From an uncultured Pelagibacteraceae bacterium (lineage in GTDB: Bacteria; Pseudomonadota; Alphaproteobacteria; Pelagibacterales; Pelagibacteraceae), in NCBI GenBank assembly GCA_902625945.1, contig CACODG010000004.1:29569-93568 (forward strand): a stretch of DNA of 64,000 nucleotides, written 5' to 3'. How positions within the stretch are numbered: the stretch's first letter is position 1; the number at the start of each line of letters is the position of its first letter. The translations under genes and the position numbers were made by a program. Below are positions 1 to 64,000 of this stretch, in pieces. The notes under the pieces were generated by a model. The model was given only the letters and a program-made list of their open reading frames with translations. It had not been told where the DNA came from and searched no databases.

Positions 1-4
1 TAAA

Positions 5-961
5 ATGAAAAAAAAAATATTTGTTACTAGAAGACTTCTTAAGGAAAATGAGGAGAAACTTAAAACCTTATTTGAAGTGACTCTAAATAAAGATGATAAG
101 ATTTATACACCACAAGAAATTATTAATGGTTCTAAAAATTATGATGGTATCTTAAGTTCAGTTACTGATCCGATTAATGCGGATACTATCTCTAAATTAT
201 CGGACTCAATCAAAATAATTGCTAACGGAGCAGTCGGTTTTGGAAATATTGATATTCAAGCAGCAAAAGAAAAAGGAATAACCGTAACAAATACACCTGA
301 TGTTTTAACTGACGCAACAGCTGACATTCAAATACTACTTTTGCTTGGGGCATCTAGAAAAGCTTATGAGGGTCGAATAGCAGCTGAAAAACAAAACTGG
401 AAGTGGTCTTGGGATTTTTTATTAGGAAAACAGATGTCTAATAAAAGGCTAGGAATTCTTGGAATGGGTAGAATAGGAAGAGCTGTGGCTAAAAGAGCAA
501 AAGCTTTCAATATGGAGATTCATTATCATAACAGATCTAAACTTTCCTCAGATTTAGAGGATGGAGCGATTTATCATAAAGATTTAAAAAGTTTGTTTGA
601 AAAAAGTGAATTTTTATCGATTAATTGTCCTGCAACTCCAGAGACAAAAAATTTAATTAATAAAGAAACCTTAAGTTATTTAGAAGATAATACAGTAATA
701 GGCAACGCAGCAAGAGGTGATGTAGTCGATGATGATGCCATGATTGAGGCTTTGAGAAATGGGAAAGTTTTTGCGTATGGTTTAGATGTTTATAATGGTG
801 AACCAAAAATACATCCTGAATATTTAAAGTTAAAAAATATTTTTTTGTTACCTCATTTAGGAAGCGCTACCAAAAGGACAAGATGGGATATGGCATTTAG
901 AGCTACAAAAAATTTGGAAGATTTTTTTTCTGGTAAAAAACCCGAAGATCAGGTGAATTAG
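5..961 (+). CDS. D-isomer specific 2-hydroxyacid dehydrogenase (glyoxylate/hydroxypyruvate reductase-like)
   Basis: 318 aa ORF; NAD-binding motif LGILGMGRIGRAVAKRAKAF, catalytic-region GNAARGDVVDDDAM and LLPHLGSAT typical of the family. Confidence 0.9.
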   Translation: MKKKIFVTRRLLKENEEKLKTLFEVTLNKDDKIYTPQEIINGSKNYDGILSSVTDPINADTISKLSDSIKIIANGAVGFGNIDIQAAKEKGITVTNTPDVLTDATADIQILLLLGASRKAYEGRIAAEKQNWKWSWDFLLGKQMSNKRLGILGMGRIGRAVAKRAKAFNMEIHYHNRSKLSSDLEDGAIYHKDLKSLFEKSEFLSINCPATPETKNLINKETLSYLEDNTVIGNAARGDVVDDDAMIEALRNGKVFAYGLDVYNGEPKIHPEYLKLKNIFLLPHLGSATKRTRWDMAFRATKNLEDFFSGKKPEDQVN

Positions 962-973
962 CACACCCATAGA

Positions 974-1002
974 TTGAATCTGCAATTTAAAATAATTCTA
1001 AA
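974..1002 (+). promoter_or_regulatory. candidate sigma70-type promoter for dctP-like gene (TTGAAT-17-TCTAAA)
   Basis: Only partial matches to -35/-10 consensus, located in the 105 bp intergenic gap. Confidence 0.3.
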
Positions 1003-1066
1003 AAGAACGAGACTCTGAATTAAGTTTATGTTTAAATATTTCAGTTAATTAACTAACGGAGGACAT

Positions 1067-2215
1067 ATGTCAAAAATAAAAAAAGGAGTAAAAACTCCAT
1101 CAAGACGTAAGTTCTTTAAAGCAGCAGCAGCTACGGGTGCTGCAGCGGCAGCAACAGTTGCAATGCCTAACGTTGCATTTGGTGCTCCTCAAACTTTAAA
1201 GATGCAAGCGGCTTGGCCGTCAGGCGCTAACATTTTCTTTGAAATGGCTGGCGACTACGCAAAAATGGTAGGCGACATGTCTGGAGGTGAATTAAAAATT
1301 GATCTTCAGCCAGTTGGAGCTGTAGTTAAGACTTCGGAAATTGGACAAGCGGTAAGTTCAGGTGTACTAGATATGGGACACTGGGTAACAGCTTACTGGT
1401 ATGGAAAAAATCCAGCAGCTTCTCTATTCGGTACTGGTCCGTCATACGGAATGTCATCTCAAGAAATTATGGGATGGATAGAGTATGGTGGAGGTAGAAA
1501 ACTTTATGATGAAACTCTTGCAAAAGTTGGTTTCGATTATATTGGTTTCTTCCATATGCCAATGCCTGCACAGCCTTTTGGATGGTTCAAAAAGAACGTA
1601 ACAAAAGTATCTGATGTAAAAGGTATGAAGTATAGAACAGTAGGATTAGCTACTAACGTATTAACAGCAATGGGAATGGTTGTAAGACAATTACCAGGAG
1701 GTGAAATTCAGCCTGCAATGAAGACAGGATTGATTGAAGCTGCTGAGTTTAACAACCCAACATCAGACTCTCAGTTTGGTATGCAAGACGTTTCTAAGCA
1801 TTATCACTTAGGAAGCTTCCACCAATCACAAGAGATGTTTGAAATCCCAGTAAATAAGAAGACATTCAATGGATTATCGCCTAAACATCAGGCTATCCTA
1901 AAAAATGCTGCTTATGCTGCGAACAGTGATAACTACTTTAAAGCATTAGTAAGATACTCAGCTGACTTATCTAAATTGATGAACCAGCACAAAGTAAATG
2001 TGTATCAAACGTCAGATGCGATCTTAGCTCAACAATTAAAAGGTTGGGATAAAGTAATTGGTGATTTCAATAAGAAGGATCCATTCTTTAAAAAGATTGT
2101 AGACTCACAAAAAGCTTATGCAAAAAGAGTTATGAAGTACTTACTCATGAACCAGCCTAATTACAAGTTGGCCTATGAGAATGAGTTCGGCTCAATAGCA
2201 AAAGTTAAAATTTAA
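1067..2215 (+). CDS. TRAP transporter solute-binding protein (DctP family), Tat-type signal
   Basis: 382 aa; twin-arginine leader SRRKFFKAAAATGAAAAATVAMPNVAFGA; followed by TRAP DctQ/DctM permeases; strong SD (ggagga) upstream. Confidence 0.9.
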   Translation: MSKIKKGVKTPSRRKFFKAAAATGAAAAATVAMPNVAFGAPQTLKMQAAWPSGANIFFEMAGDYAKMVGDMSGGELKIDLQPVGAVVKTSEIGQAVSSGVLDMGHWVTAYWYGKNPAASLFGTGPSYGMSSQEIMGWIEYGGGRKLYDETLAKVGFDYIGFFHMPMPAQPFGWFKKNVTKVSDVKGMKYRTVGLATNVLTAMGMVVRQLPGGEIQPAMKTGLIEAAEFNNPTSDSQFGMQDVSKHYHLGSFHQSQEMFEIPVNKKTFNGLSPKHQAILKNAAYAANSDNYFKALVRYSADLSKLMNQHKVNVYQTSDAILAQQLKGWDKVIGDFNKKDPFFKKIVDSQKAYAKRVMKYLLMNQPNYKLAYENEFGSIAKVKI

Positions 2216-2230
2216 TTATATTTTAAACAT

Positions 2231-2261
2231 AAAAGGGGGCGTATTTGCGCCCCCTTTTTTT
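2231..2261 (+). terminator. Rho-independent terminator between TRAP binding protein and permease genes
   Basis: aaaaGGGGGCGtatttgCGCCCCCttttttt: perfect 7-bp GC stem, extended by A/T pairs, followed by T-tract. Confidence 0.92.
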
Positions 2262-2299
2262 ATGGAAATTACAAAAAAATTAGAATAGTTTAAAATTTC

Positions 2300-2884
2300 A
2301 TGAGGGGATTTATTCATTTTGCAGATACTTTAAGTACTTCCGTAGGAAAGGCATTTTCTTGGTGCATCGTAATTTTGATGGGAGGTACTTGTTATGAAGT
2401 AGTTATGGCATATGCTTTCAATGCTCCTACATTATGGAACTTTGATTTCAGTTTACAAATGTATGGCGCAATTTTTATGATGGCAGGTGCATATACTTTA
2501 TCTACAGAAGCTCACGTCAGAGGTGACGTAATTTACAGACTTTTTAAACCAAGAACACAAGGTTATATCGATTTAGTTTTATACTTTATTTTTTTCTTTC
2601 CAGGTGTTCTGGCGTTAGCGTTTTATGGTTATGAATATGCTTCGCTTGCATGGAAGATAAAAGAAACAAGCTGGAACAGTCCAGCACAAATTCAAATTTA
2701 TATGGCTAAATCTTTGATACCAGCTGCCGGTATTTTATTAGTTATCCAGGGCATTAGCGAAGTTTGCAGATCAATTATTTGTATTCAAACCGGTCACTGG
2801 CCTGCTCGACTGGTAGTAGCTGAGGAGACAGAAAAAATGTTAATGCGAACTTCACAAGACGAGGATCAAAAAGATGTTATTTAG
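2300..2884 (+). CDS. TRAP transporter small permease (DctQ family)
   Basis: 194 aa four-TM protein located between DctP-like and DctM-like genes. Confidence 0.88.
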   Translation: MRGFIHFADTLSTSVGKAFSWCIVILMGGTCYEVVMAYAFNAPTLWNFDFSLQMYGAIFMMAGAYTLSTEAHVRGDVIYRLFKPRTQGYIDLVLYFIFFFPGVLALAFYGYEYASLAWKIKETSWNSPAQIQIYMAKSLIPAAGILLVIQGISEVCRSIICIQTGHWPARLVVAEETEKMLMRTSQDEDQKDVI

Positions 2885-4235
2885 TTTAACAAATCCCGAA
2901 ATAGCAATTTTAATGATGTCAATTTTCTTATTCGCTGTACTGCTAGGCTTTCCTATTGCATTTACATTAATGGCGATGGGAGTTGGATTTGGTTATTACG
3001 CTTATTTCGATCCCACAAGAATGGAACATCTTTTTGATAATAGGATTTTTCAATTATTTGTTCAGAACACTTACACAGTGATGGACAACACTGTTTTAAC
3101 CGCCGTCCCACTCTTTTTATTTATGGGTTACTTAGTTGAGAGAGCCGGAATAGTTTCTAGATTGTTTTTTGCAATAAGATTAGCCTCTCACAGACTCCCT
3201 GCTTCTATGGCTGTTGCCGCGCTTGTAACTTGCGCTTTATTTTCAACAGCGACAGGAATTATCGGTGCTGTTGTTACACTAATGGGGCTACTTGCATGGC
3301 CTGCAATGATAAGGGCAGGATATGATAAAAAATTTGCCTCAGGAGTAATTTGTTCTGGTGGATGCTTAGGAATTTTGATTCCTCCAAGTATCATGTTAAT
3401 TGTTTATTCAGTTATTGCTCAGCTATCACCTTTAAGACTATTTGCAGCAGCAATTTTTCCAGGATTATTATTAGCCGGTCTTTATATAATGTATGCGGTT
3501 ACACTTGCTTATTTTAATCCATCAATAGCGCCTAAACCTCCAAAAGAGGATATTCCGCCAAGATCTGAAATTTTAAAAGAGGTTATGGTTTCATTCTTAC
3601 CGCTTTTCTCATTAATAATATTAGTATTAGGAACTATTTTAGGAGGTCTTGCTACACCTGCAGAGGCTGCAGCAGTTGGAGCCTTTGGTGCCTTAGTGCT
3701 TTCTTATTTCTACAAGACTTTAAAATGGAAAAATTTTAAAGAGTCTGTATTTCTTACGGCAAAGACAACTGCAATGATAATGTGGTTATTCATTGGCTCT
3801 TGGACTTTTGCATCTGTTTTTTCTTACTTAGGCGGCCATGAAGTTTTTGAGCATTTCTTTAAATCAATGAATTTACAACCATGGCAATTCTTAGTAATCA
3901 CACAAATAATTATTTTCTTATTAGGTTGGCCGCTGGAGTGGACGGAAATTTTAATTATATTTGTTCCAATATTTTTACCTTTAGTAGCTTTCTTCGAGGT
4001 AAATCCTTATTTTTTTGCAATGTTAATTGCACTAAATTTACAAACTTCATTTTTAACACCGCCGATGGCAATGTCCGCCTACTATTTAAAAGGTGTCCAA
4101 GCTAAAAATGTAGAGTTAATGGAAATATTTAGAGGCATTATGCCTTTTCTAGGTATTGTCATATTTGCCATGTTTTTAATGTATCTATTTCCAGGAATAG
4201 CTCTTTGGTTGCCAGACACATTATTCGCTAATTAA
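2874..4235 (+). CDS. TRAP transporter large permease (DctM family)
   Basis: 453 aa multi-TM protein; SGGCLGILIPPSIMLIVYSVIA motif typical of DctM; overlaps dctQ by 11 bp. Confidence 0.92.
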   Translation: MLFSLTNPEIAILMMSIFLFAVLLGFPIAFTLMAMGVGFGYYAYFDPTRMEHLFDNRIFQLFVQNTYTVMDNTVLTAVPLFLFMGYLVERAGIVSRLFFAIRLASHRLPASMAVAALVTCALFSTATGIIGAVVTLMGLLAWPAMIRAGYDKKFASGVICSGGCLGILIPPSIMLIVYSVIAQLSPLRLFAAAIFPGLLLAGLYIMYAVTLAYFNPSIAPKPPKEDIPPRSEILKEVMVSFLPLFSLIILVLGTILGGLATPAEAAAVGAFGALVLSYFYKTLKWKNFKESVFLTAKTTAMIMWLFIGSWTFASVFSYLGGHEVFEHFFKSMNLQPWQFLVITQIIIFLLGWPLEWTEILIIFVPIFLPLVAFFEVNPYFFAMLIALNLQTSFLTPPMAMSAYYLKGVQAKNVELMEIFRGIMPFLGIVIFAMFLMYLFPGIALWLPDTLFAN

Positions 4236-4243
4236 CAATTTAA

Positions 4244-5578
4244 ATGATAGACGTTACATCTTTAAGTGCTTACGATTTATCACAAAAACTTCATTCTGGT
4301 GAGATTTCTTCTTTAGACCTTTGCAAAGCTTATTTAGATAGAATTAAAAAATTTGAAAAGGATGTCCAGGCTTGGCAATTTTTAGACAAAAAACTTTTAT
4401 TAGAAAAAGCTGAAGAAGCCGACACTTATAGAAAATCTGGAAAACCCCTAGGGCCATTGCACGGCATGCCAGTCGCAATTAAGGATATTATAGGTACGTA
4501 TGATATGCCAACTGAATGCGGGACAGTCTTTAGAAAAAAAATGTCGAATTCACAAGATTCTGAAATTGTAAACTTATTAAAAAATTCAGGGGCAATTATT
4601 ATGGGCAAAACTGTTACTTGCGAACTTGCATATATACATCCATCTAAAACAAAAAATCCTCATGATTATTCAAGAACACCAGGAGGGTCATCAAGCGGTT
4701 CTGCAGCTGTAGTTGCGTCACATATGGCACCTTTGTCAGTTGGTTCTCAAACAGGTGGATCAGTAATTAGGCCAGCATCATATTGTGGTGTAGTTGGATA
4801 TAAACCCTCGTATGGATTAATCTCCAGAAACGGGGTTTTAAAAGTTTCAGATAAACTAGATACAATGGGCGTGTTTGGTAAAAGTGTAAAAGATGTTGCA
4901 TTATTAGCTAAATCACTAATTAGAAAAGATTTACATGACCCCTCAACAATTTATTTTGCAGCTGATAACATGATTCAGGAATGTGAGAAAGGACCAGTTT
5001 TTGACCCAAAGTTTATTTTTTATAGAACAAAAAATTGGAAAAATATAAATAAAAAATCTCAACAAGCTTTTGAATTTCTAATTAAAAACTTTAAAAAAAA
5101 CATAGAGGTTTTTGATACACCATCATACTTTGACGACATACCAAAGTACCATCAAATCATTCATGAAGTTGATATGGCAAATAATTTTCAAGTTTATTAT
5201 AAAAAAGATAAAACTAAACTTTCAAAAGAAATGAGAGAGGCTATCTCTAGAGGATTAAAATATTCAGCAAAAGAGTATGGTGATGCTTCAGATTTTATGA
5301 AACAAAGTTATGAGTCTTATAAAGAGGTTTTTGAAGATTACCACGGAATTATTACTCCATCATCTAGCGGAGTTGCTGATAAAGGATTAAAATCTACTGG
5401 AAGTGCGGACTTTCAAAAAATTTGGACTTATCTTGGTTTGCCTACAATTTCATTACCTTTACTTACGGGAGAAAATGACTTACCATTAGGAGTTCAGTTG
5501 GTTGGTGATAAACTTGATGATTTAAGATTTTTAGGTACAGCTAATTGGCTTGAAAAAAATTGTAGAGATGAAGGATAA
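4244..5578 (+). CDS. amidase (amidase signature family, GatA-like)
   Basis: Amidase signature GGSSSGSAAVVASHMAPLSVGSQTGGSVIRPASYCGVVGYKPSYG. Confidence 0.9.
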   Translation: MIDVTSLSAYDLSQKLHSGEISSLDLCKAYLDRIKKFEKDVQAWQFLDKKLLLEKAEEADTYRKSGKPLGPLHGMPVAIKDIIGTYDMPTECGTVFRKKMSNSQDSEIVNLLKNSGAIIMGKTVTCELAYIHPSKTKNPHDYSRTPGGSSSGSAAVVASHMAPLSVGSQTGGSVIRPASYCGVVGYKPSYGLISRNGVLKVSDKLDTMGVFGKSVKDVALLAKSLIRKDLHDPSTIYFAADNMIQECEKGPVFDPKFIFYRTKNWKNINKKSQQAFEFLIKNFKKNIEVFDTPSYFDDIPKYHQIIHEVDMANNFQVYYKKDKTKLSKEMREAISRGLKYSAKEYGDASDFMKQSYESYKEVFEDYHGIITPSSSGVADKGLKSTGSADFQKIWTYLGLPTISLPLLTGENDLPLGVQLVGDKLDDLRFLGTANWLEKNCRDEG

Positions 5579-5747
5579 AATTACAATAATAATTGGCGTT
5601 GGGCTCTGTACCCTTTTTTTAATTGGCTTGGCCACAACATTAACTAGATCAATGATGATAGGATTTTTTGATGTGCTTCCTGTTTATATTTTAATGATTA
5701 TGGTAATTGTAATGATGTTCTATGAAGCCTTCATTGACAAAAAATAA
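5568..5747 (+). CDS. small two-TM membrane protein of unknown function
   Basis: Start taken at internal ATG 5568 (MKDKITIIIGVG...); overlaps the amidase end and the downstream DMT transporter start (translationally coupled arrangement). Confidence 0.6.
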   Translation: MKDKITIIIGVGLCTLFLIGLATTLTRSMMIGFFDVLPVYILMIMVIVMMFYEAFIDKK

Positions 5748-6624
5748 TCCTTACGCACCTTATCTACTTTTGTTAATTCAGCCAATTTTTATGGCTACAA
5801 ATACTATTGTTGCAAGAGGCGGTGTTGAGGCAGTACCTCCTATTTCTCTAGCATTTTGGCGATGGCTTACTGTGTTCATCATATTATTTCCATTTTTTTT
5901 TAACGAAATCTTTAAAAATAAAAAAGATTTTAATAAAGAGTTTTTTAAGCTTTTTTTCTTAGGCTCAATGGGTTGTGGCATATGTGGAGCTTTTCCAAAT
6001 CTTGCAGGTATGACAACGACAATGGCAAATATTGGAATAATCTATACGTCTTCACCAGTAATAATAATTTTTTTATCAATTTTATTCTTTAAAGAAAAAA
6101 TTAATTTTTTTAGGGTATTGGGCCTATTAATTTGTATTTCAGGTGTTTTTACGATTATATCTAAAGGTAATTTAGATTTTTTAATCAACTTAAATTTTAC
6201 AATAGGTGATTTGTGGGTTTTAGGCGCAGCATTAGGCTGGGCTCTATATTCAATATATTTGTTAAATTGGAAATCAAAATTTAGTTTAATGGCCCGATTC
6301 ACTCTAATCGCAATGTTTGGATTTATATCGCTTTTTCCATTTTTTGTTTTAGAAAATATTTACCTTGCTAAGACAAACTATAATCAGACATTTTTGTTCT
6401 GGATAATATTTGCAGCTATATCCCCTAGCATTATAGCTTTCTCTTTATATACACGGTTACAAAAATATGTAGGTGCCTCTTTTGCCGGATTTACTTTATA
6501 TTTATTTGCGGTTTATGGATCTATCTTTGGAATTATAATTTTTGAAGAACCACTTCTTAGTTTTCATTATTTAGGAGGATTATTGGTCTTTACTGGAGTT
6601 TATTTCGCTAGGAAAAAAGTATGA
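5722..6624 (+). CDS. EamA/DMT superfamily transporter
   Basis: 300 aa, ~10 TM, two EamA-like repeats. Confidence 0.85.
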   Translation: MKPSLTKNNPYAPYLLLLIQPIFMATNTIVARGGVEAVPPISLAFWRWLTVFIILFPFFFNEIFKNKKDFNKEFFKLFFLGSMGCGICGAFPNLAGMTTTMANIGIIYTSSPVIIIFLSILFFKEKINFFRVLGLLICISGVFTIISKGNLDFLINLNFTIGDLWVLGAALGWALYSIYLLNWKSKFSLMARFTLIAMFGFISLFPFFVLENIYLAKTNYNQTFLFWIIFAAISPSIIAFSLYTRLQKYVGASFAGFTLYLFAVYGSIFGIIIFEEPLLSFHYLGGLLVFTGVYFARKKV

Positions 6625-7424
6625 GGTATCTTTATTTAGCTTTATCATCAATTATATTAGCTTACATTGTAATTGCACTTTTTACTTATTTGTACCAAAG
6701 AAAATTACTTTATCACCCAAGTGAGAATAACTACGCGGGAGACGAAATTCAATTTGAATATAAAGAAGTTTTTATTGAGGTTGATAAAGATATAAAACTT
6801 AAATCATGGTTTTTAGAAAAAGACTTAAAAAGATATAAAACAATTTTATATTTTCATGGTAATGCAGGTGATCTAACCAATAGGGTGCATAAGCTTAATG
6901 AACTATATAAATTAGATGTAAATATTCTTATTATTTCATGGAGAGGGTTTAGCGGTAATCCAGGCAAACCTACAGAAAAAAATTTGTATAATGATGCCAG
7001 AAAATCAGTTGATTGGCTTAATCAAATAGGAATTAAAAATGAAAGTATAATTTTATATGGTGAGTCACTAGGCACAGGTGTTGCTACAGAATTAGGCCTG
7101 GATAATTCTTTTTCGGGAATTATTTTAGAGTCACCTTTTACCTCAATCGCTGATGCAGCAAAAATTTATTACCCATATTTGCCAATCGATTTGTTAATAA
7201 AAGACAGATACGATTCTTTGAAAAAAATCAAAAATATAAATATTCCTATTTTGGTTATGCACGGTAAGAAAGATGATATTGTCCCCTTTAAAATGGGGGT
7301 AAAATTATTTGAGAATGCAAACCAACCCAAGTTTAGTTATTTTTCTGATTACGATGATCACATGATGGAGTTTAATGATCAACTTTTAAACTCTTTAAGA
7401 AAGTTCTTAAGTTTCAATACCTAA
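6621..7424 (+). CDS. alpha/beta hydrolase (BEM46/ABHD13-like)
   Basis: HGNAGDLTNR, nucleophile elbow GESLGTG, C-terminal HGKKDDIVP and DDH motifs; N-terminal TM. Confidence 0.85.
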   Translation: MRYLYLALSSIILAYIVIALFTYLYQRKLLYHPSENNYAGDEIQFEYKEVFIEVDKDIKLKSWFLEKDLKRYKTILYFHGNAGDLTNRVHKLNELYKLDVNILIISWRGFSGNPGKPTEKNLYNDARKSVDWLNQIGIKNESIILYGESLGTGVATELGLDNSFSGIILESPFTSIADAAKIYYPYLPIDLLIKDRYDSLKKIKNINIPILVMHGKKDDIVPFKMGVKLFENANQPKFSYFSDYDDHMMEFNDQLLNSLRKFLSFNT

Positions 7425-8327
7425 CAAAGCTTTTGAAAAATATTCAGCGTTAAAGGGTTGCAAGTCATCTTCTTTTTCTCCCATCCCTACTGCAACTATA
7501 GGTAAATTATATTTTTTACAAATAGCTAAAACCACACCACCTTTTGCTGTGCTATCAAGTTTTGTAATTATAAGCCCTGTTAGATTATGAATTTTACTAA
7601 ATTCTTCAACTTGATTTAATGCATTTTGACCAGTTGTTGCATCAAGAACAAGAATTACCTCATTAGGGAAAGACTCATCAATTTTTTTCAAGACATTTAT
7701 AATTTTTTTGTATTCTTCCATTAAATTTTTTTTATTTTGTAATCTTCCTGCAGTGTCTATCAAGGCAACATCGATTTCATTTTTTTTTGCAAATTCAGCA
7801 GTTTTAAAAGCAACAGCGGCCGGGTCACTATTGATTTCAGACTTAATTATATCTACTTTTACTTTTGCAGCCCAAACTTGCAGTTGATCTATAGCTGCTG
7901 CTCTAAAAGTATCGGCAGCACCAAAGACGACAGATCTATTATTATCTTTAAAATATTTTCCAAGTTTTCCGATACTAGTAGTTTTTCCAACACCATTAAC
8001 ACCAGATACAACAATCACAGCAGATTTTGCATTTCCCATTAGACTTAAATCTTTTTCATATTTCTGAAGATTGATTGCTAATTTATCTGCTATAAGTTTT
8101 AAAATCTCTTTATGATCGTCTAATTTTTTATCAACTTTAAAGTCTTCAAAATCTTTCCTTAGTTCTTTTGCAACTTCTACTCCCGCATCAGATGTAATAA
8201 TTAATTCTTCAAATTCTGTAAGAACATTTTCATCAATTTTTTTTTTGGAAAATATATTTTTAAAACCTGTAGTGAGCCCATTTGAACTTTTATCTAATCC
8301 TATTTTAAATTTATCAAACAAACCCAT
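7407..8327 (-). CDS. ftsY: signal recognition particle receptor FtsY
   Basis: SRP GTPase motifs GVNGVGKTTSIGKLG, DTFRAAAIDQL, DTAGRLQ, TKLDSTAKGG. Confidence 0.96.
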   Translation of the reverse strand: MGLFDKFKIGLDKSSNGLTTGFKNIFSKKKIDENVLTEFEELIITSDAGVEVAKELRKDFEDFKVDKKLDDHKEILKLIADKLAINLQKYEKDLSLMGNAKSAVIVVSGVNGVGKTTSIGKLGKYFKDNNRSVVFGAADTFRAAAIDQLQVWAAKVKVDIIKSEINSDPAAVAFKTAEFAKKNEIDVALIDTAGRLQNKKNLMEEYKKIINVLKKIDESFPNEVILVLDATTGQNALNQVEEFSKIHNLTGLIITKLDSTAKGGVVLAICKKYNLPIVAVGMGEKEDDLQPFNAEYFSKALLGIET

Positions 8328-9158
8328 TCAGATCTCAAGTTTAGTATGTTTTATTTCTGAAACTGGACCTCTCATAAATATATTAAGATCTGTATCCATT
8401 TTTATATTTAAACTACCTTCTTCAAATTTAATATTGATATCATTTTTAGTTAACTTCTTTATAAATGAAGCAACAGCAGTTGCACAGGCAGCAGTCCCAC
8501 ATGCTTTTGTTAATCCTGCTCCTCGTTCCCAAACATTTACTGTAATGTTATTTTCATCATTTATTTGAGCAAAAGTAACATTGGTTCTCTCAGGAAATAA
8601 TTCATGACTCTCTATTTTTGGCCCTAATGTTTTTAAATCATATTCAAAGCAGTCTTTAACAAAAAAAATTATATGGGGGTTTCCAACGTTGAGGCTAAAC
8701 CCATTAGTGAATTCTTTACCATCAATATTCAGAGTTATATTTTTGGTATCTAACTTTTCTTTTAATGGAATCTTAGTCCATTCAAATATAGGTTTTCCCA
8801 TTTCCAGCTGAACATCAGATTCCCCAATAATTTTTGCATTAAGCATCCTATTGCTTGTTCTTAACTTAATTACTTTATTGTTTATATCTTTGCTTAATAA
8901 GTAGGCCACACACCTACTTCCATTTCCACACGCACTTACTTCACCTCCATCTTTATTAAAAATGGTTATTGGAAAAGCATTATTGATTTCTTTTTCAATA
9001 AAAATAATTTGATCAAATTCAATATTGCGATGAAAAGATTTAAGATTTCCCAAATGAATTATTTTTTCTTTGGGTATATTTATGGATTTTTCTCTTCTAT
9101 CTATGATAATAAATCTATTACCTAAACCATCCATTCTAAAAGCATTAATCAAAGGCAT
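8328..9158 (-). CDS. dapF: diaminopimelate epimerase
   Basis: Both catalytic cysteine motifs: ACGNGSRC and KACGTAAC. Confidence 0.96.
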   Translation of the reverse strand: MPLINAFRMDGLGNRFIIIDRREKSINIPKEKIIHLGNLKSFHRNIEFDQIIFIEKEINNAFPITIFNKDGGEVSACGNGSRCVAYLLSKDINNKVIKLRTSNRMLNAKIIGESDVQLEMGKPIFEWTKIPLKEKLDTKNITLNIDGKEFTNGFSLNVGNPHIIFFVKDCFEYDLKTLGPKIESHELFPERTNVTFAQINDENNITVNVWERGAGLTKACGTAACATAVASFIKKLTKNDINIKFEEGSLNIKMDTDLNIFMRGPVSEIKHTKLEI

Positions 9159-9183
9159 ATTAGTAGATTAGTATAATTATTCA

Positions 9184-9210
9184 TTGACTTTTAAAACCCC
9201 AAATTGTAGT
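9184..9210 (+). promoter_or_regulatory. candidate sigma70-type promoter for ffh leader (TTGACT-15-TGTAGT)
   Basis: Good -35, weaker -10 and short spacer; predicted start lies just before the first leader hairpin. Confidence 0.45.
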
Positions 9211-9223
9211 TTTCACAAACTTT

Positions 9224-9304
9224 CCGCAAATACACATGTTTTTGCGGTGCTCTTAAAAACAAGAGTGTCGACACTAGTCAGCGAAGGTTCGCCCACTAGT
9301 GCGA
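9224..9304 (+). ncRNA. structured 5' leader RNA of ffh (three consecutive hairpins), candidate cis-regulatory element
   Basis: Stem 1 CCGCAAA(9224-9230)/TTTGCGG(9241-9247); stem 2 CTCTT(9250-9254)/AAGAG(9261-9265); stem 3 TCG-a-CACTAGT-ca-GCGAA-gg-TTCGC-cc-ACTAGTG-CGA(9268-9304); GC-rich relative to its surroundings. Confidence 0.75.
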
Positions 9305-9325
9305 TAGGTGTTGGGTGTTTTAAAA

Positions 9326-10678
9326 ATGTTTGAAAATTTAACGAATAAATTAGAAAGTATTTTTTCTAAGCTAAAAAGTGCTCCCTCATTGACTGAGGAA
9401 CAAGTTGACTCTGGATTAAAAGAAATACGATTAGCTTTATTAGAAGCTGATGTAGCTCTTCCTGTCACTAAAGCATTTATAGCTAATGTAAAACCAAAAG
9501 CTATTGGTAAAGAAATTATAAAATCAACATCTGCTGGACAAACGATAGTTAAAATTGTCTACGATGAATTAGTTAATATTTTAGGCTCCAAAAATGAGGA
9601 ACTTAACTTCAAAGCTGTCCCACCAGTTTCACTTTTATTAGTTGGATTACAGGGTTCAGGTAAAACTACTTCTGCAGCAAAGTTAGCAAAAAATATAGAG
9701 AAAAATTATAAAAAAAAAGTAATGGTAGCTAGTTTAGATGTTTATAGGCCAGCTGCTCAAGAACAACTTAAATTACTTGCTGAAGCAAATGGAATTCAAT
9801 GTTTGCCGATTGTTGAGAAGCAACAACCAATAGACATTACTAAAAGAGCACTAAATGCAGCTAACCTTAACGGCTCAGATGTTATTATATTTGATACCGC
9901 AGGAAGAACCCAGATAGACTTACCCATGATGTCTGAGATTAAGCAAATAAAAGATATTACAAAACCAGCAGAAACAATTTTAGTAGCTGACTCTTTGACA
10001 GGACAAATAGCTGTAAATGTTGCAAAAGAATTTGACATTGCTGTTAATCTTTCTGGAATTATTCTTACACGAGTTGATGGTGACGCAAGAGGTGGTGCAG
10101 CATTGAGCATGAAACACGTGACGGGAAAACCAATTAAATATATCGGAGTTGGAGAAAAAATTACTGATCTTGAACTTTTCCATCCTGATAGATTAGCCAA
10201 CAGAATATTAGGAATGGGTGATGTTATTACTTTAGTAGAGAAAGCCCAACAAGATTTAAGTGATGAAAAAATTAAAGAAACAGAAGATGAATTAAAAAAA
10301 GGAATATTTACAATGGACTCATATCTTTCTCAGCTAAGACAAATGAAAAAAATGGGAGGCATGGAAGGAGTTATGTCTATGTTGCCAGGAGTGAATAAAA
10401 TGAAAGCAAAAATGGATCAAGCGAATATTGATGAAAAAATGCTAGTGGAAAACGAAGCAATTATTTTATCAATGACTAAAAATGAGAGAGAAAATCCAAA
10501 AATTATTAGCGGATCAAGGAGGAAAAGAATTTCTAAAGGAGCAGGTGTAGATGTTTCAAAAATTAATAAACTATTGAAACAATTTAAAATGATGTCAGAC
10601 ATGATGAAAAAAATGTCTCAAGGTAAAAAAATTCCATCTGGAATGATCCCAGATGAAATGTTCAATCAACTAAAATGA
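9326..10678 (+). CDS. ffh: signal recognition particle protein Ffh (SRP54)
   Basis: GLQGSGKTTSAAKLA, DVYRPAAQEQL, DTAGRTQ, TRVDGDARGGAALS; Met-rich M domain (KKMGGMEGVMSMLPG). Start placed at ATG 9326; the ORF also allows GTG 9308. Confidence 0.97.
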   Translation: MFENLTNKLESIFSKLKSAPSLTEEQVDSGLKEIRLALLEADVALPVTKAFIANVKPKAIGKEIIKSTSAGQTIVKIVYDELVNILGSKNEELNFKAVPPVSLLLVGLQGSGKTTSAAKLAKNIEKNYKKKVMVASLDVYRPAAQEQLKLLAEANGIQCLPIVEKQQPIDITKRALNAANLNGSDVIIFDTAGRTQIDLPMMSEIKQIKDITKPAETILVADSLTGQIAVNVAKEFDIAVNLSGIILTRVDGDARGGAALSMKHVTGKPIKYIGVGEKITDLELFHPDRLANRILGMGDVITLVEKAQQDLSDEKIKETEDELKKGIFTMDSYLSQLRQMKKMGGMEGVMSMLPGVNKMKAKMDQANIDEKMLVENEAIILSMTKNERENPKIISGSRRKRISKGAGVDVSKINKLLKQFKMMSDMMKKMSQGKKIPSGMIPDEMFNQLK

Positions 10679-10688
10679 AAGGTATAAA

Positions 10689-11243
10689 ATGTTAAGAATA
10701 AGACTATCAATGGGTGGCGTAAGAAAAAGACCTATTTATAAAATTGTAATTGCTGACAGTAGATATCCAAGAGATGGAAAATTTATTGAAAAAATTGGTT
10801 CTTACAATCCATTGCTTCCAAAAGATAAAAAGGAAAGAATTAAAGTAGAAGCAGAAAGAGTAAAATATTGGATGAGTAAAGGGGCTCAACCAACGATGAG
10901 AGTTTCTAGATTACTTGGAGAGGTACAGTTAATGCCAATGCCAAAACCTGGAAACAATCCTCAAAAGGCGATTCCTAAAAAAGATAGAAAAAAAGCTGAA
11001 GGAGATAAAAAAGAAGAAACAAAAAAAGATGCTCCAGCAGCTGAGGGCAAAAAACCAGATCAAAAAGCTGACGCAAAAAAAGATGAACCTAAAAAGGAAG
11101 AACCAAAGAAGGAAGAACCAAAGAAGGAAGAACCTAAAAAGGAACAACCTAAAGCAGAAGCTAAAAAAGAAGAGTCAAAGAAGGAAGAACCTAAAGCAGA
11201 AGCTAAAAAGGAAGAGCCAAAGAAGGAAGAGAAAAAGGCTTAA
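10689..11243 (+). CDS. rpsP: 30S ribosomal protein S16 with long Lys/Glu/Pro-rich C-terminal tail
   Basis: N-terminal MLRIRLSMGGVRKRPIYKIVIADSRYPRDGKFIEKIGSYNP; canonical ffh-rpsP-trmD-rplS order. Confidence 0.95.
   Translation: MLRIRLSMGGVRKRPIYKIVIADSRYPRDGKFIEKIGSYNPLLPKDKKERIKVEAERVKYWMSKGAQPTMRVSRLLGEVQLMPMPKPGNNPQKAIPKKDRKKAEGDKKEETKKDAPAAEGKKPDQKADAKKDEPKKEEPKKEEPKKEEPKKEQPKAEAKKEESKKEEPKAEAKKEEPKKEEKKA
11088..11235 (+). repeat. imperfect tandem repeat inside rpsP 3' end (15-nt KKEEP units plus a ~42-nt higher-order duplication)
   Basis: Repeats of cc(a/t)aa(a/g)aaggaagaa encoding KKEEP; 'cctaaagcagaagctaaaaa(a/g)gaagag(t/c)caaagaaggaaga' occurs twice. Confidence 0.88.
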
Positions 11244-11260
11244 CTAAAAGGTAAATAAAG

Positions 11261-11953
11261 ATGTTAGAAGTAAAAATTTTTACTTTATATCCGGATTTAT
11301 TTCCTGGACCCTTGAATATCGGAATATATAAAAAGGCAAAAGAAAACAAAATTTGGGATCTGAAAGTAATAGATATAAGAGATTATTCTACAGATAAACA
11401 TAATTCTGTAGATGATACCCCTTTTGGAGGTGGAAATGGAATGCTTTTGCGTCCCGATATATTAGCCTCTGCACTTGATCAGAATATAAAAAAAGGAGAA
11501 AAAATTATTTACTTATCTCCTAGGGGAAAAAAATTTGATCAAAATGAAGCTAGATCTTTAAGCAAAGAAAAAAAATTGAACATTATTTGTGGACATTTTG
11601 AGGGTATTGATCAAAGACTTTTGGAAACAAGAAATATTAAAGAATATAGTCTTGGTGATTTCATTCTTTCAGGTGGTGAGACAGCGTCTTTTGTTTTTGT
11701 TGATGCACTCGTAAGACTATTACCAGGAGTGCTTGGAAATGAAAATTCAGCTAAAGAAGAAAGTTTTGAAAATTATCTTTTAGAATATCCTCAATACACA
11801 AAACCCAGAGAATGGGAAGGTAAAAGACCGCCAGAGGTCTTATTTTCAGGTGATCATGCCAAAATAAAAGGGTGGCGTTTGTCTCAATCAGAGGCTATAA
11901 CACGTCGCCAGAGACCTGATCTTTGGAAAAAATATTTAGAGAAAAAAAAATGA
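11261..11953 (+). CDS. trmD: tRNA (guanine-N1)-methyltransferase
   Basis: [42 protein letters not shown] motifs. Confidence 0.97.
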
Positions 11954-12459
11954 AAAATATCGAAGACATAAACAAAGCAGCGATTAAAAAAATAGTTGCT
12001 AACAAAAAAATTACAGAATTTTCTCCAGGAGACACAATAAGAGTTGGTGTTAAAATTGTAGAGGGTAAAAGAGAAAGAATTCAATATTTCGAAGGTGTTT
12101 GTATAGCAAAAAAAAATAGGGACATAAATTCCTCTTTTACAGTTAGAAAAATATCATTCGGTGAAGGTGTAGAAAGGACATTTGCTCTTTATAGTCCTAA
12201 TGTTGACTCAATAAAAGTAATTAGATCAGGAAAAGTAAGAAGGGCAAAACTTTATTACTTAAGAGATAGAAAAGGAAAATCTGCAAGGATTGCTGAAAAA
12301 ATTAAAAAAAAAATTGGAGTTGATGTAACAGTCAAACCTGAGGAAACAAAATTAAAACCGACTGAGCCTATTAATCAGAAGACAAAAGTCGAAGAAGTTA
12401 AGAATGAGGATCAAAAAGTCGAGGCTAAAGCTGAGAAGCCAATCAGCGAAAAAAAATAA
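11950..12459 (+). CDS. rplS: 50S ribosomal protein L19 with charged C-terminal extension
   Basis: [32 protein letters not shown]...[19 protein letters not shown]; start at ATG 11950 overlaps trmD stop (ATGA). Confidence 0.95.
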
Positions 12460-12465
12460 AATTTA

Positions 12466-13863
12466 ATGTCTAAAACTCTATACGATAAGATATGGGAAAA
12501 CCATCTTGTTCATGAACAAAGCGATGGAACATCATTAATTTATGTTGATAGACATTTAGTCCATGAAGTTACAAGCCCCCAAGCATTTGAAGGACTAAGA
12601 TTGCAAAAAAGAAAAGTTAGACGGCCAGAATTAACTCTTGCAGTGCCTGACCACAATGTTCCTACAACTGACAGGTCTAAAGGCATAAATGATGAAGACT
12701 CTAGAATACAAGTAGAAACATTAAGAAAAAATTGCAAAGACTTTGGAGTAAAACTTTTTGATGTTAATGATAAGCGTCAAGGTATAGTCCATATTATAGG
12801 ACCTGAACAAGGCTTCACTCAACCAGGAACGGTTATAGTATGTGGCGATAGCCATACTGCTACACATGGAGCATTCGGTGCGTTAGCCTTTGGAATAGGA
12901 ACATCTGAAGTCGAACATGTTCTTGCCACGCAAACTTTAATGCAGAAGAAATCAAAAAATCTAAGAATAAACGTAAATGGCAATTTACCAAAGGGTGTTA
13001 CTGCAAAAGATGTAATATTAAAAATTATTGGCACAATTGGAACTGCGGGTGGAACTGGATATGTAGTTGAATTCGCTGGAGACGTTATAAAAAACTTAAG
13101 CATGGAAGAAAGAATGACCGTTTGCAATATGACTATTGAAGCTGGCGCCAGAGCGGGTTTAATCGCACCTGATGAAAAGACATTCAGTTATTTAGAAGGT
13201 AAAACGATGTCACCTAAAGGTGAAAATTGGGCTAAAGCTGTAGAATTTTGGAAGACTTTGTATTCTGACAAAGACTGCAAATTTGATAAAGAAATTAATA
13301 TTGATGGGAAAAACATAGAACCATTGGTTACCTGGGGGACTTCGCCACAAGATGTATCACCAGTAACTGGTATTGTACCTGATCCTGAAGAAGAAAAGAA
13401 TGAAGATAGAAAAATGGCTATGAAAAGATCTCTAGAATATATGGGGTTAAAAGCAAACACTAAAATTTCAGATATAAAGATTGATAAGATTTTTATAGGT
13501 AGCTGCACTAATGGAAGAATAGAGGACCTGAGATTGGCTGCTGATCTTTTAAAAGGCAAAAGGATTGCCGACAATGTCAGCGCTATGGTCGTACCGGGAT
13601 CCGGGTTAGTTAAAGAGCAAGCCGAAAAAGAAGGGTTAGATAAAATTTTTAAAAATGCAGGTTTTGAATGGAGGGAACCTGGCTGTTCTATGTGTTTAGG
13701 TATGAATCCAGATCAATTAAAGCCGAAAGAAAGATGCGCATCAACATCAAATAGAAATTTTGAGGGTAGACAAGGTCGTGGTGGAAGAACACATTTAGTT
13801 AGTCCAGGCATGGCTATTGCAGCTGCAATTAAGGGGCGATTAACAGACGTGAGAGAAATATAG
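12466..13863 (+). CDS. leuC: 3-isopropylmalate dehydratase large subunit
   Basis: [37 protein letters not shown] (Fe-S Cys), followed by leuD/leuB. Confidence 0.97.
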
Positions 13864-13864
13864 A

Positions 13865-14470
13865 ATGGAAAAATTTAATAATTTAAAATCAATACCATCA
13901 TATTTGTCATTACAAAATATTGATACAGATATGATTATCCCTAAGCAATTTTTAAAAACGATTAAAAGAACAGGTTTAGGTAAAAGTCTGTTTTATGAAA
14001 TGCGATATGATGAAAACGGAAAAAAAATTGCTGATTTTATTCTTAATAAGGAACCGTATAACAAATCTAAAATTCTTTTAGCTGGTAAAAATTTTGGATG
14101 CGGTTCATCCAGAGAGCATGCTCCATGGGCACTTTCTGATTTTGGTATAAAAAGTGTAGTAAGCTCGAGCTTTGCAGATATTTTTTACAATAATTGTTTT
14201 AAAAATGGAATCCTTCCAATTAAGATTGACGATAAAATTGTAGTTGAGTTAGCTGAGTATTGTAAAAGGAAAGAAGAAATTGAAATAAATTTAGAAAAGC
14301 AAGAAATAAAATACGGAAACAAAATTGTGAAGTTTGAACTAGATGCCTTTAAAAAGAAGTGTTTGATGGAAGGACTAGATGATATAGCCCTATCGATGGA
14401 AAAAATTTCTAAAATAGACGACTATGAAGAAAAATTACAAAATACAAAACCTTGGGTTTTAAATAAATAA
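13865..14470 (+). CDS. leuD: 3-isopropylmalate dehydratase small subunit
   Basis: [33 protein letters not shown]. Confidence 0.97.
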
Positions 14471-15570
14471 TGTCTAAAACTAGGAAAATTTTACTTTTAC
14501 CTGGCGACGGTATTGGTCCAGAGGTAATTGCTGAAGTAAGAAAAATACTAGATTGGATGAATAAAACAAAATCTTTAGATTTTGTTTTAAGCCAAGAGCT
14601 AATTGGAGGCGCATCTATCGATGCCAATAAAGTTCCAATTACAGATGAGGTTTTTTATAAATCTTTAGAGTCAGATGCAGTAATACTAGGTGCATGCGGT
14701 GGACCTAAATGGGATAACTTGGAATTTTCAAAAAAACCTGAGAGAGCTCTTTTAAAACTTAGAAAAGAATTAAAATTATTTGCCAACTTAAGACCTGCAA
14801 TTTGTTTCAAACAATTAGTTGACTCCTCAACTCTTAAACCAGAAATCGTATCAGGTTTAGATATAATGATAGTAAGAGAACTAACTGGCGGTATTTATTT
14901 CGGTGAACCAAGAGGCATTGAGCCAATAGAAAATAATCAAAGGAAGGGTGTTAATACCCACACTTATACAACATCAGAAATTCATAGGATTGCTCGTGTG
15001 GCTTTCGATTTGGCAAAAAAAAGAAGAAACAAAGTTACATCTTGTGAAAAATCAAATGTAATGGAAGCAGGCGTGTTATGGAGAGAAGAAGTCCAGGTAA
15101 TAAAAGATAAAGAGTTTCAAAAAGTTGAGCTTAATCACATGTTAGCTGACAACTGTGCTATGCAACTTTTAAGGTATCCAAAACAGTTCGATGTAATATT
15201 AGCTGATAATCTGTTTGGTGACATGTTGTCTGATGAGGCCGCTATGTTAACTGGCTCTCTTGGTCTTTTACCTTCTGCCTCGTTAGGCTCAAAAGATAAA
15301 AACGGGAGAATTAGATCTCTTTACGAACCTGTTCACGGGTCAGCTCCAGATATTGAAGGTAAAAATATAGCAAATCCAATTGCTACAATTTTAAGTTTAT
15401 CAATGGCTTTAAGATATTCTTTGGACCTCGGTAAAGAAGCTGACCAAATTGATAAGGCAGTTCAAAGCGTTCTTGACGAGGGTTTAAGAACTAAAGATAT
15501 AATGTCAAAAAATACGAAAGAAGTTTCAACAACTGACATGGGTGATGCAATTATTGCAAAATTGAAATAA
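14470..15570 (+). CDS. leuB: 3-isopropylmalate dehydrogenase
   Basis: [45 protein letters not shown]. Confidence 0.97.
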
Positions 15571-15581
15571 AGTAAATTGTT

Positions 15582-16574
15582 ATGAATTTTGCAATAATTG
15601 GTGCCTCAGGTAATGTTGGAAGAAAAACGATTGAAATTTTAGAAAAATCTAAAATAAAACTCGATAATCTTTTTTTAGTGGCTTCGGCAAAAAGTGCAGG
15701 CAAGAAAATTAAATTTAGAAATAAAGAAATTGAGATTGAGGTTTTAGAAAATTATGATTTTTCCAAAGCACAAATTACTTTTTTTGCAGCAGGAAGTAAA
15801 ATTGCAAAAGAATGGGCTCCAAAAGCATCAAAAAAAACAATTATAATTGACAACTCAAGTTATTTTAGGATGCAAAAAGATGTTCCTCTAGTTGTTTCAG
15901 AAGTTAATCCTGAAGCACTTGATAAACATAATAATATAATTTCAAATCCGAACTGCTCAACAATGCAAATGGTTTTAGCATTAAAACCTTTACATGACGA
16001 GTACAAAATTAAAAGAGTAATAGTCTCAACTTACCAAGCTGTATCTGGTGCAGGCAAAGCATCTATGGATGAGCTCTTCGATCAATCAAAAAAATATTTA
16101 GATGGAAAAAAAATTAATTCCCAAAATTTTACGAAACAAATAGCATTTAATTTAATACCCCATATCGATGTCTTTGAAAAAGATGGGTATACAAAAGAGG
16201 AATTGAAAATGACTAATGAGACAAAAAAAATCTTAGATGACGAAATTGAAGTTACGGCAACTTGCGTAAGAGTTCCCGTAAAAACAGGGCATTCCGAGTC
16301 GATCAATATTGAATTTGAAAACCTTTATGACTTTGAAAATATAATTAAGATTCTTCAAACAGCTCCTGGATGTAAAGTAGTTGATGAAAGAAAAGATGGA
16401 GGCTATATGACTCCTTTAGAGGCTGAAGGCGACTATACAACTTTTATTTCTAGGATTAGAAAGGACAATTCTAATATTAAGGCTATAAATTTGTGGGTAG
16501 TTTCTGATAATTTATTAAAAGGAGCGGCTTTAAATACAGTTCAAATAGCAGAGAGTTTGATGAAAAAAATATAA
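15582..16574 (+). CDS. asd: aspartate-semialdehyde dehydrogenase
   Basis: GASGNVGRKTIEIL, SNPNCSTMQMV, VSTYQAVSGAGKASMDEL. Confidence 0.95.
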   Translation: MNFAIIGASGNVGRKTIEILEKSKIKLDNLFLVASAKSAGKKIKFRNKEIEIEVLENYDFSKAQITFFAAGSKIAKEWAPKASKKTIIIDNSSYFRMQKDVPLVVSEVNPEALDKHNNIISNPNCSTMQMVLALKPLHDEYKIKRVIVSTYQAVSGAGKASMDELFDQSKKYLDGKKINSQNFTKQIAFNLIPHIDVFEKDGYTKEELKMTNETKKILDDEIEVTATCVRVPVKTGHSESINIEFENLYDFENIIKILQTAPGCKVVDERKDGGYMTPLEAEGDYTTFISRIRKDNSNIKAINLWVVSDNLLKGAALNTVQIAESLMKKI

Positions 16575-16594
16575 CTTTGGTTTATAAGTCAAAT

Positions 16595-16978
16595 ATGGAA
16601 AATAATAATCCTTTAAGTCCTCATCTTCAAATTTACAGATGGCAAATATCTTCTTTGTTATCTATTACACATAGAATAGTTGGTGTAATTAATTTTTTTG
16701 CAATAATTTTAATTTGCCTTTGGGCAATACTAATAACTTTTAGTCAAAATAATTATTCATCTATAAATTTGTTTTTAAACACAAGTTTTGGAAAATTTTT
16801 TGTTATTTCATTATGTTGGACTTTTAGCTTTCATATTTTAAATGAATTAAGACATTTAATTTGGGATGCTGGGTATGGATTTGATTTAAAAGTTGCGAAA
16901 ATTTCAGGTATAATTGTTTTCATTGGTTCATTTGTATTAACAATTTTATTTTATATTTTAGGGAGAAATATTTTTTAA
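16595..16978 (+). CDS. sdhC: succinate dehydrogenase cytochrome b556 subunit
   Basis: LSPHLQIYRWQISSLLSITHRIVGV, HxxNELRHLIWD; upstream of sdhDAB. Confidence 0.92.
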   Translation: MENNNPLSPHLQIYRWQISSLLSITHRIVGVINFFAIILICLWAILITFSQNNYSSINLFLNTSFGKFFVISLCWTFSFHILNELRHLIWDAGYGFDLKVAKISGIIVFIGSFVLTILFYILGRNIF

Positions 16979-17305
16979 ATGCACACATCAACAAAAAAAT
17001 GGCTTTTTACTAAAATTAGTTCATTAATTTTGATCCCTTTGATGGCTTGGTTCTTATTAAATTTTGTCTCAATTTATGATAAGAATCATTCTCAAATACT
17101 AATTTTTTTTTCTGAACAACCGTCAAAAATATTATTTTCAGTATTCATTATTATAGCTTTCTTTTTTTCAGCACTAACAATAAGTGAGATTTTTGAGGAT
17201 TATTTACATGACGAGAAAATCAAAAATGTCGCAAATAAAGCTCTATATTTATTTGCTATACTAGTTCCTTTATTAACAATTTTAAGTATATATAACCTAA
17301 AATAA
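16979..17305 (+). CDS. sdhD: succinate dehydrogenase membrane anchor subunit
   Basis: Three-TM small protein between sdhC and sdhA; HDEKIKNVANKALY. Confidence 0.9.
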   Translation: MHTSTKKWLFTKISSLILIPLMAWFLLNFVSIYDKNHSQILIFFSEQPSKILFSVFIIIAFFFSALTISEIFEDYLHDEKIKNVANKALYLFAILVPLLTILSIYNLK

Positions 17306-19081
17306 ATGAGTGCATATAAAATTATAGATCATGAATACGATGTCGTAGTTCTTGGAGCTGGAGGTTCAGGTTTAAGAGCTGCAGTTGGATTATCAGAAGC
17401 AGGTTTAAAAACTGCATGTATATCAAAAGTTTTTCCAACTCGAAGTCACACTTCAGCAGCCCAAGGAGGTATTTCTGCAGCTTTAGGAAACATGGGCGAA
17501 GATGATTGGAGATGGCACATGTATGATACAGTTAAGGGTTCCGATTGGCTTGGTGATCAAGATGCAATAGAATATCTATGTAAAGAGGCTCCAAGAGCTG
17601 TTGTTGAGCTAGAAAGGTATGGTGTTCCTTTTAGTAGAACTGATGATGGAAAAATTTATCAGAGACCATTTGGAGGAATGACTAAAAATTATGGTAACGG
17701 CACAGCTCAAAGAACATGTGCAGCTGCTGACAGAACAGGCCACGCTATTTTGCATACTCTATACGGACAAGCACTTAAACAAAACACAGAATTTTTTATT
17801 GAATACTTTGCTCTAGATTTAATTATGAAAAATGGAGAATGCAAAGGAGTTATAGCTTGGAATTTAACAGACGGAACAATTCATAGATTTAGATCTCATA
17901 TAACCATAATTGCAACTGGAGGATACGGGAAAGTTTACTATTCCGCTACATCTGCTCATACATGCACTGGAGATGGTAATGCCATGGTATTAAGAGCCGG
18001 CTTGCCTTTACAAGACATGGAATTTGTTCAATTTCACCCAACAGGAATTTACGGAGTTGGTTGTTTAATCACGGAAGGTGTAAGAGGGGAAGGCGGATTT
18101 TTAGTAAATGGAAAAGGTGAGAGATTTATGGAAAGGTATGCGCCCAATGCTAAAGATTTAGCATCTAGGGATGTAGTAAGTAGGTCTATGGAGATGGAAA
18201 TTAATGAGGGTAGAGGTGTGGGAAAAAATAAGGACCATATTAATTTACACTTAGATCACATAGATAAAAAAGTTATAGATGAGAGGCTTCCTGGAATTTC
18301 AGAAGCTGCCAAAACGTTTGCTAACGTCGATGTTAGCAAAGAACCAATCCCAGTTGTACCTACGGTGCACTACAATATGGGAGGTATACCAACAAACTAT
18401 AAAGCAGAAGTTTTAACACTCAATGGTTCTGAAAAAACTGTGCCTGGTTTAATGGCAATAGGTGAAGCAGCTTGTGTTTCAGTTCACGGTGCAAATAGGT
18501 TAGGCTCAAACTCTTTAATAGACCTAGTTGTTTTTGGAAGAGCAGCGGCTAAAAGAGCTAGTGAAATTATAAAACCGGGGAAACCTCATGAAGAAGTCTC
18601 GAAATTAGAAACAGATAAATGTTTGGAAAGATTTGATAAAATAAGGAATTCAGAAGGTTCTACAAAAACTTCAGAGTTAAGACTAAAAATGCAAAAAACT
18701 ATGCAGTCAAAATGTGCTGTTTTCAGGACTGAAAAAACTTTAAAAGAGGGTGTTGAACAAATCCGAGAGCCTTATGAGTGCATGAGCGATATTTCTGTGA
18801 AAGACAAGTCTTTATTATTTAATACTGATTTAGTCGAAACTTTAGAATTTGATAATTTAATAAGCCAGGCATTAACAACTATGGACTCAGCTTATAATCG
18901 AAAAGAGAGCAGAGGTGCGCATGCGAGAGAAGATTTCACGAAGAGAGACGATAAAAACTTCATGAAACATACATTAGCTTGGCAAAATGGAAAAAAAGTT
19001 CAAATAAAATATAGAGATGTCCATTCTAGAACTCTTACTAACGATGTTCAATATTTTCCTCCTAAGGAGAGAGTTTATTAA
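17306..19081 (+). CDS. sdhA: succinate dehydrogenase flavoprotein subunit
   Basis: [42 protein letters not shown]. Confidence 0.98.
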
Positions 19082-19857
19082 TGGCCCAATTTAGCCTGCC
19101 GCAAAATTCTAAAATAGAGGTAGGAAATTATCATAGAGATAAAACAAATTCAAAAAATCTTCGAAAAATAAACATATATAGATGGGATCCGACTACAGGA
19201 AAAAATCCTAGAATTGATACATATGAAGTTGATATGAACAATTGTGGTCCAAAGGTTTTAGATATTTTATTCAAGATTAAAAATGAAATAGATCCTTCTT
19301 TAACTTTTAGAAGATCTTGTGCACATGGTGTTTGTGGATCTTGTGCAATGAATATTGATGGTGTAAATGGTTTGGCTTGTATTAAATCACATACAGATAT
19401 TAAAGGGGACCTTAATATTTACCCTTTACCACATTTAAAAGTTGTGAAAGATTTAATTGGTGACCTCACAACTTTATACAAACAATATGAGTCAATTCAG
19501 CCTTGGTTAAAAGTCGATCAAACAGGACAAGAGAAAACTGAACTTAAACAATCTCAGAAAGATAGGGAAAAATTAGATGGATACTATGAATGTATATTAT
19601 GTGCTTGTTGTTCTACATCGTGTCCGAGTTATTGGTGGAATGGTGATAAATATTTGGGACCAGCTGTTTTACTCCAAGCATATCGTTGGATAAATGATAG
19701 TAGAGATGGTGATAAAAAAGAGAGATTAAAAAAAGTAGCTGATGAATTAAAATTATATAGGTGTCATACTATTATGAATTGTACAAATTCTTGTCCCAAG
19801 GGCCTTAATCCTGCAAAAGCCATCGGCTCTATTAAAAAAATGCTTGCAACAAGTTAA
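19081..19857 (+). CDS. sdhB: succinate dehydrogenase iron-sulfur subunit
   Basis: [51 protein letters not shown]. Confidence 0.98.
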
Positions 19858-19880
19858 AAGCTTATTTATTCAATTACATC

Positions 19881-21374
19881 ATGAAAACTATTCAGCATTT
19901 TGTTAATGGTAAAAACTTCTCTGGTGACTCAAAGAGACTTGGCAAAGTTTTTAATCCCGCAACTGGAGAACAATGTGCAGATGTAAAATTAGCTACAACG
20001 AAAGATGTTAACAATGCTGTCGATAATGCAAAAAAGGCATTTGTGAAATGGTCAAATACACCCCCTCTTCAAAGAGCAAGAATAATGTTTAAATTTAAAG
20101 AATTAATTGAAAAAAATTCAGATGTTCTCACAAAAATAATTGTATCAGAACATGGAAAAGTTTATGAAGATGCAAAAGGTTCATTAACAAGAGGACTAGA
20201 AGTTGTAGAGTATGCTTGCGGTATTCCTCAATTATTGAAAGGTGAATTTACAGAAAATGTCGGCTCTAATGTTGACAGCTGGTCGGTTAGACAACCTTTA
20301 GGTGTTTGTGCTGGAGTTACTCCTTTCAATTTTCCTGCAATGGTTCCTATGTGGATGTTTCCAATGGCAATAGCTTGCGGAAACTCATTTGTTTTAAAGC
20401 CTTCAGAAAAAGATCCTTCTTGTTCAATAAAATTAGCAGAACTTCTCAAAGATGCTGGTTTACCTGATGGAGTTTTTAATGTTGTTAACGGAGACAAGGA
20501 GGCAGTTGATGCTCTAATAAATAATAAAGATGTTGTCGCAATGAGTTTTGTTGGATCCACGCCTATTGCAAAATATATTTATGAAAATTGTGCAAAAAAT
20601 GAGAAAAGGGTTCAAGCCTTAGGAGGAGCAAAAAACCATTGTGTAGTTATGCCTGATTGTGATTTAGATCAAGCTGTCAATGGATTGATGGGTGCTGCAT
20701 ATGGTTCAGCTGGTGAAAGATGTATGGCGCAATCTGTTGCAGTTGCAGTTGGAGGTATAGGAGATAAATTAGTTGAATCATTAGCAAAAAAAGTTGAAGC
20801 ATTAAAAGTTGGGCCTGGTATGGATAAGGAATCTGAAATGGGGCCGTTAGTAACTAAAGAACATTTAGATAAAGTGAGAGGCTATGTAGACATCGGGGAA
20901 AAAGAGGGAGCTAAATTGATTGTTGATGGAAGAGACTTTAAAATTCAAGGGTATGAAAATGGTTTTTTCATTGGAGGCTGTTTATTTGATCACGTAAAAA
21001 AAAATATGAGAATATATAAAGAAGAGATATTTGGTCCAGTACTATCAGTAGTTAGAGTTAAAGATTTTGACGAAGCATTACAATTAGTCAACGATCATGA
21101 ATTTGGTAATGGAGTTAGCATATTTACAAGGGACGGAGACTCTGGAAGAACGTTTTCAAATAAAGCCAAAATAGGAATGATAGGTATCAACATTCCTATT
21201 CCTGTGCCTATGGCATTTCACAGTTTTGGAGGCTGGAAAAGATCTTTATTTGGAGATCAACACATGCATGGTCCTGAAGGCGTGAGGTTCTATACTAAAT
21301 TAAAGACTATTACATCTAGATGGCCATCAGGATTAAGATCTGACCCTGAATTTGTAATGCCAACCATGAAATAA
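19881..21374 (+). CDS. mmsA: CoA-acylating methylmalonate-semialdehyde dehydrogenase
   Basis: ALDH fold with [48 protein letters not shown]. Confidence 0.9.
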
Positions 21375-21381
21375 TTTAAAA

Positions 21382-22344
21382 ATGAGAAAAAAAATAACTT
21401 TAATAGGTGCGGGTCAAATTGGAGGTACATTAGCACATTTAATAGCTCTTAAAGATTTAGCTGACGTTGTTTTATTTGACGTAGCGTCAGGTATTGCCAA
21501 AGGGAAAGCACTTGATATAGCTCAATCTTCGCCAGTTAATGGTTTTAATATTAATTTGTCTGGAACAGACGATTATGAAGATACTAAAAATTCTGACGTA
21601 ATAATAATCACAGCTGGAGTTCCTAGAAAACCTGGTATGACAAGAGATGATTTGTTAGGTATTAATCTAAAGATTATTAAACAAGTTGCTGAAGGAATAA
21701 AAAAAACATCACCAAACGCATTTGTAATTTGTATTACAAACCCATTAGATGTAATAGTAATGGCTCTGCAAAAATACTCTGGTTTACCTAAGAATAAAGT
21801 TGTTGGAATGGCAGGGATATTAGACTCATCTAGATTTATTTATTTTTTATCTAAAGAACTCGAAGTACCGGTGCAGAAAATAAAATCTTTTGTTTTGGGC
21901 GGTCATGGAGATAGCATGGTTGCAATGTTAAATTCTACACAGATAGACGGTAAAAATATAATTGAACTGGTTAATGAAAAAAAAATCAGTAAAGAAAAAT
22001 TAGACGCTATTATAAAAAGAACAAAAAACGGAGGTGCCGAAATTGTTAAATATTTAGAAAAAGGGTCTGCATTCTATGCACCTGCCGCATCCGGTGTTGA
22101 AATGGCAGAGTGTTATTTAAAAGATCTTAAAAAACAATTGCCATGTGCAGTTTATTTAAATGGAGAATACGGTGTTAGAGATTTATACGCTGGCGTACCG
22201 GTTATAATAGGTAAAGATGGTGTAGAAAAAGTAATAGAATTAGAACTATCAGGAGACGAAAAAGTAAATTTTGAAAAATCAATAAAAGCTGTTCAAGAAT
22301 TATTTTCAGCCGCTAAAAAAATTGATAAAAATTTAGATTTATAA
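21382..22344 (+). CDS. mdh: malate dehydrogenase
   Basis: [49 protein letters not shown]. Confidence 0.96.
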
Positions 22345-23019
22345 TTTTTTTAATACATATAAAACATTTTTTCCAAATTTATACAATAGCAACCAGTCAA
22401 TTAAAAAAGTGACTGGAGTAAATATTTTATCCCAAATAAAAATTTTTAATTTTGATGGATATATTTCTTCTTTAAAAAATATCCTGTTTAAATAGTACAA
22501 GAAATATCCTGCAGAATCTAAATATTGTAATTTAAGAACTTTAGACTCTAGAATATTTATTTTTGAAAAAAAATCAATTTTATACCTTCTATGATGTCCA
22601 ATTTCTTTATCAAATTTTGAATAAAGTTCGTTATGAGCAGGAACTAAAATTATTAAATTTCCATTTTTATTAAGTTTATTAAAAGCTTGTTTAATTTCTT
22701 CCATATCGTCTTTTATATGCTCTAATACATTAAGATACATTATGGTATCAAAATTATTATTTAAGTTTTTTGTTTCTTTATTGGTGAAATTAAATTTTGT
22801 GTCTTTATATTTTTCCTCTATAATGGATAAATTGTTATCATCTATTTCACTTAACGTGATATCATTTGTTAAATGTTTATAGTTGTTTGTGAAACTTCCT
22901 ATACCAGCTCCAACTTCTAAAACACTACCTTTTATAAATTTTCTTATTTGGAGGAATATGTACTTTCTCCAAATTGTAGCTTTATCAAAATTATCTAACT
23001 CTGCACCAGGATATTTCAT
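22339..23019 (-). CDS. class I SAM-dependent methyltransferase
   Basis: SAM-binding [22 protein letters not shown]. Confidence 0.85.
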
Positions 23020-23052
23020 TTATTCGTTATTAAAAGTTTGTTAATTATAGTT

Positions 23053-24591
23053 ATGAAAAAAACTTATTATTTCAATATATTTTTAATATTTATAATATCA
23101 ATTACAACAAATTTTTACTTTGGCTCTATAGGAGTTTTTCCAATAGATACTTTTGCTTTTTTTGACTCAGCAAATTTTATTAATAAGGGTTTTTTACCAA
23201 TAAGAGATTATTGGACATCAAACGGATTTTTGGTTGACCTTATACAATCTGTTTTTTTTTACTTCGCAGGCACTAATTGGACAGTTTATCTTTTGCATTC
23301 CTCTTTAATAAATTTTATCCTTGCATACTTCACCTACAATTTTTTTATTAGTGAAAATCTTAGACCCATCTACTCTCTTTTTTATAGTTTTTCAGTTGCA
23401 ATTTTAGCATATCCGTCAGCAGGTGTACCTTTCCCAGATCATCATTCATTAATTTTTTCAATAATTTCAATTTATTTTTTAGTTTTTTTTCTTAAAAAAA
23501 AATCTAGTTATTATCTTTACTCCTCGATATTTTTTCTAACAATCGCATTCCTAAGCAAGCAAATACCAGCGGGTTTATTTTCTCTATTATTTATATTTAT
23601 TGTTTTAATATTTTCATTAAAACAAAAAAAATTTATTTATTTAAAAAATTCTTGTTTGTTCACTATATTTTTATTTGGAATAATAATACTTCTGTTAATT
23701 TTAAGTAATATTGGAGTAAATAACTTTTTTATACAATACATTTATTTCCCTTTGACTATTGGCGCAGAAAGATCAGCAGGATTTGAATTAAAGTATTTAA
23801 TAAAAAGCTTAACTGGTGAATATAAATATTTTCTTTTATTAATTTTCATATTTTTATTTCAAATTTTAAAGAATTTCAAAACAATCAATTTTTTTGATAC
23901 TAAAATCATATTTTTAATGGTCTCTATAATTTCAATCATAAATCAAGAGATAATGAAAAATCAGAATATAATTTTTTTTTTACTACCGATTTTAATCGGA
24001 CTAATACAAAGCAAAATTAATCAAAAAAATAAAATAAAAAAAATATTCTTAATTTTACTTTTATTATTATCCAATGTTTTTATAACATTTAAATATAATG
24101 AAAGATTTAACATTGATCGAAAATTTATGGATCTACAAGGAATTAATAAGCAAAATTTTACCATTGCAGAAAATATATCGATCAATCTAAAGGGATTAAA
24201 ATGGGTTTCGGTTGCAAGCGAGACAAACTTAAAAGATGAAGTTTCACTTTTAAAAGAAAGTATAGATCATCTCAAATTAAATAAAGAAAATAGTTTAATC
24301 ATAACTGAGTATCAATTTATTAATACAGAAATTAAAAGTAAAGTTTATTCTCCAAATAGATGGTACACCACTGATGGGGTTAGTTACCCTTTAAAAGATA
24401 ATAAATTTAGAGAGTATTATATTAACTTTTACAAAGAAAAACTGGTAAAAAACAAGATTGAAAAAATTTTCACAATATCCCCTTTAGATCACAACGTTTT
24501 TAATTTTATTTTGAAAAAAAATTGCTATAGCACAAAACAAATTAATAAAATTTTATTTGAACATAAATTAGATAATTGTCTAAATTATTAA
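23053..24591 (+). CDS. polytopic membrane protein, probable GT-C-type glycosyltransferase
   Basis: ~510 aa multi-TM; acidic FPIDTFAFFDSAN and GFLPIRDYW motif in the first loop reminiscent of GT-C enzymes; neighbours are glycosyltransferases. Confidence 0.55.
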   Translation: MKKTYYFNIFLIFIISITTNFYFGSIGVFPIDTFAFFDSANFINKGFLPIRDYWTSNGFLVDLIQSVFFYFAGTNWTVYLLHSSLINFILAYFTYNFFISENLRPIYSLFYSFSVAILAYPSAGVPFPDHHSLIFSIISIYFLVFFLKKKSSYYLYSSIFFLTIAFLSKQIPAGLFSLLFIFIVLIFSLKQKKFIYLKNSCLFTIFLFGIIILLLILSNIGVNNFFIQYIYFPLTIGAERSAGFELKYLIKSLTGEYKYFLLLIFIFLFQILKNFKTINFFDTKIIFLMVSIISIINQEIMKNQNIIFFLLPILIGLIQSKINQKNKIKKIFLILLLLLSNVFITFKYNERFNIDRKFMDLQGINKQNFTIAENISINLKGLKWVSVASETNLKDEVSLLKESIDHLKLNKENSLIITEYQFINTEIKSKVYSPNRWYTTDGVSYPLKDNKFREYYINFYKEKLVKNKIEKIFTISPLDHNVFNFILKKNCYSTKQINKILFEHKLDNCLNY

Positions 24592-25451
24592 CGATAATGA
24601 AGTTTTTTTTTAATAATTTTATTTATCTCAAGATATTTTCCTGGCATATGTTTCACCTTGATTAACAAAATTAAAAAATTAAATAGTAGAATAAAACCTA
24701 CAATTATTAACGTAATAATTTTAGGAAAAAAAGATAGAGTTATCAAAATGTAAAGAATCGAGGACAAAACTATATTTTTCTGAAAAACGGAATTTATTCT
24801 CAGAGAATGCTCAGCCAAGGAATATAAACCTAGATTTGATTTATCAAAATATCTTTTTTCTCTTTTTGAGTAGGTTTTTTTAATTAAGCAATTTTTTAAT
24901 ACAGAGCTAGAATGTGCATACCAAGAGCTTTTATCTACTAAGAGCTTACTTAAATTAGAGCTATGAAAGGATGTAAAGTTTCCAAATGAAATCCACTTAA
25001 AGCTAAAGAAAAAAGTAACAATTAAATGAAATTTATATAAAAAAACAATAATAGGTGATTCTTTCCTAGCTTTCCTGTTTGATGTAATTATAAAGCCAGT
25101 GTTTTTTGATGCTAATGTAATCATCTTATTGAGTTCCGCTGGATTATCTTCACCATCTCCGTCCATCACCGTGATTATTGAATTTTTTTCTGTTTTTTTA
25201 AGATAGATTAAACCAACAGCAATAGCTTTTTGACTACCTAAATTTTTTAGAAGAGAAATTACTCTTATCTTTTTAATATTTACAAATTTTTTTTTTTTTA
25301 AATATAATTTCTTACTAGAATTGTCATCTACCACTAAAATTTCCACTGGATTATTTTTGTTACTTTTTAAGTATTTATCAATATTTAAAAGTAATTTATT
25401 TAGAGATCTCCAGTCATTATATATCGGAATTAAAATAATATTTTTGGACAA
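24588..25451 (-). CDS. glycosyltransferase family 2 (dolichol-phosphate mannosyltransferase-like), C-terminal TMs
   Basis: IILIPIYNDWRSLNKLL, ILVVDDNSS, ITVMDGDGEDNP. Confidence 0.85.
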   Translation of the reverse strand: MSKNIILIPIYNDWRSLNKLLLNIDKYLKSNKNNPVEILVVDDNSSKKLYLKKKKFVNIKKIRVISLLKNLGSQKAIAVGLIYLKKTEKNSIITVMDGDGEDNPAELNKMITLASKNTGFIITSNRKARKESPIIVFLYKFHLIVTFFFSFKWISFGNFTSFHSSNLSKLLVDKSSWYAHSSSVLKNCLIKKTYSKREKRYFDKSNLGLYSLAEHSLRINSVFQKNIVLSSILYILITLSFFPKIITLIIVGFILLFNFLILLIKVKHMPGKYLEINKIIKKKLHYR

Positions 25452-25452
25452 T

Positions 25453-25722
25453 TTATTTTTCTGTTGAATCTATTAATTCTGATTGAACTTTATCTAAAAA
25501 TCTTTTTATAATTTTAGCATCTTCTGGTTTTAGAATATTGTCTTTTTCAATTCCGATTTTTATCTCTTCTCTTAATTTATCTTTCATTGCTTCCAAGCTT
25601 TCTTTTGAAGTTAAATTAGAAATTTCACGGCTCAATTCCTTTTTAATTAATCCAAATGAAAAATGAATTGCTAAAATAAACAAAACAAATATCAATATTG
25701 ATTTATAAAAAAATATTTTCAT
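25453..25722 (-). CDS. small membrane-anchored hypothetical protein
   Basis: 89 aa with one N-terminal TM and a charged helical tail; tightly packed in the same minus-strand operon. Confidence 0.65.
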   Translation of the reverse strand: MKIFFYKSILIFVLFILAIHFSFGLIKKELSREISNLTSKESLEAMKDKLREEIKIGIEKDNILKPEDAKIIKRFLDKVQSELIDSTEK

Positions 25723-27374
25723 CTATTATTTTTAAAGATTTCATAAATTACTGTGCCATCAATATTTAATTCGTATACTTTAACAAAATTTGCTGGTATA
25801 TTGTACTTTTTATTCAGTCTAGAATTTACTTCTGATATATTATTCTTATAAATAAAATCAGCATTTTGATAATCTTGGCCAATTACTTCAAAGTTTTTTC
25901 TTACATCTCTACTTACACTTTCCAGGCTACGTTGGAGAGGTGTATGAGATGCTACAGCAATTTTGAATTTACTATTTTGATAATCTAAATTTAATCTTTG
26001 GAAGAAATGTTTTCCTGACAAGCCATAGTAGTCACCTTCAAAACTATTTTTCATTTTATTTGTAATTATTTCTGAAAAATAATAACTTTGAAATGGATGA
26101 TATTTAATTAAAGAAATTACATTATGAATAATTGCTAAAATAGTAATAATTACTAAAAGCTTTTTTGTGATTAAAACCTTTCTAAATAAAATACTTAAAT
26201 TATTTATTTGATAAACTGCAAAGTAAATAATAAAAATATTTAAAAAGTATACTAAGCGCCATCCATTGTAAAAAGGAGAATTAAAAATAAGTAAAGTAAA
26301 GACAAAAGACGTTAAGATTAAAAAACTTATAAAATCTTTACTCTCATTTTGGCTTCTCCAAAGATCGTTGTAAATTGCACTTTTTTTCAAATTTATAAAT
26401 CTATTAATAAATTTTCTAACATAAAATATATAGCCAAATAAAAATAATATTAATGTTATTATCGGTGTTGTAATGAAAATCCAAGTAAACAAATATGTTT
26501 CAGGAACATACCTGTTAGAATAAAAATTACCATTGAATAGAATTTTTATATCTTCACCAATGGAAGCATTCTTTAAAGGTCTAAATATTTCAATTAGATT
26601 AGAAAAAGTATTTGTCCACAAATAAGGAGAAAAAAGAACAATAAAAAATAAGACTAAAAAAAAGTAAATTGAGTAAATTTTAAAATATTTTACAATTTTT
26701 TTATCCTTAAAGTTTTTGAGAATTAAAAAAATCAAAAAAACTATTGGTAAAAAAGCAGCAAAAAATCTCAAATTAAAAGAGATAGCATTAAATACAGCAA
26801 ACAAAAATAAATCTCTTTTATTTAAATTTTCGGTAAGATTAAAAAAATAATATAAACTTATTACAAAGAATGAAAGAAATAAAACATCCTTGTATAAAAA
26901 ACTATCACCAAATATTCTTGGAGAAGTAATAAATAGAATAATACCTGCAAGGCATAAAAAAAAATTATTAAACCTCTTAATTAATAATTTATAGAAAAAA
27001 AGAGAGCTTATTAAGAAAATTAAAAAACTAATAGATTGTTTTAAATAATATATATTTTCAATTTTTTCTAATTCAAATACAATCTCAATAAAAGCTAATG
27101 GTAAATCAAGAATAATTCCGTATTTAGGAAAGTCTGCAGGTCTATTAAGTGTGTAATCACCTATCCCAATCATTTTTTTTTCAGTAATGAAACTTAAATT
27201 TTCAAAATTGAAAATTTGAGCGATGTGATTGAGCCAAAATAAACCATTTAATCTATGATATTTTTCCTCAATATGAACTCCATGCTCTTGAAAAGAAGCT
27301 AATGCAGCAATGGTGATAATTAAATAGATTAAGATTAAAAAGATTGGTCGATAAATTTTTTCTTTAATATTCAT
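25719..27374 (-). CDS. polytopic membrane protein, probable GT39-like glycosyltransferase
   Basis: 551 aa multi-TM; early luminal acidic/H-rich loop EHGVHIEEKYHRLNGLFWL; adjacent GT2. Confidence 0.55.
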   Translation of the reverse strand: MNIKEKIYRPIFLILIYLIITIAALASFQEHGVHIEEKYHRLNGLFWLNHIAQIFNFENLSFITEKKMIGIGDYTLNRPADFPKYGIILDLPLAFIEIVFELEKIENIYYLKQSISFLIFLISSLFFYKLLIKRFNNFFLCLAGIILFITSPRIFGDSFLYKDVLFLSFFVISLYYFFNLTENLNKRDLFLFAVFNAISFNLRFFAAFLPIVFLIFLILKNFKDKKIVKYFKIYSIYFFLVLFFIVLFSPYLWTNTFSNLIEIFRPLKNASIGEDIKILFNGNFYSNRYVPETYLFTWIFITTPIITLILFLFGYIFYVRKFINRFINLKKSAIYNDLWRSQNESKDFISFLILTSFVFTLLIFNSPFYNGWRLVYFLNIFIIYFAVYQINNLSILFRKVLITKKLLVIITILAIIHNVISLIKYHPFQSYYFSEIITNKMKNSFEGDYYGLSGKHFFQRLNLDYQNSKFKIAVASHTPLQRSLESVSRDVRKNFEVIGQDYQNADFIYKNNISEVNSRLNKKYNIPANFVKVYELNIDGTVIYEIFKNNR

Positions 27375-27440
27375 TTTTTAATATTTTAAAGTTCTCTAAT
27401 TTAATATAAGTAACTCTGAGAACAAAATAAATATAATTCT

Positions 27441-28604
27441 ATGAATATTCACGAACACCAAGCTAAAGATATTTTGAGAGAATTTGGAGCACCAGTTTCA
27501 AAAGGAATAGTTGTTTTTTCTGCAAAGGAAATCAAAAAAAACATTTCAAAACTAAGTGGTTCAAAATTTGTTTTAAAGGCCCAAATTCATGCTGGAGGAC
27601 GAGGAAAGGCAGGCGGCGTGAAACTAATACAAAACAAATCTGAATTAGAGTCAGAAGCTAATTTAATGATTGGAAAGATATTAGTAACTCATCAAACAGG
27701 GCCAGAGGGTAAAGAAGTAAAAAGGCTATACATTGAAGAGGCATCTGACATAGCAAAAGAATTTTATCTTTCTTGCGTCATTGATAGAGAAAGTTCAAAA
27801 ATTGCTTTTATAAGCAGCACCGAGGGAGGAATGGATATAGAGAAGGTTGCTAAAGATTCGCCTGAAAAAATCATAACTAATAAAGTTGATTTTAATTTTG
27901 ATGGCCCTGATGAAAAAGAGATAGGCAAAATTATTTCAATATTTAAATTAAATGAAAATCAAACACAAACTGCAAAAAAATTGATAAAATCTTTGTTTAA
28001 AATTTTGATAGAGAAAGATGCAAGTTTAATTGAAATCAATCCTCTAATAATAACAAAAGATGAAAAATTAATTTGCCTGGATGCCAAAATGAATTTCGAT
28101 GATAATGCTATTTTTAGAAGACCTGAAATTTTAAAATTAAGAGACTTGAGCGAGGAAGACCCAGCGGAAATTGAAGCAAGTAAATATGATTTAGCTTATA
28201 TCAAACTCAATGGGTCTATTGGATGTATGGTCAATGGCGCAGGATTAGCAATGGCAACAATGGATATAATTAAATTATATGGAAAAGAACCTGCTAATTT
28301 TTTGGATGTAGGCGGAGGTGCATCAAAAGAAAAAGTGACTGCAGCTTTTAAGCTTATTCTTGCTGATAAAAATGTTAAAGGAATTCTAATAAATATCTTT
28401 GGTGGTATAATGAGATGTGATGTTCTTGCTCAAGGAGTTATAGATGCAGCAAAACAAGTAAATTTATCTGTACCTCTTGTGGTAAGGTTAGCAGGGACAA
28501 ACTTTAAAGAAGGAAAAGAACTTTTAGACAAATCGAATTTAAAAATTTTGTCGGCGACTGATTTGAATGATGCTGCAAAAAAAATCGTAGATGCAATTAA
28601 ATAA
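27441..28604 (+). CDS. sucC: succinyl-CoA synthetase beta subunit
   Basis: [54 protein letters not shown]. Confidence 0.98.
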
Positions 28605-29480
28605 ATGTCTATACTAGTTAATAAAAATACAAAGTTAATTTGCCAAGGATTTACTGGTAAACACGGAACATTTCATTCTGAACAAGCAATAAATTATGGT
28701 ACAAAATTAGTTGGAGGTGTTACACCCAATAAGGGTGGACAGACACATCTTGGTCTTCCAGTTTTTAATACTGTACAAGAAGCGAAGGAAAAAACTGAAG
28801 CAGACGCAACAATGATATATGTTCCTCCTCAATTTGCTGGCACTGCTATTATAGAGGCTATTGAGTCTGAAATAGAATTAATAGTATGTATTACTGAGGG
28901 TATTCCGGTATTAGATATGCTTAAAGTAAAAAAGGTTTTGGTTAAAAGTAAATCACGATTGATTGGTCCTAATTGTCCAGGGATAATTACACCCGAGGAA
29001 TGTAAGATTGGTATCATGCCAGGTAATATTCACAGAAAAGGTTCAGTTGGGATTGTTTCAAGGTCAGGAACTCTGACTTACGAAGCCGTAGCTCAAACTA
29101 CTATAAATAAAATGGGCCAGTCAACTTGTATTGGAATAGGAGGTGACCCAATTAATGGAACCAATTTTATTGATTGTTTAGAGCTTTTTTTAAAAGATAA
29201 TGAAACAAAGTCGATAATTATGATTGGAGAGATTGGCGGCACAGCAGAGGAAGAAGCAGCAGAATTTTTGAAAAAAGAAAAAATTAAAAAACCCATGGTA
29301 GGTTTTGTTGCTGGATTAACAGCTCCTCCAGGAAGAAGAATGGGGCATGCAGGAGCAATAATATCTGGAGGTAAAGGCGGAGCTGAGGATAAAATTGAAA
29401 CTATGAAATCGGCAGGAATAACTATCTCAAAATCGCCTGCAGATATAGGTAAAACTCTCTTAGATAAACTTAATAGTTGA
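28605..29480 (+). CDS. sucD: succinyl-CoA synthetase alpha subunit
   Basis: [53 protein letters not shown]. Confidence 0.98.
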
Positions 29481-29511
29481 TTTTTGTTTATTTATGTTAA
29501 AATAAAAAGAC

Positions 29512-32400
29512 ATGTCATCATCAGATAACAATATTACCCTCAAAAAAACCTCATTTTTATCGGGCATTAATTCAGAATTTATAAATCAATTTTACTCAGA
29601 TTATTTATCAGATCCAAACTCTTTACCCGTAAGTTGGAGAAATTTTTTTGACGGTCTTAGTGAAGATGAAAAATTAATTCTTGAAGATTTAAATGGACCT
29701 AGTTGGTCACCAGAAAAAAAAATTAAAAAAAAAATTGAAATCAAAACTGAAAATTTAGAAAATAATCAAAATACAGAAATTAATAGTTTAGCTTCAATCA
29801 AGGAAGCCTCAAAAGACTCTGTCAGAGCCATAATGCTAATTAGGGCATACAGAATTAGGGGGCATTTAATAGCAAATTTGGACCCATTATCGATACAAAA
29901 AAAGGAGGAGCACGCTGAACTCAAGCCTGAAACATATGGTTTTACTAAAAAAGATTTTAATAGAAAAATATTTCTTGATGGTGTCCTTGGACTTCAATAC
30001 GCAGATCTAAGAAAAATTTTACAAATTCTTAAAAAAACATACTGCTCTAATATTGGATATGAGTTTATGCATATGGGAGATCCAGATGAAAAGGCGTGGA
30101 TAAGAGACAGAATTGAGGGACCAGAAAAAGATATTTCTTTCACCGAAAATGGAAAAAGAGCAATTTTAAATAAAATTGTTCAAGCAGAGGGATTTGAAAA
30201 ATATTTACATGTAAAATTTGTTGGCACAAAAAGATTTGGTCTTGATGGCGGAGAGTCTCTAATACCTGCTTTAGAACAAATTATTAAAAGAGGAGGGAGT
30301 TTAGGTGCTAAAGAAATTAAAATCGGCATGCCTCACCGAGGTAGATTAAACGTTTTAGCTAACGTGATGGGAAAACCTTTTAGAGCAATATTTAGTGAAT
30401 TTTTTGGAAAATCTGTAAGTTCTCGTAAAGATTTTGAAGGTGATGTTAAATACCACCTTGGTGCTTCATCAAATAGAGAATTTGATGGTAATAATGTTCA
30501 TATTAGCCTTACAGATAATCCATCTCACTTAGAGGCTGTAAATCCCGTTGTATTAGGTCAAGTAAGAGCTAAACAATTTTTTCATAAAGATAAAGAGAGA
30601 AAAAAAGTAATTCCTGTTTTAATGCATGGAGATGCTGCCTTTGCTGGACAAGGTATTGTAGCAGAGTGTTTTGCAATGTCTGGATTACCAGGACATAATA
30701 TTGGAGGCACTATTCATATAATTGTGAATAACCAAATAGGTTTTACTACTGCACCACGGTTTGCTAGATCGTCTCCTTACCCATCAGATGTTGCCAAAAC
30801 TGCTCAAGCTCCAATATTTCATGTGAACGGCGATGATCCTGAAGCAGTCGTACATTGCGCAAAAATCGCTACTGAATACAGACAAAAATTTAATAGAGAT
30901 GTAGTAATTGACATGGTTTGTTATAGAAGATTTGGTCACAATGAGGGTGATGAGCCTTCTTTTACGCAACCAATAATGTATAAAAAAATTAAATCTCACC
31001 CTACTACACTTACTTTATATGGAAAAAAGCTATCTGCTGAAGGATTAACATCAGATGAAAAATTGCAGAAGCAAAAAATAGAATTTAAAAATTATCTAGA
31101 AAAAGAATTTGATACTTCAAAAAACTATAAATCGGATTTGAAATGGTTCGATGGTGTTTGGTCTAGGTTTAAACCTGGTCTAGGAAAAGACAAAAGAGGT
31201 GTAAGTGGATTTGATAAAGAGAAATTAAAAAAAGTAGGAAAAAAAATTTTTACTATTCCTTCAAACTTTAATGCTCATAAAACGCTTAAAAGAGTTTTTG
31301 ACTTGAGAAATCAATCACTTTTATTAGGCAAAATTGACTGGTCTTCAGCCGAAAGCTTGGCGATTGGCACACTATTAACAGAAGGATTTTCAGTGAGGTT
31401 GTCGGGACAAGACTCAGGAAGAGGAACATTTAGTCAAAGACATGCAATTTTAAGAAATCAAGAAAATCACGATAGATATGTTCCAGTGAATAATATTGAA
31501 AAAGGTCAAATGAAGTTTGAAGTTATAGATAGTTTATTATCTGAACTTGCAGTACTAGGATTTGAATTTGGTTATTCACTATCAGAACCTGAAACACTAG
31601 TACTTTGGGAAGCACAATTTGGTGACTTCGCAAACGGAGGCCAGGTAATTATTGATCAGTTTATTACTTCATCAGAATCCAAATGGGGAAGAGCTAGCGG
31701 CTTAGTAATGTTATTGCCTCATGGATACGAAGGGCAAGGACCAGAACATTCTTCAGCAAGATTAGAAAGATTTCTTCAACTTTGTGCCGGTGAAAATATT
31801 CAAGTGGTTAATTGTACAACTCCCTCAAACTACTTTCATGTTTTAAGGAGACAAATGCACAGAGAATTTAGAAAACCTTTAATCGTGATGACGCCAAAGT
31901 CTCTTTTGAGACACAAAAGATGTATATCTAACATTTCAGAATTTGTTTCCAAGAGCTCTTTCCACAGAATTTTAGAAGATGATGCTTATATTAAATCAAA
32001 TAAATTAATTCAAATTAAAAAAGACAAGCAAGTAAAAAAAGTTGTTATGTGTTCCGGAAAAATTTACTATGACCTTATTGAAGAAAGAGAAAAATTCAAA
32101 AACAACGAGGTAGTTTTTGTACGTTTGGAACAACTCTACCCATTTCCTGCAAAAACGCTTGCTAATATTCTTAAACGTTACAAAAATGCTAAATTTATTT
32201 GGTGTCAAGAAGAACCAAAGAACATGGGTGCCTGGAATACAGTAAGAAATTATATCGATAGGACTCTTGAGATAATAAATTTAAAAGATATCAACGTTAA
32301 ATATGTAGGAAGAAAGGCATCTTCCTCAACTGCGACTGGAAATGCAAATAAACATCTTGCAGAACAAAAAGAAATATTAGAAAAGATACTTAAGAATTAA
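29512..32400 (+). CDS. sucA: 2-oxoglutarate dehydrogenase E1 component
   Basis: IGMPHRGRLNVLANV, HGDAAFAGQGIVAEC, LPHGYEGQGPEHSSARLERFLQL. Confidence 0.98.
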   Translation: MSSSDNNITLKKTSFLSGINSEFINQFYSDYLSDPNSLPVSWRNFFDGLSEDEKLILEDLNGPSWSPEKKIKKKIEIKTENLENNQNTEINSLASIKEASKDSVRAIMLIRAYRIRGHLIANLDPLSIQKKEEHAELKPETYGFTKKDFNRKIFLDGVLGLQYADLRKILQILKKTYCSNIGYEFMHMGDPDEKAWIRDRIEGPEKDISFTENGKRAILNKIVQAEGFEKYLHVKFVGTKRFGLDGGESLIPALEQIIKRGGSLGAKEIKIGMPHRGRLNVLANVMGKPFRAIFSEFFGKSVSSRKDFEGDVKYHLGASSNREFDGNNVHISLTDNPSHLEAVNPVVLGQVRAKQFFHKDKERKKVIPVLMHGDAAFAGQGIVAECFAMSGLPGHNIGGTIHIIVNNQIGFTTAPRFARSSPYPSDVAKTAQAPIFHVNGDDPEAVVHCAKIATEYRQKFNRDVVIDMVCYRRFGHNEGDEPSFTQPIMYKKIKSHPTTLTLYGKKLSAEGLTSDEKLQKQKIEFKNYLEKEFDTSKNYKSDLKWFDGVWSRFKPGLGKDKRGVSGFDKEKLKKVGKKIFTIPSNFNAHKTLKRVFDLRNQSLLLGKIDWSSAESLAIGTLLTEGFSVRLSGQDSGRGTFSQRHAILRNQENHDRYVPVNNIEKGQMKFEVIDSLLSELAVLGFEFGYSLSEPETLVLWEAQFGDFANGGQVIIDQFITSSESKWGRASGLVMLLPHGYEGQGPEHSSARLERFLQLCAGENIQVVNCTTPSNYFHVLRRQMHREFRKPLIVMTPKSLLRHKRCISNISEFVSKSSFHRILEDDAYIKSNKLIQIKKDKQVKKVVMCSGKIYYDLIEEREKFKNNEVVFVRLEQLYPFPAKTLANILKRYKNAKFIWCQEEPKNMGAWNTVRNYIDRTLEIINLKDINVKYVGRKASSSTATGNANKHLAEQKEILEKILKN

Positions 32401-33720
32401 ATGTCAGAAAAAATTACAGTTCCTACACTAGGCGAGTCAGTCACAGAGGCAACAGTTTCTAAATGGCTAAAATCTCAAGGCGACAAAGTCATCGCAGATG
32501 AACCTATTGTCGAATTAGAGACGGACAAAGTAAACGTTGAAGTCCCAGCTCCATCAAATGGTGTTTTAGGGAGCATAGCGGTTAAGGAGGGCGAAACTGT
32601 AAATGTTGGATCTTTATTGGGCACTATTAGCAATAACTCTAATGAAAATATAAATCAAAAAACTGAGGAAATTAAAAACTACACTCCACCAAAAAAAGAT
32701 AGCGTAAAAAAACCAGCTTCTAAGAGAATTAATAAAAAAATTTTCGAAGAACCTGTTTTAAAACTAGACCAAGAAAGTTTTGATGAAGATGAAGCACCAT
32801 TAATTTTAGATGAAATCCATAAGGATAAAGTTGCAGAAAAAAAAATAGTTCCTCAAAGAAAGGAAACTAAAATATCTCCAGCGGCGAGAAAAATGGCAAC
32901 AGAAGCAAAAGTCAATATTGATAAGATTCAAGGAACAGGGAAAAACGGTGTAATTTTGAAAGAAGACATAATGAGCCTAATGGGTTCAAAGCCATCTCCG
33001 TCTGAACGAAAAATAAAATATGGTCCCGAGGAAAGAGTTAGGATGACAAGATTAAGACTTACTATTGCTAAAAGACTTAAAGAGGCTCAAGAAAACGCAG
33101 CGATGTTAACAACTTTTAATGAAGTGGATATGAGCAAAGTAATTTCAATGAGAAACCAATATAAAGATGAGTTTCAAAATAAATATGAAGTTAAACTAGG
33201 ATTCATGTCTTTTTTTGTAAAAGCTTGTGTCATCGGATTAAAAAATTATCCATCTATTAACGCTGAAATTCAAGGAGAGGAGATTGTTTACAAAAATTAT
33301 TACAATATAAGCATCGCAGTTGGCACTGACAGGGGGTTGGTTGTTCCAGTTTTAAAAGAAACTGACGAAATGTCTTTTGCCGATATAGAAAAAAATATTG
33401 CCTTATTAGGACAAAAAGCTAGAGATGGAAAAATAACCATAGAAGATCTGCAAGGAGGAACTTTTACAATTACCAATGGAGGTATTTACGGTTCTATGCT
33501 TTCTACTCCAATATTAAATCCTCCTCAATCAGCAGTTCTGGGTATGCATAACATTGTTGAAAGACCGATTGTAGTCGATGGAAATGTTGAAGTTAGACCA
33601 ATTATGTATTTGGCTTTATCTTACGATCATAGAATCATTGACGGAAAAGAGGCTGTATCATTTTTAAAAATAGTAAAAGAGTCTTTAGAGCAGCCAAAAA
33701 GACTTTTTTTGAATATTTAA
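32401..33720 (+). CDS. sucB: 2-oxoglutarate dehydrogenase E2 (dihydrolipoyl succinyltransferase)
   Basis: Lipoyl domain [14 protein letters not shown]; catalytic [15 protein letters not shown]. Confidence 0.97.
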
Positions 33721-35121
33721 ATGGATAATTTTGATTTAGTAGTAATTGGAGGCGGACCCGGAGGTTATGTTTGTGCGATTAGAGCCGCACAACTTGGTTT
33801 GAAAACAGCTTGCGTTGAATCTAGAGGAGCACTAGGTGGAACTTGTTTGAATGTGGGATGTATTCCATCGAAAAGCTTACTAAATTTATCTGAAAACTTT
33901 CACAAAGCTAAAAAAGATTTTAATCATCAAGGCATAGAAATTGAAGGCATTAAACTTAATATAGAGAAAATGATGTCGAATAAAAATAAATCTATTCAAG
34001 TCCTTACCAAAGGCGTAGAATTTTTATTCAAAAAGAATAAAGTTACATATATTAAAGGGAAAGGTGTGTTGTTTTCAAAAAATGACATCGTAGTATACGA
34101 GAATAAAAAAAAAACAAACTATAAATCTAACAACATTGTAATTGCAACAGGATCCGAAGTAACATCTTTACCTGGTGTAGAAATAGATGAAAAAAATATA
34201 ATTTCGTCTACAGGAGCCTTATCATTGGACAAAGTTCCGAAAAAATTAGCAATTATAGGGGGAGGTTATATAGGTCTCGAGATGGGCTCTGTATGGTCAA
34301 GACTTGGCTCCGAAGTTACGGTTATTGAATATCTTGATTATATTACTCCTGGAATGGATAGAGAAATCTCCAACGAGTTCAAAAAAATTCTTACAAAACA
34401 AGGTATAAAATTTAAAATGGGATCAAAAGTTAATTCTGTAAAAAATATAAGCACAGGTGTTTCTATAAACTACACCGATATAAAAAATTCTAAGGATGAG
34501 ACTCTACATTTTGATAAAGTCCTAGTTTCGGTTGGAAGAAAACCTTATACGGAAGGGTTAAATTTAACAAAAGTGGGCGTTACAAAAGATACAAAAGGAA
34601 GAATTGAAGTTAATGAAAAATTACAGACATCAGTTAAAAATATTTTTGCTATTGGTGATGTAATTAAAGGTCCAATGCTTGCTCATAAAGCTGAGGAGGA
34701 AGGCATCGCTGTGGCAGAAATCTTAGCTGGTCAAGCGGGTCACGTAAATTATGATGTTATTCCAGGAGTTATATATACTTCACCAGAAGTGGCCACAGTT
34801 GGGAAAACAGAAGAGCAATTAAAACAAGAAAAAAGGTCCTATAAAGTTGGAAAATTTCCATTCTTAGCAAACTCTAGAGCAAAAGTTAATAATGAAACCG
34901 AGGGTTTTGTAAAAATTTTAGCAGATAGTAAAACTGATAAAGTTTTGGGAGTGCATATAATAGGTCCACACTGCGGTGATATGATTGCAGAAATGGCTTT
35001 AGCAATGGAATTTGGCGCTAGCGCTGAAGACATTGCCAGGACTTGTCATGCACATCCAACTCATACAGAGGCAATTAAAGAAGCAGCATTAGCTGTTGAT
35101 AAAAGACCAATTCATTTTTAA
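33721..35121 (+). CDS. lpd: dihydrolipoyl dehydrogenase (E3)
   Basis: GGGPGGYVCAIRAAQLG, GGTCLNVGCIPSKSLL, HAHPTHTEAIKEA. Confidence 0.97.
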   Translation: MDNFDLVVIGGGPGGYVCAIRAAQLGLKTACVESRGALGGTCLNVGCIPSKSLLNLSENFHKAKKDFNHQGIEIEGIKLNIEKMMSNKNKSIQVLTKGVEFLFKKNKVTYIKGKGVLFSKNDIVVYENKKKTNYKSNNIVIATGSEVTSLPGVEIDEKNIISSTGALSLDKVPKKLAIIGGGYIGLEMGSVWSRLGSEVTVIEYLDYITPGMDREISNEFKKILTKQGIKFKMGSKVNSVKNISTGVSINYTDIKNSKDETLHFDKVLVSVGRKPYTEGLNLTKVGVTKDTKGRIEVNEKLQTSVKNIFAIGDVIKGPMLAHKAEEEGIAVAEILAGQAGHVNYDVIPGVIYTSPEVATVGKTEEQLKQEKRSYKVGKFPFLANSRAKVNNETEGFVKILADSKTDKVLGVHIIGPHCGDMIAEMALAMEFGASAEDIARTCHAHPTHTEAIKEAALAVDKRPIHF

Positions 35122-35149
35122 TTAAAAAAAATTCTAATACTATTAAATT

Positions 35150-37093
35150 ATGAAAGCACAAGTTTTGTTGCCAAAAGTTTTTAATTTTCCTTTTACTTAC
35201 AATTCTAAGACTGAAAGTAAAATTGGGGACTTAGTAGAAGTCCCATTTGGAAAAAAAAGGGAAATTGGTGTAATTTGGAAAAATCATTATTTAGAACCAA
35301 AAAATATTAAAATTAAGGACATCGAAAAAAAAACAGAATATTCTCTAAATAAAAAATTAGTAGATTTTATCGAGTGGTTCTCATCTTATAACATGGTTCC
35401 AATTGGGCTTGTTTTAAAGATGGTTATTGGAGGTACTAATAATTTTAAAAGATTAAAAGACGAACCGTTTATAACAAAAAAAACTAAAACTAAAAAATTT
35501 AAATTAAATAATGAGCAAAAAAAAGTACTTAAAGTTCTGGAAAAGAAAAACAATAAATTTGATGTAACTGTTTTGCAAGGTACAACAGGTTCAGGAAAAA
35601 CATTAGTTTATTTTGAAAGAATAAAAAAGATTATTGAAAGAAATAATCAAGCTTTAGTTTTACTACCTGAAATTTTTTTAACAAATGATTTCAAATCAAG
35701 ATTTGAGGAATTTTTTGGTTTTGAGCCTGCAATATGGCATTCGAAAATAACGCCTAAGCAAAAAAGAATAATTTGGAAAGGGGTTATTAAAAATGAAATT
35801 AAAATACTTGTTGGAGCTAGATCAGCTTTGCTTTTACCTTTTAAAAAACTTGGGATAATTATTGTCGATGAAGAACACGATACATCATATAAACAAGACG
35901 AAGGGGTTATTTACAATGCTAGAGACATGGCGATTTCAAGAGCGAATTTTGAAAAAATACCAATACATTTAGTTACTTCTGTTCCCTCAATAGAAACATA
36001 TAATAACATTTGTAAGAAAAAATACAGGCATACTAAAATTTTTAACCGATACGAGAATTACCCTCTCCCAAGCACAAAAATAATAAATTTGAATTTGGGA
36101 AAAATTAAAAATAAATTTTTGGCAAAAGAAACATTAGATTTAGTTCGAAAATATTTAAATAAAGAGAATCAAGTTTTATTTTTTATTAATCGAAGGGGAT
36201 TTGCCCCATATTTAATTTGTAAAAAATGTGGTTACAAACACGTTTGTCCAAATTGCTCTTTATATTTAACATTTCACAAATTAAAAGATAAAGCAATTTG
36301 TCATCATTGTTCTTTTGAAAAAAAAATAGATAACATATGTAACAAAGGAAATGGCTGTGAGTTTATTATGTATGGTCCTGGTGTAGAAAAAATATTCGAG
36401 GAAGTAAAAGACATTTTTCCAAATAAAAACATAAAGATATTCTCGAGTGATTATCTTAAAACAAAAGAGAAAACCAAAAATTTTTTTAAAGACATAAAGG
36501 AAAATAAAATAAATATTTTAATTGGAACACAAATGATTTCTAAGGGGTTTAATTTTCCAAAATTAAATTGCATAGTGGTTATAGATGCAGATTTTTCTGG
36601 AAGAGGTTATGATTTAAGAGCGACAGAAAAAAATATACAATTATACCATCAATTAAGCGGGAGAGCTGGACGTTTCAGCGCTGAGTCTTTAATAATATAT
36701 CAAACATTAACACCTCAAGACTCCACACTTAATGAACTAATAAAAAATAAATCAGAAAAACTTTTAATGAATGAATTATTACTAAGAGAAAAAAACAAAT
36801 TACCTCCATTTATAAGATTAATAGCAATTATAATATCTTCAAAAGACCGAAGTTTGAGTTTACAAGGTGCAAGAGAGATAAAAAATAAATTAAAGCAAAT
36901 CCGTGATCTTGAAGTATTAGGACCGGTAGACTCACCTTTGTTAAAAATTAAAAAAAAATTTAGGTCAAGATTATTGATAAGGTTCAATAATCGTTTATTA
37001 ATGCAAAAAAAAATCAGTAATATCTTAAATAGGCTCAAAATTTCACCAAAAATAAAACTTACGGTTGATGTAGATCCAATCAACTTTGCTTAA
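35150..37093 (+). CDS. priA: primosomal protein N' (replication restart helicase PriA)
   Basis: GTTGSGKT, DEEHDTSYKQ, Cys-rich zinc region CKKCGYKHVCPNCS..CHHCSF, GTQMISKGFNFP. Confidence 0.95.
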   Translation: MKAQVLLPKVFNFPFTYNSKTESKIGDLVEVPFGKKREIGVIWKNHYLEPKNIKIKDIEKKTEYSLNKKLVDFIEWFSSYNMVPIGLVLKMVIGGTNNFKRLKDEPFITKKTKTKKFKLNNEQKKVLKVLEKKNNKFDVTVLQGTTGSGKTLVYFERIKKIIERNNQALVLLPEIFLTNDFKSRFEEFFGFEPAIWHSKITPKQKRIIWKGVIKNEIKILVGARSALLLPFKKLGIIIVDEEHDTSYKQDEGVIYNARDMAISRANFEKIPIHLVTSVPSIETYNNICKKKYRHTKIFNRYENYPLPSTKIINLNLGKIKNKFLAKETLDLVRKYLNKENQVLFFINRRGFAPYLICKKCGYKHVCPNCSLYLTFHKLKDKAICHHCSFEKKIDNICNKGNGCEFIMYGPGVEKIFEEVKDIFPNKNIKIFSSDYLKTKEKTKNFFKDIKENKINILIGTQMISKGFNFPKLNCIVVIDADFSGRGYDLRATEKNIQLYHQLSGRAGRFSAESLIIYQTLTPQDSTLNELIKNKSEKLLMNELLLREKNKLPPFIRLIAIIISSKDRSLSLQGAREIKNKLKQIRDLEVLGPVDSPLLKIKKKFRSRLLIRFNNRLLMQKKISNILNRLKISPKIKLTVDVDPINFA

Positions 37094-37102
37094 GCTCGAA
37101 AT

Positions 37103-37133
37103 TGGTAACTTGATCATATTATTCTCATATGAT
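37103..37133 (+). promoter_or_regulatory. candidate promoter region with 7-bp dyad upstream of atpH (TTGGTA-19-TATGAT)
   Basis: Weak hexamers; dyad ATCATAT(37113-37119)/ATATGAT(37127-37133) overlaps the putative -10. Confidence 0.3.
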
Positions 37134-37176
37134 ACGACGTCTGCATATTTCACATTAAATTCTTACAACTATTAAA

Positions 37177-37734
37177 ATGAGTACAAATAAATCTTTCTCG
37201 ACTGAAACTTCAGAGAGATATTCGCGTGCCTTATTTGAAGTAACAAAGGAATTGAATGAGTTAGAAAAAGTTGAGAATGATATTAAAAATTTTCAATTAT
37301 TATTGAAATCAAATGTAGATATTCAAAACTTTATAAAAGACCCCACGCAAACTATTGACCAGCAAAATTTAGTACTGAGTCTCTTATCAGACAAATTCAA
37401 TTATTCAAAATCTCTTAAAAACTTTTTTTTACTTTTAATTGAAAAAAGAAGAATTTTTTTTGTAAAGAAGATTTTTGAAAGCTTTTTAAAAATATGTTCA
37501 AGAGAAAGAGGAGAAATAAAAGCATCATTAATTTCATCTAAAGATCTTTCCGAGGTAGAACTCGAGGAGATAAGCAAAGATTTATCAAAAACAATGGGTT
37601 CAAAATTAAAATTTGATTATAAGTTTGACAAAGAACTTATTGGTGGTCTTAAGCTTCAATTAGGAAGTTTTATGATAGATACATCTATAAAAAATAAATT
37701 AAAAAAATATGAACAAAAAATGCTAGAAAATTAA
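37177..37734 (+). CDS. atpH: F1 ATP synthase delta subunit
   Basis: [13 protein letters not shown]-terminus; [21 protein letters not shown]; first gene before atpA. Confidence 0.95.
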
Positions 37735-37735
37735 A

Positions 37736-39264
37736 ATGACTGTAAATCCGTCCGAAGTGACAAAATTATTAAAAGATCAAATCAAAAATTTTGGTGAAAA
37801 AGCCGAAGTTTCTGAAATAGGTAAAGTTTTATCGGTAGGAGATGGTATAGCAAGAGTTTATGGATTAGATAATGTTCAAGCGGGTGAAATGGTGGAATTT
37901 GAAGATGGTTCAAAGGGAATGGCTCTAAATTTAGAAAATGACAACGTTGGTGTTGTTATATTTGGTGAGGATAGAAATATTAAAGAAGGCAATACCGTTA
38001 AAAGAACTAATGCGATTGTGGACGTTCCTGTTGGAAAAGAACTTTTAGGTAGAGTAGTTGACGGTCTAGGTAATCCCATTGACGGTAAAGCCCCATTATC
38101 CACTAAAAGCAGAAAACGTGTTGAGGTCAAAGCACCTGGAATTATTCCTAGACAATCAGTGAATGAACCAATGCAAACTGGCCTTAAGTCCATCGACTCT
38201 CTTATCCCAATTGGAAGAGGACAAAGAGAATTGATTATTGGAGATAGGCAAACGGGAAAAACAGCTGTAGCTATTGATGCGATAATTAATCAAAAAAAAA
38301 TAAACGAGTCATCAGATGAGAAGAAAAAATTATATTGTGTCTATGTAGCAATTGGTCAAAAGCGGTCTACAGTTGCTCAAATTACAAAAACTTTAGAAGA
38401 AGCAGGGGCATTAGAATATACTACTATTGTTGCGGCAACAGCATCAGATTCTGCGCCTTTGCAATTTTTAGCACCATACACAGGATGTACAATAGGTGAA
38501 TATTTTAGAGATAATGGTATGCATGCTTTAATAGTTTATGATGATTTATCAAAACAAGCAGTTGCATATAGACAAATGTCTTTATTATTAAGAAGACCTC
38601 CAGGTAGAGAGGCTTATCCTGGGGATGTATTTTATTTACATAGCAGATTATTGGAACGAGCAGCAAAACTTAACGACAAAAGTGGAGGAGGTTCTTTAAC
38701 TGCCTTGCCTATAATCGAAACTCAAGCAGGAGATGTTTCAGCATATATCCCAACTAATGTTATCTCTATTACCGATGGACAAATTTTTTTAGAAACCGAA
38801 TTATTTAATCAGGGAATACGTCCTGCAGTTAATGTGGGTTTATCAGTATCTAGAGTAGGCTCGGCTGCACAAACTAAAGCCATGAAAAAAGTAGCTGGAT
38901 CCATAAAATTAGAATTAGCACAATATCGGGAAATGGCAGCCTTTGCTCAATTTGGTTCAGATTTGGATGCGTCTACACAGCAATTACTTAATCGAGGCGC
39001 AAAACTAACAGAGCTTTTAAAACAAGATCAGTATTCTCCAATGACAGTGGCAGAACAAGTGATTTCAGTTTTTACAGGCGTAAAAGGCTATCTCGACAAT
39101 GTAGACTTAAATAATATTAAAAAATTTGAAAAAGATTTAATTGAAAAAATTAAGTCAGACAAACCTGAAATAATCGACTCTCTTCAATCCTCTGGCAAAC
39201 TTGAAGAAAATACTGAGAAACTATTAACTCAGGTAATCGAAGAATATAAAAAAGGTAATAAATA

Positions 39265-39265
<1 letters not shown>
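37736..39265 (+). CDS. atpA: F1 ATP synthase alpha subunit
   Basis: [19 protein letters not shown]; conserved alpha subunit throughout. Confidence 0.98.
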
Positions 39266-41563
<2,298 letters not shown>

Positions 41564-41564
<1 letters not shown>

Positions 41565-41953
41565 TGTCTGAAACATTCACAGTTGAAATTATATCGCCTG
41601 ATAGATCAATTATTAAAACTGATACAAAAGAAGTTGTAATCCCTTCCTATGAAGGTGAAATGGGAATTTTAAAAGATCATATACCTTTAATAACTTTTTT
41701 AAGGCCAGGATTTATAAAGATAAAGAACGAAAATGAAAAAGTTTTTTTTGTTGAGGATGGAACTGTAGAATTTTCGAATAATAATCTCTTAGTTTTAACG
41801 TCGACGGCAATTGAATTTTCTAAAATTGATAAAAACTCATTGCAAGATTTAATTATTGAAGCAGAAAAAAAACTTAACAAAAACGACACGACAGACAAGG
41901 AAAAATACTTATTATCATATAAAATAGAGACATTAAAAAATATTAGTCAATAA
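41564..41953 (+). CDS. atpC: F1 ATP synthase epsilon subunit
   Basis: VVIPSYEGEMGILKDHIPLIT; last gene of the atp operon. Confidence 0.93.
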
Positions 41954-42413
41954 CAGTCTTTATTTCCTTTAATAATTTTATATACATTTCTCTTTTAAAA
42001 TCAACGATTACATTAGGAAGTTTATCATGTTGTATCCATTTCCATTCTATGAACTCAGGATTTTTAGTCCGTAAATTAATTTCTTTTTCGTTTCCAGTAA
42101 ATTTAGCAATGAACCATTTTTGTCTTTGACCTTTAAATTTACCTTTCCAAATTATACCAATTAAATTATCTGGTAATTGATATTCAAAAAAACCTTCAAT
42201 TTCTTTTATTACATTAATACTTTTTATACTTGTTTCTTCTAAAAGTTCCCTCCTCATTGCTGAATGATAATCCTCTCCTAAATCAACACCGCCTTGTGGC
42301 ATTTGCCATTTATCTACTGGATTATCTTTCCTTTTACCAACAAAAACTTCATTATTATTATTTAAAATTATTACACCCACTCCTTTCCTCATTGGAAGAC
42401 TGTATTTATTCAT
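41943..42413 (-). CDS. rppH: RNA pyrophosphohydrolase (Nudix)
   Basis: GVGVIILNNNNEVFVGKR...WQMPQGGVDLGEDYHSAMRRELLEETSI Nudix box. Confidence 0.93.
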   Translation of the reverse strand: MNKYSLPMRKGVGVIILNNNNEVFVGKRKDNPVDKWQMPQGGVDLGEDYHSAMRRELLEETSIKSINVIKEIEGFFEYQLPDNLIGIIWKGKFKGQRQKWFIAKFTGNEKEINLRTKNPEFIEWKWIQHDKLPNVIVDFKREMYIKLLKEIKTVID

Positions 42414-43546
42414 TAGGAATTAAAGAGTTTTATCGCGTAGTTTAGCTGGTTATCTTTTTCAGAATTAATTTGGAAGTCATCACCTTCTTCTTCCACTAAT
42501 ATATCTGGGGTAACTCCCACTTCAGAGATTGATTTACCTGAAGGCAAATAATATTTAGAAATTGTCAATCTCATTCCACCTCCATTTCTCAATGGTATTA
42601 TTGATTGAACAGAACCTTTGCCGTAAGAATTTTCTCCAAGAATAATTGCTCTTTTGTGATCTTTTAAAGCTCCTGCAAAGATTTCTGATGCTGATGCTGA
42701 GCCATTATTAATTAAAATTACTATTGGTTTTCCTTTAATTTCATCTCCTTTTCTAGCAAAAAATTTTCTAGTTTCTGATATTTTCCTTCCTTTAGTTGAA
42801 ACTATCTCTCCATCTTCTAAGAAAAAGTCAGTGATGTTTATTGCTTGTGTTAGCAAACCTCCTGGATTATTCCGCAGATCGAGCACATACCCTTTTATTT
42901 TGGGTTTCTTCTCAAATTTTTTTACTGATTTTAAAAATTGTTTATCACTATTTTCGTTAAAAGATTTTAATCTTATGTAACCTAAATTTTTTTCCTTTCC
43001 AATTAATCTTGAGTTGACTGATTGAACTTCTATTATTTTTCTTACAATCTTAAACTCTAATGGTTTTTTTATATTTTTTCTTCTGATAGTTAAATCAATA
43101 GAAGTTCCAACTGGACCTCTCATTAATTTTACGGCCTCTAATAAAGATTTACCTTGCACCTGTTCTCCACCTATTTTAACTATATAATCACCTGCTTTGA
43201 TACCGGCTTTGGCAGCGGGTGTATCATCTATTGGTGAAATTACTTTTACTACGCCAGACTCCATACCTATTTCAATACCCAATCCACCGAATTCGCCTCT
43301 GGTGTCAGTTTGCATTTCTTTAAATAATTCCGGGCTCATATATGCAGAGTAAGGATCTAAAGATTGAAGAACACCATTAATCGCGGAGTCCATCATTTCG
43401 GCCTGATTAACATCGTCAACATATTCCTTTTCTATATTTTCTAAAACTTCACCAAAAAGATCAATTTTTTGATAAAGATTGTTTTGGGAATAAACCGGAG
43501 GTGAAAAAATAATTAATGTAACTATAAAAATAAAAAGTTTTTTCAT
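42413..43546 (-). CDS. ctpA: S41 carboxyl-terminal processing peptidase
   Basis: PDZ domain, RNNPGGLL, ILINNGSASASEIFAGAL, YGKGSVQ. Confidence 0.94.
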   Translation of the reverse strand: MKKLFIFIVTLIIFSPPVYSQNNLYQKIDLFGEVLENIEKEYVDDVNQAEMMDSAINGVLQSLDPYSAYMSPELFKEMQTDTRGEFGGLGIEIGMESGVVKVISPIDDTPAAKAGIKAGDYIVKIGGEQVQGKSLLEAVKLMRGPVGTSIDLTIRRKNIKKPLEFKIVRKIIEVQSVNSRLIGKEKNLGYIRLKSFNENSDKQFLKSVKKFEKKPKIKGYVLDLRNNPGGLLTQAINITDFFLEDGEIVSTKGRKISETRKFFARKGDEIKGKPIVILINNGSASASEIFAGALKDHKRAIILGENSYGKGSVQSIIPLRNGGGMRLTISKYYLPSGKSISEVGVTPDILVEEEGDDFQINSEKDNQLNYAIKLFNS

Positions 43547-43890
43547 ATCATAGCTTTCTCTTTTGGTATTTCTTCAGACCACATTTTTTCTAAATCATAA
43601 AACTCTCTTTTTTCTGGATGAAAAATATGAACTATTACATCTTGAGTATCAACTAGTTTCCAGTCTTTACTATCCTTTCCTTCAATACGACAATTGTCTA
43701 TTCCTAATTTTTTTAATTGAGTTACAAGAATTTCAGATAATGCTTGCAAATGCCTTGAGGAGGTTCCAGAAGCTATAACCATATAATCTGCTATGTATGA
43801 TTTATTTTTTAGATCAATGCATGTAATATTTTGAGCTTTATTATCATCTAATATTTTTTCAATATTATTTTTAATATCAATTATTGCCAT
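43543..43890 (-). CDS. rsfS: ribosome silencing factor
   Basis: DYMVIASGTSSRHLQALSE, DSKDWKLVDTQDVIVHIFHPEKREFYDLEKMW; ATG at 43890 overlaps nadD stop. Confidence 0.95.
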   Translation of the reverse strand: MAIIDIKNNIEKILDDNKAQNITCIDLKNKSYIADYMVIASGTSSRHLQALSEILVTQLKKLGIDNCRIEGKDSKDWKLVDTQDVIVHIFHPEKREFYDLEKMWSEEIPKEKAMI

Positions 43891-44429
43891 CAAATGTTTA
43901 ATTTTGTCTGCTTTTTTAATTGTGTAGATGATATAGATATTGGCTTACTTTTTATAAAGATAATTCTATTTTTAAATTTTTTAGCCACAGTTGATTTCAG
44001 TCCTTTTCTATCATATCCCTTCCTGGAAAAAACTATTATTTTTACTAATTTTACTATTTTTTTCCAGCTTTTCCACTTGTGAAATTGTATCAAGTTATCG
44101 GAACCAATTATAAAGTAGATATTTCTAATTTTCATTTTCTTTATAAAGTAATTTATTACATCAATAATTCTGGAAGATTTAATAATATCATCTAGGTGAA
44201 TTGTTTTAATTTTCCTTTGAGCTTTAGTTATTTTTTTTGCATATTTAATTCTTTCACTTAAAGAATAGAAAGTTTTGTTTTTAAAAGGATTTCTTTTTGT
44301 TACAACCCAGTAAACTTTTTTTAAATTAAATCTTTTTATAGCAAATTTAGTTATACCCAGATGTCCCTTGTGTGCAGGATCAAAACTACCTCCCAACAAC
44401 CCAATGTATTTTTTTTGGATACTTGCCAT
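43890..44429 (-). CDS. nadD: nicotinate-nucleotide adenylyltransferase
   Basis: LLGGSFDPAHKGHLGITKFA; SISSTQLK C-terminal motif. Confidence 0.92.
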   Translation of the reverse strand: MASIQKKYIGLLGGSFDPAHKGHLGITKFAIKRFNLKKVYWVVTKRNPFKNKTFYSLSERIKYAKKITKAQRKIKTIHLDDIIKSSRIIDVINYFIKKMKIRNIYFIIGSDNLIQFHKWKSWKKIVKLVKIIVFSRKGYDRKGLKSTVAKKFKNRIIFIKSKPISISSTQLKKQTKLNI

Positions 44430-44432
44430 TTA

Positions 44433-45674
44433 CTATGGTCTAACAATTCCTTTTCCAGAAACAACATATTTGTATGATGTTAATTGATTGATTCCCACTG
44501 GGCCTCTAGGAGGAAGTTTATTTGTAGAAATACCGATTTCACCTCCAAAACCAAATTCTCCTCCATCAGCAAATTGAGTTGAAACATTATGCATTGCTAT
44601 TGAGCTATTAACACCATTTAAAAAAATTTTAGCATTTTTCTTGTTGCTGGTAATAATACTATCAGTATGCATTGTGCCGTATTTTAAAATATGTTCAACA
44701 GCGTCATATACATTTTTAACCGTCTTGATTGAAATAACTGCATCTAGATATTCCGTCTTCCAATCTTTTTCTAAAGCTTTCTTTAATTTTCCTTTAAAAA
44801 GTTTATTTACTTTTATATCTGCTCTAACCTCGCAGCCTGATTTTAAAAGAGCGCTTATTATTTCTTTAGCATGTGATTTTAGAGCTTTTTCTTCGAGCAG
44901 AAGAGTTTCAACTGCTCCACAAATACTTGTCCTTCTCATTTTTGCATTAACAACTAAGTCTCTTGCCATTTTTATATTTGCAGTTTTATCAATATAAATA
45001 TGGCACAGTCCTTCAAGATGGCCAATTACGTGTACATTAGAAAATTTTTGTACTTTTCCTACAAGCCCTTTCCCCCCTCTTGGCACAATTACATCAATGT
45101 ATGCACTCATTTTTGATAATAATTGATCGACTATTTTTCTACTCTTATTTTCAATAAATTGAACGCAGTTTTGATTAATATTATTTTTTCTTAAATTATC
45201 TCTGAATAAATTAGCTAACAATCTATTAGAGTTAAAAGCTTCAGACCCCCCTCTTAAAATAGAACAATTACCCGACTTTAAACATAACGCAGCAACATCG
45301 GCAGTTACATTCGGTCTGCTCTCGTATATTACACCTATAACACCGATCGGGGTTGTTATTTTTTTAATTGTCAAATTATTTGGTCTACGCCATGTTTCTA
45401 AAGCTCTTCCTACCGGATTTTTAAACTTTGCTATTTCATTTATTGAATGTCTGATACCTTCGATTCTCTTTTTATTTAAAATAAGTCTGTCAACTAAATG
45501 TTTTCTTTTTACATTTTTAACATCTTTTAAATTTTCTCTGATTATTTTATTGGTATTTTTTAAAAGTGACTGATTGTAATTATCTAAAACCTTTTTTATT
45601 CTTTTATGTTTTATGCCTTTTAAATCTTCAAAGGCTTTTTTTGCATTCTTTCCTATAGATACTAAATAATTCAT
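44433..45674 (-). CDS. proA: gamma-glutamyl phosphate reductase
   Basis: IGVIGVIYESRPNVTADVAALCLKSGN, RGPVGINQLTSYKYVV. Confidence 0.96.
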   Translation of the reverse strand: MNYLVSIGKNAKKAFEDLKGIKHKRIKKVLDNYNQSLLKNTNKIIRENLKDVKNVKRKHLVDRLILNKKRIEGIRHSINEIAKFKNPVGRALETWRRPNNLTIKKITTPIGVIGVIYESRPNVTADVAALCLKSGNCSILRGGSEAFNSNRLLANLFRDNLRKNNINQNCVQFIENKSRKIVDQLLSKMSAYIDVIVPRGGKGLVGKVQKFSNVHVIGHLEGLCHIYIDKTANIKMARDLVVNAKMRRTSICGAVETLLLEEKALKSHAKEIISALLKSGCEVRADIKVNKLFKGKLKKALEKDWKTEYLDAVISIKTVKNVYDAVEHILKYGTMHTDSIITSNKKNAKIFLNGVNSSIAMHNVSTQFADGGEFGFGGEIGISTNKLPPRGPVGINQLTSYKYVVSGKGIVRP

Positions 45675-46766
45675 TTATAATAATACCATATCATCTTTAT
45701 GAATTACCTCAGTTTTACTAAGATAACCAAGGATTGTTTCGATATCTTTGCTTTGTTTGCCCTTAATTTTATCTATTTCAGTTGAGCTGAAAGAGGATAG
45801 TCCTCTAGCTAACTGTATATTATTATGATCTAAAATTATTACATTTTCTCCTTTCTTGAAATTTCCATTTATCTTAGTTATGCCAGCAGCGAGCAAGCTT
45901 TTACCATTTAATAAAGCTTTAGCTGCTCCACTATCAATGTAGATAGTTCCATTGTAATTAAGAGAGCCGATGATCCATTTTTTTCTAGCATCTAAAGTAG
46001 AAATTTTTGGCAAAAAATGAGTATATTTTTTATTCTTAATCATATTTAAAATCGGGTTATTTACCTTTCCATTGGCGATAAACATATGACTACCTGAATT
46101 CATACAAATCTTAGCTGCATCTAGCTTTGTCATGATTCCTCCAGATCCAAATTTATTCTTTTTATTATCTATAAGTGATGTGATTTTCTCATTAATTGTA
46201 GTTACTTCTCTTATAATTTTTTTACCTTTTGACTTATCATACAACCCATCAACATCAGAAAATAATATCAGTACGTCTGCTCCAATAATTTGCGCAACTC
46301 TTGCGGCTAGTCTGTCATTGTCTCCATATTTTATTTCGCTCGTTGCTGTTGAATCATTTTCATTTACTATTGGTATAGCTTTAAGTTTAAATAAATTTTC
46401 AAAAGTTCTTCTAACATTAATAGCTCTTCTTCTTTGTTCTGTATCATCTGGGCTAATTAAAATTTGACCGGTTTTAATCTTACACTTATCGAAAAGTTTT
46501 TGAAATTCTCCTGCTAAATGAATTTGTCCAACTGCCGCAATAGCTTGGCTCATTTCTAGTTTTATTTTTCCTTTTTTAATTTTAAGATATTTTTGCCCGA
46601 GAGCAATCGCTCCTGAAGAAACAATAACAAATTTTTTTCCTTTTCCGTATTTTTTTATATCTTTAATAAGAGAAGTTACCCACTTTTTTTTAAAAATACC
46701 TTTATTATCAACCACAGTGGTAGATCCAAGTTTCACTACAATTTTATTTGCATTTTTAATTAGCAT
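45675..46766 (-). CDS. proB: glutamate 5-kinase with C-terminal PUA domain
   Basis: VVKLGSTTVVDN, VSSGAIALGQ, NENDSTATSEIKYGDNDRLAARVAQ, GSGGIMTKLDAAK. Confidence 0.96.
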   Translation of the reverse strand: MLIKNANKIVVKLGSTTVVDNKGIFKKKWVTSLIKDIKKYGKGKKFVIVSSGAIALGQKYLKIKKGKIKLEMSQAIAAVGQIHLAGEFQKLFDKCKIKTGQILISPDDTEQRRRAINVRRTFENLFKLKAIPIVNENDSTATSEIKYGDNDRLAARVAQIIGADVLILFSDVDGLYDKSKGKKIIREVTTINEKITSLIDNKKNKFGSGGIMTKLDAAKICMNSGSHMFIANGKVNNPILNMIKNKKYTHFLPKISTLDARKKWIIGSLNYNGTIYIDSGAAKALLNGKSLLAAGITKINGNFKKGENVIILDHNNIQLARGLSSFSSTEIDKIKGKQSKDIETILGYLSKTEVIHKDDMVLL

Positions 46767-47739
46767 ATCTGATCAATATTTTTTTTATTTTTTGTATATC
46801 TTTATTTGAATAAACAGACACAATTTCATATTTTGTTTTTGTTTTTTTGTTAAACTCATTTAATTTTTCATTAATCTCATTATTCTCAAACAAATCTGAC
46901 TTATTAAAAAAAATAATCTCTTTCTTTTTAATTAAGTTTTTATCATAATTAATTAATTCTGATTTGATTTTTTTATATGAATTAAACAAATTATCTTCTG
47001 ATAAGTCTATCAAGTGAAGTAAAATCTTACATCTTTCAATATGTCTTAAAAATTTATCTCCAAGACCAACACCTTTATGCGCACCCTCCACTAAACCAGG
47101 AATATCAGCTAAAGTAATCTCTTTACCTCCGTAATAAGTTACTCCTAAGTTTGGATTTACTGTTGTAAAAGGATAATTTGCTATTTTTGGCTTAGCTCGT
47201 GTTAGCGCTGCAAGTAAACTAGATTTACCAGCGTTCGGCTTACCTATGATTCCAATATCGGCGATTACTTTTAATTGAAGCCAGATCCAAAATTCTTCTC
47301 CTAATTTTCCATTTGTTTTTTTTCTAGGAGCTCTATTCGTTGAGCTTTTAAATCTTACGTTTCCAAGACCACCTTTACCTCCAGATGCCACAAGGTATTT
47401 TTCTTTATTTTTGGTAAAATCATAAATTAAGGTATTATTATCCTCTTCATATATTTGAGTTCCCAAAGGAACTCTTAATATTAAATCTTCTCCATTTGCA
47501 CCTGTCTTGTTTCTTTTACTTCCAGGATTTCCGTGTTGAGCTTTAAAGTGTTGAGCATATCTGAAATCAATCAACGTGTTCAGATTTCTATCAGATTGAA
47601 TAATTATAGATCCACCATCTCCGCCATCACCACCATCCGGTCCACCATACTCTACAAACTTTTCTCTTCTGAAGCTTGCAGACCCGGAACCACCGTTTCC
47701 GGCTTTTATATATATTTTTGCTTGATCTAAAAATTTCAT
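46756..47739 (-). CDS. obgE: GTPase Obg
   Basis: Glycine-rich N-terminus AGNGGSGSASFRREKFVEYGGPDGGDGGDGGS; GKPNAGKSSLL, DIPGLVEGAHKG. Confidence 0.97.
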   Translation of the reverse strand: MKFLDQAKIYIKAGNGGSGSASFRREKFVEYGGPDGGDGGDGGSIIIQSDRNLNTLIDFRYAQHFKAQHGNPGSKRNKTGANGEDLILRVPLGTQIYEEDNNTLIYDFTKNKEKYLVASGGKGGLGNVRFKSSTNRAPRKKTNGKLGEEFWIWLQLKVIADIGIIGKPNAGKSSLLAALTRAKPKIANYPFTTVNPNLGVTYYGGKEITLADIPGLVEGAHKGVGLGDKFLRHIERCKILLHLIDLSEDNLFNSYKKIKSELINYDKNLIKKKEIIFFNKSDLFENNEINEKLNEFNKKTKTKYEIVSVYSNKDIQKIKKILIRYAN

Positions 47740-47748
47740 TATAGGTAA

Positions 47749-47775
47749 TATATAAATAGCTTTACTATTTATATA
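47749..47775. repeat. 11-bp perfect inverted repeat between rpmA and obgE
   Basis: TATATAAATAG-cttta-CTATTTATATA. Confidence 0.9.
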
Positions 47776-47778
47776 GGT

Positions 47779-48033
47779 TTAATTGGGGATTACAGAAACA
47801 AAAGTTCTGTTTAATTTTGATTTTCTAAATTTTACTTTTCCTTTGACCAAAGAAAAGATCGAATGGTCTTTGCCCATACCCACATTTTCTCCCGGGTGAA
47901 TTTTGGTTCCTCTTTGTCTTACAATAATGTTTCCAGGTATAACTAATTGATCACCATATCTTTTAACTCCAAGACGTCTACCTTTACTATCTCGGCCGTT
48001 CTTCGATGATCCTCCTGCTTTTTTTGTTGCCAT
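47779..48033 (-). CDS. rpmA: 50S ribosomal protein L27
   Basis: [29 protein letters not shown]. Confidence 0.97.
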
Positions 48034-48041
48034 TTAATTCC

Positions 48042-48449
48042 CTATTTCTTAACTACCTTTTTTATAATTTTTTTCTCTTCTTTAATAGGTTTCTTTTTTT
48101 CTACTATTTTAGCTTCACCTATAACTTTACCACCTTTTGCTAAAATTTTTGTAATTTGTATTTTAGAATGACGTTGTCTATGACCATTCTTTTTTCTTGA
48201 GTGTTTTCTCCTTCTTTTATGAAAAACTAATATGGTTCGATCTTTTACGTTGTCTAAAAGTTTAGCTTCTACTATAGCCCCTTCAACTTTAGGACTTCCA
48301 ACTTCTGTGCTTTTGTCATCGTTTAAAAGTAAAACATTATCAAACTTTACGGTTTCACCAACTTTGGCATTAAGTTTTTCTATTTCTAATATTTTACTGG
48401 CAGTTACTTTGTACTGTTTTCCACCTGTTTCAATTATTGCAAATGACAT
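48042..48449 (-). CDS. rplU: 50S ribosomal protein L21 with Lys-rich C-terminal extension
   Basis: MSFAIIETGGKQYKVTASKILEIEKL; VFHKRRRKHSRKKNGHRQRHSKIQI. Confidence 0.96.
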   Translation of the reverse strand: MSFAIIETGGKQYKVTASKILEIEKLNAKVGETVKFDNVLLLNDDKSTEVGSPKVEGAIVEAKLLDNVKDRTILVFHKRRRKHSRKKNGHRQRHSKIQITKILAKGGKVIGEAKIVEKKKPIKEEKKIIKKVVKK

Positions 48450-48476
48450 AAAATTTCTTTTTTTTAATTTTCACGC

Positions 48477-48504
48477 AATATAGCCCTCAGCGCTAGCAAG
48501 TCAA
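48477..48504 (-). promoter_or_regulatory. sigma70-type promoter for rplU-rpmA-obgE-proBA operon (TTGACT-16-TATATT)
   Basis: Minus strand: TTGACT (48504-48499), 16-nt spacer, TATATT (48482-48477), upstream of rplU start 48449. Confidence 0.7.
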
Positions 48505-48515
48505 GATTATTGAAG

Positions 48516-49274
48516 TTAAAAAGAATCCTTTAAATCTCGTAATTTTGAAAAAACTTCAATTTCAGAAGAATCTTTAAGGCCTAAAGCATGCTTAATGTCA
48601 GGATCACCACACCTTAAGAAAATATTTGTTTTAATTTCCTCACCTAAAGTAGACGGGATAGTTGGTTGATTAGAGTCTAATTTTTTTTGAATATCAATTT
48701 CTTTCCCCTTTAACAAGGCATTTTTAGAATCGTACGCCAAACAAAAATTTAAATTTGATTTCGTGTATTCGTGTCCACAATAGATTTTTGTATCAGGCGG
48801 AAGATTTTTAATTTTATTTAAAGAATTAAACATTTCTTCATGAGTTCCTTCAAAAACTCTACCACATCCTAACGAAAATAATGTATCTCCGGTGAAAGCA
48901 ATTTTTTCCTTACTAAAGAAAAAAGCAATATGGCCTTTTGTATGACCTGGAATAAAAATTATCTCAAATTCCAAATTTCCAATCTTTTGTTTTTGATTTT
49001 CTATAAGCAATACATCTATACCTGGAATACGGTTTTTATCTGCGCTTGAACCTAAAATTTTTGATTTGTATTTTTTTTTTAGTTCTAAGTTTGCCCCTAC
49101 ATGATCAGCATGATGATGGGTATTTAAAATAAAATCCAACTTTTTGTATCTACTAACTACTTTATCACAAGCCTCAAATTCAGAGGGGTCTACTATTGAG
49201 ATAGTATTAGTTTCCTTTTCATAAATTACGTAACTGTAATTATCACTTAAACATGGAATAATTTCTACTATCAT
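48516..49274 (-). CDS. gloB: hydroxyacylglutathione hydrolase (glyoxalase II)
   Basis: Metallo-beta-lactamase motif THHHADHVG, GHTKGHIAFFF, CGHEYT. Confidence 0.94.
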   Translation of the reverse strand: MIVEIIPCLSDNYSYVIYEKETNTISIVDPSEFEACDKVVSRYKKLDFILNTHHHADHVGANLELKKKYKSKILGSSADKNRIPGIDVLLIENQKQKIGNLEFEIIFIPGHTKGHIAFFFSKEKIAFTGDTLFSLGCGRVFEGTHEEMFNSLNKIKNLPPDTKIYCGHEYTKSNLNFCLAYDSKNALLKGKEIDIQKKLDSNQPTIPSTLGEEIKTNIFLRCGDPDIKHALGLKDSSEIEVFSKLRDLKDSF

Positions 49275-49275
49275 T

Positions 49276-49869
49276 TTACCCAATTAAAAAGATGCCTAGT
49301 TTTGAAAATAGATTTTTAATTTCTAAATTACTTTTATTAATTAGAGATGTTTTATCTTCATTAACCCCAACTACTTTTTTAATATTTATATCTTTTTCAT
49401 CACAGAAATTAAATAAATCTTTAATTGTGCACATATGTAAGTTCGGAGTGTTATACCAAGTATTAGGGAGTGTTTTTGTAACTGGCATTTTACCAAATAG
49501 TAAAAGTTTGGTTCTTACCTTCCAATAACCAAAATTTGGTATTGAAATCACAACTGATTTTCCAATCCTCAATAAATCTCTTAAAACTTTTTCAGGCTCA
49601 AAAAAAGCTTGAAGTGTTTGACTAAGAACGACATAGTCAAAAGATTTATCTGGAAATTGATGCAACTCTGTCTCTGCATTACCTTGTATAACCGATAGAC
49701 CTTTGTGAATACATTGTTGTACATTCTCTTGACTAAGCTCCAAACCACGAACTTCTATGTTCTTCTCTTTTTTAAGAAGGCTCATTAAAGAACCGTCACC
49801 ACAGCCTACGTCAAGAACTCTGGTATTATCAGATAATAAATCTGCTATAACTTTAAATTCTTTTTTCAT
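49276..49869 (-). CDS. metW: MetW methionine biosynthesis protein
   Basis: [42 protein letters not shown]; adjacent metX. Confidence 0.95.
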
Positions 49870-50992
49870 TTTTAAATTTTTCGTGCATTGAGTCTAAAAA
49901 ACTTTTAAGAGTTTTCAAAAATTCAGGTTCATCAAGTAAAAAGGAATCATGGCCTTTATCAGTTTTAATTTCAGAGTATGAAACATCCGCCCCTGAAGCA
50001 TTCAACGCTATTACTATGTCTTTATTTTCTTTTGTTGTGTAAAGCCAATCTGAAGAAAAAGATATTATTAAAAACTTTGTTTTTTGATTTCTGAAAGCTT
50101 CAGTTAGACCGCCTTTAAATTGTTTAGAAAGATCAAAATAATCCATAGCTCTTGTTATATAAAGAATAGAATTGGCATCAAATCTTTCTGTAAAAGCATA
50201 ACCTTGATGTCTTAGATAACTTTCTACTTGAAAATCTGCATTGAAACTGAATTCATAATCTGCTTTTTCTTGTAATTTTCTTCCAAACTTTTCTTGCATG
50301 CCTTTTTCAGATAAATAACTTATATGACCAACCATTCTTGCTACAGCTAATCCATTTTTTGGTTGAACATTTTTTAAAACATATTTTCCATTATCCCACA
50401 CAGGATCAGCCATTATTGCCTGACGTGCTAATTCATTTAAAGCTATATTTTGCGCGCTATGACTAGAACTGCAAGCTATAGGAATTGCTGAAAAAGTTTT
50501 ATCAGGAAATGTTATACAAAATTGTAAAAGCTGCATACCACCCATAGACCCACCAGTTGCGCACAAAAGTTTTTTTATGCCTAGATGTTCGAGTAATGAT
50601 TCTTGTGCTCTTATCATATCTTTTATAGTTATAACTGGGAAATCTAATCCATAAGGTAGTTTTGTTTCTGGGTTTATATTTTTAGGACCCAGAGAACCCA
50701 TGCAACCACCTATAACGTTTGCGCAAATAACAAAATATTTATTAGTATCAATAGCTTTTCCGGGACCAACAGCAGTAACCCACCATCCTTCTTTATTTGT
50801 TATAGGGTTAATCCCTGTAACAAATTGGTCTCCTGTAAGTGCATGAAATACGAGAATAGCGTTATCCTTATTTTGATTTAATTTTCCGTAAGTTTCGTAT
50901 GCGAGCGGAAAATTGTTTATAGTCTTTCCGCAATCAAGTTTAAGTGATTTTGCAACATTTAATTTCTTTATATTTTCAATTTTTACATTCAT
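49853..50992 (-). CDS. metX: homoserine O-acetyltransferase
   Basis: [35 protein letters not shown]; start placed at ATG 50992 (ORF remains open to ATG 51022). Confidence 0.94.
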
Positions 50993-50994
50993 CC

Positions 50995-51020
50995 AAAAAA
51001 AAAGCCCAGCTAAACTGGGC
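50995..51020 (-). terminator. intrinsic terminator/attenuator between SAM-II aptamer and metX
   Basis: Minus strand: GCCCAG-tttag-CTGGGC followed by 9 T. Confidence 0.88.
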
Positions 51021-51023
51021 ATC

Positions 51024-51075
51024 CCCTTTTTAGCTACATTTATTATGCGCTTGCAATATGGTTAAATCAGCGCGA
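51024..51075 (-). promoter_or_regulatory. SAM-II riboswitch aptamer controlling metX
   Basis: Minus-strand TCGCGCTGATTTAACCATATTGCAAGCGCATAATAAATGTAGCTAAAAAGGG, nearly identical to the marine metagenomic SAM-II aptamer used for the published crystal structure (as remembered), located upstream of metX. Confidence 0.95.
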
Positions 51076-51078
51076 GTT

Positions 51079-51108
51079 ATTCTTACTAAATCATCATAAA
51101 CTTGTCAA
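51079..51108 (-). promoter_or_regulatory. candidate sigma70-type promoter for the SAM-II/metX transcript
   Basis: Minus strand perfect -35 TTGACA (51108-51103), 17-18 nt spacer, weak -10 TAAGAA/AAGAAT; implied start coincides with the aptamer 5' end. Confidence 0.55.
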
Positions 51109-51168
51109 TTTTATATAAGATAAAGACTTATAGAAAAACTATAACAATTTAGATAATACTTTAATAAA

Positions 51169-52251
51169 ATGACATTTCCTAAACCAAATAACATTGTAGC
51201 TGAAAAGTACGTTGCAGGAATGAGTTTATTCAAAAGTAAACTGGCTAAAATAAAATTATCAGCTAATGAGTCTGCACTTGGTCCTAGTCCTAAAGCCAAA
51301 AAAGAATACATTAAGGTATCAAAAAGTTTTTCAAGATACCCAGATTCTGATGGAACATTTTTAAGAAAAACTTTATCTAATAAATTCAAATTAGATAGCA
51401 ATAGAATTATTTTAGGTTCAGGATCAGATCAAATTTTTGAACTTATCTGTAAATCTTTTTTAAAAAAAGGGGATCAGGTGATTGTTCCTAAATACAGTTT
51501 TATTATTTATAGAATTTACAGTAAAATGAATGGAGCTAAAGTTATTTACTCTAGAGAAAATAATTTTAAAGTTTCAGTAAAAGAAATCTTAAAAAAAGTT
51601 TCCAAAAAAACTAAAATTATTTTTTTAGCTAATCCTAACAACCCAACTGGCACTTATATTAAAAAAAAAGATTTACTATTTCTAAGAAAAAAACTAAGAA
51701 GTAATATTCTATTGGTTGTTGATGATGCTTATTTTGAATATGTAAAACAAAAAGATTATCTTTCAGCTTTAAAGATTTTCAAGAATTATAAGAATGTAAT
51801 AATGACAAGAACATTCTCAAAAATTTATGGGCTAGCAGGATTAAGAGTTGGATGGGGTTATGCATCTAAAGAAATTATAAATGCACTTAATAAAGTTAAA
51901 CCACCGTTCAATGTAAGTAGGCCAGCTTTATTTGCTGCATCTGCAGCAATTAAAGATAGTTTATGGTTAAACAAAGAAATAAAGCACGTAAATAAATGGA
52001 ATAAAAAAATGTTTAATGAGTTTAAAAAAATGAATATTGAAACTAACAAAAGCTATAGTAATTTTTTATTAGTAAATTTTGATAGAGTAAAAATTAATTC
52101 ATCAAAAGTTTTTAAACTGTTGGCCAAAAACGGAATATTAGTACGTAAAATGGATGTATATGGTATTAAGAATTCGTTGAGAATTACAATTGGAAAAAGC
52201 GACGAAAATAGAAAATTAATTTCAAAAATGAAAAAAATATTAAATGTTTAA
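51169..52251 (+). CDS. hisC: histidinol-phosphate aminotransferase
   Basis: KLSANESALGPSPKA, ANPNNPTGTYI, TFSKIYGLAGLRVGWGYA. Confidence 0.93.
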   Translation: MTFPKPNNIVAEKYVAGMSLFKSKLAKIKLSANESALGPSPKAKKEYIKVSKSFSRYPDSDGTFLRKTLSNKFKLDSNRIILGSGSDQIFELICKSFLKKGDQVIVPKYSFIIYRIYSKMNGAKVIYSRENNFKVSVKEILKKVSKKTKIIFLANPNNPTGTYIKKKDLLFLRKKLRSNILLVVDDAYFEYVKQKDYLSALKIFKNYKNVIMTRTFSKIYGLAGLRVGWGYASKEIINALNKVKPPFNVSRPALFAASAAIKDSLWLNKEIKHVNKWNKKMFNEFKKMNIETNKSYSNFLLVNFDRVKINSSKVFKLLAKNGILVRKMDVYGIKNSLRITIGKSDENRKLISKMKKILNV

Positions 52252-53140
52252 TAAGATAAGTATAATTGGTTGCGGTTTAATTGGATCTTCCATTTTAAGA
52301 GCTGTAGAAGAAAAAAAAATAGCACTTAAAATAAGTGCTTACGATAAGTCGTTGAGCGTAACTAATTATTTGAAAAAAAATTTCTCAGCAGAAATCTGTA
52401 TAAATATTTCTGATGTTGTAAAAGAGTCTGATTTGGTAATAATCGCCTCTCCTTTGAGTAGTTACAAAGAAATACTTCTTTCTATTCAATCTAGTTTGAA
52501 AGAAAATGTAATTTTGACAGATACGGGTTCTGCTAAAAAAGAAGTGAATAAAATTATCAGCAACTTAAATCTTAAAAATGTTAATTGGATTGCTTCACAT
52601 CCTATAGCTGGAACTGAATACAGCGGTCCAGAGGCTGGCTTTTCAAGTTTGTTTAAAAATAGATGGTGTATCTTATCTGCTGATGAGAAAGCTACTAAAG
52701 ATAAAATAAAAGCTTTGGAAAACTTTTGGATTAAGCTTGGTAGCAAGACTAAGTTAATGACATTTGAAGATCATGATTATGTCTTATCTTTGACAAGTCA
52801 TTTACCTCATGCAGTAGCTTACAGTATTGTTAAAACAGCGATAAACAATCAGGATAAATTTAAAGATGACGTCATACAATACAGTGCAGGTGGTCTTAGA
52901 GATTTTACAAGGATAGCAGCATCAGACCCCTTAATGTGGAAAGATATATTTATTGATAATAGTGAAAATATTCTTAAAGTTTTAGATAATTACTCCATGA
53001 ATCTTAATGAAATAAAAGATGCTATTAGAAATAAGGATAGCAAAAAACTTTTAGAAATTTTTTCTTCAACTAAAAAAGTAAGAAAAGAAATTATTGAAGC
53101 CGGTCAGGATACAGATAAACCAGGTTTTGGAAGAAAATAA
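52244..53140 (+). CDS. tyrA: prephenate/arogenate dehydrogenase
   Basis: IIGCGLIGSSILRAV, TDTGSAKKEV, SHPIAGTEYSGPEAG, LTSHLPHAVAYSIV. Confidence 0.92.
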   Translation: MFNKISIIGCGLIGSSILRAVEEKKIALKISAYDKSLSVTNYLKKNFSAEICINISDVVKESDLVIIASPLSSYKEILLSIQSSLKENVILTDTGSAKKEVNKIISNLNLKNVNWIASHPIAGTEYSGPEAGFSSLFKNRWCILSADEKATKDKIKALENFWIKLGSKTKLMTFEDHDYVLSLTSHLPHAVAYSIVKTAINNQDKFKDDVIQYSAGGLRDFTRIAASDPLMWKDIFIDNSENILKVLDNYSMNLNEIKDAIRNKDSKKLLEIFSSTKKVRKEIIEAGQDTDKPGFGRK

Positions 53141-53848
53141 TTAAAGGAACTTTTTTATTTCAGTGTAGATTTTATTTTCTATATCTTTAGTAAATTCTTT
53201 ACCTTCCTTACCTGAAGCGACTGGTTCCAAAAATGAAATATGAATGTCTCCCGGGTATTTCATAAAACTATTTTTTGGCCAAACTTTTCCAGTGTTTAAA
53301 GCTACAGGAATACAAGGTAAATTAAGAGCATTATAAATTCTACCAACTCCCTTCTTAAATGGAGGCTGTTCATCAAGCTTTACCCTTGTTCCCTGTGGGA
53401 ATATTAGAAGCGGTCTTTTACTTTTCTCAATTCTTTCTTTTACTTTATCAAAAAAATTTAAATTTTCTTTTGTTGTTGTTTCTCTAACAATTGCTATTGC
53501 ACCTATTTTTCTCAAATACCATCCAAATAATGGAATATTAAGAAGTTCTTTTTTTAAAATAAAAATTGGACCATCTAAAGGTATCTGAAGAGCGAAAGTT
53601 TCAAACATTGATTGATGAGCTGAAGCAACAAAAAAATTCCCTTCCTTTTTAAGATTTTCAACTCCATGAAATATTACTTTCGTATTTAAAATAAGTCTTA
53701 AAATAACCACTATATATTTTGCTGATAATCTACCAAAAAAAATTGTGTATTTACTCGGTAAAATTAATGTTGGTATAGCAAAAATGAAAATTACTACCAA
53801 ACCAAAATATAAAAATATATTGAAGATTAATGATCTAATAAATTGCAT
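53141..53848 (-). CDS. plsC: 1-acyl-sn-glycerol-3-phosphate acyltransferase
   Basis: HQSMFET (HX4D-like) and FPQGTRV motifs. Confidence 0.88.
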   Translation of the reverse strand: MQFIRSLIFNIFLYFGLVVIFIFAIPTLILPSKYTIFFGRLSAKYIVVILRLILNTKVIFHGVENLKKEGNFFVASAHQSMFETFALQIPLDGPIFILKKELLNIPLFGWYLRKIGAIAIVRETTTKENLNFFDKVKERIEKSKRPLLIFPQGTRVKLDEQPPFKKGVGRIYNALNLPCIPVALNTGKVWPKNSFMKYPGDIHISFLEPVASGKEGKEFTKDIENKIYTEIKKFL

Positions 53849-55077
53849 TAAGTATTTATCAATTTAAGTAAATTTTGTCTCTTTCTGATATATCTAAGTT
53901 TATTTTTATTAATTAAAATTTCAGCAACTAATGGTCTAGTATTATAATTTGATGATAATGAAGAACCGTATGCTCCAACATTAGTTATAGCAACAAACTC
54001 ATTTTCATTTATTTTAGGATAGTTTTTATAAACTCCAAATTTACAAGTACTTTCACATACTGGACCTACAAATTCTATTTTACCTTTCATACTCGATGAT
54101 TTTTTTGAAATTGGAATAATTTTATGAAAAGCCTCATATAAAGCAGGACGCATAAAATCATTCATACCAGCATCTAATATAATAAAGTTTTTATTAGTGC
54201 CTTTTTTAATAAATTGTATTTTACTAATTAGTAGTCCAGTATTTCCAATAATAGATCTACCTGGTTCAAAAATTATTCTACAATTTAACTTTTTAGAAAA
54301 ATTATGTACCATTTTAGAGTATTTACTTAAATTAATTGGTTTTTCTTTATCAGTATAATTAATACCAAAACCACCACCCAAATCGACATATTTTAAATTC
54401 AGTTTTAATTCTTTTATTAATTTACTCATTACATTTAGGGTTTTTTTAAAAGGTGCATCGTTTAAAATTTGACTACCAATATGCACACTTAATGCATCTA
54501 ATTTTACGTTTTTAAAAGATTTTACAGTTTTTAGGAAAACTTTAAAATTTTTAATCGATAAGCCGAATTTATTTTCAGCTTTACCAGTTGATATGTTTTT
54601 ATGTGTTTTTGCATCAACATTAGGATTTAACCTAAAACCAATTGAAACTTTTTTTCTTATTTTTTTTGCCAAATTATTTACTAATTTAGCTTCACTTTCA
54701 GACTCGCAATTAATTAATAAAATTTTCTTGCTAATTGCAATTTTTAACTCATCTTCTGTTTTTCCAACTCCAGAAAAAACAATTTTGTTTGGTTTGATAC
54801 CTGCCTTTAAAGCTTTTAATAGTTCACCGCCTGAAACCACGTCAGTTCCAGCACCTAATCTTCCAAGTACACGAAGTATGTTTAAATTACTATTAGATTT
54901 TGCAGCAAAACAAATTAAAGGATTAGTTTTTTTAAATGTGTTAGCAAACTTTAGAAAATTGAATACAATTTGATTTTCTGAATAAATATAAAAAGGTGTC
55001 TTGTTTTTTTTTAAAATATTCTTGATTGAGAGTTTTTCAATAAATAAATTTTTACCTACATATCTTAAATTTTGCAT
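53848..55077 (-). CDS. lysA: diaminopimelate decarboxylase
   Basis: CFAAKSNSNLNIL, SVHIGSQI, DLGGGFGINY, EPGRSI, GPVCESTCKFG. Confidence 0.96.
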   Translation of the reverse strand: MQNLRYVGKNLFIEKLSIKNILKKNKTPFYIYSENQIVFNFLKFANTFKKTNPLICFAAKSNSNLNILRVLGRLGAGTDVVSGGELLKALKAGIKPNKIVFSGVGKTEDELKIAISKKILLINCESESEAKLVNNLAKKIRKKVSIGFRLNPNVDAKTHKNISTGKAENKFGLSIKNFKVFLKTVKSFKNVKLDALSVHIGSQILNDAPFKKTLNVMSKLIKELKLNLKYVDLGGGFGINYTDKEKPINLSKYSKMVHNFSKKLNCRIIFEPGRSIIGNTGLLISKIQFIKKGTNKNFIILDAGMNDFMRPALYEAFHKIIPISKKSSSMKGKIEFVGPVCESTCKFGVYKNYPKINENEFVAITNVGAYGSSLSSNYNTRPLVAEILINKNKLRYIRKRQNLLKLINT

Positions 55078-55081
55078 AAGA

Positions 55082-55192
55082 TTAAGAAATTATCTTGACC
55101 TGACCTATTTGACCTTGGTATTTAGGCTCAGATTTTTTTCCGCAACTAGTTAAAATAAAAATTATCAAGAAAAAAGCAGTTATAATTTTCAT
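55082..55192 (-). CDS. small LptM/YifL-type lipoprotein (36 aa, below ORF-track cutoff)
   Basis: MKIITAFFLIIFILTSCGKKSEPKYQGQIGQVKIIS: signal sequence with lipobox LTSCG; sits between argH and lysA; TAATG overlap with argH stop. Confidence 0.85.
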   Translation of the reverse strand: MKIITAFFLIIFILTSCGKKSEPKYQGQIGQVKIIS

Positions 55193-56571
55193 TAAATTTC
55201 CCTTTTATATTTTTTTATCATTGATTTAACATTAATTACAGATGTTCCTCCATGAGATTTTTTCATATTCATAGAATTTTTTACATCAAATACTTTTAAA
55301 ACGCTTTTATCTAAATCTTTATAAAATTTTTTGATTTCTTCCAAATTTAATTCAGATAACATTTTTTTATTTTTTTCTGCGTAATTAACAAGTTTTGCTG
55401 AAATAGCATAAGACTCTCTAAACGATAAATTTTTATTTTTAACAAGATAGTCTGCAAAATCAGTTGCTGTTGTGTAACCTTGGTTAGCCATAAAAAGCAT
55501 ATTTATTTTATTTGCATTCACAGCACTGATTAATTCTGCGCTCATAGTCAAAGTATCTTTTAAAGCATCAAAGCCATCGAAAACTAACTCTTTGTCATCC
55601 TGCATATCTTTAAAATATGACATAGGGAGACCTTTCATTATTGTAAGCATTGCATTTAATTTTCCATAGTTTATTCCAACTTTTCCTCTAATCATTTCTG
55701 CAGGATCGGGATTCTTTTTTTGAGGCATAATTGAAGATCCTGTAAGCATACTGTCTTTAAATGAAATTAAATTAAAGGCATCAGAATTATAAATAATAAA
55801 ATCTTCAGCTAATCTTGATAAGTGCATTGCACAAATAGCAGCAGCATATAAAAAATCGATTACAAAATCTCTATCAGATACAGAGTCAATGGAATTATCT
55901 GTTGGTTTTTTAAAACCAAGTTTTTTTGCTGTATAAGTTCTATCTATCTTATAAGGTGTTCCTGAGAGCGCCGCAGATCCAAGCGGACACTCATCTAAAA
56001 GATTAAGATTATTCTCAAATCTTTTTTTATCTCTTTTTAACATCTCATAGTAAGACAATAAATAATGAGCGAATGAAATAGGTTGTGCATTTTTTAAATG
56101 CGTCAATCCTGGCATAACCGTATCAATATTTTTTTCAGCTTTTTTAATCAGATTTTTCATGACAACTGAAATGTCTTTTATAATTTCGTTTGATGCTTTT
56201 TTAATCCATAATTTAAAATCAGTTACCACCTGATCATTTCTTGATCTTGCAGTGTGCAGAAATCCAGCTGAAGGACCAATGATCTCGAATAATGCTTTTT
56301 CAATATTTAAATGGATATCTTCATATTTCTCTTTAAACTCAAAATTTCCCTTATCTATCTGAGCTTTAATTTTTTTAAGCCCGCTAATAATTTTGTTACC
56401 ATCTTCACTTTTAATGATCTTTTGTTTCATTAGCATTTGCGTGTGTACAACAGATGCAGCTATATCTTGTTCATAAAGTCTTTTATCAATATGAATTGAA
56501 GACCCAATCTTTTGAAAAGATTGAGACGTTTTGTATTTAAATCTGTTAGACCAAATTGTTTTATTTTTCAT
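55192..56571 (-). CDS. argH: argininosuccinate lyase
   Basis: HTARSRNDQVVTDF, GSSIMPQKKNPD, KSHGGTS. Confidence 0.97.
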   Translation of the reverse strand: MKNKTIWSNRFKYKTSQSFQKIGSSIHIDKRLYEQDIAASVVHTQMLMKQKIIKSEDGNKIISGLKKIKAQIDKGNFEFKEKYEDIHLNIEKALFEIIGPSAGFLHTARSRNDQVVTDFKLWIKKASNEIIKDISVVMKNLIKKAEKNIDTVMPGLTHLKNAQPISFAHYLLSYYEMLKRDKKRFENNLNLLDECPLGSAALSGTPYKIDRTYTAKKLGFKKPTDNSIDSVSDRDFVIDFLYAAAICAMHLSRLAEDFIIYNSDAFNLISFKDSMLTGSSIMPQKKNPDPAEMIRGKVGINYGKLNAMLTIMKGLPMSYFKDMQDDKELVFDGFDALKDTLTMSAELISAVNANKINMLFMANQGYTTATDFADYLVKNKNLSFRESYAISAKLVNYAEKNKKMLSELNLEEIKKFYKDLDKSVLKVFDVKNSMNMKKSHGGTSVINVKSMIKKYKREI

Positions 56572-56601
56572 TTTACTGTGTTATTTCTAATTTAAATTAA
56601 T

Positions 56602-57129
56602 ATGAAAATTAGTAAATCTTTTAAAATCTATATTCACATAATAGTTTTATCTCTCTTTAGCCAAAATCTAATTGGAGCTGAAGATTTTTCAAAAAATGTT
56701 GTTATTCATGAAAAACCAATAGCTATTAAAGAAATTAAATTTAAAGATTCTGATCTTCTAGATGTCGATTTAACTAACAAAAAAGGCAATATCATGATTA
56801 TTAATTTTTGGGCAACCTGGTGTGCCCCTTGCAAAAGAGAGATGCCTTCACTTGAAAAGTTAACTTTCAAATACCCAAAAATTAAGGTCTTTGCAGTTAA
56901 TACTGAAAAACCAAACAAAATAAGGACAAGAGATTTTTTTAGAAGTGTAGGTGTTACTACATTAAATACTTACTACGATCCTGATCTAAGCCTAGTAAAA
57001 ACTTTTAAACTCAGAGGACTTCCTACAAGCATATTAATTGATAAGGAAGGTAGAGAATTTGGAAGAGTAATAGGAGAGGTTGATTTTGCGAGTGAGGATT
57101 TTTTGCATTTGTTGAAGAAATATATTTAA
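56602..57129 (+). CDS. TlpA-like thiol:disulfide interchange protein
   Basis: Thioredoxin motif NFWATWCAPCKREMP with N-terminal signal/anchor. Confidence 0.9.
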   Translation: MKISKSFKIYIHIIVLSLFSQNLIGAEDFSKNVVIHEKPIAIKEIKFKDSDLLDVDLTNKKGNIMIINFWATWCAPCKREMPSLEKLTFKYPKIKVFAVNTEKPNKIRTRDFFRSVGVTTLNTYYDPDLSLVKTFKLRGLPTSILIDKEGREFGRVIGEVDFASEDFLHLLKKYI

Positions 57130-57326
57130 TCTTTAAAAAAATATGCAAGTAGAACTAAAACAATAATTGCGATAAATTGCAAAAGAACTCTAAGCTGCAT
57201 CAGTTTATTAGAGTATTTTTTGCTAGTACTTCCTCCCTTAAATAAAGTATAAATACCCATTATTAAAACAATGGCAACAGCACCTAACAAAGTAAAACCT
57301 ATAAAGTTAAATAAAAATTCTGACAT
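57126..57326 (-). CDS. HIG1-domain-like twin transmembrane protein
   Basis: 66 aa, two TMs; LFKGGSTSKKYSNKLMQLRVLLQFIAIIVL resembles alphaproteobacterial HIG1 family. Confidence 0.8.
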   Translation of the reverse strand: MSEFLFNFIGFTLLGAVAIVLIMGIYTLFKGGSTSKKYSNKLMQLRVLLQFIAIIVLVLLAYFFKD

Positions 57327-57341
57327 AATTATTTTATCTAT

Positions 57342-57998
57342 ATGACCTTTTCATTAAATACAATTATTTTAGAGCCTCTTTCTAAAGAAAAACCTAAAAA
57401 CGCTGTAATACTTTGCCACGGATATGGAGGTGATGGAAAAGATATTTCAATTCTTGCAAGTTACTGGAGAGCGCATTTGCCAGACATTGTTATAATTTGC
57501 CCTGATGCTCCTGAAAAATGTGCAGCAAGTCCAACAGGATATCAATGGTTTGATCTAATGGATCAAACTCCTGAACAAATTTTATCTAAGTCTTTAGTAG
57601 CTGAGTATAAACTTAATAAATTAATAGATGAAGTTAAGGAAAAATATAATTTAAAAGCTAATGAAATTATTATTGGAGGCTTTAGTCAAGGTTGTATGAT
57701 ATCGTTACAAACTGGAATAAAAAGAAAAGATTCGATAAATTCTATAATTGGTTATTCTGGAAGAATAATAAGCACAGAGCATCTCTCTAAAAATATAATT
57801 TCTAGACCTAACATTATCTTAATGCATGGAGATCTCGATCAAGTTGTCCCGATAGAATCATTACTTGAAGCAAAAGAATTTTTCGGAAAAAATAATTACG
57901 AGATTGAAACAAAAATATTTAAACATTGTGAACATCGTATACCTACAGAGGGGTCAAGTTTGGGTCTACAATTCATCAAAAAACATTTTAATTTGTAA
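57342..57998 (+). CDS. phospholipase/carboxylesterase family alpha/beta hydrolase
   Basis: ILCHGYGGDGKD, GGFSQGCMISLQTG, HGDLDQVVP. Confidence 0.9.
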   Translation: MTFSLNTIILEPLSKEKPKNAVILCHGYGGDGKDISILASYWRAHLPDIVIICPDAPEKCAASPTGYQWFDLMDQTPEQILSKSLVAEYKLNKLIDEVKEKYNLKANEIIIGGFSQGCMISLQTGIKRKDSINSIIGYSGRIISTEHLSKNIISRPNIILMHGDLDQVVPIESLLEAKEFFGKNNYEIETKIFKHCEHRIPTEGSSLGLQFIKKHFNL

Positions 57999-58059
57999 TT
58001 ATTTTACCTGGTACATAATTATAACTTGATAAAATTTTTCTTATCAGTTAGCTTTAAGA

Positions 58060-58629
58060 ATGATTATTTCTTCTGCAGATAAAGTTCCGCTAGAAAAGTG
58101 CCCAGCGTTAGTTCTTAATGCTGATTTTAGACCTTTGAGTTATTACCCTCTTTCTATTTGGTGCTGGCAAGACGCAGTTAAATCAGTGTTTTTAGATAGA
58201 GTAAGCATTGTTTCAAATTACAAACGAAAAATTAGAAGTCCATCTTTTGAAATGAATTTACCGAGCGTAATAGCTCTAAAAAATTTTATACAACCGTCAA
58301 AAAATCCCAACTTTACAAGATTTAATGTTTTTTTAAGAGACAAGTTTACCTGCCAATATTGTGGAGATAAAAAAGATTTAACTTTTGATCACTTATTGCC
58401 TAAATCAAAAGGAGGTCTAACAGATTGGAGCAATGTAGTGACAGCTTGCTCAAGTTGTAATGTGAAAAAAGGTGGAAAACTTTATAAGGACTGTGAATTG
58501 AGATTGACTAATAAACCTTACGCCCCAACCGTGGAAGATCTACATAGAAATGGAAGAAACTTTCCTCCTAATTTTCTCCACGAAAGCTGGATGGATTATC
58601 TATATTGGGATATCGAATTAGAACCGTAA
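58060..58629 (+). CDS. HNH endonuclease family protein
   Basis: CQYCGDKKDLTFDHLLPKSKGGLTDWSNVVTACSSCNVKKG. Confidence 0.92.
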   Translation: MIISSADKVPLEKCPALVLNADFRPLSYYPLSIWCWQDAVKSVFLDRVSIVSNYKRKIRSPSFEMNLPSVIALKNFIQPSKNPNFTRFNVFLRDKFTCQYCGDKKDLTFDHLLPKSKGGLTDWSNVVTACSSCNVKKGGKLYKDCELRLTNKPYAPTVEDLHRNGRNFPPNFLHESWMDYLYWDIELEP

Positions 58630-59163
58630 TTAAATTTTTTCAGATATTGTAATCGCTATTCTTGATGAAGTTTTGATAATTTTATCCAGTACACCAAATA
58701 AACCTTTTTTGGTTGCACCATTATCATAAGCTATATCTTTATGGTCAAGTTCATCTTGTCTAAACTTCATAATTTTCTTTTTTAACTCTTCCTCATCTTT
58801 ACCAAGTTTATAAGTTTGATCTTTATAATGACCATCTATTACTTCTTCAACAGAAGCAGTACATAACATAGCTGCTTTCTCACCAAGCATTGCCGTGCCA
58901 AAACCTAAAGTAACTCCCATTAAATCCCAAAGAGGTAAAAGTTTAGTTGGCCTTATATTTCTCTTTTTAATTTCATTATCAAAGTATTCGTAATGCTCTC
59001 TTTCGTGCTCCTTCATTTCTTCAATTTTTCTTTTTAAAGAAGCGTTTTGTTTGAAAGTTTTTAGAGCAAGTAGCTGACCTTCGTAAATTTTAATAGCACC
59101 ACGTTCTCCAGCATGATCAACTCTTATAATTTCTTCTAAAGTTTTTTTATTAGTTTTTTCCAT
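58630..59163 (-). CDS. coq7: demethoxyubiquinone hydroxylase (Coq7/UbiF-type)
   Basis: IIRVDHAGERGAIKIYEGQ, EHEREHYEYF, VEEVIDGHYKDQ, DELDHKD di-iron ligands. Confidence 0.93.
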   Translation of the reverse strand: MEKTNKKTLEEIIRVDHAGERGAIKIYEGQLLALKTFKQNASLKRKIEEMKEHEREHYEYFDNEIKKRNIRPTKLLPLWDLMGVTLGFGTAMLGEKAAMLCTASVEEVIDGHYKDQTYKLGKDEEELKKKIMKFRQDELDHKDIAYDNGATKKGLFGVLDKIIKTSSRIAITISEKI

Positions 59164-59632
59164 AATTCTTAATTACTATAATCATAATACCACTTAGCAG
59201 TATCGATATAACTGTATTTATTGTAGCAAGAGAAAGTCCAAAAAACCTAAAAGTTACGTCTTTACAGCTTATTGGAGTTTTATTTTGTAGTTGTTTTAGC
59301 AAATCTTCTTTAGACATATTTCCATTTGATGAACCCAAATCGCACACAAAAGACTCACTAAAAAATCCTTGTTCAATCCCTACATGGTAAAAAGAAACAA
59401 CTGAACCAAAAATAAAAAATATTAGCACAATTCCAGCAATAACTTTTTCAAATTTGTTAATAACAAATATTAATGAGATAAGAATTAAGGACGCTATATA
59501 AGGAATTCTTTCAATCAAACATAAATTGCAAGGTTCATGTCCTAATATATATTGAATAAAGTAAGCTATAGCTAAAGACAAAATACTAAAAGCTAAAATA
59601 CTATTTAAAATGTACTTGTTATTGTTCAACAT
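59150..59632 (-). CDS. dsbB: DsbB-like disulfide bond formation protein
   Basis: CNLCLIERIPY (CxxC near TM1) and second Cys pair; start ATG 59632 overlaps upstream stop (TAATG). Confidence 0.85.
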   Translation of the reverse strand: MLNNNKYILNSILAFSILSLAIAYFIQYILGHEPCNLCLIERIPYIASLILISLIFVINKFEKVIAGIVLIFFIFGSVVSFYHVGIEQGFFSESFVCDLGSSNGNMSKEDLLKQLQNKTPISCKDVTFRFFGLSLATINTVISILLSGIMIIVIKNYGKN

Positions 59633-60246
59633 TAAGTAAAAATTATGTAAAGGATTATGGCTAAAACTACAATAAAAATTCCAGTTATAGTAAACCACAG
59701 TGCACCTCTTTTTTCTATGAACTCACCAAATTTTTTTCCAAAAAGAAATGTAAAATAAGAAACTAGGAAAAATCTAAGCCCTCTAGTAAATAAACATATA
59801 AAGAAAAATACTGGAAGATTATAAGCGATAACTCCACTAGTAATAGTAAAAACTTTAAAAGGAAGAGGGGTAAAGCCAGCTAAAAACATAATTCCAAGCC
59901 AAGCTAAAAAACCACCTTTTGTAGACATCTTATCTTGCATCTCAAAAACTTTTTCTTCGTATCCATAAAATTCAATAATGATCATCGATGCATCCAAAAA
60001 AAATACACCTAAGAAATATCCAAAAAGACCACCTAGTACTGATCCAGTTGTAGCTATTAGAAATATTTTAAGATAATCTTCTCTCTTCGCCACTACCATC
60101 GGAACAATCATTAAGTCAGGTGGCACAGGAAAAAAGAAGCTTTCTATGAATGCCACAAAACCTAATAAATGCTTTGAAAATTTATGTCTAGCAAGCTCAA
60201 CGCATCTATCGTATAATTTTTTTAAAATCATGAATTTAAAATGCAC
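59632..60246 (-). CDS. YqaA/DedA (VTT-domain) family membrane protein
   Basis: VAFIESFFFPVPPDLMIVPMVVA, LGGLFGYFLG, GFTPLPFKVFTITSG. Confidence 0.85.
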   Translation of the reverse strand: MHFKFMILKKLYDRCVELARHKFSKHLLGFVAFIESFFFPVPPDLMIVPMVVAKREDYLKIFLIATTGSVLGGLFGYFLGVFFLDASMIIIEFYGYEEKVFEMQDKMSTKGGFLAWLGIMFLAGFTPLPFKVFTITSGVIAYNLPVFFFICLFTRGLRFFLVSYFTFLFGKKFGEFIEKRGALWFTITGIFIVVLAIILYIIFT

Positions 60247-60415
60247 AATACTCAGGTATCTGGCAAGTTTAATATTGTCTACAGTTGCTATTTATTCAAT
60301 CGTTATAGTTGCAGGAATGTTTGGTGCTGATTACGGTTTTTCACCAGAGGGAACATTTATTATTTGGATTTTAATGGCGATTTTAATCAATCAAAGTGTG
60401 ACGTGGAAAAAATAA
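60230..60415 (+). CDS. small two-TM membrane protein of unknown function
   Basis: Start at ATG 60230 (MNLKCTILRYLASLILSTV...); ATG immediately follows in 60418 region for the next gene. Confidence 0.6.
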   Translation: MNLKCTILRYLASLILSTVAIYSIVIVAGMFGADYGFSPEGTFIIWILMAILINQSVTWKK

Positions 60416-61468
60416 ATGTCTAACCCTATAGATCTTAAAACAGTAAAAATTTTTGAGCCTTTAAAAAAAAAACCTGAGGCTTTTGGGCATAAAGAATACT
60501 CCAACTTAAACTCTGAAATGGTTTATGAAATTTTTTCTAAAAATTCGAATGATACAGTTACATTGTGGTTCAAATTACAGCAAGCCTGGTGCAATAACGC
60601 CTATAATACATTTAAAGACTACGATACCTACTTAATATTAGTTTATTTAGTCAATCAAGTTTTTCAAAAATATTCTGATCGATTTCAATATCTATCGTAC
60701 GAGGAATTTTATGCAAAAAATGAGTTAGTAATCGATAAGATAAATTTAATAGAAATCTCAAACGATCTAGAAATTCCAAAAGAAACAATAAGGAGAAAAG
60801 TTAATTTTCTTCAAGATCAAAATATTTTATTTAGAAAAGGGAAAGCCATTTTTTTCAGCAATGCAATAAATAAAATGCAAAGACCTGCTAACTCTAAAAA
60901 AATGATGGCTAATTTTTTAGAGAAAACTAGTCAAATCCTTTCCAAAGAGTCTTGGTTTGGAAGATCATTTAATAAAGAAGAAATCGAGGCATTTATTGAT
61001 AAGTATTTTACAATATGCTGGCAACATTGGTTTAGATTACAAATTCCTTTCCTAGTAAGGCATAGAACCTTTTTTGGTGATCTAGAAACTTGGAATGTTT
61101 GGGGATCAATAGGTATTTCACAATATACAGATTATTCAAAACAAGTGAAAAATAGAGTAGTTGAGGAGGCAAGTAATTATTCAGACTTGTATTTAGGGCT
61201 TTTAAGACATACTCCTAAAAATGGAATAAACGCATCTTCTATCTCTGAAATTTCAACTATACCAAGAGCAACAGTGATTAGAAAATTAAAATACCTATTA
61301 AAACAAAAATTAGTCGTTAAAAATAAAAAGTTAGAATATATGCTTTTACCATCTCCCAAAAATATCAAATCCTTTGAAGAAAACTACACGCATAACCAAA
61401 AGCATAAAGCTGGTTTCGTAACCACAATTTTCGACCTCATGAAAAATTCTTCATTTAAAGTGGAATAA
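60416..61468 (+). CDS. uncharacterised protein with two HTH-like modules, probable transcriptional regulator
   Basis: Two similar HTH segments: IEISNDLEIPKETIRRKVNFLQDQNILFRKGKAIFF and SSISEISTIPRATVIRKLKYLLKQKLVVKNKKLEYM, each preceded by a WF(K/R)LQ helix region. Confidence 0.7.
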   Translation: MSNPIDLKTVKIFEPLKKKPEAFGHKEYSNLNSEMVYEIFSKNSNDTVTLWFKLQQAWCNNAYNTFKDYDTYLILVYLVNQVFQKYSDRFQYLSYEEFYAKNELVIDKINLIEISNDLEIPKETIRRKVNFLQDQNILFRKGKAIFFSNAINKMQRPANSKKMMANFLEKTSQILSKESWFGRSFNKEEIEAFIDKYFTICWQHWFRLQIPFLVRHRTFFGDLETWNVWGSIGISQYTDYSKQVKNRVVEEASNYSDLYLGLLRHTPKNGINASSISEISTIPRATVIRKLKYLLKQKLVVKNKKLEYMLLPSPKNIKSFEENYTHNQKHKAGFVTTIFDLMKNSSFKVE

Positions 61469-61485
61469 ACAATCAATGAAAAGAA

Positions 61486-62331
61486 ATGGAAATCGTAACT
61501 AAAATAGCTCCCGTTTGTCTTGCCATAATAATGTTCGGTTTAGGTCTTGGCTTAACAATTGGAGATTTTGCAAGAGTGCTAAAAAACCCAAGAGATTTTT
61601 TTGTAGGTTTTTTATGTCAGGTTATTTTGCTTCCTATAATTGCTTTTATTTTAATTAATATTATTTCACTTCCTCCTGAAATTGCTTTAGGAGTTATGGT
61701 AATAGCTGCAGCACCAGGAGGAGTAACCTCTAATATTCTTACTAAGTTTGCTGATGGAGATGTTGCTTTATCAGTAAGTCTAACAGCGATTGTCAGTTTA
61801 TTAAGTATTTTTATTGTTCCGCATATAGTCTTTAATTCAGCTGCATATTTAGGTATTGAAACTGCAAAGGACATATCAATGATTGATATAGCAATTAAAA
61901 TGTTCTTCGTAGTAACTGTTCCTGTTATTTTTGGAATGATTGTTAGATCTTTAGCGACTAATTTTATAATTTCTAAAACTCTTATTATTCAAAGATTATC
62001 GGTAATTTTATTTTTAATAGTATTTATCGCAATTTATGTAGAGGAGTGGGATAATATTGTTTCTTATTTAACTAGAGCAGGGTTAATAGCTTTCATTTTA
62101 AATATGACTATGATTTTTGTTGGATATTATGTTGCAAAATTTTGCACATCAGGAATTGCACAAAGAAAATGTATTTCGTTAGAATGTGGCCTGCAAAACG
62201 GAACTTTAGCAGTGTTTGTAACAACACAATTATTTGATGATATTGTGTTTATGGTACCTACAGCAGCCTACGCTTTAGTTATGCTTTGTACCTCTATTAT
62301 TTTTGTTCTCATAGTAAGAAAAATCAATTAG
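61486..62331 (+). CDS. bile acid:sodium symporter (BASS) family transporter
   Basis: MFGLGLGLTIGDFARVLKNPRDFFVGFLCQ, AAAPGGVTSNILTKFADGDVALSVSLTA, ECGLQNGTLA. Confidence 0.9.
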   Translation: MEIVTKIAPVCLAIIMFGLGLGLTIGDFARVLKNPRDFFVGFLCQVILLPIIAFILINIISLPPEIALGVMVIAAAPGGVTSNILTKFADGDVALSVSLTAIVSLLSIFIVPHIVFNSAAYLGIETAKDISMIDIAIKMFFVVTVPVIFGMIVRSLATNFIISKTLIIQRLSVILFLIVFIAIYVEEWDNIVSYLTRAGLIAFILNMTMIFVGYYVAKFCTSGIAQRKCISLECGLQNGTLAVFVTTQLFDDIVFMVPTAAYALVMLCTSIIFVLIVRKIN

Positions 62332-62344
62332 ATTATCTAAAAAA

Positions 62345-62431
62345 GGGCGAATGGTGGAACTGGTAGACGCGCCGGACTCAAAATCCGGTGGTAGCAATAC
62401 CTTGAGAGTTCGAGTCTCTCTTCGCCCACCA
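62345..62431 (+). tRNA. tRNA-Leu, anticodon CAA, CCA encoded
   Basis: Acceptor gggcgaa/ttcgccc, anticodon stem ccgga-ctCAAaa-tccgg, variable arm, T-arm gagag-ttcgagt-ctctc, terminal ACCA. Confidence 0.97.
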
Positions 62432-62435
62432 AGTT

Positions 62436-64000
62436 ATGGATATAAGTAAAATAAATAGTTTAGTTGAACTTTATTTTAAAAAAACAGAAGAGGTTGAGGG
62501 TAAAAGACCATTTTTAAAATGGTTAAAACCAGATAAACGAACTTATAACTGGGAAGATGTAACTGAAAGAATTTATAAACTTACTGCAAAAATTAAATCG
62601 TTAATAAAACAAGGTGACAGATGTTTAATACTTTCTGAGAATAGACCATATTGGTTAATGACCGATATTGCTATCATGAATGCGGGCGGAATTTCAGTTC
62701 CTATTTTTACAACTTACTCAGCAAACGATTATGAATATATTTTAAATGATTGTAAGCCCTCATTGATATTTGTATCAAATCAAGATCAATTCAATAAAAT
62801 TAAAAAATTTATAAACAGCGATGTTAAGAAAATAATATCTTTTGAAGAAATAGACTCTGATAGTTTGTTGATTGAAGAAATATTAAATGAGGAAAATAAT
62901 GAAAAAATATTTAATAAAGATTTAAAACGAAATATGCCTGCTTGTATAATTTACACCTCAGGTACATCAGGAAATCCCAAAGGAGTTGTTTTAAGTCATG
63001 GTGGTATTCTATCAAACTGCGAAGGTGCAGTCGAGTTACTAGAAATTTTAACTAAAAAAAAAGATCCAGTATTTTTGACTTGGTTACCTTTATCACATTC
63101 TTATGAACATACAGTTCAATTCATACAAATCATAGTTGGGGCAAAAGTTTTTTATGCTGAAAGCTTAGAAAAACTTATCTCAAATATGGGGGTTGCAAAA
63201 CCTACAATCATGACTGCTGTTCCTAGATTCTATCAAAATCTTTTTACAAAAATAAACATGAATTTTGAGAAGCAATCTGGGTTAAGAAGAAAACTAATAA
63301 ATCAGACTTTAAATTTAGGTAAAAAAATACTCAAAAAAGAGGAATTAAAATTTGGTGAAAAAATCATTAATTTTTTGTGTGAAAAATTAGTAAGAAAAAA
63401 AATTAGAAATCAGTTTGGAGGCAATCTCCAAGCCTTCGTATCTGGGGGAGGGGCTTTAGATCAAAATATTGGAGAATTTTTAAATGCTGTTGGTTTACCC
63501 ACACTCCAAGGATATGGTCTTACTGAGGCCTCACCGGTCGTAAGCTGTAATTTACCAGATTTAGTTAAGGTCGATTCGGTCGGGCCTCCGTTTAGAACTA
63601 ACAAAGTTAAGATTGCTGAAGATGGAGAAATACTAATTAAAGGAGAGAATGTCATGTTGGGGTATTGGAATTTAAAAGAAGAGACCGAAAAAGTAATTAA
63701 AGATGGATGGCTTTATACTGGGGATATAGGAGAATTAGATAATTCAAACTATTTAAAAATTACTGATAGAAAAAAAGATATAATCGTAAATCTTGGTGGA
63801 GATAACATTTCTCCCATTAAAGTTGAAAATATTTTATGTTTAAATGAAAATATCAAACAATCACTTGTTTACGGAGATAAAAAAAATTATTTAGTTGCAT
63901 TAATTGTAAGTGAAAAAGAAAATAATAAAGAAAAAATTAAACTTATAATTGAAAATATAAATAAAAGTTTAACTTTAATAGAAAAAATTAAAAAATTTGT
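62436..64000 (+). CDS. long-chain acyl-CoA synthetase/AMP-binding protein (truncated by window end)
   Basis: MDISKINSLVELYFKKTEEVEGKRPFLKWL...; AMP-binding motif YTSGTSGNPKGVVLSHGG and YGLTEASP; frame open to 64000 so absent from ORF list. Confidence 0.9.
   Translation, partial: MDISKINSLVELYFKKTEEVEGKRPFLKWLKPDKRTYNWEDVTERIYKLTAKIKSLIKQGDRCLILSENRPYWLMTDIAIMNAGGISVPIFTTYSANDYEYILNDCKPSLIFVSNQDQFNKIKKFINSDVKKIISFEEIDSDSLLIEEILNEENNEKIFNKDLKRNMPACIIYTSGTSGNPKGVVLSHGGILSNCEGAVELLEILTKKKDPVFLTWLPLSHSYEHTVQFIQIIVGAKVFYAESLEKLISNMGVAKPTIMTAVPRFYQNLFTKINMNFEKQSGLRRKLINQTLNLGKKILKKEELKFGEKIINFLCEKLVRKKIRNQFGGNLQAFVSGGGALDQNIGEFLNAVGLPTLQGYGLTEASPVVSCNLPDLVKVDSVGPPFRTNKVKIAEDGEILIKGENVMLGYWNLKEETEKVIKDGWLYTGDIGELDNSNYLKITDRKKDIIVNLGGDNISPIKVENILCLNENIKQSLVYGDKKNYLVALIVSEKENNKEKIKLIIENINKSLTLIEKIKKF

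Follow-up and report, generated by a model that had tools for sequence, protein, structure and literature searches.

A SAM-II aptamer and an intrinsic terminator complementary to its ligand-binding strand: a probable transcriptional OFF riboswitch before metX in Pelagibacteraceae

We asked how metX is likely to be controlled in an uncultured Pelagibacteraceae bacterium in which this gene is preceded by a SAM-II aptamer with an intrinsic terminator behind it, as found in the 64,000-nucleotide stretch of DNA analyzed here (the window). The metX SAM-II RNA is treated in the literature as a translational switch acting by direct occlusion (PMC6061858, PMC9373788, PMC10907184) and has been described as a rare translational member of its class (PMC6061858). 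The original prediction for this locus had called SAM-II usually translational, which is wrong, as most SAM-II elements are predicted to be transcriptional (PMC2258182, PMC1273637); those of alpha- and betaproteobacteria are stated to be mostly transcriptional rather than translational (PMC2258182), and terminators behind SAM-II were described from the start (PMC1273637). For P. ubique, the SAM-II elements of metX and bhmT have also been said, in a statement on the class, to act on transcription (PMC5069961). A transcriptional SAM-II switch as such is therefore already known, and the question here was whether, and by which pairing, the metX leader could work as one.

Read directly on the minus strand from position 51083, the leader runs AGAATAACTCGCGCTGATTTAACCATATTGCAAGCGCATAATAAATGTAGCTAAAAAGGGGAT-GCCCAG-TTTAG-CTGGGC-T9-GG-ATG, and upon re-reading of the sequence all originally predicted positions were found to be exact, including AGCTAAA at 51035–51029, the stem, the loop and T9 at 51003–50995. 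The SAM-II aptamer occupies 51024–51075 (minus strand, as for all features below) and carries AGCUAAA at 51029–51035, being the SAM-binding P2 strand and at the same time the 5′ strand of a putative antiterminator; its GCUAAA is part of the SAM-II consensus, as seen in the alignment to RF00521. The terminator hairpin GCCCAGUUUAGCUGGGC covers 51004–51020 (−10.8 kcal/mol), with stem arms at 51020–51015 and 51009–51004 and the loop at 51014–51010, and is followed by its U9 tract at 50995–51003. UUUAGCU at 51008–51014, spanning the terminator loop and the start of the 3′ arm, is the complement of AGCUAAA and would form the 3′ strand of the antiterminator. In computed folds of the complete leader, the AAAAAGGGG stretch (within 50995–51030) can also pair with U9 and thereby lengthen the terminator hairpin.

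The regulated gene would be metX, encoding homoserine O-acetyltransferase (49853–50992, with its ATG at 50992; NCBIfam NF001209, 511 bits with a cut-off of 331), and the overlapping metW at its end (49276–49869; Pfam PF07021, E = 1.2e-73) is probably co-transcribed with it; SAM-II thus stands upstream of a methionine/SAM gene. Transcription is expected to start just 5′ of P1, where a consensus scan gave a candidate sigma-70-like promoter, TTGACA-18-AAGAAT, at 51079–51108, although such a match alone occurs at chance frequency. The −10 element of this candidate is weak, and the TTGACA region is kept in most of 38 leaders of the genus.

The aptamer matched the Rfam SAM_alpha model (RF00521) at 51083–51009 with E = 0.00079 and 25.6 bits, below the gathering score of 36 bits. 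That gathering score was reached in none of 197 genomes of the family, 149 of which have matches, and the best score in the family was 35.4, so that the threshold misses all of the SAR11 SAM-II elements found; the low score in the window is consequently a property of SAR11 aptamers, with the gathering score being a database threshold and not a biological feature. P1, the GAUUU of L1, UUGCR and the GCUAAA 3′ strand are all present. The 52-mer printed in PMC8494917, a characterized metX RNA, matches two relatives exactly (L011 and L012), and GATGCCCAGTTTAGCTGGGCTTTTTTTTTGGATG comes immediately after it. The window copy is identical to it at 49 of 52 positions, and its near identity to a SAM-binding RNA suggests that it binds SAM as well. 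We take the printed RNA to be the 2QWY construct. Structure 2QWY is reportedly the crystal structure of the Sargasso Sea metX SAM-II riboswitch by Gilbert et al. 2008.

The hairpin has six to seven pairs, five of them G–C, a short loop and U9 directly after the stem, as in an intrinsic terminator. As originally predicted, AGCUAAA complements the UUUAGCU of this terminator and the two pairings are mutually exclusive, sharing aptamer and terminator strands as in attenuation, which the sequence, the folds and the register table described below all confirm. The pairing is longer than the seven nucleotides first noticed, having eight pairs including a U–G, plus an inner GGG/CCC helix in which AAGGGG at 51023–51028 provides the 5′ part and CCC at 51017–51019 the partner. 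In a pseudoknot-free calculation, the antiterminator reached −12.0 kcal/mol including the inner helix and −13.8 kcal/mol with one more U–G pair. The antiterminator was the minimum-energy fold of transcripts with their 3′ end at 51008 or 51004, and past the U tract the terminator dominated; blocking the aptamer 3′ strand, as the pseudoknot does when SAM is bound, left the terminator alone. The computed energies are thus bistable, with the profile of an attenuator; in some variants (L025 and L046) the computed terminator was more stable than the antiterminator. A pseudoknot in which both pairings coexist in metX was judged, by reasoning rather than computation, to be sterically impossible, with a connector of zero length between UUUAGCU and GGGC.

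We then determined how well these elements are kept. Of the 151 genomes of the genus, 102 carry CCCAGTTTAGCTGGG, always as a single copy, and among the near-complete genomes it is present in 11 of 12, while the reversed control gave no match; a repeated or mobile terminator was rejected on this single copy number. In a first conservation table, where leaders had been chosen to contain TTTAGCTGGGC, the last hairpin columns were invariant by construction, whereas leaders selected by Rfam contained TTTAGCTGGGC in 38/38 cases. Selection by the MetX protein only (61 genus genomes searched, 51 with the gene and 50 with a readable leader) gave SAM-II, hairpin and U8–9 in 50/50 leaders. The loop was UUUAG in 48 of these 50, as in 38/38 of those selected by Rfam, and GCCCAG-UUUAG-CUGGGC-U9 was present in 44. 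The others had a GCCCGG stem, with A–U changed to G–U (two leaders), CUGGGU with U8 (one), a UUUUAG loop (one) or one loop mismatch (UCUAG in L456, UAUAG in L457).

Recent descent does not explain this conservation, since the 50 fourfold-degenerate sites of metX compared in 38 genomes were randomized, having a mean pairwise identity of 0.44 and no invariant site. Of two ordinary terminators examined in 30 close genomes of this genus, one showed at least 12 hairpin variants and the other exactly 6, compared to 6 variants in 50 leaders for the metX hairpin, a contrast that is moderate, with the second ordinary terminator also being well conserved. Nor is the conservation coding. AUG1 (51020–51022) is in frame with metX, but among relatives the aptamer–hairpin linker differs in both sequence and length, and in about 12 of them AUG1 is lost while the hairpin stays.

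The register table for metX covers eight pairs, (U)AGCUAAA:UUUAGCU(G), which are made in 14–16 of 16 distinct leaders, and in every register with the partner slid by one to three positions, at metX as at the other loci treated below, most pairs break. L016 and L046 have lost the outer A–U pair with no compensating change, and the last A–U becomes A–C in L014. In the alignment of relatives called for by the original prediction the loop is conserved, but metX shows no two-sided covariation, GCUAAA being constant throughout the SAM-II class and moreover required by our locus search pattern.

Other SAM-II loci of the family are located before metY, betaine-homocysteine-methyltransferase-like genes and metF. 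These carry an unrelated terminator stem, ACCACCG/CGGUGGU (core CCACCG/CGGUGG), and still keep a complement to the aptamer core, GCUAAAGCG facing CGCUUUAGC or CGCUUUAGU (consensus GCUAAAGCG:CGCUUUAGY). Nine pairs form here in 22–23 of 23 distinct leaders, and the three GCG:CGC pairs, both strands of which differ from metX, are not part of the fixed core. When loci were selected by SAM-V alone, 28/28 tandem leaders of the genus kept CGCUUUAG[CU] behind linkers that differ in sequence, and one mismatch each was seen in a pair of tandem leaders from a different genus. The genome of the window has a second SAM-II of its own (L002, G000:C1:28025-28099 and 27921-27985), followed by a terminator and then SAM-V, before metY.

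The Rfam search gave 110 SAM-II loci, 71 of them with a terminator by the criterion used. A strong complement was present in 67 of these 71 terminators, which pair-preserving shuffles equalled in no more than about 2% of trials, and four had no clean match (L056, L057, L088 and L081); the alternative pairing is thus kept across metX and second-family loci, except in these four, in L456 and L457 and in the two mismatched tandem leaders. For the leader of the window, pair-preserving terminator shuffles reached the observed complementarity in 0/300 trials. A 464-kb part of the window's genome contained 31 terminator-like hairpins, and UUUAG occurred in both of those behind SAM-II and in none of the 29 others, while two specific hairpins would be picked out of 31 by chance about once in 465. 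In a pattern scan, the relatives carrying the element were almost all Pelagibacteraceae. The few matches outside SAR11 (Bacillus, Ignavibacteria and others) were taken as chance, as was a match in the viral collection (L287), which consists of two ordinary terminators next to a phage gene.

Could control instead be translational or dual, through SAM-dependent occlusion of AGGGG in P2a as has been proposed for the crystallized metX RNA, with the hairpin being a constitutive and partly leaky terminator as in Sinorhizobium meliloti metA, where an SD within the riboswitch acts on an AUG past a terminator? This is the strongest of the alternatives, although we regard it as unlikely. The SD-like AAGGGG lies at the aptamer's end, its AGG is kept in every variant of the genus, and inspection of the leader revealed no SD beside the metX AUG at 50992, from which AAGGGG is separated by about 30 nucleotides and the hairpin. 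The S. meliloti metA leader is similarly built from SAM-II, an SD, AUG1, a terminator and an in-frame AUG2, with its SD being required (PMC9373788). However, the AUG1 abutting AAGGGG is not conserved in SAR11 and is probably not a start codon, and the kept AGG is also accounted for by P2a together with the inner antiterminator helix. A constitutive terminator, moreover, needs no conserved loop complementary to the aptamer, which is kept here despite replacement of the whole stem, and the explicit SAR11 antiterminator has no counterpart in S. meliloti, where the authors could predict none (PMC9373788).

Much less probable is a post-transcriptional role, where the terminator loop would invade the aptamer and switch SAM-II off in the finished mRNA without deciding termination. 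This possibility draws on the SAM-II/SAM-V leader of P. ubique, in which SAM-II no longer responds to SAM when the linker is present: full-length RNA refolded in vitro has a SAM-blind SAM-II, linker oligonucleotides restore the response, and the authors call the loss puzzling (PMC11508383). In an mRNA that is already complete, however, the terminator has been read through, and neither stem nor U tract would have to be conserved, yet both are kept in 50/50 leaders. The U82–U90 tract and C68 of that study agree in position with the U9 tract and the loop of two relatives (L166 and L165), and pairing between aptamer core and terminator loop may offer a concrete explanation for the published inactivation. 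Hardly any weight is left for a conserved terminator of no regulatory meaning (ending leader-derived small RNAs, for example, such as are known from SAM-II leaders in S. meliloti; PMC9373788) with a coincidental aptamer match, since even though seven complementary nucleotides can arise by chance between AU-rich pieces, the match should then be lacking behind SAM-II as often as present, contrary to what the 71 terminators and the tandem leaders revealed, and the genome background, the shuffles, the matching second terminator family and the saturated fourfold sites all speak against it.

We therefore consider it highly likely that this leader is a transcriptional OFF riboswitch for metX, and with it metW, in which the SAM-bound aptamer would lead to the terminator and the SAM-free one to the antiterminator. 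RNA polymerase would start just 5′ of P1, whereupon the SAM-II aptamer folds. With SAM bound, GCUAAA(AAGG) would be held in the P2 pseudoknot and triplex, allowing GCCCAG-UUUAG-CUGGGC-U9 to form the intrinsic terminator, and metX would not be transcribed. In the absence of SAM, GCUAAA would be free and the emerging UUUAGCU could pair at once with (U)AGCUAAA, aided by the GGG/CCC helix. The antiterminator could then be in place with four nucleotides of the terminator still to be made, and transcription would run into metX. The SAM contacts described for a SAM-II domain, U46, A47 and A49 in the numbering of PMC11508383, fall in or beside GCUAAA; the switch strand is the ligand-binding strand, and therefore ligand binding and antiterminator formation would be directly exclusive. 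Of the mechanism originally proposed, the choice between antiterminator and terminator is hence backed by conservation, by energetics and by the other SAM-II loci, where the terminator stem has been exchanged but the complement to the aptamer retained, whereas the transcriptional mode in itself is not new.

Compared with the SAM-II elements of metA and metZ in other Alphaproteobacteria, the metX leader shares the aptamer, the intrinsic terminator and the OFF logic (PMC1273637, PMC2258182, PMC9373788), and differs in the pairing. None of 14 terminator-bearing leaders sampled from other Alphaproteobacteria used the whole GCUAAA core; in 11 of the 14, the best complement was that of GGUCGG after the core, being part of P2a, with the 5′ arm of the terminator, although shuffle values for single leaders in this group were weak (0.02–0.35). 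The short P2a of SAR11 metX aptamers may be the reason why the core strand took over. The SAM-II/SAM-V tandem leaders, including the metY leader of the window genome, likewise have SAM-II followed by a terminator (PMC9481103) and the same kind of core complement, GCUAAAGCG:CGCUUUAGY, while metX lacks SAM-V and has another stem, a shorter linker and an AUG right after the U tract. In L011 and L012, the relatives with the exact Sargasso Sea 52-mer, the 3′ end of the construct runs straight into the conserved terminator, and the putative antiterminator reaches back into the SAM-binding strand. We thus think it likely, if somewhat less so than the switch itself, that the crystallized ‘translational’ metX SAM-II is natively an attenuator whose antiterminator captures the SAM-binding strand in the terminator loop, and that this register is a Pelagibacteraceae platform distinct from the P2a/5′-arm platform of other SAM-II. 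The pairing register, found here only in Pelagibacteraceae, and its place directly behind the ‘translational’ model aptamer look new, with an earlier mention in Gilbert 2008 or Poiata 2009 being possible.

Further SAM-II arrangements were seen within SAR11, where another genus has SAM-II before metX without any hairpin. In genus g4 (L021, L023, L024, L026, L031 and others) the metX leaders have U7–9 and a conserved CUCACAAUUC in place of the hairpin, complementing GAAUUGCGAG of the aptamer at 9 of 10 positions, which suggests a different expression platform. Two loci of the same genus (L059 and L063) have a SAM-II-like element that ends in GCUAAAGGAGGCAAAUG and has a good, normally spaced SD ahead of the gene behind it; this element is likely to be a truly translational SAM-II. 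In genus g5 (L055, L060, L061, L081 and L111), SAM-II is found directly before metW and not metX (checked by HMM in L060), and the hairpin-U elements there match the aptamer core poorly.

The metX SAM-II RNA has been a model for structural, NMR, FRET and simulation work, read through SD sequestration. Should a terminator be its native platform, the timing that matters would be that of a race during transcription, in which SAM binding competes with an antiterminator taking the ligand-contacting nucleotides, and studies of this RNA would need to be reread and repeated with the approximately 30 nucleotides that follow. SAR11 is among the most abundant groups of bacteria, and the metX SAM-II attenuator may therefore be among the commonest in the sea.
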